From Zhongshania aquimaris (lineage in GTDB: Bacteria > Pseudomonadota > Gammaproteobacteria > Pseudomonadales > Spongiibacteraceae), in contig NZ_JAHWDQ010000001.1 in assembly GCF_019312595.1 (NCBI RefSeq), positions 1,288,788 through 1,352,787 on the forward strand: a DNA stretch of 64,000 bases, in the 5' to 3' direction. Shown here one piece after another: positions 1 to 64,000 of the stretch. Under the pieces are notes generated by a model. That model searched no databases and was not told the origin of the DNA. It saw nothing but the letters and a program-made list of their open reading frames with translations. Position numbers and translations under genes: made by a program. The number at the start of each line of letters is the position of its first letter. The first letter of the stretch is position 1.

Positions 1-2
1 TT

Positions 3-902
3 GCCTTATTCGCCTTGGGATTCTCACTGCAAAATAACGAATGGACCACCGCCGACGCCAAGCCGCCACTGCGCATAGGCGCCGTGCAATCCAATATTTC
101 GCAGGAAAAAAAATGGGCCTACACCCAGTATTGGGCAACCCTAGAACAATACGATCTCGCGTCTGAAGAACTGTGGCCAGATTCCGACTTAGTGATTTGG
201 CCGGAAGCGGCTATTCCCACGCTTTATCACAACGCCCTGTCTTATTTCGAATACATCGCCGAACGCGCCGAGGCCAATAACAGCGCCCTTATTACCGGCG
301 TACCCACCCGCACAAAAGAAGACATGCACAACTCGGTCATGGTCATTAGTGGCGGCGAAGGCATATACCACAAACAACGCCTTGTTCCCTTCGGCGAATA
401 CGTGCCGCTAGCGCACTATCTTCGCGGCCTCATTGCCTTCTTCGACCTCCCCATGTCGAGCTTTAACCGCGGCGACCCAGACCAAGGCCACCTGCAAGTT
501 AAAGGGTGGCAACTGGCGCCCTCCATCTGCTACGAAATTGCGTATCCAGACTTAGTAGCCCAAAGCGCCCGCCACAGTGACCTGCTATTCACCATAAGCA
601 ACGACGCTTGGTTCGGTCACTCCATTGGACCGGACCAGCACATGCAAATGGCACAGATGCGCGCACTGGAAAACGGTCGCGAACTCATTCGCGTCACCAG
701 CACGGGCATTACTGCCATTGTCGATCACCATGGCAATATCCGGACGCGTATTCCGTCGTTTACTGCCGGCAACTTAAAAGGCGTTGTTCACGCCCGGAGT
801 GGCACTACGCCATATACGCGTTACGGCTCAACGCCGATTATTGTTTTGTGTTTTGGATTGGTGATCTCTGCTAGGTTTTTGCGCCGGTCGAATCCGGCGT
901 GA
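3..902 (+). CDS. lnt: Apolipoprotein N-acyltransferase, C-terminal part (5' end outside window)
   Basis: The frame is open from the window edge, so the N-terminal membrane segments lie upstream. What is visible is the carbon-nitrogen hydrolase domain that adds the third acyl chain to the N-terminal cysteine of lipoproteins in the inner membrane. The Glu-Lys-Cys triad can be seen (numbering from codon 15 as residue 1): E64 in VIWPEAAIP, K120 in YHKQRLVPFGEY, and C172 in APSICYEIAYPD. A final hydrophobic segment (PIIVLCFGLVI) near the end fits the C-terminal membrane helix. Several substrates are encoded in this window (LptE, PilP, LoiP-like protein, phosphatases). Identification is firm; only the start is missing. 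Confidence 0.96.
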   Translation, partial: ALFALGFSLQNNEWTTADAKPPLRIGAVQSNISQEKKWAYTQYWATLEQYDLASEELWPDSDLVIWPEAAIPTLYHNALSYFEYIAERAEANNSALITGVPTRTKEDMHNSVMVISGGEGIYHKQRLVPFGEYVPLAHYLRGLIAFFDLPMSSFNRGDPDQGHLQVKGWQLAPSICYEIAYPDLVAQSARHSDLLFTISNDAWFGHSIGPDQHMQMAQMRALENGRELIRVTSTGITAIVDHHGNIRTRIPSFTAGNLKGVVHARSGTTPYTRYGSTPIIVLCFGLVISARFLRRSNPA

Positions 903-1044
903 TTAAAACAAATATCTAACTTTCTCAGAACGCCAGATGAAAATAATCGGTTAAGAAGCGTATTTAACAACTTTATCGCAAGATTCAAGCAACATAAAAT
1001 GAGTTGCGGGATTGAGCCAGAATGCTTTCGCTAGGTATTCAACA

Positions 1045-1560
1045 ATGCATTACAAAGAAATCGACTTCCGTTCCACTCCATTACGTACACTGTGTACGGC
1101 AACAACAAATGTCGTTTCCGAACTTATTCATCTTTCCAAAAATGGCGTAATGGATGGGATTACTGCAATGGAATATGCAGAATATTTCTACGGAGCTGCA
1201 TTGGTAGCTTGTCAGACCTACGCCGCGGGCACAGTTAGTGACATAAACGAAATTGAAAAGGCTAACTATAAGAAAATTGATTTATACAAATACCAGGAAA
1301 CCAACTGCCACGAGTATACCTACGTGGAACTGATCAATTCTCTTGCTAACTACTTTAAGCACAACGAAGAGTGGTCTGTTTGGCCCGTTAACGAAACAAC
1401 CAAGACTCTTCGCCACTACCACATAGACGAAAATACTGATTTTCCGCTGTATCAAGGAATTAAAACGATTATTGGCGAGTCACCTGATGTTCGTCGCTTA
1501 TGTGAAGTACTAGAAGATTGGCGGTTTTCTTTGCTAAACACGCGACGCAAAAATATCTAG
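1045..1560 (+). CDS. Orphan hypothetical protein
   Basis: I do not recognise this 171-residue protein. It is soluble-looking, with no signal peptide or membrane segment, rich in Tyr, Asn and Glu, and its DNA looks more AT-rich by eye than the flanking lnt and leuS genes. The frame opens at a TTG at 1012, but the ATG at 1045 is the more likely start. It lies alone between lnt and a repeat-rich spacer, in a place where related genomes usually run straight toward leuS. It is therefore probably a recent accessory insertion (inference). Being a real gene is supported only by frame length and composition. Confidence 0.55.
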   Translation: MHYKEIDFRSTPLRTLCTATTNVVSELIHLSKNGVMDGITAMEYAEYFYGAALVACQTYAAGTVSDINEIEKANYKKIDLYKYQETNCHEYTYVELINSLANYFKHNEEWSVWPVNETTKTLRHYHIDENTDFPLYQGIKTIIGESPDVRRLCEVLEDWRFSLLNTRRKNI

Positions 1561-1616
1561 CTACATATCAAAGTCATTGCTTTCCTATATCACTTTTATC
1601 ATATCCTGCTAGCTTG

Positions 1617-2244
1617 TGTTTCGCCCCGATGGGCGACTTACTTCTTTTACGAAAAAAGAAGTAAGCAAGAAATTCGCCCGCTATCACTCACCCTTCGGGT
1701 ACCCTGCGCATCTCAAAATCCAATGGGATCGCTGCGGAACTCGCCTTCGGCTCAGACAGTCCTCGCTAAAAACATCCCATTGAATTTCTGCGATGCTCAG
1801 TGACTTCAAAAGCGGGACTAAGATTGGTGCCATCTTCAGGCACTAGACAAATAATTTCATATAACCTGGATACTCGCAGCTTGCGCCAACTTCCCTTCAG
1901 CGCCGCTGAGCACTGCAGTAAGTAACGGATTAGAGCGAGAAACTGTTTGAGCCGAAGGCGAGTTTTTCACGCGCCGTTACTTGCGAAGCGCGGGGAAAAA
2001 ACGGCAGGATAGCCGTTTTGAACGCCCGAAGGGGCGGCCTTTAGGCCGAGGGGCAGGAGGCCCCGAGTTATATCGATGGCGTCTTTTTGCCATCGACGGT
2101 GATGCAGGGTGCCTTTTTTCTTTGCTTACTTTCTTTTTGGGCATGCAAAAAGACAAAGTTTTCTAATTGATCGCCGCTTTTTGGCGACCCGTAGGGTGAG
2201 GCACGTAGTGCCGAATAAAGTAAGTCGCCCAGCTGGGCGAAACA
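1617..2244. repeat. Inverted-repeat region, two converging copies of a repeat element
   Basis: The outer ends are 27-bp inverted repeats at 1617-1643 and 2218-2244 (TGTTTCGCCC, four variable bases, then GGGCGACTTACTT) with two mismatches. A second nested pair lies at 1738-1758 and 1944-1964 (core AACTCGCCTTCGGCTCA). The left end carries a small hairpin around 1639-1662 (TACTTCTTTT / AAGAAGTA), and 2110-2160 carries a similar TTTCTTTGCTTAC motif. Motifs of this kind (GGGCGACTTACTTT next to AAAGTAAGC) are, from memory, common non-coding repeats in Pseudomonas and relatives. Short frames crossing 1981-2432 look like by-products. It reads as two head-to-head repeat copies with no recognisable gene. 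Confidence 0.6.
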
Positions 2245-2310
2245 AGGGCTTGCAGCAACCCGACAAGTTGAAGATTAGGTTTCTTAATAAAGGCATTCAC
2301 TTCGCTAATC

Positions 2311-2345
2311 TGGATCCCCGATCAGGGTCGGGTATGACCGGGAAC
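2311..2345. repeat. REP-like short palindrome
   Basis: This is a small palindromic unit with CCCGA (2317-2321) and TCGGG (2328-2332) arms followed by GTATGACCGGG. It resembles the dispersed extragenic palindromes of the 'GATCCCCGATCAGGGTCGGG' type seen in many proteobacteria. It lies in the spacer upstream of leuS, right of the larger inverted-repeat region. Only one copy was noticed in the window. Confidence 0.35.
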
Positions 2346-2499
2346 TATAGAATCCTGACCCAATCAAGCCTGGTTTTTACCACCACACCCACGGCTCGCG
2401 TCGCAGGCGCGAAAATAGGCACTTATTCATAGCCCGCTTAGCTGCTAGAATAAGCGCCCTTAACTTATACACCCGCTGTACAGAGACCTGACACCGCCA

Positions 2500-4959
2500 A
2501 TGGACCACCAATACGCCCCACGCGACATCGAAACCTGCGCTCAACAGTTCTGGCAGGAGCAAAACTGCTTCGCCGCCGTTGAAGATACCAGCCGCGAAAA
2601 ATATTACTGCTTGGCGATGTTTCCCTACCCCAGCGGCAAGTTGCATATGGGTCATGTGCGCAATTACAGCATTGCCGATGTCATCTCGCGATACCAGCGC
2701 ATGCTGGGCAAGAACGTGTTGCAGCCTATGGGTTGGGATGCCTTTGGTTTACCGGCTGAAAACGCGGCGGTCAAAAACAAAACCGCACCGGCTAAGTGGA
2801 CGGTTGAAAACATCGCCTATATGCGCGATCAGCTTAAACAACTTGGTTTCGCCTACGACTGGCAGCGCGAGTTTGCCACGTGCAAGTCCGATTACTATCG
2901 CTGGGAACAGTGGTTCTTCACCCGTCTTTACGAAAAAGGCATGGTCTACAAAAAGACCTCCGCGGTGAACTGGTGCCCAGTCGACGAAACTGTGTTGGCC
3001 AACGAGCAGGTTATCGACGGCTGCTGCTGGCGCTGCGACACCCAGGTTCAGCGCAAAGAAATACCCCAGTGGTTTATTAAAATCACCAGCTACGCAGATC
3101 AATTAGTGAATGATTTGGATCAGCTCGACGGCTGGCCAGAGCAAGTTAAGACCATGCAGCGCAATTGGATTGGCCGTTCACAGGGCGTGCAAATGCGATT
3201 TGATCTGGACGCTCCTGTCGCGGGAATGGGCGGTTTTGAAGTCTACACAACCCGTCCAGATACCCTTATGGGTGTTACCTACGTGAGCCTAGCCGCAGAA
3301 CACCCCATTGCTCTGGAGCTTGCCAAAAGTAATCCAGCGCTGGCCGCCTTCATCGACGAGTGCCGCAATAGCTCCGTCGCCGAGGCCGATATGGCGACCA
3401 TGGAAAAGAAAGGCATGTTCACCGGCCTTGACGCTCGCCACCCCATCACCGGTGACGCCGTGCAGGTTTGGATCGCTAACTATGTGCTGATGGATTACGG
3501 CACCGGCGCGGTCATGGCGGTACCAGGCCACGATCAACGCGATTACGAGTTCGCGAAAAAATACGACCTCGCTATCAACCAAGTTATCGCCCCCGAAAAT
3601 GGCGACACCGTCAATTTGGAAGACGGCGCCTTCACCGACAAAGGTATATTGGTTAATTCCGCTACCTTCGACGGACTAAATTTTGACGCGGCGTTTAAAG
3701 CGATTTCTGATGAACTCGTCGCGCAGGGTAAAGGCAAAGTCACGACCAATTACCGCCTTCGCGACTGGGGTGTTTCCCGCCAGCGTTACTGGGGCGCGCC
3801 AATCCCGATCTTTAATTTACCCGACGGCGGCGAAATTGCCGTGCCGGCTCACAAGCTCCCGATCCTGTTACCAGAAGACGTGGAAATGGACGGCGTGCAG
3901 TCGCCCATCAAGGCCGACCCAGAGTGGCGCAAAGACGAACTCGACGGCGTCGCGGTCGAGCGCGAAACCGATACCTTCGACACCTTTATGGAGTCCAGCT
4001 GGTACTACGCGCGCTTTACCTGCCCCGACTTTGAAGACGGCATGCTTGATCGCGACCGTGCGAACTACTGGCTGCCAGTAGACCAGTATGTCGGCGGTAT
4101 TGAACACGCCATTCTTCATCTTTTGTATGCGCGCTTCTTTCACAAATTAATGCGCGACGAAGGCCTGCTGGATTCTGACGAACCGTTTAAGCAGTTACTT
4201 TGCCAAGGCATGGTTTTGAAAGACGGCAGCAAAATGTCCAAATCCAAGGGCAATACCGTCGATCCGCAAGCCTTAATTGAGCAATACGGCGCAGACACCG
4301 TGCGCCTTTTCATTATGTTTGCCGCACCACCGGAGCAAAGCCTTGAGTGGTCTGACAGTGCTGTTGAAGGTTCACACCGGTTCTTGAAGCGGCTGTGGAA
4401 ACTGGCCGCAACGCATCTTGAAGCCGGTTCAGCGCCAGCGCTAACACCAGAAAATCTGAGTGGCCCGCAGCAGGATTTACGCCGCAAAACTCATGAAACC
4501 ATCGCTAAAGTCAGCGATGATTTCGGCCGCCGCCTGACCTTCAACACCGCAATTGCAGCAGTGATGGAACTGGTAAATGACGTCAGCCGCTTCCAGCGCC
4601 AAAGTGAGCAATGCCTGGCTGTTGAGCGCGAGGCCATTGAAGCCACTGTGCGCCTGCTCGCCCCCATTGTGCCGCATATCAGTCACCAACTTTGGCTAAA
4701 CCTGGGCCACAGCGATGCGGTTATTAATGCGCCTTGGCCGCAGGTAGATGAGTCTGCCTTAGTGCGTAACACCATTGAAATGGCGGTACAGGTCAATGGT
4801 AAACTGCGTGCTACCATTGAAGTCGCGGCCGATGCCGATGGCGAGAGCATCAAAAAATTAGCCCGTGAGCAAGAGAATGTGCAGCGCTTTCTGACGGACT
4901 TAACCATCCGCAAAGAAATTTTGGTCCCCAAAAAACTGGTGAATATCGTTGCAAACTAA
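2500..4959 (+). CDS. leuS: Leucyl-tRNA synthetase
   Basis: This 819-residue class I aminoacyl-tRNA synthetase charges tRNA-Leu in the cytoplasm. The HIGH-type motif appears as HMGH at residues 49-52 within [15 protein letters not shown]. The KMSKS loop is at residues 578-582 in [16 protein letters not shown]. The inserted CP1 editing domain is present ([16 protein letters not shown], then [16 protein letters not shown]). Length is normal for bacterial LeuRS. The ATG at 2500 gives a standard [11 protein letters not shown] start. It overlaps lptE by 11 bases and is followed by holA, the usual leuS-lptE-holA order in gammaproteobacteria. Confidence 0.98.
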
Positions 4960-5467
4960 GCTGACACGTTTTTCGTTTATCGCTGCAGCCTGCTTAATAC
5001 TGGCGGGCTGTGGCTTTGCTCTGCGCGGTGACAGCAGTATCGACGCCAAGCTACAGCCAATTTACGTTGCCAGTGATCGCGAAAGCCAAGAGCTCAGCTC
5101 GTCGCTTAAACGCCAATTCGCCATAAACGATGTCGCAGTTAGCAAGCGCCGCAAAGAAGCAAAATTAATAGTTATTGTTAAATTATTAGACGAAGAAAAG
5201 CGCAGTGTCGCCCTTGATCGCGAGGCCCGCGACGCCGAGTATGCGCTGTTTGAATCGGCCAGTATTGAACTGCAAAGCCCCGACGGCACGAATCTGCGCG
5301 GCCCACACACACTGCAGCAACGTCGTCTGATTGTGAATGACCCCGACAACCCCGTCGGCGAAGAAACTGAGTCCACTATCGTGCGCGCCGAAATGCGCGA
5401 GCAGCTGAGTATTCGTCTCGCACGACAGGTCGAGTTCTGGTCTCATCAACTCCAAGACCAACCCTGA
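4949..5467 (+). CDS. lptE: LPS-assembly lipoprotein LptE
   Basis: LptE is the outer-membrane lipoprotein plugged into the LptD barrel that delivers lipopolysaccharide to the cell surface. The N-terminus is a lipoprotein signal with lipobox L-A-G-C and acylated Cys21, followed by GFALRG, the usual LptE opening. The only sensible start is the TTG at 4949, inside the last codons of leuS, so translation is probably coupled (inference). At 172 residues it is of typical size. Its stop overlaps the start of holA (TGATG). The gene is poorly conserved in sequence, so the call rests on lipobox, length and synteny together. Confidence 0.93.
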
Positions 5468-6489
5468 TGCGAATTCGTTCGGAACAACTCACCGGACACC
5501 TCAGCAAGCAATTGCTGCCTGCCTATTTGATCACTGGCGACGAGCTACTTATTACCCAAGAGTGTTGCGACACCATTCGCCAGCACTGTCGCAAAGAAGG
5601 TATTAGCGAACGCGAAGTACTCAATGTTGACCGCAGCTTCGACTGGGGCCAACTACTAGACTCCGGCCAATCCATGTCTTTATTTGGCGACCGCAAACTC
5701 ATTGAGCTGCGAATTGGCGATAGCAAGATGGACCAGAAAAGTTCAGCGGCCCTGCAGGAATACCTAGGGCATGTAGACGGCAGTAATATTTTGCTAGTGA
5801 GTTGCGGCAAACTCGACAGCCGGAGCATGAACAGCAAATGGGTGAAAGCCCTCGACGCGGCTGGCGCAGTCATTCAAGTGTGGCCAATAGAGCGCCAACA
5901 CTTAGATAACTGGATCATGCAGCGCATGCGCAAGATCGGCCTCAACGCCGACAGCGACGCAGTGCAACTGTTAGCTGATCGGGTTGAAGGCAATTTACTC
6001 GCCGCTGACCAAGAAATTGCTAAACTCAAAATACTGGCGGGCGAGCGCAGCATCACCGCCGACGTCGTCGCCAATGCGGTGGCGAGCAGCGCGCGCTACG
6101 ATGTGTTTAAACTAATCGACACCGCACTGGCAGGCAATGCTGGTAACGCTCTGCAAATGCTCAATAGCTTGCAGGCCGAAGGGGGCGAAGACATCGCCAT
6201 GCTCGGCGCAGTAACGCGGGAAATTCGCACCCTGTATCAGTGCGCGCAGCAATTAGAACAGGGGGGCGGCATAGATCGCGTGCTAGATGGCGCTCGGGTT
6301 TGGGACAAGCGCAAGAGTCTCTACAAAAATACCCTGCGCCGTTTGAAAAGCGCCCAGCTCGGCAAACTTCTGCAACTTGCCACCCGCATAGACGCCGCCC
6401 AAAAAGGGCAAAGCAAAGAGAACGCAAGCATCCTCTTTGCTAACTTGGTGTCGCTGTTAGCCGGTCAAAAGCTTGCAGAAAAGCTTTAA
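5467..6489 (+). CDS. holA: DNA polymerase III subunit delta
   Basis: HolA is the clamp-loader wrench subunit that opens the beta sliding clamp. The 340-residue protein starts with the expected fold elements, including PAYLITGDELLITQE near residue 20, and carries a helical C-terminal domain (DVFKLIDTALAGNAGNALQMLNSLQAEG) typical of delta subunits. It lacks a usable Walker motif, as expected for delta. Its ATG shares a base with the lptE stop, so it belongs to the leuS-lptE-holA operon. It converges with the phosphatase gene downstream, leaving only 14 bases between them. Confidence 0.95.
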   Translation: MRIRSEQLTGHLSKQLLPAYLITGDELLITQECCDTIRQHCRKEGISEREVLNVDRSFDWGQLLDSGQSMSLFGDRKLIELRIGDSKMDQKSSAALQEYLGHVDGSNILLVSCGKLDSRSMNSKWVKALDAAGAVIQVWPIERQHLDNWIMQRMRKIGLNADSDAVQLLADRVEGNLLAADQEIAKLKILAGERSITADVVANAVASSARYDVFKLIDTALAGNAGNALQMLNSLQAEGGEDIAMLGAVTREIRTLYQCAQQLEQGGGIDRVLDGARVWDKRKSLYKNTLRRLKSAQLGKLLQLATRIDAAQKGQSKENASILFANLVSLLAGQKLAEKL

Positions 6490-6503
6490 CCGACAGGCCG
6501 GCT

Positions 6504-8555
6504 TCAGCCGCCGATTCCCTCCAACCCACCCGCCAAGCTACCAAATAAACCTTCCAAGGCCGACAGCGGCAAAGTACCCAAGCCCTGCAGTAGCGATGGC
6601 AACAGCAGCGTGTCTAGGTCATAAGTCACTTCGCGAACAACTGCCAGCAACGCCGCGCTAATGAACTTTGGACCAAGACCAATTGCATCACTTACTTCTG
6701 CGGGAGCGAATTCTTCAATTGGAATAACTTTCAAAAGTAGATTCGCTAATAAATCGTCGTTGGTAGATACCACAACTTGACCCACCTCGCTGGTACTCAC
6801 ATTGCCCGTTGCATCAATCACGCGGGTAACATCAAATAATAGCTCCGACAGTAAGCTCAGCGATCCGCCCACCACCGGCACGCTGCCGCCCTCTTCCTCG
6901 ATGCTGTCAACGATGCCCTGTATATTGGCTGCCAGCCTGTTCAAAGGATCTGTGAGGCCGCGCAGATCTGCACTAGCGGGATCGTCATCGCTACCCGTTT
7001 CACCAGTAAACTGCTCCAGTGCGGCGGCAAGCTGATCAAATGGCGCGGGTAAACCCTCGCTGCCAGCGTCGGGAATCGCATCCTGCAAACTTTGCAATGC
7101 ATACAGCAAAGCCTGGCTCGCCCGCTCACCCCCGGCCAGGGCCAACTCGGGATTTTGCTCAGTCGCCGCGCCCTGCAAGCCACTTAGCAGCGAATCGACC
7201 ACTTCCAGCAGTGCATTGCCCGACTCACCTACCGCCGCGACTAGCCCCGCTAAATTTTCCTCTGGAATCGCCCCAGCCAAACTTGCAAAGCCATCGGCAA
7301 ACTGGCTTTGCACCGGATCGAGATTGCCCTCTTGATCATTAATATCAAAATCTGACCCGCCATCTAAGGGGTTGGTAAAACCGTCGGTCTCCGGCAACCC
7401 CACCGCAGCTTGCTGGCTTTGCTCACGGCGAAACGCAGGCTCGGGAGCGCTTAGCGAACCCAAGCCGAGGGCCGCGTCGTCGGGGTCAACTTGATAGACT
7501 TCACCGACCATTTTGTCGCCCTTAATCTCGACCCAAACGAAACCGTAGCTATCGCCCTTTTCATAGTAAACAGCATTGTCGTCACGGTTTTCCAAGCTTC
7601 GGGTTTTACTGGCCGCACCAGAGACAATAAAGCCGGTTTTTCCGCAAGACGCGACAGGCAGCAACCATTGTAAATCGTGGTCGTGGCCAGCAAAAAAGAA
7701 ATCCGCCTTATCGCATAAGGTTTCTTCTAAAAATGATTTATAGCGGCTACCCGCCAACACCGGCGCAATAAAACCGGGGATGCCGTCGTAGTTGCCTGCA
7801 TTGCCGTGGCTACCATTAGAAAGGTAAGGATGATGGGCAAAGGCGATTTTCCATTTTGCCTTGCTGCTGGCCATAGCGGCCTTCAACCACTGCGCCTGAA
7901 CCAATCCGTAGTTGTTATACGAGTAATTTTCATCGCTGTCAGGAAAGCCGCCCGCAATTTGATTCGAATCGACACCGAACAATTCCACTAATGGCGCGGA
8001 CGCATCACCGCCTTGGGTAAACCGGTAATAGCGCGCCGGCATTTTCCAGCGCGACGTCTGCCGAGGCTGCTCTGGGTGCAAGGCATCGCGGTAGTGATAA
8101 TCGACTTGGAAGTCACCATTGGAGTTATTAGCACCATCGCCACCAAAGAAACCACTGTTGTCATGGTTTCCCAACACCATATAAAAAGGTAGATCGATGG
8201 GAGCAAACGGCAATTCAAATTTCTCTTCAAACTGCGGATCAAGCTCAGAACTCACACCCGATTCGTAAATATTATCACCGAGCCCCAGCACTAAATCACA
8301 GCCCTTAGCCGCGCACACCTTGGCAACGGCCTCGCCCACCGCATAAGCGCCAGCACTGCCGCTACCGCTATCGCCGAGTAGCACTATTCGCACCACCGGC
8401 TCGGCGGCCTCATCGGGGGTTTCATCGGGAGTTTCATCCACCACACCATCGTCTACTGGCGCTGATCGACTTGAAGACGAACCACCGCAAGCAGCCAAGG
8501 TCATGATCAAGGCAATTAGCAGGGGCGTGGCTAGTAATTTATCTCGATTGTTCAT
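6504..8555 (-). CDS. Calcineurin-like metallophosphatase lipoprotein with an unknown C-terminal domain
   Basis: The 683-residue precursor has a lipoprotein signal with lipobox L-A-A-C and Cys23, then a Gly/Ser and acidic linker with a DETPDE repeat. Residues about 55-330 form a metallophosphoesterase domain with the expected metal motifs: GDSG (61-64), GLGDN (91-95), GNHD (129-132), AHHPY and GHDHD. It resembles acid phosphatases of the purple type. The last roughly 290 residues are low-complexity, helical, Leu/Ala/Gly-rich sequence (LLSGLQ, SLLSELL, LLLPSLLQGLG) that I cannot assign. Inferred location is an outer or inner membrane face of the periplasm; substrate unknown. It sits 71 bases downstream of phoD on the same strand, probably co-transcribed. 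Confidence 0.85.
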   Translation of the reverse strand: MNNRDKLLATPLLIALIMTLAACGGSSSSRSAPVDDGVVDETPDETPDEAAEPVVRIVLLGDSGSGSAGAYAVGEAVAKVCAAKGCDLVLGLGDNIYESGVSSELDPQFEEKFELPFAPIDLPFYMVLGNHDNSGFFGGDGANNSNGDFQVDYHYRDALHPEQPRQTSRWKMPARYYRFTQGGDASAPLVELFGVDSNQIAGGFPDSDENYSYNNYGLVQAQWLKAAMASSKAKWKIAFAHHPYLSNGSHGNAGNYDGIPGFIAPVLAGSRYKSFLEETLCDKADFFFAGHDHDLQWLLPVASCGKTGFIVSGAASKTRSLENRDDNAVYYEKGDSYGFVWVEIKGDKMVGEVYQVDPDDAALGLGSLSAPEPAFRREQSQQAAVGLPETDGFTNPLDGGSDFDINDQEGNLDPVQSQFADGFASLAGAIPEENLAGLVAAVGESGNALLEVVDSLLSGLQGAATEQNPELALAGGERASQALLYALQSLQDAIPDAGSEGLPAPFDQLAAALEQFTGETGSDDDPASADLRGLTDPLNRLAANIQGIVDSIEEEGGSVPVVGGSLSLLSELLFDVTRVIDATGNVSTSEVGQVVVSTNDDLLANLLLKVIPIEEFAPAEVSDAIGLGPKFISAALLAVVREVTYDLDTLLLPSLLQGLGTLPLSALEGLFGSLAGGLEGIGG

Positions 8556-8626
8556 TACTTCTCTCTCAACTACTTATATGCGCCGTTAGTGTATAAGTGG
8601 CGCCATGTTAATCGCTATTCGCTCGG

Positions 8627-10258
8627 TCACACTTTGGGATATGACACCGGCGTATCTTCGACGAGCCGACTGCTACCGCTGTTCACCGCCAAGCGCTTCA
8701 CCTTGCTAGATTCAACACCAGATTGCTCAGCCGAATCTATATTCTCCGCGTAATAAAACTCAGCCTGTGCACGCTGATGGGTAACGTCCATCAAAATAAA
8801 ACCGTGATTCTTTAAGTCGGTATATTTCATATGGGGATTAACCACCGGCAATACCGCAGAAACCAACTCCGCTGCACCATCAGGAAAGCCCGGCGACGTT
8901 ACGCTAGGCGCCACAAATTCAACCCCCAAGGGTTCATCAAGCACACCACCGGTCAGCACCGCGCTACTTTTGTAAAGCTCGCTCGCCCAACTGGTGTGAA
9001 TATCACCGGTGAGTACGACCATATTGCTGATAGCGTTGTCTTCAACAAAGTCGAGAATCTCTTCACGCTCTACCGGGTAGCCGTCCCACTGATCCATATT
9101 CACTGCTACCAAAGGACTAAAATCATTGGTCGGCACACCCGGCAATAAACGCTGAATTTCCAGTAACTGTAACTGGGCAAACATGACTTGCTGGCCAACA
9201 AACTTCCACTGCCCCTGCGCGGTCGCTAGCTTATTTTTGAACCATTCCTTCTGAGTTTGACCGAGTAAATCACGCGCATCACTGCGGGCCGGGTCAACTG
9301 GATTCTCCAACTGCTTTACGCGTCCCTCCAAGCGGGTATCCAGCATGATGAAATCCGCTAAATCGCCGTAGCGAAAGGCACGATAAATACGGTCTTCGCT
9401 CTCCGTTGGCGGGCGAATGGGCATCCATTCAAAGTAGGCCTGAATCGCCTGTGTTTTACGCGCCAACCACTCGCCTTCACCTTCGCTATGATTTTCTGCA
9501 CCGTCTTTATAAGAATCATTGGCAGACTCATGATCATCCCAAATCGTAATAAAAGGATGGATTAAATGCGCTGCCTGCAAGTCGGCATCTTTACGATAAT
9601 GGGCGTAGCGACGACGATAATCGTCCAACACCAAAATCTCGTGGGGAGGATCGAGCAAGCGTGCCGGATTATCGCCGTATTCACCGTCGCCGTACTCGTA
9701 TATGTAATCGCCCAAATGCAGAACAAAATCGAGATCAGAGCGATTGGCGATCATACGGTATACAGAAAAATAGCCATGGGGATAACTGCTACAAGAACAC
9801 ACTGCATAACGCAGACGTTCAGCGTATTGACCCGGCATGGGTAATGTTTGCGCACGGCCTACCGGCGACTGCTGACTACCAACGGAAAAGCGATACCAAT
9901 AGCGCTGCTCGGACAACAAACCCGCCGCATCAAACTTAACCGTGTAATCGCGCTCGGCATTTGTCGTAAAGACTTCTGACAGCACAATCATGTCGAACTC
10001 TGGGTCTTCTGCCACTTCGCACAACACATTGATAGCACCAGCAAATTCAGGCTCTGGCGTAACGCGGGTCCACAGTATCACCCGGTCGTCTAAAGGGTCG
10101 CCGCTGGCAACGCCATGAATAAATGACACCTCGGTATCCGCTACCGGGGGATTAGACGAACCGCGAGCTCCAGAGTTGCTGCTACCACCACAGGCTGTCA
10201 GAATTGGCACCGCAATAGACGCTGTGGTCATGGCGCGTAGAAAATGTCGTCGTTTCAC
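8627..10258 (-). CDS. phoD: PhoD-family alkaline phosphatase/phosphodiesterase, Tat substrate
   Basis: The precursor opens with a twin-arginine motif (RRHFLR at residues 3-8) and a possible lipobox T-A-C at Cys23, so it is probably a Tat-exported lipoprotein. A PhoD N-terminal domain follows (VASGDPLDDRVILWTRVTPE), then the catalytic domain with DFVLHLGDYIYEYG, TIWDDHESANDS and FIMLDTRLEGR, the metal-binding signatures of the Ca/Fe-dependent PhoD family. It hydrolyses phosphomono- and diesters outside the cytoplasm. TatABC is encoded at 61.4-62.8 kb. Length (543) is typical. Whether it is under PhoB control cannot be decided: no convincing Pho box was found upstream. Confidence 0.93.
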   Translation of the reverse strand: MKRRHFLRAMTTASIAVPILTACGGSSNSGARGSSNPPVADTEVSFIHGVASGDPLDDRVILWTRVTPEPEFAGAINVLCEVAEDPEFDMIVLSEVFTTNAERDYTVKFDAAGLLSEQRYWYRFSVGSQQSPVGRAQTLPMPGQYAERLRYAVCSCSSYPHGYFSVYRMIANRSDLDFVLHLGDYIYEYGDGEYGDNPARLLDPPHEILVLDDYRRRYAHYRKDADLQAAHLIHPFITIWDDHESANDSYKDGAENHSEGEGEWLARKTQAIQAYFEWMPIRPPTESEDRIYRAFRYGDLADFIMLDTRLEGRVKQLENPVDPARSDARDLLGQTQKEWFKNKLATAQGQWKFVGQQVMFAQLQLLEIQRLLPGVPTNDFSPLVAVNMDQWDGYPVEREEILDFVEDNAISNMVVLTGDIHTSWASELYKSSAVLTGGVLDEPLGVEFVAPSVTSPGFPDGAAELVSAVLPVVNPHMKYTDLKNHGFILMDVTHQRAQAEFYYAENIDSAEQSGVESSKVKRLAVNSGSSRLVEDTPVSYPKV

Positions 10259-10367
10259 GTAGAGCTCACTGCTGCCGTCATCAAAAAGTAACAGTATGAT
10301 AACTTTTCGGTGTTACAAATACATTTCAATTACAATTCATCAACATCGAGGGAGAAACACCCCAGCA

Positions 10368-10811
10368 ATGAAAAAGCTTTGTATTATAGTGACATGCGTC
10401 CTATTAGCGGCCTGCAGCAGCAAGCCAATTCCGTTTACGGATTATCTGGTCAAAAATTTACTGCGCGACAACCTCGAAGGAATGGCAAAACCGCCAATTT
10501 TCTCGGTCGAAGACATCACCGTAAAAACCCTCGAAAGCACTGAAACCACGGGTATAGCGACCGCCGATGTCAGACTGCGATTCCCAGAAGACTTCGATAC
10601 GGTTGTGAGTCTGCGCAGACTGGAACCCTTCAACGTAGCCTATCTGCAATACAAAAGCAGCTTTGGCAAATTCACCGCTGGCGAAAGCCAAGTGCACCAC
10701 GCTGAATACCAATTTGAACGTCGCGACGGTAAGTGGTTTATCGTTGGCAGTCGCGCGATTGCCGCTCCAGAGATTTTTCACGCGGCGGGTAGTCCAGCGA
10801 CAAAAGAATAA
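10368..10811 (+). CDS. Small putative lipoprotein
   Basis: The frame opens at 10296, but the ATG at 10368 gives a clean lipoprotein signal (MKKLCIIVTCVLLAACSS, Cys16) and has a GAGGGAG ribosome-binding site at about 12 bases. The mature part, about 130 residues, has no domain I recognise. It looks like a small alpha/beta fold (YQFERRDGKWFIVGSRAI near the end), a pattern seen in SnoaL/NTF2-like proteins, but this is only a resemblance. It is transcribed divergently from phoD and is the last chromosomal gene before the integron cassette cluster. Function unknown. Confidence 0.75.
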   Translation: MKKLCIIVTCVLLAACSSKPIPFTDYLVKNLLRDNLEGMAKPPIFSVEDITVKTLESTETTGIATADVRLRFPEDFDTVVSLRRLEPFNVAYLQYKSSFGKFTAGESQVHHAEYQFERRDGKWFIVGSRAIAAPEIFHAAGSPATKE

Positions 10812-11338
10812 ATAACTACTGAGATAAGCGGCGCGAGAACGCCAGGTCAGGCACCAAATACCGGAGCGGCCATTCAAATACTGACGAAACGTCACCGATC
10901 AGGACGCGCCCCTTGTCGATACTCAGCTATCTTGGCTCTTGCACAATAGCAGTCAGTCGGCACCCCGCAAAACAGGCCGAATCACGCCAAAAGCTAACGT
11001 ACAAATCAGTTTGACAGCCACCTGCCGAGCGCGATTTGCAGTCACCCATAGTACATAAGTACGAATAGTTCTCGCTTTCTCCCATTTTCAGTAGACCGTG
11101 GCTCCTTAATTCGATCAGACTGGGGCTAAACCATTGATTTGTAGAAAGTCAGGTCTATGATAGGGGGAAGGGAGCTTTTCGCGAGATAGTGGGAGCGAGT
11201 CTTGATATCATCTCAAGTCGAATTGACGCCACATCATCAACCTACTGAATTTTATGTTATTTCTGGGGAAGCTGAATGAGCTCTCTCCAGAGATAGGGTG
11301 CCAAGGTGATATAAGGCCCTAGTCTTCATAACAAAACT
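10812..11338. other. Gene-free spacer before the cassette cluster
   Basis: These 527 bases hold no reading frame I can support on either strand. In a complete integron this is where a divergent intI gene (about 320 codons on the minus strand) and its attI site would be expected. No integrase motif was recognised in any frame. A possible promoter -35 box TTGACG lies at 11223-11228, but there is no good -10 box 16-18 bases later, so I do not call a cassette promoter. The right end (CATAACAAAACT before GTTGGGC) is the first cassette junction. Confidence 0.6.
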
Positions 11339-11345
11339 GTTGGGC
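11339..11345 (+). other. First cassette junction (attI-like or degenerate attC core)
   Basis: GTTGGGC fits the integron core GTTRRRY, with crossover expected between G11339 and T11340. It is the exact reverse complement of the R'' box GCCCAAC at 11704-11710 at the end of the same cassette. The preceding bases AACAAAACT resemble the A-rich left side of known attI sites. No hairpin typical of attC lies to the left. It could therefore be an attI remnant or the edge of a decayed attC. Confidence 0.6.
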
Positions 11346-11396
11346 TTCACCGAAAACAAGCGTATGGTGGGGACTCTCAACCGCAGGAGATGTGCC

Positions 11397-11699
11397 ATGG
11401 TCACAGTAGCGTTGTTCGTCCGCTTGGAAGCGAAGCCCGGGAAAGAGAAAGAAGTAGAGCAGTTTCTGCTTGGCGGGCTTCCGCTAGTCCAAGCGGAGCC
11501 TGCCACTACCGCATGGTTCGGTATTCGTTTGGGGCCATCCACGTTCGGCATTTTTGACGCCTTTCCCGATGAGGCGGGCCGTCAGGCGCATCTTGCTGGC
11601 AAGGTCGCTGCTGCCCTCATGGCGCAGGCAAGCGACCTTTTTTCCTCACCGCCGTCCATCGAGAAGGTTGACGTTCTAGCGGCCAAGCTGCCGGGTTAG
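11397..11699 (+). CDS. Antibiotic-biosynthesis-monooxygenase-like (quinol monooxygenase) cassette protein
   Basis: The 100-residue product has the small ferredoxin-like fold pattern of ABM/YgiN proteins: an opening strand VTVALFVRLEAKPGKEKEVEQFLL and a later FGIFDAFPDEAGRQAHLAGKVA helix region. The frame runs from 11340, but the ATG at 11397 is preceded by AGGAGA eight bases away and removes a basic, unlikely N-terminus. It is the single gene of cassette 1 (11340-11774), reading rightward in the normal cassette direction. Members oxidise quinols or bind small aromatic compounds; the substrate here is unknown. Confidence 0.8.
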   Translation: MVTVALFVRLEAKPGKEKEVEQFLLGGLPLVQAEPATTAWFGIRLGPSTFGIFDAFPDEAGRQAHLAGKVAAALMAQASDLFSSPPSIEKVDVLAAKLPG

Positions 11700-11703
11700 T
11701 AAA

Positions 11704-11780
11704 GCCCAACAAGACACTCCAGCCGCCGTTTTGCCTTTGCTTCGCTAAGGCAAAACGGCGGCTGAGTTTGGGCGTTAAAT
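11704..11780 (+). repeat. attC recombination site 1
   Basis: This 77-base site starts with R'' GCCCAAC (11704-11710) and ends with R' GTTAAAT (11774-11780). Between them is a perfect 17-bp stem (arms beginning AGCCGCCGTTTTG at 11721 and ending CAAAACGGCGGCT at 11763), the imperfect cruciform expected of a folded single-stranded attC. R'' pairs with the GTTGGGC at the left edge of cassette 1. The ATG of the next gene overlaps R'. Confidence 0.92.
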
Positions 11781-12195
11781 GCTCATGAGTACTAAAGAAG
11801 AAATATTCAAGTATCACGAGTTGGCAAAGGATGCGGGTAATAGACTCCGCTCGTACATTTTGTCGGTTTCGTCAGGGGCTACAGGCGTGTTCTTTCTAGC
11901 ACTTACGACAACTTCTGAAAATACGGTCTCTGATACTCAGAAGTGGCTGCTTGGTATGGCGCTCGTTTCGTTTGTTGCAACTGTAGGCTTGTGCTTATAT
12001 GAGCTTCGAATAGATGCACAACGGTTTTTCTTTTTGGCTAAGGAATTAGAGAAGCCTGCTGAAAATAGAAACTGGGATAAGAACGAGTACTTCAAATCAA
12101 AACGATTTTGGCTAATCCATGCATCGTACGTAACCCTTGGGGCTGGCATATTGGCCACAAGCATTTATTTGGTTCTGGCAATTGTTGGCATTTAA
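11779..12195 (+). CDS. Cassette-encoded membrane protein of unknown function
   Basis: The 138-residue protein has an amphipathic N-terminal helix followed by hydrophobic segments at about residues 28-44, 57-76 and 113-136, with a charged cytoplasmic-looking stretch (ELRIDAQRFFFLAKELEKPAENR) between the last two. I do not recognise a family; the layout loosely recalls SLATT-type membrane proteins, but this is weak. The first ATG (11779) lies inside the attC R' box, with a second at 11785, and no clear Shine-Dalgarno precedes either. It is the sole gene of cassette 2 (11775-12276). Confidence 0.7.
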   Translation: MLMSTKEEIFKYHELAKDAGNRLRSYILSVSSGATGVFFLALTTTSENTVSDTQKWLLGMALVSFVATVGLCLYELRIDAQRFFFLAKELEKPAENRNWDKNEYFKSKRFWLIHASYVTLGAGILATSIYLVLAIVGI

Positions 12196-12282
12196 CAAGG
12201 TGTTGTAGTCGCAGCGCGAAAAAGCTCGCGCTGCTGGGACGCCTTCGCTGGCGCTCCGGCGCCCCAAAACACGGCGTTAGGC
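12190..12282 (+). repeat. attC recombination site 2
   Basis: This 93-base site has R'' ATTTAAC (12190-12196), overlapping the stop codon of the membrane-protein gene, and R' GTTAGGC (12276-12282). An internal perfect stem GCAGCGCGA / TCGCGCTGC lies at 12211-12219 and 12226-12234, with further GC-rich pairing toward the right. R'' is the exact reverse complement of GTTAAAT at the left edge of cassette 2. Confidence 0.92.
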
Positions 12283-12345
12283 GGCCGGGTTCGGCCCTAT
12301 TATCACGGGATGTCCTGTATCGGGCGCCCCCATCCAGGGGCAAAA

Positions 12346-12750
12346 TCAGACGATGAGCTGAAAGCAAATCCAGAAAATCATGCCGACCTGGGCAAGGAAG
12401 AACGTAGCACGTGATAGCACAAACGCCGAGGCAGTGCTTATGAGATGTGACAGGCTCTGCCCCACGCGCGCAAGCAGGATGAACATCGCAAGACTATCTA
12501 CCACAGGGCTCTTGCCCATGAGCGCGGCAACCACCACCACGCCTGCGAAAAGCGGAAAGTTTTCCACGCAGTTCAGGTGCGCGCCCTTGGCGCGAACCAT
12601 GAAGGCCGGGTCGCGGTTGACCTCAGCGCGCTCCCAGTCTGAGAACTTGCGGCCTCCGAAAAGCGCCATTGGCACGCGAGGGAATGCGTAAGACAGCGTG
12701 AGAAGTTGTATCCACACCACGTAAAGCACCACTGCAATGAATCCGGTCAT
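12346..12750 (-). CDS. MAPEG-family membrane protein, cassette-borne and reversed
   Basis: The protein (134 residues from the ATG at 12750) has four hydrophobic segments and the MAPEG-like motif RAKGAHLNCVENFPLFAGVVVV. MAPEG proteins include glutathione-linked membrane enzymes, but most bacterial members of this size have no known substrate. The frame extends to an ATG at 12777; 12750 is preferred because AGGAAAG precedes it closely. It is encoded opposite to the normal cassette direction, so it cannot be read from an upstream cassette promoter and presumably carries its own. It is alone in cassette 3 (12277-12991). A second MAPEG gene lies at 31155-31550. Confidence 0.85.
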   Translation of the reverse strand: MTGFIAVVLYVVWIQLLTLSYAFPRVPMALFGGRKFSDWERAEVNRDPAFMVRAKGAHLNCVENFPLFAGVVVVAALMGKSPVVDSLAMFILLARVGQSLSHLISTASAFVLSRATFFLAQVGMIFWICFQLIV

Positions 12751-12916
12751 AATCTTTCCTAGTATTTGAATTTGCATTTATTGTACGTACACAGCCTCCG
12801 AACAGATGCAACGCATCGCACGGCGCTGGACACAGTTGATGACAAGGGTACGGTGGCAGAACAATACGTCCGCGTCGGCAGTTTCGGGAGAGCTCCAGGG
12901 GTCGTGGAGGACTTCC

Positions 12917-12993
12917 GCCTAACAATTCGCTGTACTCGGACATATTTTTCGTTGCCTGCGGCAATCCAAAATATGCCGGTAAGCTCAGGCGTT
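12917..12993 (+). repeat. attC recombination site 3, split at its crossover by a 176-bp element
   Basis: R'' GCCTAAC is at 12917-12923 and matches the GTTAGGC at the left edge of cassette 3. The stem includes CATATTTT near 12942 and AAAATATG near 12968. The site runs to GGCGTT, where the expected R' would continue. Instead the miniature element begins, and the missing half (GTTATGT) resumes at 13170 on its far side. Confidence 0.88.
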
Positions 12994-13169
12994 GAGGCTG
13001 TAGAAAAACTAAAACTGAATTATGGCGAATTTGTTTGATCGTATTTTAAGCTAAAATAGGCGTGTTTTTCGAAATCTGGCCGATTTGACATGCGAATAAC
13101 CTCCAGATTTCGAGTAGGAACACGAATGTATTTTAATTTTTGGAGTGGCTGGAGTTTTTCTACAGCCTC
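12994..13169. mobile_element. 176-bp miniature element, copy A, at a cassette junction
   Basis: The element begins GAGGCTGTAGAAAAACT and ends with its perfect 17-bp inverse AGTTTTTCTACAGCCTC. GTT lies on both sides (12991-12993 and 13170-13172), consistent with a 3-bp target duplication or with the G/TT crossover point of integron recombination. Inside is a 10-bp hairpin, CGAAATCTGG at 13070-13079 and CCAGATTTCG at 13103-13112. It encodes no protein. Copy B at 13799 has the same length and ends but a diverged middle. Ends of this general type (GGCTGT, A-rich) occur on insertion sequences, so it is probably a non-autonomous transposon (inference); no transposase is in the window. Confidence 0.8.
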
Positions 13170-13183
13170 GTTATGTGCTTAGC

Positions 13184-13438
13184 TCAGTAGTGATACCGTA
13201 GTTGCGCAATAAGAATGGAGTCTTGATGAATTTTATAAACAATTCGATGCTCGTCGTTAATTCGCCGAGACCAATACCCAGAAAGGGCGTGCTTCAAAGG
13301 CTCAGGCTTGCCAATCCCCTCAAATGGTTCTCTCTGAATATCCTTGATAAGTACATTAATACGTTTAAGCATCTGCTTATCAGTCTTTTGCCAGTATAGG
13401 TAATCGTCCCATGCCTTCTCTGCAAAAATTAATTTCAC
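13184..13438 (-). CDS. yoeB: YoeB toxin, ribosome-dependent mRNA endonuclease
   Basis: This 84-residue protein matches the YoeB/Txe family along its whole length. The catalytic residues known from E. coli YoeB are all in place: E46 (GKPEPLKH), R65 (DEHRIVY) and H83 in the terminal RYHY. YoeB cleaves mRNA in the ribosomal A site when its antitoxin is degraded. The start ATG overlaps the end of yefM by four bases, the normal antitoxin-first order on the minus strand. The pair is the content of cassette 4 (13171-13796), again reversed relative to the array. The toxin looks intact. Confidence 0.97.
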   Translation of the reverse strand: MKLIFAEKAWDDYLYWQKTDKQMLKRINVLIKDIQREPFEGIGKPEPLKHALSGYWSRRINDEHRIVYKIHQDSILIAQLRYHY

Positions 13439-13689
13439 TCAATCAATTCCTTTGGCTGACCTTTTCCATCTTCAAGTTCGGCAATAGACTCAATCAAGCG
13501 CCGTGTATTCTTAGGGCTTCGCAGCAAGTAGGCGGTTTCTTCCAAGGCCTGGTAGTCGTCCATCGAAATCATTACCACAGCGCCTTCGCCTTTGCGGGTG
13601 ATAGCCACAGGGGCGTGGTCGTTACATACCTGCTCCATAGTCTTGGCAAGATTGCTTCGGGCGGCGGTATAGCTTATGCTTTCCATCAT
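13435..13689 (-). CDS. yefM: YefM antitoxin
   Basis: This 84-residue protein of the Phd/YefM family neutralises YoeB and represses its own operon. The N-terminal DNA-binding part (ISYTAARSNLAKTMEQVCNDHAPVAITRKG) and the segment EETAYLLRSPKNTRRLIESIAEL, which corresponds to the YoeB-binding region in E. coli, are both clear. Two adjacent ATG codons give an ambiguous first residue; AGGTAAAT precedes them. Upstream are three TGTACA hexamers that form the likely operator. It has its own promoter by necessity, since it is antisense to the cassette direction. Confidence 0.96.
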   Translation of the reverse strand: MMESISYTAARSNLAKTMEQVCNDHAPVAITRKGEGAVVMISMDDYQALEETAYLLRSPKNTRRLIESIAELEDGKGQPKELIE

Positions 13690-13697
13690 GATTTACC

Positions 13698-13721
13698 TGT
13701 ACATGTACAAAAATATGTACA
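13698..13721 (-). promoter_or_regulatory. yefM-yoeB operator, TGTACA hexamers
   Basis: TGTACA occurs at 13698-13703, 13704-13709 and 13716-13721, just upstream of the yefM start. The last two are 12 bases apart centre to centre. In E. coli the YefM-YoeB complex binds palindromes with TGTACA cores at about this spacing (established knowledge), so these are very probably the autorepression sites. Confidence 0.8.
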
Positions 13722-13733
13722 TATGATATCAGC

Positions 13734-13798
13734 ACATAACAAGTGGGTCAATACGACTCCAAAAACCTGCGGTTTTTTCCGCGTATTACCCAAGCGTT
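13734..13798 (+). repeat. attC recombination site 4, split at its crossover by a 176-bp element
   Basis: R'' ACATAAC is at 13734-13740 and is the exact inverse of GTTATGT, which starts cassette 4 at 13170. The stem includes AAAAACC / GGTTTTTT around 13761-13778 and CAATACG / CGTATT. The left half ends AAGCGTT (13792-13798). The rest of R' (ATGT) appears only after the inserted element, at 13978. Confidence 0.9.
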
Positions 13799-13974
13799 GA
13801 GGCTGTAGAATTACTAACGGGAATTTTCAAGGCCCGGTTCTGGTTGATTTTTGATCTGTAAATAGGCCGATTTTTTGAAATAGGAGGAGATTCAGATGCG
13901 TTATTTGCGGGGATTTCACGCAGGAGCGCGTAATTTTCAAAGAAGTGGATTGGCTGGAGTTTTTCTACAGCCTC
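13799..13974. mobile_element. 176-bp miniature element, copy B, at the next cassette junction
   Basis: This unit has the same length as copy A (176 bases) and the same ends, with left GAGGCTGTAGAATTACT (two mismatches to the right end's inverse) and a right end identical to copy A over its last 24 bases. GTT flanks it on both sides (13796-13798 and 13975-13977). The middle is clearly diverged from copy A, although AAATAGGC occurs in both, one base apart in position. No coding frame. Equal length, shared ends and the same insertion point make this a family that repeatedly entered integron junctions rather than a chance repeat. Confidence 0.8.
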
Positions 13975-14003
13975 GTTATGTTTCAGGATAGCTCGGAGTA
14001 AAA

Positions 14004-14603
14004 ATGGATATCGACATCAAACCACCGGAAGGCATGAAAACAGTGATGTGTGACAACAAGCCTGTTGGCTATGTCAAAGATGTCGAAGACCTAGAAGAGG
14101 CCGCCAGGCTTGCTCAAGAACTACTCAAGCCTAAAGGGCTTTGGCGCGACATACCAAAGGCAGAGATGATCTATAGTCAGGCTCAGTCATTTGCTAATGC
14201 ATCAGCACATATATATGAGAAAGATTTAAAGTCGTTACCAAGAAACCCGCAAGGCATCACTCCTTTTGTCGTTAATGCGGCCTTCAGCGCCGAGATGTAT
14301 CTCAAGTCCCTTCAAGAAATTCATGGTGAGGTAACAGAATCTCATGTTTTAACTGCCTTGTTTAAGTCGCTGCCTAACAAAGTAAAAGACAGAATAAACA
14401 AAACCTGTAAAAGCTTTGAGAGCCAGTACGAGGTAGAAAAAGGCGTTCTGTTCAAAGACCACCTTAAAAGCATTAATCATGCTTTCGTGAATTGGCGGTA
14501 CATCTATGAAAAGAGCACTGAGTACGTCAACATTCAACAAACCATCTTTGTTCTACAAGTGCTGCATGAAACTGCAGCCATAGAGCTAGGCATAAAAACA
14601 TAA
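14004..14603 (+). CDS. Cassette-encoded helical protein, possibly HEPN-like
   Basis: This 199-residue soluble protein is mostly alpha-helical by composition. The segment ITPFVVNAAFSAEMYLKSLQEIHG, then SHVLTALFKSLP, and a late HAFVNWRYIYEKS resemble the helical layout of HEPN or DUF-type cassette proteins, but I see no certain RNase motif (R-x4-6-H), so this is only a suggestion. The ATG at 14004 is preceded by GGAGTAAAA. The stop overlaps the R'' box of the following attC. It is the only gene of cassette 5 (13976-14669) and reads in the normal direction. Confidence 0.7.
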   Translation: MDIDIKPPEGMKTVMCDNKPVGYVKDVEDLEEAARLAQELLKPKGLWRDIPKAEMIYSQAQSFANASAHIYEKDLKSLPRNPQGITPFVVNAAFSAEMYLKSLQEIHGEVTESHVLTALFKSLPNKVKDRINKTCKSFESQYEVEKGVLFKDHLKSINHAFVNWRYIYEKSTEYVNIQQTIFVLQVLHETAAIELGIKT

Positions 14604-14675
14604 CAAGGCCAGCCAGAGGGACCAAAAAACCGCCGCTTCGCTCTGGTTCTTCGGCCACTGCTGGTGGCGTTAAAT
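14598..14675 (+). repeat. attC recombination site 5
   Basis: R'' ACATAAC at 14598-14604 overlaps the preceding stop codon and matches GTTATGT at the left of cassette 5 (13975-13981). R' GTTAAAT is at 14669-14675. Imperfect pairing of GGCCAGC and CCAGAG with CTCTGG and GCTGGTGGC gives a typical folded site of 78 bases. Confidence 0.9.
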
Positions 14676-14678
14676 GCC

Positions 14679-15155
14679 TCAGATAGCGCAACTTTGCTCA
14701 ACTTGAAGTACCTGCATAAGCCTACCACTTGCCAACAATCCTGCAATTGTTGTAGTCATTTCAAAGATTTCTATTTCTGAAAATTTATTTTTAAGTTTTG
14801 TAAAAAAAGCATCATCGATTCTTAAATGATCTTGAATAAATAATTCTGCATATTCAATACCAAGCTTTTCACTAGCGTTTAATATTTCGCTTTGTTGCCA
14901 GTTAGTAACAGCCTCGTAAAACTCCTCATCAATGCCGGCGGATAACAGCTCCGGAAAACGAAATTGAAGGCATATTTGGCATTGATTAATTTGAGCGACT
15001 CGCATCCTTATTGCTTCACGTACTCGAACATTCAAACTTGACTTTGAGTATATTGCATCAGCCAACACGGCCATTGCGTTGCCCATACTAGGCTGCAACC
15101 CTAGCAAGCGGATACTCTCCGGATCATCACCTGTGGGTATATCTATACGTGCCAT
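14679..15155 (-). CDS. Carboxymuconolactone decarboxylase/AhpD-like protein
   Basis: This 158-residue protein has the helical CMD/AhpD fold, with a CxxC pair at C59 and C62 in INQCQICLQFRFPELLSAG. Members of this family act as small thiol-disulfide peroxidases or decarboxylases. The histidine that follows CxxC in AhpD itself is absent, so the catalytic role is uncertain. A good ribosome-binding site (GGGGTGAG) precedes the ATG at 15155. It is divergent from the HxlR gene, which is probably its regulator. Both lie in cassette 6. Confidence 0.87.
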   Translation of the reverse strand: MARIDIPTGDDPESIRLLGLQPSMGNAMAVLADAIYSKSSLNVRVREAIRMRVAQINQCQICLQFRFPELLSAGIDEEFYEAVTNWQQSEILNASEKLGIEYAELFIQDHLRIDDAFFTKLKNKFSEIEIFEMTTTIAGLLASGRLMQVLQVEQSCAI

Positions 15156-15171
15156 TATCTCACCCCACCCC

Positions 15172-15248
15172 TATAGTTACTTTAAGTTACCATTGTTTAT
15201 CGTCTATGTTAACGTGTCAATAAGGCACTTTTTTGTTACTTAACTATA
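15172..15248. promoter_or_regulatory. Divergent promoter region with inverted repeat, probable HxlR operator
   Basis: The 119-base spacer between the AhpD-like gene and the HxlR gene contains TATAGTTA (15172-15179) and its perfect inverse TAACTATA (15241-15248). Each is next to a GTTAC motif (15186-15190 and 15235-15239). HxlR proteins bind inverted repeats in such divergent spacers. The assignment is inferred from position and symmetry. Confidence 0.5.
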
Positions 15249-15274
15249 ACTGGGAGACTCGTTGAGAATACGCT

Positions 15275-15658
15275 ATGAAACCACAACAAAATGTTACGAA
15301 AAATAGTATTTTTCCTGATAACGAAAACTGTTCGGTCCGAGATGTTTTGTCCAAACTAACAAGTAAATGGCCGATGCTTATTTTATTTGCACTACTGGAT
15401 GGGCCTGAAAGGTTTTCATCGTTACAACGCAGAATCGAGAATATATCGCGCCGCATGCTGACAGTATCACTTAGACAATTAGAGCGTGACGGCTATATAC
15501 ATCGTCAGGTATACCCTGAGGTTCCGCCACGAGTAGAATACACACTGACGAAAATGGGTAACACGGCTACGATTCCACTAATAGAATTGGTGGGTTGGGC
15601 TGAGAGAAATCACAATGAAATACGATCTTGTAGAGAAAAGTTTGATGCCGATAAATAG
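15275..15658 (+). CDS. HxlR-family transcriptional regulator
   Basis: This 127-residue winged-helix protein has the HxlR signature: CSVRDVLSKLTSKWPMLILFALLDGPERFSSLQRRIENISRRMLTVSLRQLERDGYIHRQVYPEVPPRVEYTLT in pieces. The early cysteine (in NCSV) is the position that senses electrophiles or disulfide stress in YodB/HypR-type members. It most likely controls the divergent AhpD-like gene in response to thiol stress (inference). A whole regulator plus target module on an integron cassette is uncommon, and means that expression does not depend on array position. Confidence 0.92.
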   Translation: MKPQQNVTKNSIFPDNENCSVRDVLSKLTSKWPMLILFALLDGPERFSSLQRRIENISRRMLTVSLRQLERDGYIHRQVYPEVPPRVEYTLTKMGNTATIPLIELVGWAERNHNEIRSCREKFDADK

Positions 15659-15681
15659 TTTTTCGGTATGTTAGTGTTTGT

Positions 15682-15725
15682 ATTTAACAAGCCAAAGAAA
15701 AACGCTGTTAATAGACGCATTTAAC
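15682..15725 (+). repeat. Truncated attC at the right end of the cassette cluster
   Basis: ATTTAACAAGCC at 15682-15693 is the left half of a typical attC (R'' plus spacer), and its R'' is the exact inverse of GTTAAAT that starts cassette 6 at 14669. No matching right half with a GTTRRRY box and complementary stem follows. A second ATTTAAC lies at 15719-15725. The array therefore seems to end in a broken site, leaving the last cassette unable to excise. Confidence 0.55.
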
Positions 15726-15802
15726 CCCGTGACTACCAACATCCCAATACTGGTTTTAAGTTTTTACGCGCATACACAGATTAAGCTTTCCCACCAAAAA
15801 CC

Positions 15803-16414
15803 CTAGTAATGGCTACCCAACTGCACCCACGGTGTTTTACCTTGCTGGTGATACACCGTAAAGCGCGTGAGTCCTGCATAGGGAACGCCCAATCGTGTCA
15901 TCGCACCCATCGGCATGCCCAACCAATGGCAAATCATGACCCGTATCACCGCCCCGTGCGCAACCAGTAACAAAGATTGGCCTTGGTGATGTTCTGCAAT
16001 GGTATCTAACTCGGCGGTAATGCGCTGACAAAAATCAGGCATAGGTTCACCGTTAGGCGGGCTTGCCTCTGCCGGTGATTCCCAAAAATCTGCCCACTCT
16101 TGGGGAAAGCGTTGACGAGCGACGTCGTGCGCTAAACCTTCCCAGTCACCAAAGTGCATTTCACGAAGTTCGTCACGTACGGTGAGTGGTGTATCGCGCT
16201 CTGCTGCCAGCATTTCTGCAAAGCGGTGGCAGCGCTTTAGTGGTGAACTTAGAATGCTGTCCCAGCGGGTATCGCCCATGCTCGCCACTTTATCTCGCAT
16301 TTGCTGCCAGCCAAGCTCACTCAGCGCCACGTCGGTGCTACCCCGAAAAATTTCACCGCCCTCGCAGGCGCCGTGGCGAAGCAGATCGATACGCGTTGTG
16401 GTTACCTTAGCCAT
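15803..16414 (-). CDS. cobC: Alpha-ribazole phosphatase-like histidine phosphatase
   Basis: The 203-residue protein is of the phosphoglycerate-mutase superfamily, with the phospho-histidine motif LLRHGACEGG near residue 12 and a second catalytic histidine in LLVAHGAVIRVMICHWLG. CobC removes the phosphate from alpha-ribazole phosphate (or from adenosylcobalamin phosphate) in assembly of the B12 lower loop. The cobUTC context supports this specific role over a general phosphatase. It starts 15 bases after the end of cobT on the same strand and is the last gene of the cob operon, next to the end of the cassette cluster. Confidence 0.9.
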   Translation of the reverse strand: MAKVTTTRIDLLRHGACEGGEIFRGSTDVALSELGWQQMRDKVASMGDTRWDSILSSPLKRCHRFAEMLAAERDTPLTVRDELREMHFGDWEGLAHDVARQRFPQEWADFWESPAEASPPNGEPMPDFCQRITAELDTIAEHHQGQSLLLVAHGAVIRVMICHWLGMPMGAMTRLGVPYAGLTRFTVYHQQGKTPWVQLGSHY

Positions 16415-16429
16415 TGCGTTTGTCCCAAC

Positions 16430-17476
16430 TTAATTATTGCCACGACTTACACCGGCTTGCTCAAAACTCGCCATTTCAATTTGCAGTCGACAGGCTGCTT
16501 GCATAATAGGTAAGGCCAAGGCGGCACCACTGCCTTCTCCAAGGCGCATATCTAATTGCAACAGCGGTTCTGCTTCCATTTTATTTAATAAGCGACTGTG
16601 ACCTGGCTCTGCAGAGCAGTGGGAGAAAAACAACCAAGGCCGAATTGATGGGTTTATACGCACTGCCGACATGGCCGCCGCCGTGCAAATATAACCGTCG
16701 ACCAAAACTGCTATGCCCTTTTGCGCGGCGTGAATATATGCCCCAGCCAAGGCGCTAATTTCGTAGCCACCGATGCGACGCAAAACTTCCATGCCGTTTT
16801 TCATGTGAGGCAAATGGCGTGACATGGCGCGGGTTACCACCGCTGATTTTTTGGCGAGCATTTGATCACTTATGCCGGTGCCGCGACCGACCATGGCTGT
16901 GGCTGATAATCGCGTGTGCGCAACCGCCAGAGCCGCCGCCGAGGTGCTGTTGCCAATCCCCATCTCACCGCCGATAAAAATATCGATATCGCCAGCTTGA
17001 TCAATGATATCGCGGCCGACTGCCATAGCTTCTTCGCACTGTTCCATGGTCATGGCTTCGGTGACACACATATTTTGGGTGCCTGCCCCAACGCGCATAT
17101 CCAGGACATTCGGCAAGTCTTCCAGTGCGTACACAGTACCTACATTTATGACTTTAAAATCTGCACCCAAGGCCTTGGCGAGTACGCTAATCGCGGCGCC
17201 ACCTTTGGCGAAGTTACGTACCATTTCGGAGGTAACCGATTGCGGATAGGCAGATACGTCCTCGGTAGTCACGCCGTGGTCTCCGGCAAATACGGCGATC
17301 AACGCTTTGTTTACGTGGGGTTCCAAGGTGCGCTGAATAGACGACAGTTGAATAGCGACGTCTTCCAATCTTCCCAATGCACCTATCGGTTTCGTTAGGC
17401 TCGCTTGGCGCGCTTGCGCCGAAGCGCGAAATTCTTCGTCAGCTTCAGGCGCCGACTCCTCATACCAATGTGACAT
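16430..17476 (-). CDS. cobT: Nicotinate-nucleotide--dimethylbenzimidazole phosphoribosyltransferase
   Basis: CobT makes alpha-ribazole 5'-phosphate from nicotinate mononucleotide and 5,6-dimethylbenzimidazole in the cytoplasm. The 348-residue length is standard. Family motifs are clear: KPIGALGRLEDVA, FAGDHGVTTEDVSAYPQSVT, GEMGIGNSTSAAA, and LGEGSGAALALP near the C-terminus, where the catalytic glutamate lies. It is four bases downstream of cobU and followed by cobC. The cobalamin synthase gene cobS, often located between cobT and cobC, is absent here. Confidence 0.97.
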   Translation of the reverse strand: MSHWYEESAPEADEEFRASAQARQASLTKPIGALGRLEDVAIQLSSIQRTLEPHVNKALIAVFAGDHGVTTEDVSAYPQSVTSEMVRNFAKGGAAISVLAKALGADFKVINVGTVYALEDLPNVLDMRVGAGTQNMCVTEAMTMEQCEEAMAVGRDIIDQAGDIDIFIGGEMGIGNSTSAAALAVAHTRLSATAMVGRGTGISDQMLAKKSAVVTRAMSRHLPHMKNGMEVLRRIGGYEISALAGAYIHAAQKGIAVLVDGYICTAAAMSAVRINPSIRPWLFFSHCSAEPGHSRLLNKMEAEPLLQLDMRLGEGSGAALALPIMQAACRLQIEMASFEQAGVSRGNN

Positions 17477-17479
17477 ATT

Positions 17480-18001
17480 TTATCCCTTCAGAACCTGCTC
17501 TAAACCCGCCGTTACCAACACAACTCGATCTGCCATCGCGGCTAAGTCCTGATGCAAGCGCCCCGATTCATCGACAAACTGCCGACTCAATGTACCCAGT
17601 GGCACGATACCCTGCCCCACCTCGTTGCTAACCAATACTATGCGGCCCTCTGCGCGACGTAACACCTGATAAAACTCATCGCGCACAGCTTGCCAACTCT
17701 TCAGATCATCTTTCATTAGCCAGTTGCTCAACCAAAGCGTTAAGCAATCAACTAGAATAGCGGTATTTGGCGTCGCGTGACGCCGAATTGCCGACGCAAG
17801 CTCCTCGGGCGCTTCAATCGTCTGCCAGCCATCGTTGCGTCGCTGATACTGATGGTGAGCAATTCGCGCTGTCATTTCCTCATCGCCGGCCGTGGCAGTT
17901 GCGATATAGATACGCTGAGCATCGTCTGCACCGCCACTTATGCGTTGCTCTGCCAAGCGACTTTTGCCCGACCGCGCGCCACCAATATACAGTTCCAACA
18001 C
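17480..18001 (-). CDS. cobU: Adenosylcobinamide kinase/guanylyltransferase
   Basis: This bifunctional enzyme (also called CobP) phosphorylates adenosylcobinamide and transfers GMP to it. The P-loop GGARSGKS is at residues 7-14, followed by YIATATAGDEEMTARIAHHQ with the histidine used for the GMP intermediate, and VLVSNEVGQGIVP. Length 173 is typical. It is the first gene of the minus-strand operon cobU-cobT-cobC and is divergent from the adenosyltransferase gene with only 101 bases between. That spacer is too short for a full cobalamin riboswitch and none was seen. Confidence 0.96.
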   Translation of the reverse strand: MLELYIGGARSGKSRLAEQRISGGADDAQRIYIATATAGDEEMTARIAHHQYQRRNDGWQTIEAPEELASAIRRHATPNTAILVDCLTLWLSNWLMKDDLKSWQAVRDEFYQVLRRAEGRIVLVSNEVGQGIVPLGTLSRQFVDESGRLHQDLAAMADRVVLVTAGLEQVLKG

Positions 18002-18102
18002 CTCAATGCCCCCGCTATATGGCCGCCAATACTGCCACCAAAAGGTGATCTGACGTATAGTAAACCGCTTATTCTACAAGACTGGTCGCAGCAGAGGGAA
18101 AT

Positions 18103-18657
18103 ATGGGACATCGATTATCGAAGATTTATACTCGCACCGGCGATGATGGTACCACCGGACTCGGCGATGGCTCGCGTATCGATAAAGATCACCACCGCAT
18201 GGAAAGTATCGGCACAGTCGATGAGCTTAACTCCGTGATTGGACTATTAATGGCCGAACTCCCCAGCGACGATGCCTACATGGCACTTCTCGCGCGTATC
18301 CAACACGATTTATTTGATCTGGGTGGGGAGCTAGCCGTACCGGGTTACACCATGATTAGCGCCGAGCGTATTGGCGAGCTTGAGACGAGTTTAGACGAGT
18401 TAAATGAAGACCTACCGCCACTCAAAAATTTTATACTTCCCGGTGGCAGCAAAACTGCAGCACTCTGCCATATGGCTAGATCTGTCTGCCGTCGCGCCGA
18501 GCGCTGCTTGGTCGCGCTTAATAAAACCGATGAAGTTAATGCTACGGGCCGCCAATACTTAAACCGGCTGTCTGATTTTTTATTCGTGATGGCCAGGCTG
18601 CTGGCACGTCGCAATGGCGGGCAGGAAGTGCTGTGGCTGCAAGCGGATAAGCGTTAG
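18103..18657 (+). CDS. pduO: Cob(I)alamin adenosyltransferase, PduO type
   Basis: The protein transfers the adenosyl group of ATP to cob(I)alamin or cob(I)yrinic acid diamide. The ATP-binding motif TRTGDDGTTGLGDGSR lies near the N-terminus, and the helix RSVCRRAERCLVAL is the conserved second motif. At 184 residues it is a single-domain PduO/MMAB type, not a CobA type. The start ATG at 18103 follows GAGGGAAAT. It shares the divergent spacer with cobU, so both directions can be regulated together. A strong hairpin follows the stop codon. Confidence 0.95.
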   Translation: MGHRLSKIYTRTGDDGTTGLGDGSRIDKDHHRMESIGTVDELNSVIGLLMAELPSDDAYMALLARIQHDLFDLGGELAVPGYTMISAERIGELETSLDELNEDLPPLKNFILPGGSKTAALCHMARSVCRRAERCLVALNKTDEVNATGRQYLNRLSDFLFVMARLLARRNGGQEVLWLQADKR

Positions 18658-18674
18658 GCCAGTCAAATATCGAC

Positions 18675-18712
18675 CTTCCCGTTTTTGTCGCAATGCCGAC
18701 AAAAACGGGAAG
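18675..18712. terminator. Hairpin between pduO and the ROK kinase gene
   Basis: A perfect 16-bp stem, CTTCCCGTTTTTGTCG at 18675-18690 and its inverse at 18697-18712, encloses a six-base loop. It lies 18 bases past the pduO stop and 40 bases past the end of the convergent kinase gene. No long T tract follows, but stem strength and position fit a bidirectional terminator. Confidence 0.7.
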
Positions 18713-18751
18713 CTAATCACCACCTCACGCAAAAATTACCCCACTAAATAA

Positions 18752-19648
18752 TCACCAAAGCCACGCAGCGCCCCTAACACCGCTACTATCGCCGTATTTC
18801 GCTTTAAGCAACTGGGTTTCACAACTGTCGCTAAAAACAAACTCGTGCCAATACTGCGGGACTTTTTGATAAATAATATCGATATTAGAGACCCCGCCAC
18901 CCAAGACAATGGCCGCAGGGTCTAACAAATTAATGACCCCGGCGAGTGCCTGAGCTAACTGCCGACAATAAGTGTCGAGCACGGTTTCTGCCAAGCCCTC
19001 TCCAGCGGCCGCTCGACGGGCAATTTCAGGCGCCTTAATCGGCTCCCCGCCCGCAACAAGATAGCTCTTCGCCAAACCAGCACCACACAGATAAGTTTCT
19101 ATGCAGTTTGTGCGGCCACAGTAACAAAGACGCTCTTCGCTCACGCCGGGCATCGGATTGTGGCCCCACTCGCCAGCAATACTGTTCACACCAGCCAGCA
19201 CTTTTTTATCAATGACAACGCCGCCACCGGTGCCAGTGCCAATAATGACACCAAACACGGAAGAGTATTCTGCGCCAGCACCGTCAACCGCCTCCGACAA
19301 GGCAAAGCAATTGGCGTCGTTACTAAAGCGCACTTCGCAGCCAAGTCGTTTACCCAAATCTGCTGGCAGCGCACGACCGCTTATGGCGAGGGTATTACTA
19401 TTTTTAATTAAGCCGGTGAGGGCAGACACCGCACCCGGCCCACCCAAGCCAACGGTGGCTCGACCGCCCGCTTTGCACTGCAAGTCCTCAACCAATTCGG
19501 CAATAGACTCAACGACCTGCTCATAACTATGGGCAGGGGTAGCGACCCGCTCGCGCGCGATCTGCTGGCCATTTTCATCTAGTAATACGCCTTCTATTTT
19601 TGTTCCGCCAAGATCAACGCCTATTCGCAAACCGCATTCCTCAAACAA
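18752..19648 (-). CDS. ROK-family sugar kinase, fructokinase-like
   Basis: This 298-residue ROK kinase phosphorylates a hexose at the expense of ATP. Motifs: DLGGTKIEGVLLD (ATP-binding phosphate 1), GTGTGGGVVIDKKV, GEWGHNPM with the catalytic region, and the zinc motif CYCGRTNCIETYLCGAGL. The overall pattern is closest to manno(fructo)kinase Mak or NagK; the substrate cannot be settled from sequence alone. It stands alone between pduO (convergent) and ampE (19 bases upstream, same strand), so transcription from the ampDE promoter is possible. Confidence 0.9.
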   Translation of the reverse strand: MFEECGLRIGVDLGGTKIEGVLLDENGQQIARERVATPAHSYEQVVESIAELVEDLQCKAGGRATVGLGGPGAVSALTGLIKNSNTLAISGRALPADLGKRLGCEVRFSNDANCFALSEAVDGAGAEYSSVFGVIIGTGTGGGVVIDKKVLAGVNSIAGEWGHNPMPGVSEERLCYCGRTNCIETYLCGAGLAKSYLVAGGEPIKAPEIARRAAAGEGLAETVLDTYCRQLAQALAGVINLLDPAAIVLGGGVSNIDIIYQKVPQYWHEFVFSDSCETQLLKAKYGDSSGVRGAAWLW

Positions 19649-19666
19649 TAAGTAAGGGACTCATCC

Positions 19667-20521
19667 CTAGATCAACTGCACTACCGCTACCACACAAACC
19701 CACACCAGCAAGCTACGTGATAACAAGTGCTGCACCGCTAACAATTCTTCCGTCGCTAATTTTACAAATTGCTCGCCATCTACCTGCCCTTCCGGCAAAT
19801 ACACCGGCAGTGCTTTCATGCCGACGTCATCAAGAATTTCCGCAGAAGGCTGTTGACTTTCAACATGCTCACGCCACGCAGAAATACACGTATCAAAGTT
19901 ACCTATAATGGCAAAGGCAAAACCCAGCAAGCGAACCGGCAGCCACTCCATATAAAATAAGGCGACCGCCGCCCGATCGCGATCCTCTTGCCTTAGCTGA
20001 TCATCATTCGCCAACAGAAACAGCAGGCGGTAAGCCAATGCCGCAGCGGGACCGGCCAATACAAACCAAAACACTACCGCAAACCAGCGCTCAAAGCCTT
20101 GATAAAACATCGCTTTGCGCACACTTAAATGCAGTTGCAGGGCATTTTCCGCACCGGTTTCGCACAGCTCTGTGCTAAAACCACGACCATGCTGGTAGGC
20201 GCCTTCTAAATCTCCGCGCTGCCAGCTATTCAGATAGAGCTTTAGTTGTATCTGAAAATCGCCGCGGCCCAAGCTGTAGAGCAATAGTGCGACGCTAAGC
20301 AAAAATACCGGCAGACCAAACAGCAAAGGCCCGAGCAACCACAGCACGGCAAACACCGACAACACTGGCAAGGCTACCAGCATTAGCAACCGAAGAGTGG
20401 AGCTGCCCATATCAGATGTCATTGCGCGGTAGCGCGCAAACCACTGATCTTCTTGGATAACGCCACCGCTACCCCAAAACTGCACAGCCGCCCAAGCGAT
20501 TAGAATGGCAAAGAATTCCAT
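19667..20521 (-). CDS. ampE: AmpE-like inner-membrane protein
   Basis: This 284-residue polytopic protein of the AmpE/CobD-like group has hydrophobic stretches near the N-terminus (FFAILIAWAAVQFW), around residues 45-85, near 140-170 and at the extreme C-terminus (LLVWVCVVAVVQLI). AmpE is a membrane partner of AmpD whose biochemical role is still unclear. It follows ampD by three bases on the minus strand, the typical ampDE arrangement. No ampC or ampR is in the window. Confidence 0.9.
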   Translation of the reverse strand: MEFFAILIAWAAVQFWGSGGVIQEDQWFARYRAMTSDMGSSTLRLLMLVALPVLSVFAVLWLLGPLLFGLPVFLLSVALLLYSLGRGDFQIQLKLYLNSWQRGDLEGAYQHGRGFSTELCETGAENALQLHLSVRKAMFYQGFERWFAVVFWFVLAGPAAALAYRLLFLLANDDQLRQEDRDRAAVALFYMEWLPVRLLGFAFAIIGNFDTCISAWREHVESQQPSAEILDDVGMKALPVYLPEGQVDGEQFVKLATEELLAVQHLLSRSLLVWVCVVAVVQLI

Positions 20522-20524
20522 GAT

Positions 20525-21073
20525 TTATCCCAATGCGTTTTTATAATAGGCCCAATCAAAGGCCGACCCAGGGTCAGTTTTCCGGCCCGGCGCTATATCG
20601 CAGTGGCCAACTATACGTGCTGTGAGGATAGCAGGATAGTAGCGCTGTAGGCTTTGCGTTACCGCAATTAGCTCTCGATATTGCTCATCGGTGTAAGGGA
20701 TATCATCGCTACCTTCCAGCTCGATACCAATACTGAAATCATTGCAATTATCCCGCCCCTCAAACTGTGATACACCGGCATGCCAAGCCCGATCGTTGAA
20801 CGACACAAACTGGTTTATTTTACCATCACGCTCGATAAACAAGTGCGCAGAGACCGTCAAGCCCTGCAGATCGGCAAAGCTGTTGTGAGCACTGCAATCT
20901 AGACAATTAGTGAACAGCTCATGCACATGAGCCCCGCCAAAGTGACCCGCAGGCAGACTGATATTGTGAATCACTAGCAAGCTAATTTCAGCGCTATTTG
21001 GACGTTGATTATAATTTGGCGATGGATGCTTATCTGCATTAGCCAGCCAACCCGAAGCTTCAATCAGGTACAT
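20525..21073 (-). CDS. ampD: 1,6-anhydro-N-acetylmuramyl-L-alanine amidase AmpD
   Basis: Cytoplasmic zinc amidase that removes the peptide from anhydromuropeptides during cell-wall recycling. Its 182-residue length is normal. The zinc ligands are visible: H in LLVIHNISLPAG, and H and D in GHCDIAPGRKTDPG; the loop DRAWHAGVSQFEGRDNCNDFSIGIELEG is also characteristic. Loss of AmpD derepresses AmpC in organisms with ampR; whether that applies here cannot be judged. It is the first gene of ampD-ampE. Confidence 0.97.
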   Translation of the reverse strand: MYLIEASGWLANADKHPSPNYNQRPNSAEISLLVIHNISLPAGHFGGAHVHELFTNCLDCSAHNSFADLQGLTVSAHLFIERDGKINQFVSFNDRAWHAGVSQFEGRDNCNDFSIGIELEGSDDIPYTDEQYRELIAVTQSLQRYYPAILTARIVGHCDIAPGRKTDPGSAFDWAYYKNALG

Positions 21074-21191
21074 ACGCTGCCGCCATAATACACCCCACTA
21101 TGTTTGCCGCCGCCATGGCATGAATACGCTGAGATTACCCTGCCGGATTGTGTCTTGCAAAACCTCATCACCAAATCGCGCAGCGAACCGA

Positions 21192-21224
21192 GCACTCCTT
21201 CAACATGATATTGAAGGAGTGCTA
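21192..21224. repeat. Perfect hairpin at the tesB 3' end, related to MITE ends
   Basis: GCACTCCTTCAA (21192-21203) and TTGAAGGAGTGC (21211-21222) form a 12-bp perfect stem with a seven-base loop. The tesB stop codon (21222-21224, read on the minus strand) lies in the right arm. The stretch CTTCAACATGATATTGA is almost the same as the right inverted end of the 263-bp MITE at 22902-23164 (CTTCAACACGATATTGA), and the outer CTAG is shared as well. It may be a MITE remnant now serving as terminator. Confidence 0.55.
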
Positions 21225-22112
21225 GGCATTCTCACTAAATACAGCACCCGCGTCGTCATCAATCAATCGCAATAGGCCCTCCTGCACCATGGTTGCGACC
21301 AGCTCGCCGCTTTGCGCATACATATGACCAATCACCAATGAGCGCTCGCCAAAGCTATTTACACTGTGGATATCGTAAAGATGCCAATTGTTTAAATTAA
21401 TAGGGCGATGCATCCACATTGAATGATTTAGCGTGGCCATTTGCGATGGCTGCGACGAAATTAGCTCCCGAAAAGGCAGCGATGCCGTGCGAATGAAATT
21501 GTTGTCACAGATATAAGCCAGTATCGAGCGCTGCAAGGCTTGCTCATTAGGCAAGGTATGCTTCGCTCTCATCCACATACGTTGCACCGCTGGACGGTTA
21601 TTAAGCTCTATATAAGAAGGCTGATCAATGCATCGGAAGTCAAAAACATTGTTCGTTACCAAAAAATGGTATAGACCATTCAAGCCCAGCTGCTCAAATT
21701 TTTCACGGTAGGACGCCAGCGAGGGGAGTGACTCTGGCTCAGCAACGGCGGGCATTATCGGTTGCTGATCAAAGCCCTGGGCGTCGATGTGAAAAGAGGC
21801 ATCCAAGGTCAGTAATTCCCGACCTGCCTGCACGGCGGACACGCGACGAACGCTAAAATTTCGACCATCTCGAAGCGTCGCGACTGCGTAATGAATAGGC
21901 TCTTGTAAATTACCAGCGCGCAAAAACTGTGCACTCAAGGAATGGCACTGACGCCCCTCAACCAGTTGGCAAGCGGCGGATAGTGCCTGCCCCATAACCT
22001 GACCACCAAAAACACTATTTTTTGTCGCGGAATAAAGGCTGTGGCCAATAAACTCCTTATCGGCTATACGCTCCATTCGCAAATGCCCGCAAAAGTCCTC
22101 GAGCAAACTCAT
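21222..22112 (-). CDS. tesB: Acyl-CoA thioesterase II
   Basis: This 296-residue double hot-dog thioesterase hydrolyses medium- and long-chain acyl-CoA to free fatty acid and CoA. Family segments are clear: NSVFGGQVMGQALSAA near residue 35, SLSAQFLRAGN, FSVRRVSAVQAGRELLTLDASFH in the first domain, and LASLNHSMWMH-type (MATLNHSMWMHRP) plus EGLLRLI in the second. The stop codon and last bases coincide with a MITE-like hairpin, so the extreme C-terminus may have been altered. It is consistent with the fatty-acid genes nearby (fadH at 26.8 kb). Confidence 0.95.
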   Translation of the reverse strand: MSLLEDFCGHLRMERIADKEFIGHSLYSATKNSVFGGQVMGQALSAACQLVEGRQCHSLSAQFLRAGNLQEPIHYAVATLRDGRNFSVRRVSAVQAGRELLTLDASFHIDAQGFDQQPIMPAVAEPESLPSLASYREKFEQLGLNGLYHFLVTNNVFDFRCIDQPSYIELNNRPAVQRMWMRAKHTLPNEQALQRSILAYICDNNFIRTASLPFRELISSQPSQMATLNHSMWMHRPINLNNWHLYDIHSVNSFGERSLVIGHMYAQSGELVATMVQEGLLRLIDDDAGAVFSENA

Positions 22113-22297
22113 AACACCATCTCTAACATCATATGTGAACCACGGCCTTTAAAAATTGATCATAGGATACATCAGCTACTTCGCTAATTTGCAGTCTGGT
22201 GTTTTAGAACACGGGGTTATTTCACTTGCGCCCACAGCGACATTAAGTTTGTTATGATCGAGCGATGCCCTAAGTAACAATACGTTCGGAGATATTA

Positions 22298-23566
22298 ATG
22301 CGCGTTATCACGGTAAATAAACCAGCCTCTCTAGATAACTTGCCTGTCACTGAAACGGCCGATCCAGCCCCTGGCAACGGCGAAATTCTCGTTCAGTGGC
22401 GGGCCAGTTCGCTAAACTACCATGACTATCTTGTCGCCAATGGCAGCCTGCCCGTGGTCGATGGGCGCATCCCACTTTCCGACGGCGCTGGTGACATTAT
22501 TGCAGTTGGCGACGGCGTGACAAAGTGGCAAGTCGGCGACAAAGTCATGTCAGCGTTTTTCCCCAATTGGATAGAAGGTCACGCTAATAAAGCTAAGACC
22601 CTAGCCCTTTTAGGTGACACCGTCGACGGCTGCGCCGTAGAAAAATCCTGCTTATCGCAAAACTCTGTCACTGCCATTCCCAAAGATTACAGTTACGCAG
22701 AAGCCGCTACACTCCCCTGCGCGGCATTAACCGCATGGCGCGCTCTTATTGTTGAAGGCGGCCTACAAGCAGGCGAAACGGTATTGGTAGAAGGCTCGGG
22801 TGGCATGTCGGTTTTTGCTTTGCAAATAGCTAAAGCAGCGGGCGCCTACGTATACGCTACCACCTCGACCGATGACAAGCTTGAACAGCTTAAATCACTA
22901 GTACTCCTTCAGCATGATATTGACGGGTACAGTCAGTCCTACGGCGGTTCAGTGCGAGACGTTTTCTCGAAAGCATAGCGGGCCTATGGTGAGAGGAAAT
23001 AACGAAGCAATGGACTGCCGTAGGGCTGACCCGCAGGGCGCCAAGCAGGCCGCCCCCTGCGGCGTTGCACTGGCTTGACGTAGGCCCACTATGCCTGCGC
23101 CAGTGCGTCTTGCAGGGAACGGCCTGCTTGGCGCTGAACCAGTCAATATCGTGTTGAAGGAGTACTAGGTGCAGACGTCGTTATTAATTACAAAACTGAC
23201 CCTGAGTGGGGAGTCACCATAAACAAACTTTCCGGCGGTGGTGTAGACCATGTATTGGATATCGGCGGTGGCACCACCCTCGCCAACTCCGTTGACGCAG
23301 CCCGCATCGGTGGCCATATTTCACTGATAGGTATTCTCGGCGGCTTCACCGCAGAATTGATGTTACCCAAACTGTTTACCAAACAAATACGAATGACCGG
23401 TTTATCAGTCGGCAGTGTCGAAATGCAAAATGCCATGGTGAGATCCATTAACATATCCGGCATTCGCCCGGTTATTGACCGCAGTTTTAGTTTAGAAGAA
23501 CTTGGGGCCGCGTTTCGATACCAGGAAACGGGTAAGCATTTTGGCAAGATAGTGATTGCGTATTAA
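22298..23566 (+). pseudogene. MDR-family zinc-independent alcohol dehydrogenase/quinone oxidoreductase, split by a MITE
   Basis: The 5' part (22298-22901) encodes the substrate domain and the start of the nucleotide-binding fold (LPCAALTAWRALIVEGG, VLVEGSGGMSVFALQIAKAAGA). The 3' part (23169-23566) encodes the rest (LGADVVINYKT, GVDHVLDIGGGTTLANS, GKIVIAY). A 263-bp element plus one CTAG copy separates them. Joining 22298-22901 to 23169-23566 gives 1002 bases, an uninterrupted 333-codon frame plus stop. As it stands, the upstream frame runs 26 codons into the element and stops at 22978, so the protein is a 226-residue truncate without a complete cofactor site. The lesion must be recent, since no other damage is visible. 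Confidence 0.93.
22902..23164. mobile_element. 263-bp MITE with CTAG target duplication
   Basis: The ends are inverted repeats of about 31 bases with four mismatches, beginning TACTCCTTCARCAYGATATT. CTAG flanks it on both sides (22898-22901 and 23165-23168). The interior forms a large nested hairpin: CGCCAAGCAGGCCG at 23039-23052 with its inverse at 23120-23133, and inside it GCACTGGC (23067-23074) with GCCAGTGC (23099-23106). It has no transposase. Four-base CTAG duplication is known for IS5-group transposases, so an IS5-like element elsewhere in the genome may mobilise it (inference). Confidence 0.88.
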
Positions 23567-24153
23567 TAGCCCGCAAGCACAAGACTTGATAACTCATCGA
23601 AATGGCGGATAGTCATATCCGCCTGATCTGAAAATGTCGCACTGCGCTTGGGGTCATATAAGCAACTGCGCATCCCCGCCGCTTTCGCAGCCTGTAAATC
23701 GTACAGGTAATCACCCACGTAAATGGTATTCGCTGGTGATACTGAAAACCTTGCCGCTAACATCAATAAGCCTTCAGGGTCTGGTTTCGCGGGAGCATCT
23801 TCACGACTGATGACCTCAAGCGCCGGAATCGCCAAACGATTTTTGCAAAGCTCAAAAGCAGCTCGGGTATTTCTCGTGACAATTCCCGTTGCAAGGCCCC
23901 GCTCAACCAATAACTCCAGCAGAGCCTTTGCCCCAGGCATCCACACCGAGCTCGCTGCGCCAGCCATTTCAAATTCATGAATAACTTGCTCTGCCGCAGC
24001 TCGCTCATCTGGGCATGGCAAATTAGCGAGATACGTCAATAAATCTACGTTAGTGGGCCACCCCAACTTGGCGCGCAATGCTTGAAAATTTAAGCCAGAA
24101 TCAACCAGCGTACCATCTAAATCGAACAGAACTGCGGAAATATGTTTTAACAT
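23563..24153 (-). CDS. HAD-superfamily phosphatase
   Basis: This 196-residue HAD hydrolase carries motif I FDLDGTLVDSG near the N-terminus, motif II in GIVTRNTRAAF, the lysine region DAPAKPDPEGL and motif IV VGDYLYDLQAAKAAG. It resembles phosphoglycolate phosphatase/PpaX-type enzymes with a small cap domain, but the substrate is not predictable. Its 3' end overlaps the stop of the split dehydrogenase gene by four bases in convergent orientation. The upstream ABC permease gene ends five bases before it on the strand, so the three minus-strand genes from 25873 to 23563 may form one operon. Confidence 0.88.
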   Translation of the reverse strand: MLKHISAVLFDLDGTLVDSGLNFQALRAKLGWPTNVDLLTYLANLPCPDERAAAEQVIHEFEMAGAASSVWMPGAKALLELLVERGLATGIVTRNTRAAFELCKNRLAIPALEVISREDAPAKPDPEGLLMLAARFSVSPANTIYVGDYLYDLQAAKAAGMRSCLYDPKRSATFSDQADMTIRHFDELSSLVLAGY

Positions 24154-24158
24154 CGCCG

Positions 24159-24920
24159 TTAAGTTTTAAGCCGATAGCCGGTGCGGAATATCCAATAGAT
24201 CCCAGTCAAACAGAGGCCGAGGAACACCAGTATCATCGCCACACTAAGCCCGACATTAACGTCAGCTACGCCGTAAAAACTCCAGCGAAAGGCGCTGATC
24301 AAATATACCACTGGGTTGGCTAAAGTAATCGACTGCCACAAAGGCGGCAGCATACTGATTGAGTAAAAACTACCGCCGAGAAACGTCAACGGCGTGACAA
24401 TTAACATGGGCACCACCTGCAGTTTTTCAAAACCATCAGCCCAAATGCCGATGATAAAGCCAAACAAGCTAAAGGTGGCCGCTGTTAAAATTAAAAACGT
24501 CACCATCCAAAATGGATGGGCAACGTGATAGTCCACAAACAAGTTTGCGGTGAGCAATATAATACTGCCGACAATGACCGACTTGGTGGTCGCCGCGCCG
24601 ACATAGCCCAATACAATTTCTCGCATCGAAATGGGCGCAGACAAAATTTCATAAATAGTGCCGTTGTATTTGGGGAAATAAATACCAAACGAGGCATTAG
24701 AAATACTTTCTGTCAGCAGGGCCAACATCACCAAACCTGGAATGATAAACGCCGCATAACTCACTCCATCGATCTCAACCATACGCGAGCCGATAGCGGA
24801 ACCAAACACCACAAAATACAGAGAGGTCGATATCACTGGCGATGCAATACTTTGCATAATGGTCCGCCACGTGCGATGCAACTCAAATTTATAGATTGCC
24901 TTTATTGCATGGAAGTTCAT
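24159..24920 (-). CDS. yadH: ABC-2 type exporter permease, YadH-like
   Basis: This 253-residue inner-membrane protein has six hydrophobic segments and the ABC-2 signature region ([36 protein letters not shown]). It forms the transmembrane part of an exporter with the ATPase encoded just upstream, whose stop overlaps this start by four bases. YadGH-type exporters are widespread in gammaproteobacteria, but the substrate has not been established. Confidence 0.9.
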
Positions 24921-25873
24921 CGGGCGGCCTCCGTGTCTGCGGATGCTCGCTCTGTTACTAAGCTCACAAATATTTCCTCTAGGGAGCGCTGCTTGGAGCG
25001 CAGGTCTTTGTAGTCGATACCGTGCTCATCGAGACGCCTAAATAGATCGGCTATACCGGTTTGATCGCCCTGGGTATCAAAATGGTAGATCAACTCAAGA
25101 CCGTCATCGGTTAGCGACAGGGGGTAATCTTTCAATTCCGCGGGTAGCGCGAGCAGCGGCTTTTGCAATTGCAGGCGCAATTGCTTTTGTCCCAGTTTAT
25201 CCATCAAGGCACTTTTTTCTTCTACAAGAATAAGCTCGCCACGGCTAATAACTCCGATGCGATCTGCCATTTCTTCCGCTTCTTCGATGTAGTGCGTGGT
25301 CAAAATAATGGTGACGCCGCGCTCGCGAAGACCGCGAACCATTTCCCACATATCTCGACGCAGCTCAACATCGACACCCGCCGTCGGCTCATCGAGAAAC
25401 AGGATTTCTGGCTCATGCGATAAGGCCTTGGCAATCATCACCCGTCGCTTCATACCACCCGACAATTCCATAATGCGGGAATCGCGCTTATCCCACAGCG
25501 ACAACTGCCGCAATATTTGTTCTATATATGCTTTATTCGGCGCGCGGCCAAATAATCCGCGACTAAAATTGACCGTCGATATCACACTCTCAAAACCGTC
25601 TGTACAAAGTTCCTGCGGCACTAAACCAATTTTGCTACGCGCTGCGCGAAAATCGCGAATGATATCGTGACCGTCGGCGGTAATAACGCCGGAACTTGGG
25701 TTCACAATGCCGCAAATAATACTGATCATGGTGGTTTTGCCGGCGCCATTTGGCCCGAGCAAGGCAAAAATTTCGCCGCGCTGTATCTCTAGTGAAACGT
25801 CGCGTAGAGCTTGAAATCCAGAATCGTAAGTCTTGCTCAAATTTTGAACATTGATAATCGCTGACACGAACAC
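24917..25873 (-). CDS. yadG: ABC exporter ATP-binding protein, YadG-like
   Basis: This 318-residue nucleotide-binding subunit has Walker [10 protein letters not shown]-loop [10 protein letters not shown], signature LSGGMKRR and Walker [16 protein letters not shown]-terminal regulatory extension of about 90 residues ([19 protein letters not shown] and following) is typical of YadG-like and drug-exporter ATPases. It pairs with the permease downstream. An alternative start at codon 5 is possible; the chosen ATG lies within a short leader after CACTCCTC. Confidence 0.92.
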
Positions 25874-25999
25874 TCCTCAAGACTGCGGCCAATGGTTGCC
25901 CGCAAGTGAAAATAAATCGCCCACGAGTGTCGGCGATGTGGGGAAGCTTGGCAAGTACAAGCGCGGTGAAACTAAGGACTAATCGCCAAACCTTAGCAA

Positions 26000-26653
26000 C
26001 TAGCTAGCTACCTGTGACGGCGGGCAAAGCTGCTGCCAAAACATTTTCGCGGCGGTATCACTCATCACATTGATTGCGGTCGCATCGAGGTAAATACCGT
26101 CAATCAAGAGTCGACTCATGCCGTGCAGTGTCGACCAACTGACCTGTGCAAAACGAAGGGGATCAATATTTGGATTGCGTATCGATTGCTGCCAAACCCG
26201 AATCTGCTCGATATAGACTTTGAAGGCGTTGTGGGCCTCAACCGTTAATGATTCGGTTAGCTGTTGTGACTTCCACAAGCGAGCACCAAACATCAGCTCA
26301 TAATATTCCGCATTATCAATTGAGAACTGCACATAACGCCGCACAAACACGCGCACGGCCGCCTCGCTTATCTCAGCTCCTTCAATATAAGGCGGCGTGC
26401 GCACGACCTCGCGCAAGTGGCGAAATCCTTCTTCGGCTATGCCGCACAGCAAGGCCTGCTTATCAGCGAAGTGATGATAGGGCGCTGTTCGAGACACACC
26501 AAGGTTTTGCGCCAATTTCCTCATGGACAAGCCGGCCTCGCCCTCCTCTCTTAGCAGACGAGCGGCTTCGTCTAAAATTTGACGCCGCAAATCACCGTGA
26601 TGATATGGCTTTTCGCTAGTTGGGCAGGAGGCGCTTTCAGGATGACTTGTCAT
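26000..26653 (-). CDS. TetR-family transcriptional regulator
   Basis: The 217-residue protein has an N-terminal helix-turn-helix (MRKLAQNLGVSRTAPYHHFADKQALLCGIA) and a ligand domain with the WHG-like C-terminal pattern (FAQVSWSTLHGMSRLLIDG). It is divergent from fadH, and two near-identical repeats lie in the spacer, so it most likely represses fadH and itself, with an acyl-CoA or related ligand (inference). Confidence 0.92.
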   Translation of the reverse strand: MTSHPESASCPTSEKPYHHGDLRRQILDEAARLLREEGEAGLSMRKLAQNLGVSRTAPYHHFADKQALLCGIAEEGFRHLREVVRTPPYIEGAEISEAAVRVFVRRYVQFSIDNAEYYELMFGARLWKSQQLTESLTVEAHNAFKVYIEQIRVWQQSIRNPNIDPLRFAQVSWSTLHGMSRLLIDGIYLDATAINVMSDTAAKMFWQQLCPPSQVAS

Positions 26654-26674
26654 AGCCGCAATTTACCAAGCAAT

Positions 26675-28818
<2,144 letters not shown>

Positions 28819-28822
28819 AAAA

Positions 28823-28854
28823 ATTGCGGGGCATGGAATCTGCCGCCCCGCAAT
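28823..28854 (+). terminator. Hairpin after fadH
   Basis: ATTGCGGGG (28823-28831) and CCCCGCAAT (28846-28854) form a perfect nine-bp stem just past the fadH stop. A run of A precedes the stem but no T run follows, so it would work better for leftward transcription; function as fadH terminator is only probable. Confidence 0.45.
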
Positions 28855-28938
28855 CACCGTATTGAAGCTGTGTTTCTAAACAGAGGCCGTCATTTGCTAT
28901 GCGCTAAAACCATGGCATATGACGCAGCACTTCAAACA

Positions 28939-30012
28939 ATGCAACTTCGCAAGCCCTACCGTTTTTTAGCAATTATCTGCGTGCTTATCTGTCTTACGGC
29001 GTGCAGCAGCACATCGTCAAGTAGTAATACAAACGACGCCACCAGAGTCAGCAACCATTACGATGGTGAAAAATTTCACAACCCCTATTGGCTGGATTTT
29101 GATAAAAGTATTTGGGATATCATTCGACTGCGCTACTTTTCCGATCTAAAAATAGCCGACAACCAAGCCAACGCCCATCTCGTTCCCGTAGTCGACCGCA
29201 TCGCTGATCTTCGCTCCGCTGAGCCAGATGAGTTTCAGCTTACCTGGCTGGGGCACGCGAGTTTTTTAATCCAGTATCGCGGCATTGCTATTCTAACCGA
29301 CCCCATACTATCGCCACGCGTGTCACCACTTCCGCTTGGCGGCTATCCCCGTTTGGTTCCTATGCCCATCGGCATCGATGACTTACCGGCTATCGATTAC
29401 GTGCTTATCTCTCACAATCACTATGACCATCTTGATGCAAATACTATAGAAGCGCTGGGGAAATCACCCCATTATTTAGTGCCCGCAAAACTTGGTACTT
29501 GGTTTACCAAATTGGGAATTCCACCTGATCACATCCACGAATTTGATTGGTGGGAAAGCCGTGAAGATGCCAATATCATCGCCACCGCAACCCCATCACA
29601 ACATTGGTCTGGGCGCGGCTTATTCGACCGCTTTGACACTTTGTGGGCATCTTGGCATGTGAAAATTGCCAACCGAAGTATTTGGTTTGCGGGCGATACC
29701 GGATACAACCCTCATCAATTTGTTGAGATTGGAAAACGCCTCGGCGGCGTTGATTTAGCGTTAATCCCAATTGGCGCCTACCATCCACGTAGCTTTCTCA
29801 ATGAGCAACACGTCGACCCTGAGCAAGCTATTCAAATTCACAAAGATATACGGGCTAAACGCAGTATTGGCATGCACTGGGGGACCTTTCAGCTTAGCGC
29901 TGAAGCCATAGATGAACCGGTAAAACTCATTGCGCAAGCGCAACGACAAGGCCGCATAAATGAAGGCGAGTTCACCACCATGTCTATAGGAGAAACTCGA
30001 AAGCTCCCTTAA
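28939..30012 (+). CDS. Metallo-beta-lactamase-fold lipoprotein, NAPE-PLD/RomA-like
   Basis: The catalytic zinc motif is SHNHYDHLD (H-x-H-x-D-H), with TWLGHASFLIQYRG before it and WFAGDTGYNP and GMHWGTF after it, the layout of bacterial NAPE-PLD-like hydrolases. The frame opens at a GTG (28870), but the ATG at 28939 gives a compact lipoprotein signal ending L-T-A-C at Cys22. No start has a strong ribosome-binding site, so the N-terminus is uncertain (28912 is another option). Likely anchored in a membrane facing the periplasm. The natural substrate of this group in bacteria is not known. Confidence 0.85.
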   Translation: MQLRKPYRFLAIICVLICLTACSSTSSSSNTNDATRVSNHYDGEKFHNPYWLDFDKSIWDIIRLRYFSDLKIADNQANAHLVPVVDRIADLRSAEPDEFQLTWLGHASFLIQYRGIAILTDPILSPRVSPLPLGGYPRLVPMPIGIDDLPAIDYVLISHNHYDHLDANTIEALGKSPHYLVPAKLGTWFTKLGIPPDHIHEFDWWESREDANIIATATPSQHWSGRGLFDRFDTLWASWHVKIANRSIWFAGDTGYNPHQFVEIGKRLGGVDLALIPIGAYHPRSFLNEQHVDPEQAIQIHKDIRAKRSIGMHWGTFQLSAEAIDEPVKLIAQAQRQGRINEGEFTTMSIGETRKLP

Positions 30013-30179
30013 TATTCAGCTCATTTAAACGGATCGTAAAACTCGCTCGTAAGTATAAGCCACCGCATTTGGGTGGAACAAAAGGTAAAACAACGCCTCC
30101 AAGTCCTCGCGACGCGATACAATCTCGTTGGCTATCCAATTGCACGCCGCATTCCGCAACCCTCGCAAAAAGGACATGC

Positions 30180-31121
30180 ATGCCCCATCACGGCCAGATA
30201 CTACGTTCGCTCCTAATCGCTGCAGTCACGGTACTGCATTTTATTCAGGCGGCGCACGCAGCGGAGCCCGACACACTGAATCGACAACGTTTTGCGGTTC
30301 ACAATAAGTGGCTGACCGAAATGAGCGGTGTCGCCGCCAGTAATATTTATAAGAATCATTTTTGGGCACACAATGACAGCGGCGACAGAGGCCGCCTATT
30401 TTCATTTGATAGTACTGGCAAAGCGCAAACCGAATTGAGGATCAACGGCAGCAGCGCCTTTGACTGGGAGGACATGAGCAGCTTTAAAGACAGCAGCGGC
30501 TCCTACCTACTGATCGGCGACATTGGCGACAATATGATGCTTCGCCCCTTCGCTGACGTGTATTTAGTAAGTGAACCCAAAGACCTGCGCAAACCCATCA
30601 TTCACGCGAATATTAAACGTCGCTATTCGCTGATCTACGAAGATGGCCCCCACGACGCCGAAGCAATGGCCGTCGATGCCACCGAGCGGTTTGTTTACAT
30701 TCTAACCAAACGCGACGCGCACCCGCGCCTATATCGCTTTTCGTTAGACGCGATATCAGGAAAGCCCATACCCCTTAATTATCTTGGCGAGATACGCAGT
30801 ATCCCAAGTATCGAAAAACACAAAGCGCAGCGCCAGGGTGGTATTAGCGGCGGCTCGCCAACGGCGATGGAAATTAATCCCAGCGGTGATATCGCTATGA
30901 TAGTCACATTGCGAAACACGTATTTTTTCAAACGGGAACGAAATCAAAGTTGGCTGGACGCGCTAAATAAAAGCCCGTATGCGCGAATTAATAATCGCCT
31001 GCGTCAGGCTGAGTCCGGTACATTTACTCAGGATGGCAAGAAAGTATTAATTGGTTCGGAAGGACAACCCGCGATATTAGAATTTAGCGACACGCCGCTG
31101 TATCCCAATCGCAAAAATTGA
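30180..31121 (+). CDS. Secreted protein, probable beta-propeller, unknown function
   Basis: The 313-residue precursor has a Sec signal (LLIAAVTVLHFIQAAHAAEP). The mature part contains HNDSGDRGRLFSFDSTGK, FDWEDMSSF with YLLIGDIGDN, and DAEAMAVDATERFVYILTKRD, a repeating strand pattern typical of beta-propellers with esterase-like phytase or SdiA-regulated type motifs. No catalytic residue can be named. The frame is open from 30069, but AAGGA in front of the ATG at 30180, and the signal peptide right after it, favour that start. It ends at a good hairpin. Confidence 0.75.
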   Translation: MPHHGQILRSLLIAAVTVLHFIQAAHAAEPDTLNRQRFAVHNKWLTEMSGVAASNIYKNHFWAHNDSGDRGRLFSFDSTGKAQTELRINGSSAFDWEDMSSFKDSSGSYLLIGDIGDNMMLRPFADVYLVSEPKDLRKPIIHANIKRRYSLIYEDGPHDAEAMAVDATERFVYILTKRDAHPRLYRFSLDAISGKPIPLNYLGEIRSIPSIEKHKAQRQGGISGGSPTAMEINPSGDIAMIVTLRNTYFFKRERNQSWLDALNKSPYARINNRLRQAESGTFTQDGKKVLIGSEGQPAILEFSDTPLYPNRKN

Positions 31122-31123
31122 TA

Positions 31124-31145
31124 CCGGCGCACTAACGTGCGCCGG
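31124..31145. terminator. Bidirectional hairpin between convergent genes
   Basis: CCGGCGCAC (31124-31132), a TAAC loop, and GTGCGCCGG (31137-31145) form a perfect stem three bases after the propeller gene and nine bases past the end of the convergent MAPEG gene. No T tract follows. Confidence 0.6.
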
Positions 31146-31154
31146 CAAAACACA

Positions 31155-31550
31155 CTAAGCCGTCACTGCCGGCGTGATACAAAATAGCGTCAAAATCACG
31201 CCAATACCGGCAAACCATACTAAACTGCGCACGGTTGCCCAATTTTGCAGGTAGCAGATAGTAAAAACGACGCGGATACCTATATAGGACATCGCCAGCA
31301 GATTCACACAGTCCTGAGCCGCACCGCCAAATTGCGCGATAATAACCGCCGCCGCAAACAAGGGAAATCCTTCAAAACCGTTTTGCATAGCAGCCACCGC
31401 ACGGGCGCGTCGACCATCTAGTTTTGCCATCCACTCCCGCGGATGATTATTGTCGAACTGACCAATTTCCGTTTTTCCTAATTTTGCAATCAAGGCGGTA
31501 AGCCCTGGCATAAGACCCGCAACAAAAATACACCAAAATGCGATACTCAT
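31155..31550 (-). CDS. MAPEG-family membrane protein
   Basis: This 131-residue integral membrane protein has four hydrophobic segments and the family motif RRARAVAAMQNGFEGFPLFAAAVI. It is similar in type to the cassette-borne MAPEG protein at 12346-12750 but not close in sequence. No catalytic function can be assigned. Its start region has a very AT-rich upstream sequence (31555-31625) that may hold its promoter. Confidence 0.88.
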   Translation of the reverse strand: MSIAFWCIFVAGLMPGLTALIAKLGKTEIGQFDNNHPREWMAKLDGRRARAVAAMQNGFEGFPLFAAAVIIAQFGGAAQDCVNLLAMSYIGIRVVFTICYLQNWATVRSLVWFAGIGVILTLFCITPAVTA

Positions 31551-31668
31551 TTTTCATCCCCTCGTTTTATGTTATTAAAATAATTTTTTCTAATTATTAA
31601 TACGTAATCGATCGTCGCACCCAATAAAAAAAGTCGAACTATTTTGTGATCTCTATATAACGACTAAA

Positions 31669-32391
31669 TTAATCAGTGCAATTGGGTTTGATTAGCGTAC
31701 GCAACCAATTTAAAAACCCATTTTCTTGTAAGACCATTTTATCTACGCCATCAAAAAACACCTCAAGTCCTGCTGGATCAGCAAAAAAATCAGCGCGGGT
31801 TTTCATTTCGATTTCTGGATCAAGGGCTTTCACAACAACAGCGGGATTGCCAGCCACAATGACGTTGGCCGGCACATCTTTACTGACGACCGCACCCGCC
31901 GCCACCACACTGTTCTCACCGATTGAAACGCCCTTCAAAACAGTGCAGTGATCGCCAAGCCAAACATTGTTAGCAATATGCACCGGCGTCACTTTGTCAC
32001 TACGACGGCCGCGATCATACAGCTCATGCCAATCGCTATCGGTAATATAGACACCGTTTGCCATCATGACACTGTCACCAATAATAATTTCATTGGCGGC
32101 AGAAATACGGGTGCCCGGACTAATCATGGCGTAGTCACCAATTTTGATCCGGCCACTTGTCTCGTCTGCGCCCCACACCCCAATTTTTACGCGGCCGTCA
32201 GGTTCACCAACTATTGTCGCGCAACGACCAATCTCGATATTCGGTCCCGAAATGGAGATATACCACGGCTTCATAAAAGTGGGATAATCGCCAAGATAAT
32301 CACAAGCAGGCTTCAAAAAATGCTGGGTATACCAGCTGCGAAAACGCAAATATATTTTCTTCACCCAATAGGGTCGTCTGTCCTGCCGCAT
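31669..32391 (-). CDS. Left-handed beta-helix acyltransferase
   Basis: Hexapeptide-repeat protein with the CatB/LacA-like C-terminal pattern: IIGDSVMMANGVYITDSDWHELYD, NNVWLGDHCTVLKGVSIGENSVVAAGAVVSKDVPANVIVAGNPA in pieces. An N-terminal segment (WVKKIYLRFRSWYTQHFLKPACDYLG) precedes the helix. The frame extends to 32571 but this would overlap the divergent methyltransferase gene; the ATG at 32391 (240 residues) with GGCGAG upstream is the better start. It probably acetylates a sugar or lipid-linked acceptor, which cannot be named. Confidence 0.85.
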   Translation of the reverse strand: MRQDRRPYWVKKIYLRFRSWYTQHFLKPACDYLGDYPTFMKPWYISISGPNIEIGRCATIVGEPDGRVKIGVWGADETSGRIKIGDYAMISPGTRISAANEIIIGDSVMMANGVYITDSDWHELYDRGRRSDKVTPVHIANNVWLGDHCTVLKGVSIGENSVVAAGAVVSKDVPANVIVAGNPAVVVKALDPEIEMKTRADFFADPAGLEVFFDGVDKMVLQENGFLNWLRTLIKPNCTD

Positions 32392-32469
32392 TAGCTCGCC
32401 ATCATTATTGTGGTGCGCTAGTGTCGCAAGGGCGGCCCCGCAGAGCAATCGATACAATATTACCAATTC

Positions 32470-33156
32470 ATGAAAAAACGCAGCGACAACACACCCCCTA
32501 GGGAGGTGACAAGTAATCAGCGCGGTATTCACCCGAACCTGGCATCGACGGTGACGAAGCACCTGCACCATCTATTTAAGAAACCCTATGCTCAACATAA
32601 TGTAGATGCTTTCAATAGCGCGAACGCATGGCTCGATGGCAGAGGCCGACCGCTAATTCTCGACTCTTTTTGCGGTACCGGTGAAAGCAGTCGCCAAATT
32701 GCCCGCCAATATCCAGACTCACTTGTGATCGGCGTCGACAAATCGGCGGCACGACTGCAGCGGCATCAGATAGATCAACACGAAGATCTAGAAAACTATC
32801 TCCTCGTCCGTGCGGATGTCGATGATTTCTGGCGCCTGGCAGTGGATGCCAATTGGCAGCTACAGAGACACTTTTTGCTGTACCCCAACCCCTGGCCCAA
32901 AAGCGCGCAGTTACAATATCGCGTGCACGGCTCAGCGGTTTTCCCCGCACTGATAAAACTTGGTGGCAACATTACACTGAGAAGTAATTGGAAGTTATAC
33001 GTTGATGAGTTTGCAGCGGCGCTCTCCATGACAGGCAATACCGCAAAAGCCACCGCCTACCACCCCGCCGCAACGATCACCGCGTTTGAACGCAAATACC
33101 ATCTCGCCGGCCAGCCTTTGTGGGACTGCAGCTGCACGATTACCTCATCGATATAG
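32470..33156 (+). CDS. TrmB-like SAM-dependent methyltransferase
   Basis: This 228-residue protein is related to tRNA (guanine46-N7)-methyltransferase. The SAM motif is ILDSFCGTGESSRQIA, followed by VIGVDKSAARL. The region matching TrmB's PDPW motif reads LLYPNPWPKSAQLQYRVHG, with Asn in place of the usual Asp and without the following basic KRRH run. It may be a paralogue with another substrate rather than the main TrmB. Divergent from the acyltransferase gene; cysE follows 78 bases later. Confidence 0.8.
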   Translation: MKKRSDNTPPREVTSNQRGIHPNLASTVTKHLHHLFKKPYAQHNVDAFNSANAWLDGRGRPLILDSFCGTGESSRQIARQYPDSLVIGVDKSAARLQRHQIDQHEDLENYLLVRADVDDFWRLAVDANWQLQRHFLLYPNPWPKSAQLQYRVHGSAVFPALIKLGGNITLRSNWKLYVDEFAAALSMTGNTAKATAYHPAATITAFERKYHLAGQPLWDCSCTITSSI

Positions 33157-33234
33157 TCCGGTTTAGCACGCCACTGTTATCTGAGCCGCCGGCGGCGTTA
33201 TACTAGGGTCACATTCACCAATACTGTAATAGCG

Positions 33235-34047
33235 ATGACCAAACCCGCGACCAATTCAGCGCCTCACCCAGATCCTGTATGGCAGACTATCCGCAAGGAA
33301 ACTGCCTGCGAGGTTGAGCGCGAGCCCGTTCTAGCGAGCTTTCTGCACGCCACCATTCTCAATCACGACAGCCTTGAAACGGCGCTGAGTTTCCACCTTG
33401 CGCATATATTAAATAGCCCTGCTGCCTCAGCGCTATTGGTGCGTGAAGTGATAGAAAAGGCCTTTGCCGCCGACCCCAATATTGGCCGCGCAATTCGCGC
33501 CGATATATGCGCAGTATTTGAACGCGACTCTGCATGCTCCGGCCTGTCTGTGCCATTTCTGTATTTTAAAGGCTTCCATGCACTGCAGTCCTATCGCATT
33601 GCCCACTGGCTTTGGAATCAGGGCAGAACCTCATTGGCACTGTTCTTCCAGAACCGAATTTCCTGCGAGTTCGGCGTTGATATTCATCCAGCGGCAAAAA
33701 TTGGACGCGGCATCTTAATGGATCACGCAACCGGTATTGTCATTGGTGAAACCGCCGTGGTCGGCAACAATGTGTCAATCATGCAGTCGGTTACACTGGG
33801 CGGAACGGGCAAAGAGGAAGGTGATCGCCACCCCAAAGTAGCCGATGGCGTGTTGCTCAGTGCGGGAGCGAAAATTCTTGGCAATATCCATATCGGAGAA
33901 GGCGCACAGGTCGTGGCTGGTAGTGTGGTGTTACGAGATGTTCCCCCGCATACCGTCGTAGCCGGCGTACCCGCAAAAGTCATCGGCAAACCCGATTGCC
34001 CTTCGCCGGCACTTTCTATGAATCATCGCGCCTGTTGCGACGAGTAA
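33235..34047 (+). CDS. cysE: Serine O-acetyltransferase
   Basis: CysE acetylates L-serine with acetyl-CoA, the first step in cysteine synthesis. The 270-residue protein has the N-terminal helical domain (WQTIRKETACEVEREPVLASFLHATIL) and the beta-helix with HPAAKIGRGILMDHATGIVIGETAVVG and SVTLGGTGKEEGDRHPKV, where the catalytic His and Asp reside. The C-terminal tail is short. The ATG at 33235 is in a GCG-ATG-ACC context without a strong Shine-Dalgarno. A long hairpin follows the stop. Confidence 0.96.
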   Translation: MTKPATNSAPHPDPVWQTIRKETACEVEREPVLASFLHATILNHDSLETALSFHLAHILNSPAASALLVREVIEKAFAADPNIGRAIRADICAVFERDSACSGLSVPFLYFKGFHALQSYRIAHWLWNQGRTSLALFFQNRISCEFGVDIHPAAKIGRGILMDHATGIVIGETAVVGNNVSIMQSVTLGGTGKEEGDRHPKVADGVLLSAGAKILGNIHIGEGAQVVAGSVVLRDVPPHTVVAGVPAKVIGKPDCPSPALSMNHRACCDE

Positions 34048-34065
34048 TTACGAAAAACCAGAACC

Positions 34066-34104
34066 ATTTGCAGCAGTGCCAACAGAATTGTCGCTGCTGC
34101 AAAT
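34066..34104. terminator. Hairpin between convergent cysE and M48 peptidase genes
   Basis: ATTTGCAGCAG (34066-34076) and CTGCTGCAAAT (34094-34104) form an 11-bp perfect stem with a 17-base loop, 18 bases after cysE and 19 bases past the end of the convergent gene. It could terminate transcription from both sides. Confidence 0.5.
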
Positions 34105-34123
34105 CGTCTAACTAAAAATCTAC

Positions 34124-34918
34124 TTAACGCTTACAAGCGGGCCTAATGCCGTTTGCCTTAGCCTTTTCGTAGAGCGGCATCGCCGTCACCATTTGCTTTT
34201 GTAAATCCTTGATACGCGATGTGTGAGATGGGTGAGTAGACATAAACTCCGGCGGCTGCCCCCCGCTCACGGCACTCATATTCTGCCACAGGGCAACGCT
34301 AGCTTGTGGATTGAATCCCGACTTGGCCATTAGGTCTAAACCGACAATATCGGCCTCAGACTCTTGCGCCCGCCCGTAGGGAAGAACTAAACCGTATTGC
34401 GTGCCCAGTCCGAGCAAACCCATCACAGTTTCTTTTCCTGCCCCCTCGCCCAGCAGAACGCCAATGAGCTGACTACCGGTACCAGCGACACTCTGAACAG
34501 ACATACGCTCAGCGCTGTGATGCGCCAATACATGCCCCACTTCGTGGCCCATTACCGTGGCTAACTGATCAGCATTTTTAGCTACTTGGAATATACCGGT
34601 GTGCACACCAATTTTCTTACCTGGCAGGGCAAACGCGTTAGCCGATTTTTCTTCAAAGACGACTACTTCCCAGCTTCCGCGCCACTCAGCGGGTAGAGAG
34701 GCGGTAATCGCATCAGCAATACAACTTACGTACTTGTTCGTCGCACCGTCTTTATTGATGGTCATTTTCTTTTTCATTTCTTCAAACGCAGTGCCGCCCA
34801 TTTGCGACATTTCTCCGTCTGAAAATAGCAATACCTGACGCCGTCCCGTTGGCGACTCAGCGCAAGATGCCAGTAAACCTGCTAGAACTATTGCCAACAC
34901 CGGCTTTAACTTTGTCAT
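34124..34918 (-). CDS. M48-family metalloprotease lipoprotein, LoiP-like
   Basis: The 264-residue precursor has a lipoprotein signal with L-A-S-C and Cys19. The zinc motif HEVGH is in ATVMGHEVGHVLAHHSAERMS, with the third ligand E in AQESEADIVGLDLMAKSG. It resembles LoiP/YggG, an outer-membrane or periplasmic protease acting on misfolded envelope proteins at high osmolarity or heat. ATG at 34918 with GGGGAAT ahead. It stands alone between convergent cysE and divergent tag. Confidence 0.92.
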   Translation of the reverse strand: MTKLKPVLAIVLAGLLASCAESPTGRRQVLLFSDGEMSQMGGTAFEEMKKKMTINKDGATNKYVSCIADAITASLPAEWRGSWEVVVFEEKSANAFALPGKKIGVHTGIFQVAKNADQLATVMGHEVGHVLAHHSAERMSVQSVAGTGSQLIGVLLGEGAGKETVMGLLGLGTQYGLVLPYGRAQESEADIVGLDLMAKSGFNPQASVALWQNMSAVSGGQPPEFMSTHPSHTSRIKDLQKQMVTAMPLYEKAKANGIRPACKR

Positions 34919-35004
34919 AAAATTCCCCGCGTTAATCTGCTATTGTGCGGCTATTATGGCATAGCCTTCGAGTTGATGAACGATGAAGTCTGCCAGATTT
35001 TTAT

Positions 35005-35616
35005 ATGGGAGTGTACACAGTGAAAGAACCTTGCCCATGGTGCACCGCCACGCCAGAATACGTTAAGTACCATGACGAAGAGTGGGGGGTACCGACCGAT
35101 GACGACCGGATTCACTTTGAATTCTTGGTGCTTGAGTCAGCGCAAGCCGGCTTAAGCTGGCTGACGATATTAAAAAAACGCGAGGGCTACCGCAAAGCCT
35201 TCGCCAATTTTAACCCCATCAAAGTTGCCAACTTTGACAATAAGATGGTCGAGATTTTAAAAGCCAATCCTGACATTGTCAGAAACCGGCTGAAAATTGA
35301 GAGCACCATCACGAATGCGCGTCATTTTTTAGCCATTCAACAGGAGTTCGGGAGCTTTGCCCGCTATATGTGGTCGTACTTTGACGATAAGCCGATACAA
35401 AACAAATGGAAAACCATGGCGGAAGTTCCTGCGACGAGCAAAGAATCTGACCAAATCAGCAAAGATCTCAAAAAGCGCGGCTTTAAATTTTTTGGCAGCA
35501 CCATCTGTTACGCGAATTTACAAGCATTGGGCTTTGTTAATGATCACTTGCTAAGCTGTCCACGTAATAAGACGTGTGCAGACTTAGGCAAACAATTTCG
35601 GCCACATTGGTTATAA
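35005..35616 (+). CDS. tag: DNA-3-methyladenine glycosylase I
   Basis: Tag removes 3-methyladenine from alkylated DNA. Signature segments are PCPWCTATPEYVKYHDEEWGVP (with the zinc-binding Cys and His at the N-terminus), FEFLVLESAQAGLSWLTILKKREGYRKAF, and FKFFGSTICYANLQALGFVNDHLLSCPRN near the end. At 203 residues it is slightly long; the GTG at 35020, preceded by GGGAG eight bases away, is an alternative start giving 198 residues. It is followed by a lipoprotein gene 20 bases downstream. Confidence 0.95.
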   Translation: MGVYTVKEPCPWCTATPEYVKYHDEEWGVPTDDDRIHFEFLVLESAQAGLSWLTILKKREGYRKAFANFNPIKVANFDNKMVEILKANPDIVRNRLKIESTITNARHFLAIQQEFGSFARYMWSYFDDKPIQNKWKTMAEVPATSKESDQISKDLKKRGFKFFGSTICYANLQALGFVNDHLLSCPRNKTCADLGKQFRPHWL

Positions 35617-35636
35617 CGACAAAAAAGGTAACCACC

Positions 35637-36185
35637 ATGAGATTACTCGCATTATTCACTCCACTTTTGCTACTCGTGCTAAGCGGTTGTAGTAGCACCG
35701 ACGTTGTAACTGACTACAACCCCCGCGCCGACTTCAGCCGCTATGAGCGCTACATCATTGCAGACACCAGTGGCGCAGATAAGACCGTATCACCCTTCGT
35801 TGTCGATAACGTGAAAGAGTCACTGCAGCGCCAACTAAAAGCCGGCTTATACACGCTAGCCGACACCCCTGCCAATGCGAATTTTCTGGTGCGCTACTAT
35901 GTAGCTGAGGCTGCCGAAACCATCGACAGAAGCCCGCGCTTAGGACTTGGGTTTGGGAGTTTCGGCGGCAATTTTGGGATCGGCACCTCAGTTGGCGTGC
36001 CGCTGGGCAAAGATAAAATTAATCGAAATATTCAAATCATTATCGACTTGCTAAACCCCGCCGATAACAAATTAACTTGGCGTGGCTCCCTGGTTGTCGA
36101 GCTAAACGATCGCGACCCTAAAGTAAACGCAAACACCATCGAACGTGCCGTGACAGAAATCTGGAGTCAGTTCCCGCCAGCCTAA
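35637..36185 (+). CDS. DUF4136-type lipoprotein
   Basis: The 182-residue precursor starts at the ATG at 35637 after AAAAAAGGT and has a lipoprotein signal with L-S-G-C (Cys18 region MRLLALFTPLLLLVLSGCSS). The mature part has the DUF4136 pattern: DYNPRADFSRYERYIIAD at the start, ANFLVRYYVAEAAETI, and a Gly-rich FGFGSFGGNFG-like stretch before LTWRGSLVVEL. Function in this family is not known. The longer frame from 35574 overlaps tag and is not used. Confidence 0.85.
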   Translation: MRLLALFTPLLLLVLSGCSSTDVVTDYNPRADFSRYERYIIADTSGADKTVSPFVVDNVKESLQRQLKAGLYTLADTPANANFLVRYYVAEAAETIDRSPRLGLGFGSFGGNFGIGTSVGVPLGKDKINRNIQIIIDLLNPADNKLTWRGSLVVELNDRDPKVNANTIERAVTEIWSQFPPA

Positions 36186-36211
36186 TGGTAGCGACGCAGA
36201 CTTTTTACGCC

Positions 36212-36778
36212 CTACTTAAAGCAGTAGGGGAAAAGTAATTTAAGCGCTGCTGCGTCCATCTCACGCAGCAGCGCGATGTTTCTATCGGGGATGCCATCTG
36301 GGTCTGAGTGCGCAGCAATCGCCTGCTCAAGACTATCTTCGCGAAGGAGGTGAAATATAGGATAAGGTGACCGGTTGGTGAAATTCTCAGGGTCAGCTTT
36401 TTCAGTGCCACCAAACTGATAGCCGGGATGAAAACTCGCTATTTGAATTTCTCCCTCCCAATCGCCCTCCTGCAATACTGCGTCAGCTATATCTAGAAAA
36501 TCATTGTAATCGTAAAAATCCTGCAGCATATCGGGCACAACGAGTAAGCTGGTTTCTAAAACACTCACTGCGGTCTCTTCAATCCGGCACAGCGCCCGAT
36601 GTAAATCATTCACTAAGTCCTCCGCAGTAGCGGCACGACTAACCTCAATAGCGACTCGTTTTTCCTGCAGCGGTTTAGCTGCAAAGGGGCACAAACCCAA
36701 TCCCACCACGGCCTCGGTCAACCACTGCCGCACTTCTCGCTCGACTACGTCACTATCTACTGTCATTTCAGTACTCAT
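36212..36778 (-). CDS. DUF1415-family protein
   Basis: This 188-residue cytoplasmic protein has the family's hallmark VRQWLTEAVVGLGLCPFAAKPLQEKRVAIEVS and LVVPDMLQDFYDYNDFLDIADAVL. No activity is established for the family. The frame opens at 36817; the ATG at 36778 (MSTEMTVDSD) is preferred because it is followed directly by the conserved region. It is convergent with the DUF4136 gene, 26 bases apart. Confidence 0.88.
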   Translation of the reverse strand: MSTEMTVDSDVVEREVRQWLTEAVVGLGLCPFAAKPLQEKRVAIEVSRAATAEDLVNDLHRALCRIEETAVSVLETSLLVVPDMLQDFYDYNDFLDIADAVLQEGDWEGEIQIASFHPGYQFGGTEKADPENFTNRSPYPIFHLLREDSLEQAIAAHSDPDGIPDRNIALLREMDAAALKLLFPYCFK

Positions 36779-36993
36779 TACATGGCGCCTCGAGAAGCAG
36801 GATCTCGACCACACCATTATAGGATTATGGTATTACAGCTACGCTGCTTAGGAATAAATACAATAATACAGCCTCAAAGAGGTCATGGCAGCAGTAACTT
36901 AGGCTGCTACACTGGGTAAGTGAACTAGCTTGCTGCACATCGTTGAATCATATCAGCAAGACTAGCAACGCCGGACACAGCTAGGAGCATAAT

Positions 36994-37548
36994 ATGAAAC
37001 GCTATTATTTTTTGACGGATAGCCTCGACAAGCTCACCGCCGTAGAACACGACCTCGCCGACAACGGCATTTCTAAACCGCAAATTCATGTACTGAGCCG
37101 TGATGACTCCGGAGTCAGCAATCGTAAATTAAACGGCGTTGAAGCTGTTTTGCGTAAAGATGTTGTGCAGGCCATGGAACGCGGAGCCCTAATTGGCTTA
37201 GCCGCCGCTGCTTTAGTCCTTGCCGTAGGCCATTACTCCGGCGCGACGACAAGCGTTGGCTGGGTACCGTTTATTTTTCTATCCATTGTCATGCTCGGCT
37301 TTTTTACTTGGGAAGGCGGACTCTTTGGTATTCAAGAGCCCCATCATGATTTCAAACGCTTTGATCAAGCGCTGTCATCTGGACGCCATTTACTATTGAT
37401 CGATATCGATGAAAAAGACCACGGCATTCTTAATCGCGTCACTGCGTACTACCCGGAACTGGAGTTTTCTGGAACGGGGAATGGGTCCCCAAATTGGTTT
37501 ATCGGACTGCAAAACAAGTGGCGCAACTTTATTGAAGTCATGCCATAG
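36994..37548 (+). CDS. Two-helix membrane protein, unknown function
   Basis: The 184-residue protein begins with a soluble alpha/beta part (KRYYFLTDSLDKLTAVEHDLADNGISKPQIHVLSRDD) that resembles stress-protein or DUF1269-like N-terminal domains. Two membrane helices follow at about residues 66-84 and 88-108. A C-terminal soluble domain includes HLLLIDIDEKDHGILNRVTAYYPELEF. The ATG at 36994 follows AGCTAGGAG. A strong terminator follows. I cannot name a function; regulation of an ion channel or transporter is only a guess. Confidence 0.75.
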   Translation: MKRYYFLTDSLDKLTAVEHDLADNGISKPQIHVLSRDDSGVSNRKLNGVEAVLRKDVVQAMERGALIGLAAAALVLAVGHYSGATTSVGWVPFIFLSIVMLGFFTWEGGLFGIQEPHHDFKRFDQALSSGRHLLLIDIDEKDHGILNRVTAYYPELEFSGTGNGSPNWFIGLQNKWRNFIEVMP

Positions 37549-37584
37549 AGAACACGTTTTAAGGTGCGGGAGAAATCTCGCAGT

Positions 37585-37625
37585 TAAAAAATAGCCCAGC
37601 GTTAAAACGCTGGGCTATTTTTTTA
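37585..37625. terminator. Rho-independent terminator, bidirectional
   Basis: ATAGCCCAGCGTT and its inverse AACGCTGGGCTAT form a 13-bp perfect stem with a two-base centre, flanked by A6 on the left and T7 on the right. It serves the membrane-protein gene (plus strand) and, in the other direction, hemE (minus strand, ends at 37657). Confidence 0.93.
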
Positions 37626-37656
37626 AAGGATACTGAGCTTGATTAGCGGCGTTAGA

Positions 37657-38724
37657 TTATTTCTGATGATACTGCGCAGATAGCTCACGCACACACTCTA
37701 TAAACGCACCGGCATGAGCGGGGTCCACTTCTGGCGTAATCCCATGACCAAGGTTAAAAATATGACCAGGTCCACTACCAAAACGAGCCAAAATAGTCGC
37801 CACTTCCTCGCTAATGCGCTTGGGAGAAGCCCGCAACATCGAGGGATCCATATTACCTTGGAGCGCCACTCGGTCACCGACCCGTGCCTTCGCCAAACCA
37901 ATGTCGGTTGTCCAATCTAAACCTAGTGCACTGGCGCCAGCATCAGCCATCAGCTCTAACCACTGACCGCCGTTTTTAGTGAACAAAATAACCGGTACAA
38001 CACGGCCATCGTTCTCCTTAATTAAGCCGTCAATAATCCGCTTCATATAACGCAAACTAAATTCTTGATAAGCGTTGTGACTTAGTGCGCCGCCCCAGGT
38101 ATCAAAAATCTGTACGGCTTGCGCGCCAGCGCGAATCTGGTCGTTTAAATACGCCGTCACGCTCTGCGCCAGCTTATCTAGCAAGGCATGCATTAGCTCA
38201 GGCTGATCAAACGCCAAGGCTTTAGCGCGGGCGTGATCCTTGGAACCACCGCCCTCAACCATATAGGTCGCCAAGGTCCACGGACTGCCAGAAAAGCCGA
38301 TAAGCGGCACCCGGCCATTTAACTCACGACGGATTGTACGCACCGCATCGCAGACATAAGTCAGGTGCTTTTCGCCATCGACTATCGGCAGAGCGTCGAC
38401 GTCGGCCATGGTACGCACGGTTTTCTTAAAGCGCGGACCTTCGCCAGTTTCAAAATACAAGCCCAAGCCCATGGCATCGGGAATAGTTAAAATATCGGAA
38501 AATAAAATAGCGGCGTCTAGCGGATAACGCGCCAGTGGTTGGAGTGTTACCTCGCAAGCCAATTCAGGGTTCATACAAAGCGACATAAAATCGCCCGCGA
38601 CCGCCCGTGTTGCACGATACTCAGGTAGGTAACGACCCGCTTGGCGCATCATCCACACAGGGGTGTAATCGACAGGCTGACGTTGCAGCGCGCGAAGGAA
38701 GGTATCGTTTTTTAGTTCAGTCAT
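37657..38724 (-). CDS. hemE: Uroporphyrinogen decarboxylase
   Basis: HemE removes the four acetate carboxyls of uroporphyrinogen III to give coproporphyrinogen III. The family signature [16 protein letters not shown] is near residue 22, with [17 protein letters not shown] containing the catalytic Asp, and [21 protein letters not shown] near the end. The frame opens at 38775, but the ATG at 38724 gives the usual 355 residues. It follows gltD by 92 bases; gltB-gltD-hemE is a familiar order in Pseudomonas-like genomes. Confidence 0.97.
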
Positions 38725-38816
38725 ATATCGCTCAAAGCTAGACGGTAAACGGGAGAGGCTGGCATGAAACGTCACACAGCTTTTGCGTTTTCCGTCTCCC
38801 GTCCAGCGTCTGCAAT

Positions 38817-40247
<1,431 letters not shown>

Positions 40248-40266
40248 TCATTGCTACTCGGCGGGC

Positions 40267-43200
40267 TTATTCCGGACGTCTTCTGGTGGAGTCAAGCAAG
40301 CGGCTGAGGCTCGCCGCCTTCGGCTTGATCATCCAGAATTTACCGATGTAGTCGTCAAAATTGTCGAGGATATGCTGCCCCCATGCGGAGCCTGTTTCAG
40401 CAACGTATTCAACGATGTTGCCGCGCAAATGCGCTCGGTATGCTTCCATTGACTCGGAGTTAATACGGCACATTTCGACTAGCTCGCTGTTATACCGATC
40501 AACGAAGCGATTTGCCTCATCTAAGACATAGGCGAAACCACCGGTCATACCTGCACCAAAATTGACCCCAGTAGGCCCCAAAACAGTGACAATACCGCCA
40601 GTCATATATTCGCAGCAATGGTCACCCGCGCCTTCCACAACCGCGTGAGCACCGGAATTACGAACCCCAAAGCGCTCACCTGCAATGCCTGCAGCAAATA
40701 GCTTGCCGCCGGTGGCACCGTAAAGACAGGTATTGCCGATAATCGCGGTATCTTGGCTGTTAAACACACTACCCTTAGGCGGATAAATAACTAACTTACC
40801 ACCGGCCATGCCCTTACCGACGTAGTCATTGGCATCGCCTTCAAGGTACATATTTAGGCCGCCAGCATTCCAGACACCGAAACTCTGACCTGCGGTACCC
40901 TTCATACGAAGCGTAACCGGTGCGCCTTCCATACCAAGATTGCCATGGCGCTTAGCTATTTCACCGGACAAGCGAGCGCCAATGGAACGATCACAGTTGG
41001 TTACCGCAAACTCGAGATCCGCGCCAGACATGGATTCGATCGCAGGCAAAGCCGCAGCAACCATCGCCTCCGCTTTCTCGCCCTTATCAAAGGGGGCGTT
41101 TAGCTCAACCTGACAAAATTCAGGCTGATCTTTTGCGGCTGGGTCTTTAAATAGAATAGGCGATAAATCCAGCAGTTCTTGCTTCTCTGTTTCTCCAACC
41201 TTCTGCTTGAGCAAATCAGTGCGGCCAATGAGCTCTTCCATAGTACGAATGCCGATACTCGCCATCCACTCACGGGTTTCCGTTGCGATAAAGGTGAAGA
41301 AATTCATCACCATTTCAACGGTGCCGATGAAATGCTCGTCGCGCAGACGCTCGTCCTGGGTCGCAACACCAGTCGCACAGTTATTGAGATGGCAAATCCG
41401 CAGGTATTTACAGCCCAGCGCCACCATTGGTGTTGTACCGAAACCAAAACTCTCCGCACCCAACATTGCCGCTTTCACGACATCTAGACCGGTTTTTAAA
41501 CCGCCGTCTGTTTGTACGCGCACTTTGCCACGCAAACCATTGCCGCGCAGGGTTTGTTGCGCTTCCGATAGCCCCAGCTCCCACGGTGAACCGGCATAGC
41601 GAATCGAGGTAATGGGGCTCGCTGCAGTGCCACCGTCATAACCAGAAATCGTAATTAGGTCTGCGTAAGCCTTGGCAACACCAGCGGCGATAGTCCCGAC
41701 ACCGGGCTCAGATACCAGTTTCACCGAAACCAGCGCTGAAGGATTAACTTGCTTAAGATCGAAAATTAGCTGGGCTAAATCTTCAATCGAATAAATATCG
41801 TGATGCGGCGGTGGCGAAATCAAGGTCACACCAGGCACCGAGTAGCGCAATCTGGCGATCAAGGCATTCACTTTACCGCCGGGCAATTGCCCGCCTTCAC
41901 CGGGCTTAGCGCCCTGCGCTACTTTTATTTGCAGTACTTCGGCATTAACCAAATAGTGCGGCGTTACACCGAAACGGCCAGATGCAACCTGCTTGATTTT
42001 TGACACCCGCTCAGTGCCATAGCGAGCAGGGTCTTCACCACCCTCACCAGAATTTGAGCGACCGCCCAGGCGGTTCATGGCAGTCGCCAGGGCTTCATGA
42101 GCCTCTGGGCTTAAGGCACCCAATGACATACCCGCGGAGTCAAAGCGACGCAATAAGCTTTCTATTGGCTCAACTTCATCAAGCGGTATTGGCTTAATAT
42201 CATCTTTAAAGCCAAGCAAATCGCGAATAGTCGCCACTGGGCGAGTGTTCACCAACTCGGCGTATTTTTTCCACTGTGCGTAATCACCACTTTTTACCGC
42301 TTCTTGCAGCGTCATTACGACATCGGGGTTAAACGCGTGATATTCCTTACCGTGCACATATTTGAGTAAACCACCTTGATCGATGGTTTTACGCGGCAAC
42401 CACGCCAACGTCGCCAACGCTTCTTGATCGCGCTGCAACTCGGGAAATCCCGCGCCGGCAATGCGACTCGCCACACCTTTGAAGCAGGTTTCAACCACGT
42501 CAGTCGACAAACCAATGGCTTCAAATAGCTGCGCACCGCGATAGGATGCAATGGTTGATATGCCCATTTTGGACATGATTTTAAGCAGGCCTTTATTAAT
42601 GCCTTTGATGTAGTTGGTGTGGGCAGTTTGCTCGTCACCCAGCACTTCACCACAGCGCAACATATCGCTAATAACCGCAAAGGCCATATACGGATACACA
42701 GCGGTAGCGCCAAACCCAAACAAACAGGCCATTTGATGCGAGTCGCGGGCACTGCCGCTCTCCACAACAATATTAGCGTCGCAACGCAAACCTTGTTTAA
42801 TCAAATGGTGATGCACGGCACCAGTCGCCAATAAACTATGCACAGCAAGCATACCAGGCTCGATAGCCCGGTCACTGAGCAACAAAATAACCTTGCCGCT
42901 ACGCACTGCGTTTTCCGCCGCCAACGTCACTGCAGCAACAGCATCCTTTAACGATGTCAGCGCGGGGTCGTAGGCCAATTCAATGCGCGCCAGTGGATAA
43001 CGCGGAGAGTCTACCGTCATCAAGCGATCAAACTTGTCTGGCGACAAAACCGGACTGGTTAAAATTAAACGATCGGCGTGATCAGCGGTCTGCTCAAACA
43101 CATTTTGTTCGGCGCCCAACAGGGTTTCCAAACTCATAACGATAGTTTCACGCAGCGGATCTATCGGCGGGTTGGTAACCTGTGCAAATTTTTGACGGAA

Positions 43201-44715
43201 GTAGTCATATAGAGAACGCTTTTGACGCGACAATACCGCCATCGGGGTATCGTCACCCATTGAGCCTACGGCTTCATTGCCGCTGTCAGCCAGTGCGGAT
43301 AACACTTGCTCACGCTCTTCAAAGCTAACTTGGAAGTATTTTTGGAACGCCGCTAGGGTTTCTGCCTCTGGCAGCGCTGGACGATTACCCTGCCCGAGCT
43401 GATCCTGAAGACGGTTGCCGTTCTCACGCAACCACTGCTTATAGGGATGCGCAGATTTGAGACGATTATCGACTTCCTCGGTATGCAGTACTTCACCCAA
43501 TTCAGTGTCGACTACAAGTATCTGACCAGGCCCAACACGGCCCTTAGACACAACATCTTCCGGTGTATAACCGTAGGTGCCGATTTCCGACGCAACGGTA
43601 ATAAATCCATCCTTGGTAATAACCCAGCGTGAAGGGCGAAGTCCATTGCGGTCTAACATACAGACAGCGTAGCGTCCGTCAGTTAGAACTAAGCCCGCAG
43701 GACCGTCCCAAGGCTCCATATGCATGGAGTTGTATTCATAGAATGCTTTTAAATCAGCATCCATATGCTCAATATTTTGCCAAGCTGGTGGTACTAACAT
43801 CCTCACAGCGCGGAATAAATCCATGCCGCCGGCAACCAATACCTCCAGCATATTATCGAGGCTTGAAGAATCCGAACCCGTGCGATTTACCAGCGGTGAG
43901 AGCTCTGCAACGTCTGGCAATAAAGGACTGCTAAAATTGCGTGTACGTGCCTCTGCCCAATTACGGTTACCCTCAATCGTATTAATTTCACCATTGTGAG
44001 CCAACATGCGAAACGGCTGAGCCAAAGGCCAACGGGGCATGGTATTGGTGGAAAAGCGCTGATGGAATACGCAAATTGCGGTCTCTAGCGCTGGGTTTGC
44101 TAAGTCTAGATAGAAGCGCGGTAAATCTACCGGCATCACCAAGCCTTTGTAAGAAATAACATCGGCAGACAAACTAGAGATATAAAAATCCGGGTCTGAA
44201 ACTAAGGCCATTTCCGCTTGGCGACGAACAACAAACAGGCAGGTCCGCAATTGTTGCGCATCCATACCGTCAACATTGATAAATACCTGCTCAATTCTTG
44301 GCAAGCTTGAAAGTGCAATCTCACCACAGACTGACTCATCAATGGGCACAACTCGCCAACCAGCGGGCTGGAGACCATTTTTAAGCAATACCGCTTCAAA
44401 GTCAGCACGAGCTGACGCAGCCAGTTGTTCATCCCGGCTGAGAAAGATCTGTCCCACACCGTATATTTCGCTTAACTCGCTGCCACAAGATTCTTTCGCT
44501 ACGGTGCGCAAAAAACCATCTGGCTTTTTGAGTAACAAGCCACAGCCATCACCTGTTTTACCGTCGGCGGCAATCCCGCCGCGGTGTGTCATGCAGGTCA
44601 ACGATTCGATGGCTGTCTGCAACAATTTATGGCTCGCATCACCCTGCATATGGGCAATTAGGCCGAATCCACAGTTGTCACGCACATCTTCAGGTCTGTA
44701 CAGGCCTGTACTCAT
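40267..44715 (-). CDS. gltB: Glutamate synthase (NADPH) large subunit
   Basis: This 1482-residue enzyme makes two glutamates from glutamine and 2-oxoglutarate. The amidotransferase domain has its nucleophilic Cys in [13 protein letters not shown] near residue 15 after a short propeptide. The FMN/synthase domain is marked by [17 protein letters not shown] and [18 protein letters not shown], the 3Fe-4S site by [16 protein letters not shown], and the C-terminal GXGXG beta-helix by repeated Gly-rich turns ([28 protein letters not shown]). The full length is present without breaks. A 163-base leader separates it from aroB upstream. Confidence 0.98.
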
Positions 44716-44878
44716 AAAACGACTCTCGCAAAATTACTAAGAAAAACAAAAAGATAGTCGAAAAGAATGTTCGGGGATTTTACACATACCCGAAAAAAGG
44801 AGTGACATTCTACACGGATGCAGCAAAAGCAACAAACGCCGTCACCTGATCGTTCGATTTTTAACCAACTCGGTGTAA

Positions 44879-45964
44879 CTAAGCACGAACTCCGGCATCG
44901 CGCAATACTTGTGCGATTACATCTTCTGGCGCCTGACTGCTGACCACCGCCTCTCCGAGCCCCGTCAAAAGCACTAAACGCAATCGCCCATCGAGAACTT
45001 TTTTGTCACGCCCCATCAACTGCAAAAATTGATCCACATCCATATTATTGGGTGGCGCAACTGGCAACCCGGCCTGCTGCAGCAAGGATTTCGCTCTCGT
45101 CAGAATTTCCGAGTTTAACCACTCCAACTCTACCGACAGGGACAGGGCAAGCACCATCCCCGCTGACACGGCCTCACCATGCAGCCAGTTGCCGTAGCCT
45201 TCTGCGGTCTCTATCGCGTGCCCAAAGGTATGACCAAGATTTAAAATTGCGCGACGACCACCTTCGCGCTCATCTTCAGCAACGACCAAGGCTTTGTTTG
45301 CGCATGAACGGTAAACAGCCTCTTCCAGCAAATCGGTATCACGCCGCATTAGACCTGCAATATTTGCTTCCAGCCATTCAAAAAATGGCGCATCGCAGAT
45401 TAAACCGTACTTAATGACCTCAGCCATACCTGCCGAAAACTCTCGCTCTGGCAAGGTATCGAGCAAACTCAAATCAGCGAGCACACAATTAGGCTGATGA
45501 AATGCACCGATCATATTTTTACCCAGCGGATGATTAACGCCGGTTTTGCCACCCACCGATGAATCTACCATCGATAGCAGGGTGCTAGGAATTTGAATGA
45601 ATTGCACACCGCGCTGATAGCAAGCCGCCGCAAAGCCACACATATCACCAACAACACCGCCACCTAATGCTATCAACGTGGTGCCGCGATTGTGATTTTT
45701 TTCTAACAAGGTATCGAAAATTTGCTCAAGCGTAGCCAAATTTTTATGGGCCTCACCGTCAGGTAAAACTACCTCACACACTGACTTATCGCTAAGCTGC
45801 GCTTTTAGTGCTGCCAAATACAAGGGAGCGACCGTACTGTTGGTAACAATACAAACTTGTCGGCCTGCAATATATTGCGCCCACAAATTTGGCTGACCAA
45901 GCACGTCACGCGCGATAAAGATGGGATAGCTACGCTCTCCCAAATCGAGTTCGAGGTTTTTCAT
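44879..45964 (-). CDS. aroB: 3-dehydroquinate synthase
   Basis: AroB converts DAHP to 3-dehydroquinate, the second step of the shikimate pathway, using NAD and a metal. Motifs: [74 protein letters not shown], and [12 protein letters not shown], which carries zinc-binding histidines. Length 361 is normal. It follows aroK by 50 bases. The damX-like gene often found between aroB and gltB in related genomes is not present. Confidence 0.97.
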
Positions 45965-46014
45965 CTAGATGTATCCGGGAAAAGATTAATATACCGACCA
46001 AGCTGGCTAGTATA

Positions 46015-46554
46015 TCAATATTGCGCACTCAGGTCGTCAGCCCCGAGCTGGGAACACAGCTCCTGCACAACTGACTTAGGCGTCCGATTATCGGTTAAGA
46101 CCGTAAAGTCGGCAATTTCTTCATAAAGAGGTTCGCGCAGCGCCATTAGATTGCGCAGGGTTGTGGCAGGATCACCTGTTTGTAACAGCGGTCGCTTTCG
46201 ATCGCGCGCGGTGCGACGTATTTGCTCATCAACGGAGGTTTTGAGATAGATAACAGTGCCTTTGGCAACCATCAACTTTCGGCTATCACCGCGTAAAACT
46301 GCGCCACCGCCAGTTGAAATGACAACTTGAGCAGCATCACTCAATTCGGCCAACATGGATTCTTCACGGTCGCGAAACCCCTCTTCGCCTTCCATATCAA
46401 AAATCCAAGGAATATCAACGCCGCTGCGCTCCTCAATTTCGCGATCGACATCGCGGAAATCAAAACGCAGCGTGTCAGCGAGCAATCGCCCTATCGTACT
46501 CTTACCCGCTCCCATTGGGCCAACCAAAAATACCGCCCCAGACTTCATCATCAC
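46015..46554 (-). CDS. aroK: Shikimate kinase
   Basis: AroK phosphorylates shikimate with ATP. The P-loop is GPMGAGKST, followed by the shikimate-binding [30 protein letters not shown] and [10 protein letters not shown]. Three in-frame ATG codons (46554, 46551, 46548) stand four to ten bases after the pilQ stop, so translation is probably coupled to pilQ and the true first residue is open. Length is about 177-179 residues. Confidence 0.96.
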
Positions 46555-46558
46555 AACA

Positions 46559-48724
46559 TTAATCTACCAAGCTGTCCGCTAAAATACGCGGCGTGATAAA
46601 GATCAATGTTTCCTGCTTTTCGCGAGACACAGTAGTACTTTTGAACAAACGACCTAGAAACGGGATATCGCCAAGGAAAGGTACTTTGGTTTCAGAAGAA
46701 ATATCTAACTGATCGTAAACTCCGCCCAAAACCACAGTCTCCCCGTTGCTCACCAAGACCCGCGTTGTTAGCTCAGTGGTATCGATTGTCGGAACCTGAC
46801 CACCGAGACCCGTGGCTATGACCAATGAACCTATGGTGTCCTGATTGATCGTCAAATCCATAATGATACGATCGTCGGGCGTAATAATAGGCGTGACATC
46901 TAATTTCAACACGGCCTCTTTAAACGCAATAGTGGTCTCACCATTGGCCGAGGACTGCGGGTAAGGAATTTCAGTACCAGATTTGATAACGGCAGGCTCT
47001 TTATCCCCTGTCACAATACGTGGCTGCGACACTATTTCGCCGCGCCCCTTAGATTCTAGTGCAGACAATTCCAAGTTAAGAAGCACATCAGAACTAATGA
47101 AACCCAATGCGAATGAACCCGCAGCGCCCGACACACCCAAGTCGGTCACCAAACCCGGCACAGCCGTGTAGGTCGGCGAACCAGCCGCCAAAGCATTTAA
47201 AAAGTTATTTTGGGTAGCCTGATCACTTTCAAGATCGCCATTTGCTGAGTACACCTTGTCGCCGTCGGCTTTAACATAAGCACCACCCCAGCGAACACCA
47301 AGCGCGCGGTCAAAGTCAGAACTTGCGCGTACAATGCGCGCCTCAATCTGAACCTGTCGAACCGGCACATCTATCAGGGCGATCAAGCGACGGAACTCGT
47401 CCAAACGCTCGGCGGTTTCAGTAATTAATAGCGAGTTAGTGCGCTCATCAACAATTACCTTACCCCGCGGCGACAAAATACTGCCGGTAGAATTTTCATC
47501 GTCCTCGCCATCTCTACCTGGCTTAAATAATTTAAATAGCTCAGCCGCATCCGCGTAACGCACGCGAATAAACTCACTTTGCAGTGGCGCCAATTCTTCG
47601 ACCTGCTTCTGAGCAGCGATCTCCTGACGCTCGCGCTCCGCAATTTCAGCTGCGGGCGCTACCATCAATACATTTCCAACTTGGCGCTTATCCAGGCCCT
47701 TGGTTTTTAAGACTAACTCTAAGGCCTGATCCCAGGGCACGTTCTGTAAGCGCAATGTAATATTGCCCTTTACCGTATCACTGGCAACTAGGTTCAACTC
47801 GGTGAAATCAGCAATAAGCTGGAGCACTGACCGCACTTCTATATCCTGGAAGTTCAGCGAAAGCTTTTCGCCAACAAAGGCAAATTCACGACGACGATCA
47901 TCGACTTCTTTTTTAGTCAGAGGCTTAACGCTAACAACATATTCGGTATCAGTCTGATAGGCTAAATAATCATATTCGCCCGTTGCCTCCAGAGACAATT
48001 TGGCGCCTTTATCACCCATGCGGGCATCGATACTTTTTACCGGTGTGGCAAAATCGGCGACATCAAAACGACGTTGCAAATTCTGCGGCAAATTTACGCC
48101 ACCAAAATCGACTTTGATTTTCGCGCCTTCTACAAATACATTCACATCCGCCTTGGCATCAGCAAGCTGAATAACGAGACGGCCTTCGCCCTTCTCGCCG
48201 CGACGAAAGTCCAAATCGGTAATACTGTTACCCGTCGTCACCGCAGGCGTTGCAGAGGAGGTCAACGGGCTATTATATTTTTCTTTTAAGTACGCTTGGC
48301 TGCCGCCGCCGCCAACCTCAACGATTAATACATTTCCCTCCTGACGGGTTTGATAAGACGCCAGTTTAATCAGGTTAAGCACAACCCGAGTTCGATCTCG
48401 CCCTTCTAGTACAACCGCGCTGCTAGCATTGTCGTAGGATAGCGGGAATTTCTTTTGGTTTAGCATATTCCCTGAGCCCACCAAATCCAGAGCGATACGC
48501 GCCGGCTTTTCGATGGTATAACCCTTTACCTCAGGTGCGGGGCCATCAAAGGTTAACCGAGCTTCAAAGCTACCGCCTTGCAGAGAGTTAAACTCAATAT
48601 TTTTTAAATTAGACGCCATGACGGCAACTGATGCCAAGAGCAAACATATTCCGGAGAGGAGCTGTCGCCCCAGACCTGCTCGGTCATAAGGTCTTTTGCA
48701 CTGCATCTGTACTCGGGTATTCAT
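46559..48724 (-). CDS. pilQ: Type IV pilus secretin
   Basis: PilQ forms the outer-membrane ring through which the type IV pilus passes. The 721-residue precursor has a signal segment ([17 protein letters not shown]), two AMIN domains that bind peptidoglycan (about residues 40-140 and 165-260), an N0/N1 region ([28 protein letters not shown]), and the secretin domain with [28 protein letters not shown] and [37 protein letters not shown] follows GGAGACGTAC. Last of the pilMNOPQ cluster. Confidence 0.97.
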
Positions 48725-48747
48725 GTACGTCTCCGCCTTTCGAATTC

Positions 48748-49275
48748 TTACTTACGGACTTTCAATTCAAGGGAGCGAGGTCGCTCAACCCAACCATCCC
48801 CGCCGGTAGAAACAATCTCTACCACTGTCAGGTAATTTTCAGCTACATCTATGATCTTGCCGAAATTTCGGCCAAGATAATTATTCCTGCGCACTCTATG
48901 CACTCCACCATCCGGATCTTTAATCAGCGCCCAAAGCACTCCTTCAAGACGCACAGTGCCAACCACAGTGATAGAATCCAACGAGAACTGCTCTAAAAAT
49001 TCTTTCTCGCGCTTTAAATCAGGCTTGATATTACTAGCCGTCTCCAAACGCGCAATTTCTTTTACATCTACCGGACGATTAAACGGCGCCCTCATTCCTG
49101 AGGCCGAATAACTAAATGCACGGTAAGCCTTTAAAGCGGGAATAGGCGCAATTTGACCAGACGGCGACGCGCGCTTTTCGGCAACGAAGGCATCCAGATC
49201 CGCGTATTGATTGCCGCCACTACACGCAGCAAGCATTGATACACCAGCAACTAACACCAAACGAGGGAAAATCAT
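48748..49275 (-). CDS. pilP: Type IV pilus assembly lipoprotein PilP
   Basis: PilP is the inner-membrane lipoprotein that links PilNO to PilQ. The 175-residue precursor has lipobox L-A-A-C (Cys18) and a long unstructured linker, then the beta-sandwich HR domain (LEQFSLDSITVVGTVRLEGVLWALIKDPDGGVHRVRRNNYLGRNFGKI in pieces). Its start shares one base with the pilO stop (TAATG). Typical length. Confidence 0.95.
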   Translation of the reverse strand: MIFPRLVLVAGVSMLAACSGGNQYADLDAFVAEKRASPSGQIAPIPALKAYRAFSYSASGMRAPFNRPVDVKEIARLETASNIKPDLKREKEFLEQFSLDSITVVGTVRLEGVLWALIKDPDGGVHRVRRNNYLGRNFGKIIDVAENYLTVVEIVSTGGDGWVERPRSLELKVRK

Positions 49276-49901
49276 TATTTGTCTCCCCCCTGGTCTTTAT
49301 AGCGATAGGTTTTTGCTGTAATCGACATACTTTGCTGACTTAAGTTTTTATTAGACTCGATATTGTAATCATGCAAAGTCACTATCCGCGGCAATCCGGC
49401 AATGCCACTAACAAACGCCGCTAAGTCGTGGTAGCTGCCGCTAACTTTAATCGCAATTGGCAGCTCTACATAAAACTCTCTGGCGCGCTCAGCTTGTAGC
49501 TGAATGCTGCTGATATCCAAACCGTTGGAGACCGCCTTTTCTGTCATATCTTCAAGCAGGCCAGGTACTTCGGTGTCTGCCGGCAGCTGGCTGAGAAGAA
49601 TACCAAAAGACTCCTCCATTTCCGCCATTTGCTTCTTCAACGGGATAAGCTTAGCCGCTTTGAATGCTTTCTTTTCAAAATCCGCCTTAAGCTGCAATTC
49701 CTTTGCCTCAACAGCGGCCAACTGCACACGTAAGTCAGCGATAACGTAAAAATAACCACCAACTAAGCACAGGATAAACACTGCAACCCAAGCGCCCACT
49801 CTCACTAGTACAGGCCAAGCACCAATATTGTCTACATTGAGTTCGCTGAGATCGAAGCTCTTTAGCTCGTCGACCAGCTCTTGCCATGCTGCCACTGCCA
49901 T
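49275..49901 (-). CDS. pilO: Type IV pilus inner-membrane protein PilO
   Basis: PilO pairs with PilN on the periplasmic side of the inner membrane to form the alignment complex. The 208-residue protein has one N-terminal membrane helix (VGAWVAVFILCLVGGYFYVI), a coiled-coil stretch (LAAVEAKELQLKADFEKKAFKAAKLIPLKKQMAEME), and a ferredoxin-like C-terminal domain with ELPIAIKVSGSYHDLAAFVSGIAGLPRIVTLHD. It is six bases after pilN. Confidence 0.95.
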   Translation of the reverse strand: MAVAAWQELVDELKSFDLSELNVDNIGAWPVLVRVGAWVAVFILCLVGGYFYVIADLRVQLAAVEAKELQLKADFEKKAFKAAKLIPLKKQMAEMEESFGILLSQLPADTEVPGLLEDMTEKAVSNGLDISSIQLQAERAREFYVELPIAIKVSGSYHDLAAFVSGIAGLPRIVTLHDYNIESNKNLSQQSMSITAKTYRYKDQGGDK

Positions 49902-49907
49902 TGCCCC

Positions 49908-50467
49908 CTATTTCTCGTCGTCAGGCGCAGGCGCACTGATTTTATATGACAGTTTGAAACTACTTGCTTGGTCACCATAAGCAGAGGCCGCACTAACCGC
50001 CGTCAAATTTGGATCTGCAAACCACGGTGACGCATCTAATTTACGCATCAAGCTCGACACACGGTTATTAGACTCGGCAATGCCTTGAACATCGATGCGA
50101 GAGCCTCGCCGACTGACGGAGGTATAAAACAAACCGTCTGGCAGTGTTCTCACCATCTCATCAAATACACGAACAATTAATGGCCGAGTACCTTGCAAAT
50201 CCTGAATTATCGTCATTCGATCCAGTAACTGCTGGCGGCGGGTTTCAAGATTTTTTATCTCTGCAACTTCTTTGTTGATTTTCTTGATATGACCCTGCAG
50301 GTAGGTATTTCGCCCCTCTTGATGACTAATTGCGCCATTGACTATCGACATTGCCAAGACAACTAACAATACCGACAACAAGGCGACCCCACCCAATACA
50401 ACCAAAAATTGCTTTTTAATCAGCTGGCGGCGCTCTTCACGCCAGGGCAATAGGTTAATTGTTGCCA

Positions 50468-50468
<1 letters not shown>
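49908..50468 (-). CDS. pilN: Type IV pilus inner-membrane protein PilN
   Basis: PilN opens with INLLPWREERRQ, the conserved cytoplasmic segment that binds PilM, followed by one membrane helix (VLGGVALLSVLLVVLAMSIV), a coiled coil (INKEVAEIKNLETRRQQLLDRM), and a small alpha/beta domain. The length of 186 is normal. The start ATG shares a base with the pilM stop, showing tight coupling. Confidence 0.96.
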
Positions 50469-51562
<1,094 letters not shown>

Positions 51563-51705
51563 TTAGGGCGTACTCTTACAGATAAGATTAAATACCAGTG
51601 TATGCCAATGCGCAAATAGTTCTGAAAAAAAGACGCCGAAAACTTCGCACTTTTCGTTATCCTAGCGTTCAATTTGTGATTCCCACCTCTATTTGAAGGA
51701 AAAAC

Positions 51706-54159
51706 ATGCCCAGTACGACGCGCTATTTTCGTATTTTCATCGGCCTAGCTGCGCTTGCCTGTTGCGGTGCTTTGATGGTGTTTGCCACCGCATTCCTTTA
51801 TATCAGCCCTAAGTTACCGTCAATTGAGGCGCTAAAAGACACTCAATTACAAACGCCGCTGCGAATTTACAGCGCTGACGGCAAGTTATTGGGTGAATTT
51901 GGTGAGAAGCGCCGCTCACCAATTAGCATCCAAGAAGTCCCCGAACTCTTTATTGACGCCTTCCTTGCCGCCGAAGACGATCACTTTTACACCCACCACG
52001 GCGTAGATATCAGCGGACTTCTCAGAGCAGCATCACAGCTCGTGACCAGCGGCAGCATTCAATCCGGTGGCTCCACCATCACAATGCAGGTCGCCAAAAA
52101 TTATTTTCTCACCCAGGAACGGACATTCACCCGCAAATTCACCGAGATTTTCTTGGCCATCGAGATAGAGCGAGCCCTCAGCAAGGGCGATATATTGGAG
52201 CTATACCTAAATAAAATCTTTCTTGGCAATCATGCCTACGGTATAGAAGCTGCAGCGCAAGTCTATTACGGAAAACCCATACGCGAACTAAACCTGGCCC
52301 AAATGGCGATGATCGCCGGACTACCCAAGGCACCGTCAGCCTACAACCCGGTAGCCAACCCGTCGCGGGCAAGAGTCCGCCGAAACTGGATTCTCGGCCG
52401 CATGCTTAGCCTGGGCTACATAAGTGATGCCGACTACCAAGCCGCGATGCTTGAACCCATCAGCGCCAAGGCTTACGGCACGCAGCTTGATGTTGACGCA
52501 CCCTATGTTTCAGAAATGGTGCGCCTCGACATGCTGGCGCGATTTGGACGCAATGCATACGAAGACGGCTATACCGTTATCACAACCGTCAAAGCGGACT
52601 TACAGGAAGTCGCCAATAAAGCGCTACTCGATGGCGTTATGGAATACGATACCCGCCACGGGTATCGTGGTGCGGAGCGCCACTGGACCATCCCCGCTGA
52701 GTTAAGCCCAGAAGACAGGCAAGACTTCAGCCAAAAACTCGAAGAGATAGGCCGCATAGGCATCTGGCACCCCGCACTAGTGCTAAATGTAAAAGAAAAG
52801 TCGATCACAATTCTGCTCGCCGGAGAACTGCAAACAACCCTTGAGTGGGAACACGGACTCGCCAAAACAGTCCGCTATATCAGCGAAGACCGCGTCAGCT
52901 ACGCAGCAGAGACCGCGTCTGAACTGGTAAAAACCGGCGATGTCATCCGTGTGAAAATGAGTGACACCACACCACGACACTGGGAGCTGTCTCAGCTACC
53001 TAAAGTGCAAAGTGCACTCGTATCGCTGGACGCGGATAGCGGCGCCATTCTTAGCTTGGTGGGCGGCTACAATTATCAAAAAAGCGCCTTCAACCGAGTC
53101 ACTCAGGCAACACGCCAACCCGGCTCCAACTTTAAACCATTTATTTATACCGCGGCTCTCGACAATGGCTTTACACCCGCCACCATAATTAACGACGCCC
53201 CCATCGTCTTTGATAGTGACGCACAGGGAAATACATGGCGCCCAAGCAATGATAACGGCAGATTTAACGGGCCAATGCGCTTGCGGAAAGCGCTGTATTT
53301 ATCCCGCAACTTAGTATCAATCCGAGTGCTGCGTGAACTCGGTATTTCCAAAGCAATTAACTATGTCGGTCGATTCGGCTTCGACCCAACTACACTTCCA
53401 CACGACCTTTCATTGGCATTGGGGAGCCACTCACTCACCCCCTTAGATATCGTCACCGGTTACGCCGTATTTGCCAACGGCGGCTACAAAATTTCACCTT
53501 ACTTCATTGATCGAATTATCGATCGCGACGGCAATACCATTTATCGAGCCGACCCCGAAATAGTGTGTCGCCAGTGCGATGATGAAGACGACAACGCAGT
53601 AAAAAACATAGAAGCCGACACTCTCGACGATATCATTTCCGGTGACAGCGGCGCGCTGCAATCTAGATTTGCCAAACGTGTGCTCGACGAAGAGGTCGCT
53701 TTTCTTATCGATAGCATCCTAAAAGATGTTGTTACCCGCGGCACTGGACGAAAAGCACTGGTGCTCGAAAGAAGTGATGCAGCCGGTAAAACCGGTACCA
53801 CTAACGGACCAACCGACGCGTGGTTTTCTGGTTATAGCGGAGGTATTGTTACGTCCACCTGGGCCGGCTTCGACCAAAACCTCAACCTTGGTCGCCGCGA
53901 ATACGGCGGCTCAGTAGCACTACCGATATGGATAGACTATATGCGCGAAGCAGTTAAAGGGCACCCAGAGCGTCATTTGAAACAGCCGGACAGCGTAATT
54001 TCAGTTCGCATCGACCCCGATACCGGCAGTCTTGCTCACCCCGGTCAAGCCAATGCCATCTTTGAGTACTTCAGAGCCGACAGCGCGCCAACTGAAGACT
54101 TTGATCAGCCCGCAAGCCCCTACGGTCCAAACAGCGACGATCCTATAGAAATATTTTAA
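51706..54159 (+). CDS. mrcA: Penicillin-binding protein 1A
   Basis: This bifunctional inner-membrane enzyme polymerises glycan strands and cross-links peptidoglycan. The 817-residue protein has an N-terminal membrane helix, a glycosyltransferase domain with FLAAEDDHFYTHHGVD (catalytic Glu) and GGSTITMQVAKNYFL, and a transpeptidase domain with SNFK in RQPGSNFKPFIYTAAL, a SRN motif in YLSRNLVSIR, and KTGTTN. An OB-like insertion lies between the domains. ATG follows TGAAGGA. The divergent pilM-mrcA arrangement is typical of Pseudomonas-like genomes. Confidence 0.97.
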   Translation: MPSTTRYFRIFIGLAALACCGALMVFATAFLYISPKLPSIEALKDTQLQTPLRIYSADGKLLGEFGEKRRSPISIQEVPELFIDAFLAAEDDHFYTHHGVDISGLLRAASQLVTSGSIQSGGSTITMQVAKNYFLTQERTFTRKFTEIFLAIEIERALSKGDILELYLNKIFLGNHAYGIEAAAQVYYGKPIRELNLAQMAMIAGLPKAPSAYNPVANPSRARVRRNWILGRMLSLGYISDADYQAAMLEPISAKAYGTQLDVDAPYVSEMVRLDMLARFGRNAYEDGYTVITTVKADLQEVANKALLDGVMEYDTRHGYRGAERHWTIPAELSPEDRQDFSQKLEEIGRIGIWHPALVLNVKEKSITILLAGELQTTLEWEHGLAKTVRYISEDRVSYAAETASELVKTGDVIRVKMSDTTPRHWELSQLPKVQSALVSLDADSGAILSLVGGYNYQKSAFNRVTQATRQPGSNFKPFIYTAALDNGFTPATIINDAPIVFDSDAQGNTWRPSNDNGRFNGPMRLRKALYLSRNLVSIRVLRELGISKAINYVGRFGFDPTTLPHDLSLALGSHSLTPLDIVTGYAVFANGGYKISPYFIDRIIDRDGNTIYRADPEIVCRQCDDEDDNAVKNIEADTLDDIISGDSGALQSRFAKRVLDEEVAFLIDSILKDVVTRGTGRKALVLERSDAAGKTGTTNGPTDAWFSGYSGGIVTSTWAGFDQNLNLGRREYGGSVALPIWIDYMREAVKGHPERHLKQPDSVISVRIDPDTGSLAHPGQANAIFEYFRADSAPTEDFDQPASPYGPNSDDPIEIF

Positions 54160-54168
54160 GACGATAGT

Positions 54169-54193
54169 CACCGCTGTCGAATTGACGGCGGTG
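54169..54193. terminator. Hairpin between convergent mrcA and radA
   Basis: CACCGCTGTC (54169-54178) pairs with GACGGCGGTG (54184-54193), with one G-T type mismatch and a five-base loop, in the 53-base gap between the two stop codons. Probable terminator for both. Confidence 0.5.
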
Positions 54194-54212
54194 GCACAAT
54201 AGTGTCTCTGCC

Positions 54213-55577
54213 TTAAATGGCTTCAAGCGCCTCGGCCAGCGTTTTCACCCCAATAACTGTCATCCCCAAATCACCGCGCGGCGCATTGCCATGGGGCACG
54301 ATCGCTCGCCTAAAACCGTGCTTGCGCGCCTCTTGCAAGCGCTCCTGGCCGCTCGGCACGGGCCGAATTTCGCCAGACAACCCCACTTCGCCAAACACAA
54401 CCAAATCTTCCGGGAGCGGCCGATCCCTGAAGCTAGACACAATGGCGAACAGCAGCGCCAAATCAGAACCTGTTTCTAGTACCTTAACCCCACCGACGAC
54501 GTTCACAAACACATCCTGATCGCCTACCTGTAAGCCACCGTGTCGGTGCAAAACGGCCAGCAACATCGCCAAACGATTCTGCTCCAAACCGACCGCCACC
54601 CTGCGCGGATTGCCAAAGCCAGAACTATCCACCAGCGCCTGAATCTCTACTAGCAATGGCCTTGTGCCCTCCCACACCACCATCACGGTGCTGCCCGACG
54701 TGACCACATCGCCGCGGTTTAAAAAGATTGCCGACGGGTTTTTCACCTCTTTCAAGCCCAGCTCGGTCATAGCAAAAACGCCCAGTTCATTAACCGCACC
54801 GAAGCGGTTTTTACTCCCGCGCAAGGTTCGGTAACGACTATCGCTGCTTCCTTCCAACATGATTGAGCAATCAATTATATGCTCTAACACCTTTGGCCCG
54901 GCTAAGCCGCCATCTTTTGTCACATGACCAACCATAATCAGCACCGTGCCCGTCTCCTTGGCAAATCGGGTTAATGCCGCCGCGCACTCGCGCACCTGCG
55001 ATACACTGCCCGGCGCCGAACTCACATCATCACTGTGTAAGACCTGAATCGAATCGACCACCAAGACCTTGGGTTTATTCGTCGCCGCCTGAGAAAGCAG
55101 CCTATCAAGGCTGGTTTCGGCACATAATTTTAGCGTATCAGCTTTTAGGCCTAAGCGTTTTGCCCGCATAGCAATTTGGGGCAAGGACTCCTCACCCGTC
55201 GCGTATAGGCACTCGCACTGTGCCGCCAGGCGACAAAGTACCTGCAATAGCAGCGTGCTTTTACCCGCGCCAGGGTGCCCACCCAATAGCACTGCCGAAC
55301 CGGGCACCAAGCCACCGCCAAGCACGCGGTCAAATTCGTCAAAGCCAGTGGACTGACGCGGTAACGCCTCAATACTGACATTCGCCAACATTTGCACCTC
55401 ACCGCCCACCGCGCCGGCATAACCTTGCCTAGACGCCGTCGCTTTGGCCGCACTCGCCGGCCCCAGACGAAATTCCGACAAGGTATTCCACGCATCACAG
55501 TCTTGACACTGCCCCTGCCATTTATTGTGTTCAGAGCCACAATCCACACATACAAAGGCGACTTTTTGTTTTGCCAT
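54213..55577 (-). CDS. radA: DNA repair protein RadA (Sms)
   Basis: RadA is a RecA-related branch-migration ATPase. It has the N-terminal C4 zinc finger CVDCGSEHNKWQGQCQDC, Walker A GGHPGAGKST, the RadA-specific KNRFG motif in RGSKNRFGAVNELG, and a C-terminal Lon-protease-like domain (VNVVGGVKVLETGSDLALLFAI, GEVGLSGEIRPV). The frame begins at 55595, but the ATG at 55577 (MAKQKVAF) is preceded by AGGTAACACT and gives 454 residues, the usual size. Confidence 0.97.
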   Translation of the reverse strand: MAKQKVAFVCVDCGSEHNKWQGQCQDCDAWNTLSEFRLGPASAAKATASRQGYAGAVGGEVQMLANVSIEALPRQSTGFDEFDRVLGGGLVPGSAVLLGGHPGAGKSTLLLQVLCRLAAQCECLYATGEESLPQIAMRAKRLGLKADTLKLCAETSLDRLLSQAATNKPKVLVVDSIQVLHSDDVSSAPGSVSQVRECAAALTRFAKETGTVLIMVGHVTKDGGLAGPKVLEHIIDCSIMLEGSSDSRYRTLRGSKNRFGAVNELGVFAMTELGLKEVKNPSAIFLNRGDVVTSGSTVMVVWEGTRPLLVEIQALVDSSGFGNPRRVAVGLEQNRLAMLLAVLHRHGGLQVGDQDVFVNVVGGVKVLETGSDLALLFAIVSSFRDRPLPEDLVVFGEVGLSGEIRPVPSGQERLQEARKHGFRRAIVPHGNAPRGDLGMTVIGVKTLAEALEAI

Positions 55578-55692
55578 AGTGTTACCTAAAAACATCCATA
55601 ATCAATTTATTGAAGCCACTGCGGCCAGACACAGGGCTGACAGCCGACCCACCAAAGCCGTACAATGACCCGCTATTAATAGAGTACTTCAG

Positions 55693-56868
55693 ATGTCAGC
55701 TGCACTAGTAGAACGCCCATTACTTGTCTCTCCCTCCCTCGCCGCCACCCTTGGGCTAGAGGCAGCGCTGCTGTATCAATTAATCGCCGAATGGCTGCCA
55801 CTGCTCACGGGACGGGAAAATCAGGGGCAGCGATGGTTTCTCATCGACAAAGACCAATTAAGCAAACAGTTGCCGTTTTGGGATTTGAACAAAATAGAGG
55901 AGGTTCTGCGCACACTCCACAACCAAGGGCTCATTATTATCGGCGCAGCCCTAATGAGCAACGCACAAAACATTCGCCTAGCACTACCTAAAAGCCAAAA
56001 AGCGGACGACGCCGGCGTCAACCAATCCCCTCACCTTGCGCAGCCTAGACAACAAACCCATCACACATCTAAACCCCCTGTTGGCAAGCCCAACAGTGCG
56101 CCACCCAGCAGACCCGTGCCAGGTAATAATATTATTCCCGCCGACTGGCTGCCTGACAGGGCCGGGCTCGACTATTTAACGCGCTTCAACCAAGTCGAGC
56201 CCGCCTTTATTGATGCCGTACTTCCCGAATTTATCGCCCATTACCGCGAAACCGGTGAAACGCGAAGCTCTTGGAATAGCGCCTTCAGCCAATATGTCAG
56301 CCGACGCTGGAAAAAACAGCAGTACGCAAAAATTGAAGAATCTCGCACCCAACCTATCGATGGTAACTGGAAGCCAAGTCTCGACGCACTAGAAATACTG
56401 CAGCGAGACCACGTTAGCCAGTATTTTATTGAAGACGCGATACCGGAATTCATTTTGTACTGGCGCGAGCGCGGAACACCAGACAGCAACTGGAATTCAC
56501 GCTTTATTCAACATATTCGGTTACAGTGGGCCCGATACACCAACACGGTGAGCAATGAAAATGAGATTGCGCCAATTAAGTCCAACTGGCAACCCAACGA
56601 CGCGGTCTTCGACATTCTACATATGGCCCGCATCGACGCTGAATTTGCCAGAGCACAGATCGCCGAATTTATACTATTCTGGCAAGACAGCGGCACCGCC
56701 CATCGCTCTTGGAATACAAAATTTCTCCAACATGTAAAATACCGTTGGGCACACAGTCATCAACTGGGACAGAGCAATGCACGACAGCAACAAGCTACTG
56801 GAGCAAACCAGCCGGCAACTGGCTTCATCGAAAAACACACCGACCGCAGCTGGGCAGACGAACTCTGA
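55693..56868 (+). CDS. Replication protein with winged-helix domain and three tandem DnaT-like repeats
   Basis: The 391-residue protein has an N-terminal domain of about 100 residues (ALLYQLIAEWLPLL, WFLIDKDQLSKQLPFWDLNKIEEVLRTLHNQGLI) that looks like a winged helix, then a Pro/Gln-rich linker. Three repeats of about 57 residues follow, at 151-208, 225-282 and 298-354. Each has the same pattern: W-x-P, a helix, then EF-I-x-YW/FW, a short RxxG or DSG turn, W-N-S/T, F, H/YV, W. This is the DnaT C-terminal domain, which in E. coli occurs once and binds single-stranded DNA during primosome loading. A role in DnaB loading is likely, with the gene downstream as partner (inference). Confidence 0.82.
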   Translation: MSAALVERPLLVSPSLAATLGLEAALLYQLIAEWLPLLTGRENQGQRWFLIDKDQLSKQLPFWDLNKIEEVLRTLHNQGLIIIGAALMSNAQNIRLALPKSQKADDAGVNQSPHLAQPRQQTHHTSKPPVGKPNSAPPSRPVPGNNIIPADWLPDRAGLDYLTRFNQVEPAFIDAVLPEFIAHYRETGETRSSWNSAFSQYVSRRWKKQQYAKIEESRTQPIDGNWKPSLDALEILQRDHVSQYFIEDAIPEFILYWRERGTPDSNWNSRFIQHIRLQWARYTNTVSNENEIAPIKSNWQPNDAVFDILHMARIDAEFARAQIAEFILFWQDSGTAHRSWNTKFLQHVKYRWAHSHQLGQSNARQQQATGANQPATGFIEKHTDRSWADEL

Positions 56869-57445
56869 TCCCGCACCCGACAAAAATGCGGTTATCGATG
56901 CACTAAACCAAATGTTTGCTGAGTTTGAGTTGGTCTATCACAACCAATACAACAAGGCCTTTTCCAACCCAGAAAAGCTCAGCTACGCCAAAAAACTGTG
57001 GTTCAGCAACCTGCGGCATATCCAGCCAGATAGAATCATTGCGGCAACCCATCGCGCCATTCGCGAATCAGAGTTTTTGCCTACCATCAAAGGCATCCTA
57101 AAATACTGCGAGCCAGATAATATCGAACTCGGCCTGCCGGACAGCCACAGCGCCTACCTAGAAGCCTGCCGCGCACCACAACCCAAAGCTGAATATAAGT
57201 GGTCGCACCCAGCGGTATATCATGCGGGCCGCGCCAGTGACTGGTTTTATTTATCAAGCACCGTTGAGCACAACGCCTACCCGGTATTCCGCCGGCATTA
57301 CGACGAGGTGTGCCAGCGCATAAAGAACGGTGAAACCTTTAGTCTACCCAGCCAAAAGGCCATACCAGAGACCATTAGCAAACCGCTAACGCCAGCGGAA
57401 CAGCGCCAACGCATGCAAAAACTCCGCGATGACTTGGACATTTAA
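56777..57445 (+). CDS. Lambda-P-like replication protein, putative DnaB helicase loader
   Basis: The 222-residue protein contains VIDALNQMFAEFELVYHNQYNKAF, KKLWFSNLRHIQPDRIIAATHRAIRESEFLPTIKGILKYC, an arrangement that matches the phage lambda replication protein P family, which brings DnaB helicase to the origin. The C-terminal half (YKWSHPAVYHAGRASDWFYLSS) is also consistent. The start overlaps the preceding gene by 92 bases in another frame; a later start would cut into a non-conserved region only, so the overlap may be shorter in reality. No phage genes surround it, and dnaB lies about 5 kb away, so it looks like a chromosomal (domesticated) loader. Function is inferred. Confidence 0.7.
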   Translation: MHDSNKLLEQTSRQLASSKNTPTAAGQTNSDPAPDKNAVIDALNQMFAEFELVYHNQYNKAFSNPEKLSYAKKLWFSNLRHIQPDRIIAATHRAIRESEFLPTIKGILKYCEPDNIELGLPDSHSAYLEACRAPQPKAEYKWSHPAVYHAGRASDWFYLSSTVEHNAYPVFRRHYDEVCQRIKNGETFSLPSQKAIPETISKPLTPAEQRQRMQKLRDDLDI

Positions 57446-57567
57446 CTAGCGCCCGACAACATAATTACACGCCCATAAAGCAATCGTGCAGGGTCCGCGC
57501 GCAAGCGCTACAATAGCGCCCACTTATTCCAGCCCCATGCGGCTGATGACACAGAACAGGCAAGTAT

Positions 57568-58317
57568 ATGGCAGACGACAAAACCACCCACTTTGGCTAT
57601 AAAACAGTCGAAACTCAGGACAAGGTAAAAATGGTTGCCGGGGTTTTCCACTCGGTTGCTGCCAAATACGACCTAATGAACGACCTGATGTCGGGCGGCG
57701 TCCACCGCCTCTGGAAACGATTTACCATTGAGCTTTCTGGCGTACGCAGCGGCAACGCGGTGCTCGATATTGCAGGTGGCACAGGTGACCTTGCGGCCAA
57801 ATTCAGCCGCCTAGTTGGCCCAACTGGCCGGGTGGTGCTTGCCGACATTAACGACTCCATGCTCACTGTTGGCCGCGAAAAACTGACCAACAAAGGCATC
57901 GTCGGCAACATCGAATACGTGCAGGCCAATGCCGAGTGCCTGCCGTTCCCCGACAATAGCTTTGACTGCATCACTATCGCATTTGGTCTGCGCAATGTGA
58001 CAGACAAAGACGCCGCGCTACGATCCATGAATCGTGTACTCAAACCCGGTGGCAGACTCTTAGTTTTAGAATTTTCTAAGCCCGTCAATCCCGTTATCGG
58101 CAAACTGTACGACCGCTACTCCTTCGATATTTTGCCCAAAATGGGACAGTTAGTTGCCAATGACGAAGAAAGCTATCGCTACTTGGCAGAAAGCATTCGC
58201 ATGCACCCCGACCAAGAAACCCTCAAGGGCATGATGGCCGATGCGGGATTTGTCGATGTTCGCTATCACAATATGACCGCCGGTGTAGTTGCCGTGCACC
58301 GAGGCGTAAAACCGTGA
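57568..58317 (+). CDS. ubiE: Ubiquinone/menaquinone biosynthesis C-methyltransferase UbiE
   Basis: UbiE methylates the ring carbon of demethylmenaquinol and of 2-octaprenyl-6-methoxy-benzoquinol. The protein (249 residues) has [38 protein letters not shown]-type N-terminus, SAM motif [11 protein letters not shown], and [43 protein letters not shown], the UbiE signature. First gene of ubiE-ubiJ-ubiB; the stop overlaps ubiJ by four bases. Confidence 0.98.
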
Positions 58318-58949
58318 TTCCACCGGTTCTTCAAAGCGCAGCGTTATCGAGTTTAGAAAACTTAGTTAACAAAGCATTGCAACTGGACCCAGCCACCAGC
58401 GCCAAGCTACAAGCGCTGGACGGACAGCGCTTCTCGCTAGAATTAAAAGAACCCGACCTTAAGCTTGCCATAGGCATTACGGGCAAGCGCCTGCGCTTAC
58501 TTCAAGCTAGCGACGCCGTTACCACTAGACTCAGTGGCGCGTGGAGCGAATTCGCCAAAGTCGCCACCGCAAAAGACCCCGCTGGAGCGCTTATCAATGG
58601 CGATATCAGCATTAGCGGCGACACCGCGCCGCTATTGGAGTTACGCAAAATTCTTGCCGAGCTCGACTTAGATTGGGAACAACCCCTAGCCGACGCCTTT
58701 GGTGATGTCGCCGCTCATCAACTGGGCAATGGCTTACGCGCAGGACATCGCTGGCTGAACAGCACTCGCGTAAATCTACAGCGACAATTTAGTGAATTCA
58801 TTGTCGAAGAAAGCCAACTGGTTCCTCACCCCTGTCAGGCTGACGATTTTTACAGCGATATCGATGATTTAAAAGCGCGCAGTGAGCGACTAGAAGCCAA
58901 AATTCGTCGCCTACAACAACGTATCTCAAGCCCATCCAATAATAAATAA
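58314..58949 (+). CDS. ubiJ: Ubiquinone biosynthesis accessory factor UbiJ
   Basis: This 211-residue SCP2-domain protein binds ubiquinone intermediates in the soluble Ubi complex. The N-terminal SCP2-like domain includes [21 protein letters not shown] and [46 protein letters not shown] basic coiled coil forms the C-terminus ([23 protein letters not shown]). It is placed between ubiE and ubiB as usual. Confidence 0.95.
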
Positions 58950-58959
58950 GGACACCAAT

Positions 58960-60591
58960 ATGGGGCTGCGCCGACTGCTCGTCATTTGCTGGATCATTTG
59001 TCACTACCGCTTAGACACATTGATTCCCGCGGAAAAGCTGCCCTTGCGCGCACGCTTACTGTTACGTTTAGGTCCCTGGCGATTATTTCCACGCAGGCAT
59101 TTTAGTCGCGGCGAACGACTGCGTTGCGCACTCGAAAACCTCGGCCCAATATTTATTAAATTCGGCCAAATTCTCTCCACTCGGCGGGACCTACTCGCCG
59201 ACGACATTTCCGATGAGCTAGCCAAACTGCAAGACCAAGTTCCCCCGTTTTGCAGCAAGCTCGCCGTGACCACCATCGAAACTGCACTTGGAAAGTCGAT
59301 TGACGAGCTATTTGCCGCCTTTGACACCCAAGCGCTAGCCTCCGCCTCCATCGCCCAAGTGCACACCGCGACGCTCCACAGCAATATCGATGTGGTGGTT
59401 AAAGTCGTCAGACCCGGCATTGAACGCACCATCAGCGCGGATGTTCGCCTACTGCAAACACTGGCCGGGCTTGTTGAGCGCCACATTCCAGATGGCCGCC
59501 GCCTGCGCCCAGTCGAAGTGGTAGAAGACTACCGCCACACCATTTTTGACGAACTCGACCTCAAGCGCGAAGGTGCCAACACCTCTCAGCTTCGGCGTAA
59601 TTTTAAAGACTCAGAAATACTCTACGTACCGGAAGTATATTGGGACTACACACGTCGCAATGTACTGGTGATGGAGCGCATACACGGTATTCCAGTGACC
59701 GACGTGGCCACCCTGCGCGAACAGGGTACCGATATGAAAAAGCTCGCCGAACGCGGGGTCGAAATCTTTTTTACGCAGGTCTTTCGCGATAGTTTTTTCC
59801 ACGCCGACATGCACCCCGGCAATATATTTATCGCCCACAATAGACCGTCGTCACCACAGTACATCGCCATCGACTGCGCCATCATCGGCAGCCTAAGCGA
59901 CTTTGACCAATATTATTTAGCACGCAACTTACTCGCCATTTTTCAGCGCAATTATCGCGAGGTTGCCGAACTTCACGTAGAGTGCGGCTGGGTGCCACCC
60001 GAAACCAGAATCCATGAGTTTGAAGCGGCGATACGCAGCGTCAGCGAACCCATTTTTGAAAAGCCCCTCTCAGAAATCTCCTTCGGCCAATTACTAGTGT
60101 ATTTGTTTCAAACTGCTAGGCGCTTTGACATGGAAGTTCAACCATCGCTGGTACTTCTACAAAAAACCTTATTAAACATCGAGGGTTTGGGCAGGCAGCT
60201 CTACCCCCAATTAGATTTATGGTCCACTGCCATGCCGTTCCTAGAGCGCTGGGTTCGCGACCGCTATTCGCCGCAAAGCATGCTCAAACGTGTCAGTCAT
60301 CGCCTGCCGGGGTGGTTAGAACAACTGCCAAATCTACCCGAAACCTTGCTAGAGCGCGGCACTCCGAGCAGACACAACATGCAAAATGAAAACAGTCACT
60401 ACAAGGGCGAATTAGACGCCCTTATTCGCCAACAAGCAGCGCGCGCCCGCAATCAACGCATCGCGATCATTGCTGCGATAAGTGCCGCCCTACTCGCTGA
60501 CCCAGGTATTAGAGAGGGACTTCGACACTTGCCAGACAGCAGTATTGTGCTGTTTGGCATCGCTTTGTATTTCTTTATTCGCAGCCGCTGA
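58960..60591 (+). CDS. ubiB: Ubiquinone biosynthesis regulatory protein kinase-like UbiB
   Basis: UbiB is an atypical kinase/ATPase of the ABC1/ADCK family needed for coenzyme Q synthesis. The 543-residue protein has the KxGQ motif ([15 protein letters not shown]), the Ala-rich loop [13 protein letters not shown] in place of a Gly loop, and [15 protein letters not shown] (the catalytic/metal region). Two hydrophobic helices form the C-terminus ([17 protein letters not shown] and [14 protein letters not shown]), anchoring it in the inner membrane. ATG follows AATAAGGA. Confidence 0.97.
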
Positions 60592-60632
60592 GGTAAAGTA
60601 ATGCCCTCGCAAAAACTGTATTGTGTACCACT

Positions 60633-61034
60633 ATGAGCAATGAGTTCCTTAAACATATCAAATGGAATAGCGACGGCCTGGTCGCCGCCATTGCCCAGGA
60701 CGCGAGTAGCGGTCGCGTACTAATGATGGCATGGATGAACGCTGAGTCACTGCAAATTAGTGTCGACACCGGCGACGCCGTGTATTGGTCGCGCTCGCGC
60801 GCCAAGCTATGGCGCAAAGGTGAAAGCTCTGGGAATGTCCAAAAAATTCGCGCGATCGAGCTAGATTGCGACGGCGACGCCCTGCTTCTTCAAGTAGAGC
60901 AACTTGGCGGTATAGCCTGCCATACAGGTCGTCAAAGTTGCTTTTATCGCCGCCTCTCTACTGGCGACTGGCAAACGACCGAAGCCGTATTAAAAGATCC
61001 GGCCACCATGTATCAACACGTGGACAAGACATGA
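60633..61034 (+). CDS. hisI: Phosphoribosyl-AMP cyclohydrolase
   Basis: HisI hydrolyses the adenine ring of PR-AMP in histidine synthesis. The zinc-binding segment [19 protein letters not shown] and [17 protein letters not shown] with its two cysteines are clear. The frame starts at a GTG at 60621; the ATG at 60633 is preferred (133 residues), but no good ribosome-binding site precedes either. It overlaps hisE by four bases (ATGA). Here hisI and hisE are separate genes, as in Pseudomonas. Confidence 0.95.
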
Positions 61035-61363
61035 CACAATCTATTCTGGAACAACTAGACACCGTGTTGGCATCGCGCAAAACTGGCGATCCTGACAGCT
61101 CTTATGTCGCCAGCCTACATCACAAAGGTTTAAATAAAATACTTGAAAAAGTAGGCGAAGAAGCAATCGAAACCGTACTTGCAGCAAAAGACGCAGAACG
61201 CGACCAAGATAATAGCAAACTTATTTATGAAACCGCTGATCTGTGGTTTCATAGCTTGGTTATGTTGTCACATCTCGGTGCTGGTCATGAGCAAGTGCTC
61301 GACGAATTAGCGCGTCGATTTGGTCTTTCTGGACACGACGAAAAAGCAGCGCGCGACAAGTAA
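61031..61363 (+). CDS. hisE: Phosphoribosyl-ATP pyrophosphatase
   Basis: HisE is a 110-residue all-alpha NTP pyrophosphohydrolase that converts PR-ATP to PR-AMP. It has the MazG-like pattern [32 protein letters not shown] and the metal-binding region [20 protein letters not shown]. The start ATG overlaps the stop of hisI, so the true start is at 61031, although the frame is open further upstream in hisI. It is followed by tatA 37 bases later. Confidence 0.96.
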
Positions 61364-61400
61364 ACTCCCAACAAATTAATAAGCAATAAGGAACGACATT

Positions 61401-61631
61401 ATGGGTTTAGGCGGCATTAGTATTTGGCAACTCTTAATTATTCTCGCCATCGTAGTTTTGCTATTTGGCACCAAAAAACTGAAAGGCATGGGCAGCGATC
61501 TCGGCGGCGCATTAAAAGGCTTTAAAGACAGCATGCAAGGCGATGACGACGCCAAAAATATTGAAAAGAAAGAACAAGAAGACACTGACGCTGCTCAAAA
61601 AACAGAGAAAAAAGACGAGTCAAAACTGTAA
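61401..61631 (+). CDS. tatA: Sec-independent translocase subunit TatA
   Basis: This 76-residue protein has one short membrane helix ([19 protein letters not shown]), then the amphipathic helix [21 protein letters not shown] with the conserved FGxxKL (FGTKKL) hinge, and a charged tail. TatA multimers form the pore for folded twin-arginine precursors, such as PhoD in this window. ATG follows AAGGAACG. First gene of tatABC. Confidence 0.97.
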
Positions 61632-62018
61632 ATGTTTGATATCGGCTTTGCAGAACTACTGGTCATTGCCGTTCTAGGCCTGTTAATACTTGGCCCAGAA
61701 CGCTTGCCCGGTGCAATTAGAACAACGTCTTTGTGGATCGGACGCCTGCGCCGAAGTTTTAATAACATTCGCTCTGAAATAGAAAAAGAAGTTGGCGCCG
61801 ATGAAATTCGTCGCCAGCTACACAATGAGTCGATACTGGCCTCGCTAAAAGAAACCAAAAACACCGTAAAAAAAGAAATTCAAAATGCCGAGCAGCAACT
61901 CAGCGAAGCAGAGAACAGTATCGCGGCAGACAACACGCAAAACAAACCGGCAAAAGACTCAGACGACAACTCCATTCAAGAAACACACACAGCAACAGAT
62001 CAAGATAAAACACCATGA
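61632..62018 (+). CDS. tatB: Sec-independent translocase subunit TatB
   Basis: This 128-residue protein starts at the base after the tatA stop. Features: [26 protein letters not shown] with the conserved E and GP hinge, an amphipathic helix, and an acidic, Gln/Asp-rich tail ([16 protein letters not shown]). TatB forms the receptor with TatC. Overlaps tatC by four bases. Confidence 0.96.
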
Positions 62019-62773
62019 GCGATGCCGAACAGGATCAAAGTCAGCCACTAATTGCCCACCTAACTGAGCTGCGTGATCGGCTACTGCGTATTGTCCTCGC
62101 TGTATTAATCTGCACACTGGCGCTGTTCCCGTTTGCCAATAACATTTACACCTTTGTGTCTGAGCCTATGCAGCGCCTATTGCCTGAAGGCAGCAGCATG
62201 ATAGCGACGGAAATTGCATCTACCTTTCTTACACCCTTTAAGCTGGTCTTAGTCTCCGCATTTTGCCTAGCTATGCCAGTCATTCTGCATCAAATATGGC
62301 AGTTCGTTTCACCGGGCATGTACCGCCACGAAAAACGCATCGCCGCACCGCTACTAATTTCAAGTGTCGCCCTATTTTATGCCGGCCTGGCCTTCGCCTA
62401 CTATGTAGTATTTCCATTGGTGTTCGGCTTTTTCAGCGGCATTACACCGGAGGGCGTAAGCTACACCCCTGATATAGCACGCTTCTTAGACACTGCGCTT
62501 AAACTCTTTTTGGCTTTCGGAGTCGCTTTTGAAATCCCTATTGCGACGGTACTCGTCATCGCCTCGGGCGCCATCACAGCAAATGAGTTAGCCGAAAAAC
62601 GCCCCTATGTGGTCATTGCCTGCTTTGTCTTTGGCATGCTGCTAACACCACCGGATGTGATTTCACAGATGCTACTAGCGGTGCCTATGTGGCTATTGTT
62701 TGAAGTCGGAATTATCTTCGGCAGACTGGTAAAAAAGAAGGCGGCAGCGATTGGCGGCGAAGAACAAGATTAG
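62015..62773 (+). CDS. tatC: Sec-independent translocase subunit TatC
   Basis: This 252-residue polytopic protein has six hydrophobic segments. Conserved parts: [22 protein letters not shown] at the N-terminus, [33 protein letters not shown], and [19 protein letters not shown]. TatC recognises the twin-arginine motif. Converges with dnaB, with 13 bases between the stops. Confidence 0.97.
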
Positions 62774-62786
62774 ATTGCAAGCAATA

Positions 62787-64000
62787 TCAATACTCGTCTG
62801 GCGGCGCCTCGTAACCAAAGGCTAGATTTTCAAAACGGGTGTGCTTCCCGATAAAGCTTAGGCGCGCTGTTCCAATCGGGCCGTTACGCTGCTTACCAAT
62901 AATAATTTCAGCCATGCCCTTATCAGCCGACTCTTCGTTGTACACTTCATCGCGATAAATAAACATGATGACGTCAGCATCCTGCTCGATCGCACCAGAC
63001 TCCCGCAAATCTGAATTGATTGGTCGCTTATTTGGTCGCTGCTCCAGGGCGCGGTTAAGCTGCGACAAGGCAACAACTGGGCACTCAAATTCCTTGGCGA
63101 TTCCTTTCAAGGAGCGCGAAATTTCAGATATTTCTGCGGTACGGCCTTCACTGCCAGTACCGGCTACTTTCATTAACTGTAAATAGTCGAGCATGATCAT
63201 GCCGATACCACCGTGTTCACGGACGATTTTTCGTGCACGTGAACGCACTTCGGTCGGCGTTAATGCCGGCGTATCATCGATAAACAAGGGCCGATCTTTC
63301 AGCTTTGTTACCGCTGCACTCAGCTTTGGCCAATCCTCCTCTTCAAGTTTGCCGGTCCGCACACGGGTCTGATCAATACGCCCAACCGACGACAACATCC
63401 GCATCATCAATTGATTTGCCGGCATCTCCATACTGAACACAAGCATCGGCAAATCGCTATTCAGCAGGGCATTTTCGACCAGGTTCATCGCAAATGTGGT
63501 TTTACCCATCGACGGTCTCGCCGCGACAATGATGAGATCAGATTTTTGCAAACCCGATGTCATTTCGTCGAGCTTTTCAAAGCCGGTGGTGAGACCAGTA
63601 ATTGCGCTGTCACTGCTAAACAATTCGTCGATTTTATCAACGGCCTGTTTGAGTAACGGGTTAATCGGGGTGAGACCACCGGTCTTAGGGCGCTCCTCAG
63701 AAATCTGCATGATGGCCCGTTCGGCCTCATCCAAAATTTCATCACTGTTACGGCCTTCGGGATTAAAACTATTATCAGCGATCGCATTAGCTGCGCTGAT
63801 CAATGAACGAAACGTTGCCCGCTCCCGCACAGCCTGCGCATACGCGCGAATATTGACTACGGAAGGGGTATTACTGGCGATGTCAGCGAGATACGCAGAA
63901 CCGCCCACTGACTCCAGCTCACCAGATTTTGCGAGCGATTCAGCAAGAGTGACGACGTCTATCGGTTGCTGTAGCTGCACAAGGCGCACCATTTGCGCGA
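62787..64000 (-). CDS. dnaB: Replicative DNA helicase DnaB (N-terminal end outside window)
   Basis: About 400 residues are visible and the frame continues past the window edge; roughly 60-70 N-terminal residues are missing compared with usual DnaB length. The end of the N-terminal domain (PIDVVTLAESLAKSGELESVGGSAYLADIA) and the complete RecA-like motor are seen: Walker A ARPSMGKTTFAMN, Walker B IGMIMLDYLQLM, SRSLKGIAKEFECPVVALSQLNRALEQRPNKRP and LRESGAIEQDADVIMFIYRDEVY. DnaB unwinds DNA ahead of the replisome. Its proximity to the DnaT-like and P-like genes may be meaningful. Confidence 0.97.
   Translation of the reverse strand, partial: AQMVRLVQLQQPIDVVTLAESLAKSGELESVGGSAYLADIASNTPSVVNIRAYAQAVRERATFRSLISAANAIADNSFNPEGRNSDEILDEAERAIMQISEERPKTGGLTPINPLLKQAVDKIDELFSSDSAITGLTTGFEKLDEMTSGLQKSDLIIVAARPSMGKTTFAMNLVENALLNSDLPMLVFSMEMPANQLMMRMLSSVGRIDQTRVRTGKLEEEDWPKLSAAVTKLKDRPLFIDDTPALTPTEVRSRARKIVREHGGIGMIMLDYLQLMKVAGTGSEGRTAEISEISRSLKGIAKEFECPVVALSQLNRALEQRPNKRPINSDLRESGAIEQDADVIMFIYRDEVYNEESADKGMAEIIIGKQRNGPIGTARLSFIGKHTRFENLAFGYEAPPDEY

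Follow-up and report, generated by a model that had tools for sequence, protein, structure and literature searches.

Miniature elements in an integron cassette array of Zhongshania aquimaris very probably belong to an apparently undescribed attC-targeting clade of the IS1182 family

Two short elements in an integron cassette array of Zhongshania aquimaris are, with a probability that we put at about 0.88, MITEs of an attC-targeting clade of the IS1182 family, placed by a transposase at the GTT of the attC R' box, where each becomes a leader of the next cassette. Together with their transposase-bearing relatives, elements of this type apparently form a widespread and undescribed clade. The two copies, A and B, were found in a stretch of 64,000 nucleotides (the window) that had previously been described in a sequence-only reading.

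The array comprises five cassettes, and A and B lie between the third, fourth and fifth of these (Table 1). The sequence-only reading had reported two 176-bp elements with 17-bp inverted ends, two mismatches in the left end of B, identical last 24 bases, GTT on each side and an insertion at integron crossover points. Each of these points held: the ends of A are perfect, the left end of B matches the consensus at 15 of 17 positions, the final 24 bases are the same in both, and both elements sit inside an R' box, 3' of its GTT. Since this GTT has been duplicated, each side of the element retains one. When the elements are removed, the R'' and R' boxes pair as had been described (GTTAGGC with GCCTAAC in cassette 3, and GTTATGT with ACATAAC in cassettes 4 and 5). 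A search with the 17-mer of the end, allowing up to 3 mismatches, gave five matches in the window against 0.11 expected, a number that 0 of 100 shuffles reached; four were the ends of A and B, and one was a stray match at 24691. Compared to shuffles, the bottom-strand fold of the attC reached a z score of -3.5 in cassette 2 and only -1.3 in cassette 5. No Pfam family was found for cassettes 1 and 5, and cassette 2 gave a weak match to DUF2721, below the family cut-off.

Table 1. Positions of the cassettes, attC sites, miniature elements and flanking GTT triplets in the window
Feature	Position	Strand	Remarks
Whole array, five cassettes	11339..14671	+	
Cassette 3	12277..12991	+	MAPEG-family gene 12346-12777, minus strand
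Cassette 4	13171..13796	+	YoeB-like toxin 13184-13438 and Phd/YefM antitoxin 13435-13689, both minus strand
Cassette 5	13976..14669	+	199-aa ORF 14004-14603, no Pfam family
attC of cassette 3	12917..12993	+	R'' GCCTAAC to GTT; bottom strand folds, z -3.1
attC of cassette 4	13734..13798	+	R'' ACATAAC to GTT; bottom strand folds, z -2.6
MITE copy A	12994..13169	+	176 bp, 17-bp inverted ends perfect
MITE copy B	13799..13974	+	176 bp, left end 15/17 to consensus
Left GTT of copy A	12991..12993	+	GTT of R', attC of cassette 3 (crossover G|TT)
Right GTT of copy A	13170..13172	+	Start of cassette 4 R' (GTTATGT)
Left GTT of copy B	13796..13798	+	Within R', attC of cassette 4
Right GTT of copy B	13975..13977	+	Start of cassette 5 R' (GTTATGT)

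A and B have the hallmarks of MITEs in that they are short and gene-less, have inverted ends and a target duplication, and share their ends with autonomous IS: 18-19 terminal bases are identical to those of full-length IS, while the interiors are not shared. A search of the source genome and its relatives for further copies, as suggested by the sequence-only reading, found MITEs in both. A third copy in the source genome (G000:C1:1896313-1896489) is 89% identical to A and is located at the attC of a second copy of cassette 3, and the L033 contig, which also holds an IS of the IS1182 type, carries a 177-bp MITE in another attC. Ten MITEs with both ends were collected from the same bacterial family (A, B, the third copy, L033, L112, L118, L124, L143, L144 and L148), counting those found by the plain 17-mer or beside a transposase, and not counting partial copies; L124, in genome G008, is the counterpart of the third copy. 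Seven of the ten have GTT on both sides, two have GTT and ATT, and one has damaged flanks. The MITEs from outside the family, in Marinimicrobium agarilyticum (L232), Microbulbifer halophilus (L243), Oceanospirillum linum (L305) and Marinobacter xestospongiae (L296), all lie between two GTT.

The right flank reads ATT instead of GTT in three MITEs outside the window (L112, L143 and L167), and the flanks of L148 and L166 are damaged. In all four MITEs with one GTT only (L112, L143, L166 and L167; a small sample, with two from a biased set), it was the GTT on the attC side that was retained, a pattern that would fit preservation of the left joint through use and unconstrained decay of the right one. 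The ends of A differ from those of the IS in the source genome at 2 of 17 positions. Seven MITEs that were compared have at best 16-26 terminal bases in common with IS copies, and most of them also carry an internal segment close to CGTAGGAGCGCG and, ahead of the right end, a segment resembling CTGGAG. The interiors match none of the 96 full-length IS described below, the matches being confined to the ends, and a direct parent was not found among these 96.

Some candidates were rejected as MITEs of this family, namely those with the left end GAAGCTGGCGAA, which are located in the transposase gene, and the items at L130 and L168. The 140-bp element at L130 (L130:2195-2334, G000:C1 about 1839200) has related ends (CAGGCTGTTGAAAAACG) and a CTAG on either side; it apparently represents a second MITE family of the source genome, one that is not at attC. 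A 7.4-Mb genome (G199) contains 98 matches to the 17-mer with at most 2 mismatches, 36 forward and 62 reverse, most of them GAGGCTGTCGCAAAACT (for example at C1:1122984). Near the third MITE (L128), a sequence on the opposite strand is 97% identical to 29 bp of the window (38779-38807).

The sequence-only reading had also pointed to a full-length IS with the same ends and a transposase as something to look for, and autonomous relatives were found. In the source genome, IS ends (GAGGCTGTATAAAAACC..) are present at the edges of C9, C10 and C11 and within C1, all flanked by CGTT or its complement; the opposite end, with GTTA or its complement beside it, occurs in C8 and C10, and the edges of C6 and C8 carry the 3' part of an IS1182-type transposase. 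The IS is therefore present in this genome, in pieces split by the assembly. With the start of the transposase from C1 as the query, matches were obtained in 10 of 21 genomes of the same bacterial family. One relative (L033:4256-6052) encodes P0001, a protein of 518 residues with DUF772 and DDE_Tnp_1_6 domains, which scored 266 bits (E 6.6e-79) against the IS1182 model NF033551, 4 bits under the cut-off of 270 bits; three other attC-inserted relatives scored over the cut-off (L202, 275.5 bits; L204, 274.6 bits; L205, 270.2 bits).

A transposase alignment scan of species genomes gave 318 relatives, of which the best 80 were used. Terminal inverted repeats were present at both ends in 78 of these 80 loci, which were chosen by transposase; the other two (L262 and L303) have one end each, consistent with the rule described below. 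The best 80 include relatives from Marinimicrobium, Gilvimarinus, Microbulbifer, Spongiibacter, Zhongshania, Halioglobus, Marinobacter, Halomonas, Rheinheimera, Arsukibacterium, Oceanospirillum and Candidatus Thiodiazotropha. As further queries, two transposases more remotely related to P0001 (identity about 45% and 38%) were run against 194 genomes of the order; matches with an E value of 1e-40 or below came from 22 and 20 genomes, many of them at the same places. In a tree of 37 rows, from which L206 and nine close relatives were omitted, one branch (100/99) separates 31 attC rows from 6 others, which include long branches and the near-copies L381 and L385. Among the 40 of 1520 plasmid records listed, the only relatives with more than 27% identity were on three marine plasmids (43-49%), and for that reason we see no link to clinical integrons.

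A further IS1182-type IS in G027 (L203, L231) has the ends GAGCCTGTCGGACTTAA and CTAG-like flanks. In 5 of 14 IS (L232, L234, L237, L238 and L256), the transposase stop is followed, just 3', by TTATCCACA or ATATCCACA, a motif that we take to resemble a DnaA box. It could couple transposition to replication, during which attC is single-stranded. We also considered whether the 3' non-coding region encodes an RNA guide, but this region is not visibly conserved across the 14 IS and nothing speaks for such a guide.

For an analysis of the insertion site, IS insertions were gathered by transposase similarity, ignoring the flanks. This gave 96 unique full-length insertions, no two with the same right flank and all with both ends by construction: 78 from the best 80 loci, and 18 from 58 further loci that came from the two distant-transposase searches and, in two cases, from a further transposase search, the remainder of the 58 being repeats of one place, truncated or at contig ends. 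All 96 have GTT on both sides and C before the left one, so that the element lies between ..CGTT and GTT.., and all 96 are in one orientation. In the 78, orientation was read from the transposase match, and the 5' end of the transposase is next to ..CGTT; in the 18 added, the strand with the longest frame forward was kept, and the flanks were always GTT..GTT and never AAC..AAC. The base after CGTT is A in 92 of 96, and positions -18 to -13 are conserved.

A few other loci deserve mention. A plasmid copy from Pseudoalteromonas piscicida (L378) obeys the site rule, and no IS ends were found at L379. An internally deleted IS on a plasmid of Catenovulum adriaticum (L380) occupies the same site in the opposite orientation, and the orientation is therefore not absolute over the wider clade. 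There is GTT on both sides of L044 (the same place as L320/L364) and a single clear end at L327/L359. At L035/L318/L352, which are one place in G013, there is an intact frame with no left end and a right end that adjoins GTTA; this copy looks truncated on the left.

The sites of insertion were recognised automatically as attC, by either or both of two tests, in 76 of the 87 cases that had at least 120 bp of flank. The first test, a stem score for an anchored R' and an upstream R'', was applied to 85 sites with 182 bp of flank, 63 of which scored over the 95% quantile of shuffles and 49 over the 99% quantile. This score accepts [TCG]AAC; an earlier version that demanded YYAAC (44/85 over the 95% quantile) was replaced, because R'' is often RYATAAC. 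Demanding R''-R' pairs in the minimum-energy fold was too strict (17/87 sites against 11/435 shuffles). In the second test, for 57 of 87 sites, the left flank was found again at unoccupied sites in the collected loci, with an identity of 75% or more across no fewer than 55 bp adjoining the insertion point. Eleven sites passed neither test (L289, L323, L269, L288, L299, L305, L283, L285, L298, L278 and L301); by eye, L289 and L323 are very short and attC-like, and L269, L288, L299 and L305 are not clear attC. A third test concerned the neighbouring cassettes: a downstream cassette with a matching R'' and an attC end was present in 40/71 cases (4.9% when permuted), or in 34/71 with an 8-mer (1.7%), and an upstream cassette with a matching R'' in 37/60 (control, 15.1%). 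The suggestion of a MITE family whose transposase targets the core of attC is thereby supported by matching full-length IS and by where they insert. Neither of the outcomes that the earlier reading had named against it, mostly non-attC sites with unrelated duplications or a lack of other copies, was observed.

How the transposase would find the site is a separate question. In the targeting step, it may read a short double-stranded sequence, of about RGCGTTA, rather than a structure, and we consider this possible, with odds below even. CGTT is invariant and nearly always followed by A, and there was no insertion (0/96) in the R'' box, although R' and R'' both offer GTTA; at unoccupied attC from the best-80 loci, the R' side reads RGCGTTA, with C before GTT in 64/68, and R'' read from the other strand is mostly CTTGTTA, with C in 4/69. 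RGCGTTA is, however, a common sequence, occurring 25 times in the 64-kb window, the one window counted, where shuffles gave an expectation of 19; joints of the array account for 3 of the 25. With a purely short motif, insertions should therefore be frequent outside attC, but no fewer than 76 of 87 were in attC. Occupied and unoccupied R' boxes, moreover, have the same consensus. The main alternative to a reading of the fold is a longer double-stranded motif that reaches into L', where positions -18 to -13 are conserved.

Structure enters the argument through the relatives. Five plasmid copies of IS1182 elements outside the clade were read, representing four distinct sites, with 4-5 bp duplicated. 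L381 (ISPpu20) and L385, whose flanks are identical, were counted as a single site, CCCGCC-TTAAT-GGCGGG accompanied by T runs, and the L382 site is GGAGCC-GGTA-GGCTCC; these two of the four look like the loops of terminator hairpins, with the loop duplicated. L383 (CAAG) and L384 (GGTC) have 4-bp duplications and no obvious hairpin. Because IS1182 relatives use hairpins and attC is the hairpin of the integron, we favor the view that the clade has specialised on the attC hairpin. The 76 of 87 sites at attC and the folding of the attC of cassettes 3 and 4 may reflect a target of the hairpin type, in which the fold would have a role. Our broader proposal, which we offer tentatively, is that this DDE clade reads the folded, single-stranded attC and rebuilds the crossover, and that its members are low-cost parasites of integrons that stack, ride on the downstream cassette and maybe serve as leader DNA.

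The joints beside the elements may remain in use. Cassette 3 has a second copy in the source genome (G000:C1 about 1896490-1897210), also beside a MITE, and in G008 there is a counterpart of this locus that carries the same MITE. The alignable block of the two loci extends from window position 12273 (R') to 13173 (the MITE end plus GTTA). The cassette copies have 2 differences in 721 columns and the adjoining MITEs 19 in 177, with the rate changing at G|TTGAGG. Judging from these sequences, either cassette 3 was copied between arrays with the downstream crossover exactly beside older MITEs, which we prefer by a fair margin and by which G|TTGAGG would have been used, or, as seems the less probable course, two different MITEs inserted independently at the attC of both cassette-3 copies. 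Both are consistent with transposition, and the case suggests that the joint beside a MITE stays usable by the integrase. (Between L128 and L124 in G008, one array has about 680 bp extra just upstream of cassette 3, which has the appearance of a cassette gain or loss between two closely related species.) The earlier suggestion that an element may block or change cassette excision is accordingly doubtful, with G|TT regenerated on the attC side.

Elements are also stacked. At four places in three genomes, two ends lie back to back around a single GTT: L182 and L198, both in G187, L296 in Marinobacter xestospongiae and L041 in Z. marina. At L315 (the same place as L182) and L296, the order is attC, GTT, IS, GTT, MITE, GTT; at L198 the left partner is cut off and the right one has the size of a MITE, and at L041 the left partner is an IS. 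An occupied attC therefore still seems to be a target.

We considered the possibility, which the sequence-only reading had raised as its second alternative, that the integron integrase itself inserts these units, gene-less or with a transposase, as TT-element-G cassettes recombined at G|TT. Cassette integration would indeed produce the G|TT at both junctions and the fixed orientation that are observed, and the left joint seems to be a place of cassette change; fixed orientation alone would fit either a transposase or an integrase. Against this, the inverted ends of the units are those of a DDE IS, the full-length relatives carry a transposase, the attC rows form one side of the supported branch in the tree, and one copy (L380) is reversed. 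Inspection by eye of the 3' ends of 13 MITEs and 14 IS showed no R''/L'' arrangement. With a 112-aa fragment as the query, intI was found in 6 of the 80 loci, a count that loci cut by contig ends may lower, and there the IS was 963-3102 bp from the matched part and not at attI. The integron-integrase model had no match within the window; its best match in the source genome is a fragment (model positions 1-113 of 315) on another contig, the four further matches are all weaker, and the same model also gives matches in 14/14 control genomes. We consider insertion by the integrase very unlikely. That unrelated insertions survived only where harmless, over-representing attC joints, which are intergenic and tolerant of insertions, is scarcely credible given the base-exact position, the single orientation and the constant GTT duplication in 96/96, which are unlike selection for harmlessness.

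Our preferred model, insertion by the transposase, starts from what can be read in the sequences, namely the family, ends, duplication, site, orientation, spread and back-to-back copies; from there we infer the transposase chemistry, the recognition of a hairpin, mobilisation of MITEs in trans and continued use of the joint by the integrase. The transposase would bind the 17-bp ends and join them, in one orientation, across the GTT of the R' box, cutting with a 3-bp stagger and so duplicating this GTT. The target would be chosen by the attC body upstream of the cut, most likely by its hairpin, and A and B would be mobilised in trans by the transposase of a full-length IS. Because GTT is duplicated, the attC would keep its G|TT crossover, now G|TTGAGG, and the element would form the 5' end, or leader, of the cassette that follows and could be carried along as cassettes move. 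Lying at a rebuilt crossover, it would thus neither break a gene nor destroy the site.

If the fold is indeed what is read, the elements may serve as leader DNA of promoterless cassettes; a promoter scan around the MITEs found 3 sites against 2.5 expected. The clade provides about a hundred natural insertions at one type of hairpin, with which one can test whether a DDE transposase is able to read the structure of DNA and by what means orientation is fixed. According to two papers (PMC10132070, PMC11187229), few DDE transposases are strictly specific for site and orientation while acting without a helper protein. For integrons, the clade represents a further, independent class of attC-targeting element, by which the crossover is conserved, and some stretches of cassette arrays that lack genes can be explained by it.

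The sequence-only reading had raised the possibility of an undescribed attC-targeting miniature element, and this is apparently what A and B are: in the open full-text literature, among the matches listed, no title or start of an abstract names an IS1182-type or other DDE IS that targets attC, a scope that lies outside subscription journals and ISfinder, where a prior mention is possible. A survey of Shewanella reportedly found no IS interrupting attC (PMC9229058). With the IS1182 family (IS1272/TnSha1 and ISPpu20), the clade shares the transposase family and the style of the ends ([CG]AGGCTGT..), and it may share the use of hairpin DNA. TnSha1/IS1272 are described as always inserting in hairpins, with no sequence consensus, without duplication, with partial loss of the target and in both orientations (PMC4923244, PMC5678879), whereas the attC clade uses one site (R'), duplicates GTT, has one orientation in 96/96 and occupies a separate branch (100/99). 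The IS1111-attC group of the IS110 family (ISKpn4, ISPst6) also targets attC in one orientation, has a DEDD transposase, is guided by a seekRNA and makes no target duplication (PMC11187229). The attC clade, in contrast, has a DDE transposase and inverted repeats at its extreme termini, and it duplicates 3 bp of the target; the DDE domains of P0001 and the GTT duplication in 96/96 place it outside that group. The MITE-like structures of Gillings et al. 2009 reportedly flank a class 1 integron, by the title a whole integron, unlike the single elements seen here inside an array, at attC. Group IIC-attC introns consist of a ribozyme and a reverse transcriptase, unlike the DDE transposase, or absence of any gene, in the attC clade. 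These introns are likewise mobile elements at attC (PMC8876359). The ISAjo2 group of the IS1202 family consists of DDE-type IS that insert at a pdif/dif site in one orientation with a duplication (PMC10132070). Like this group, the attC clade is made up of DDE IS aimed at a site-specific recombination site, oriented and duplicating their target.
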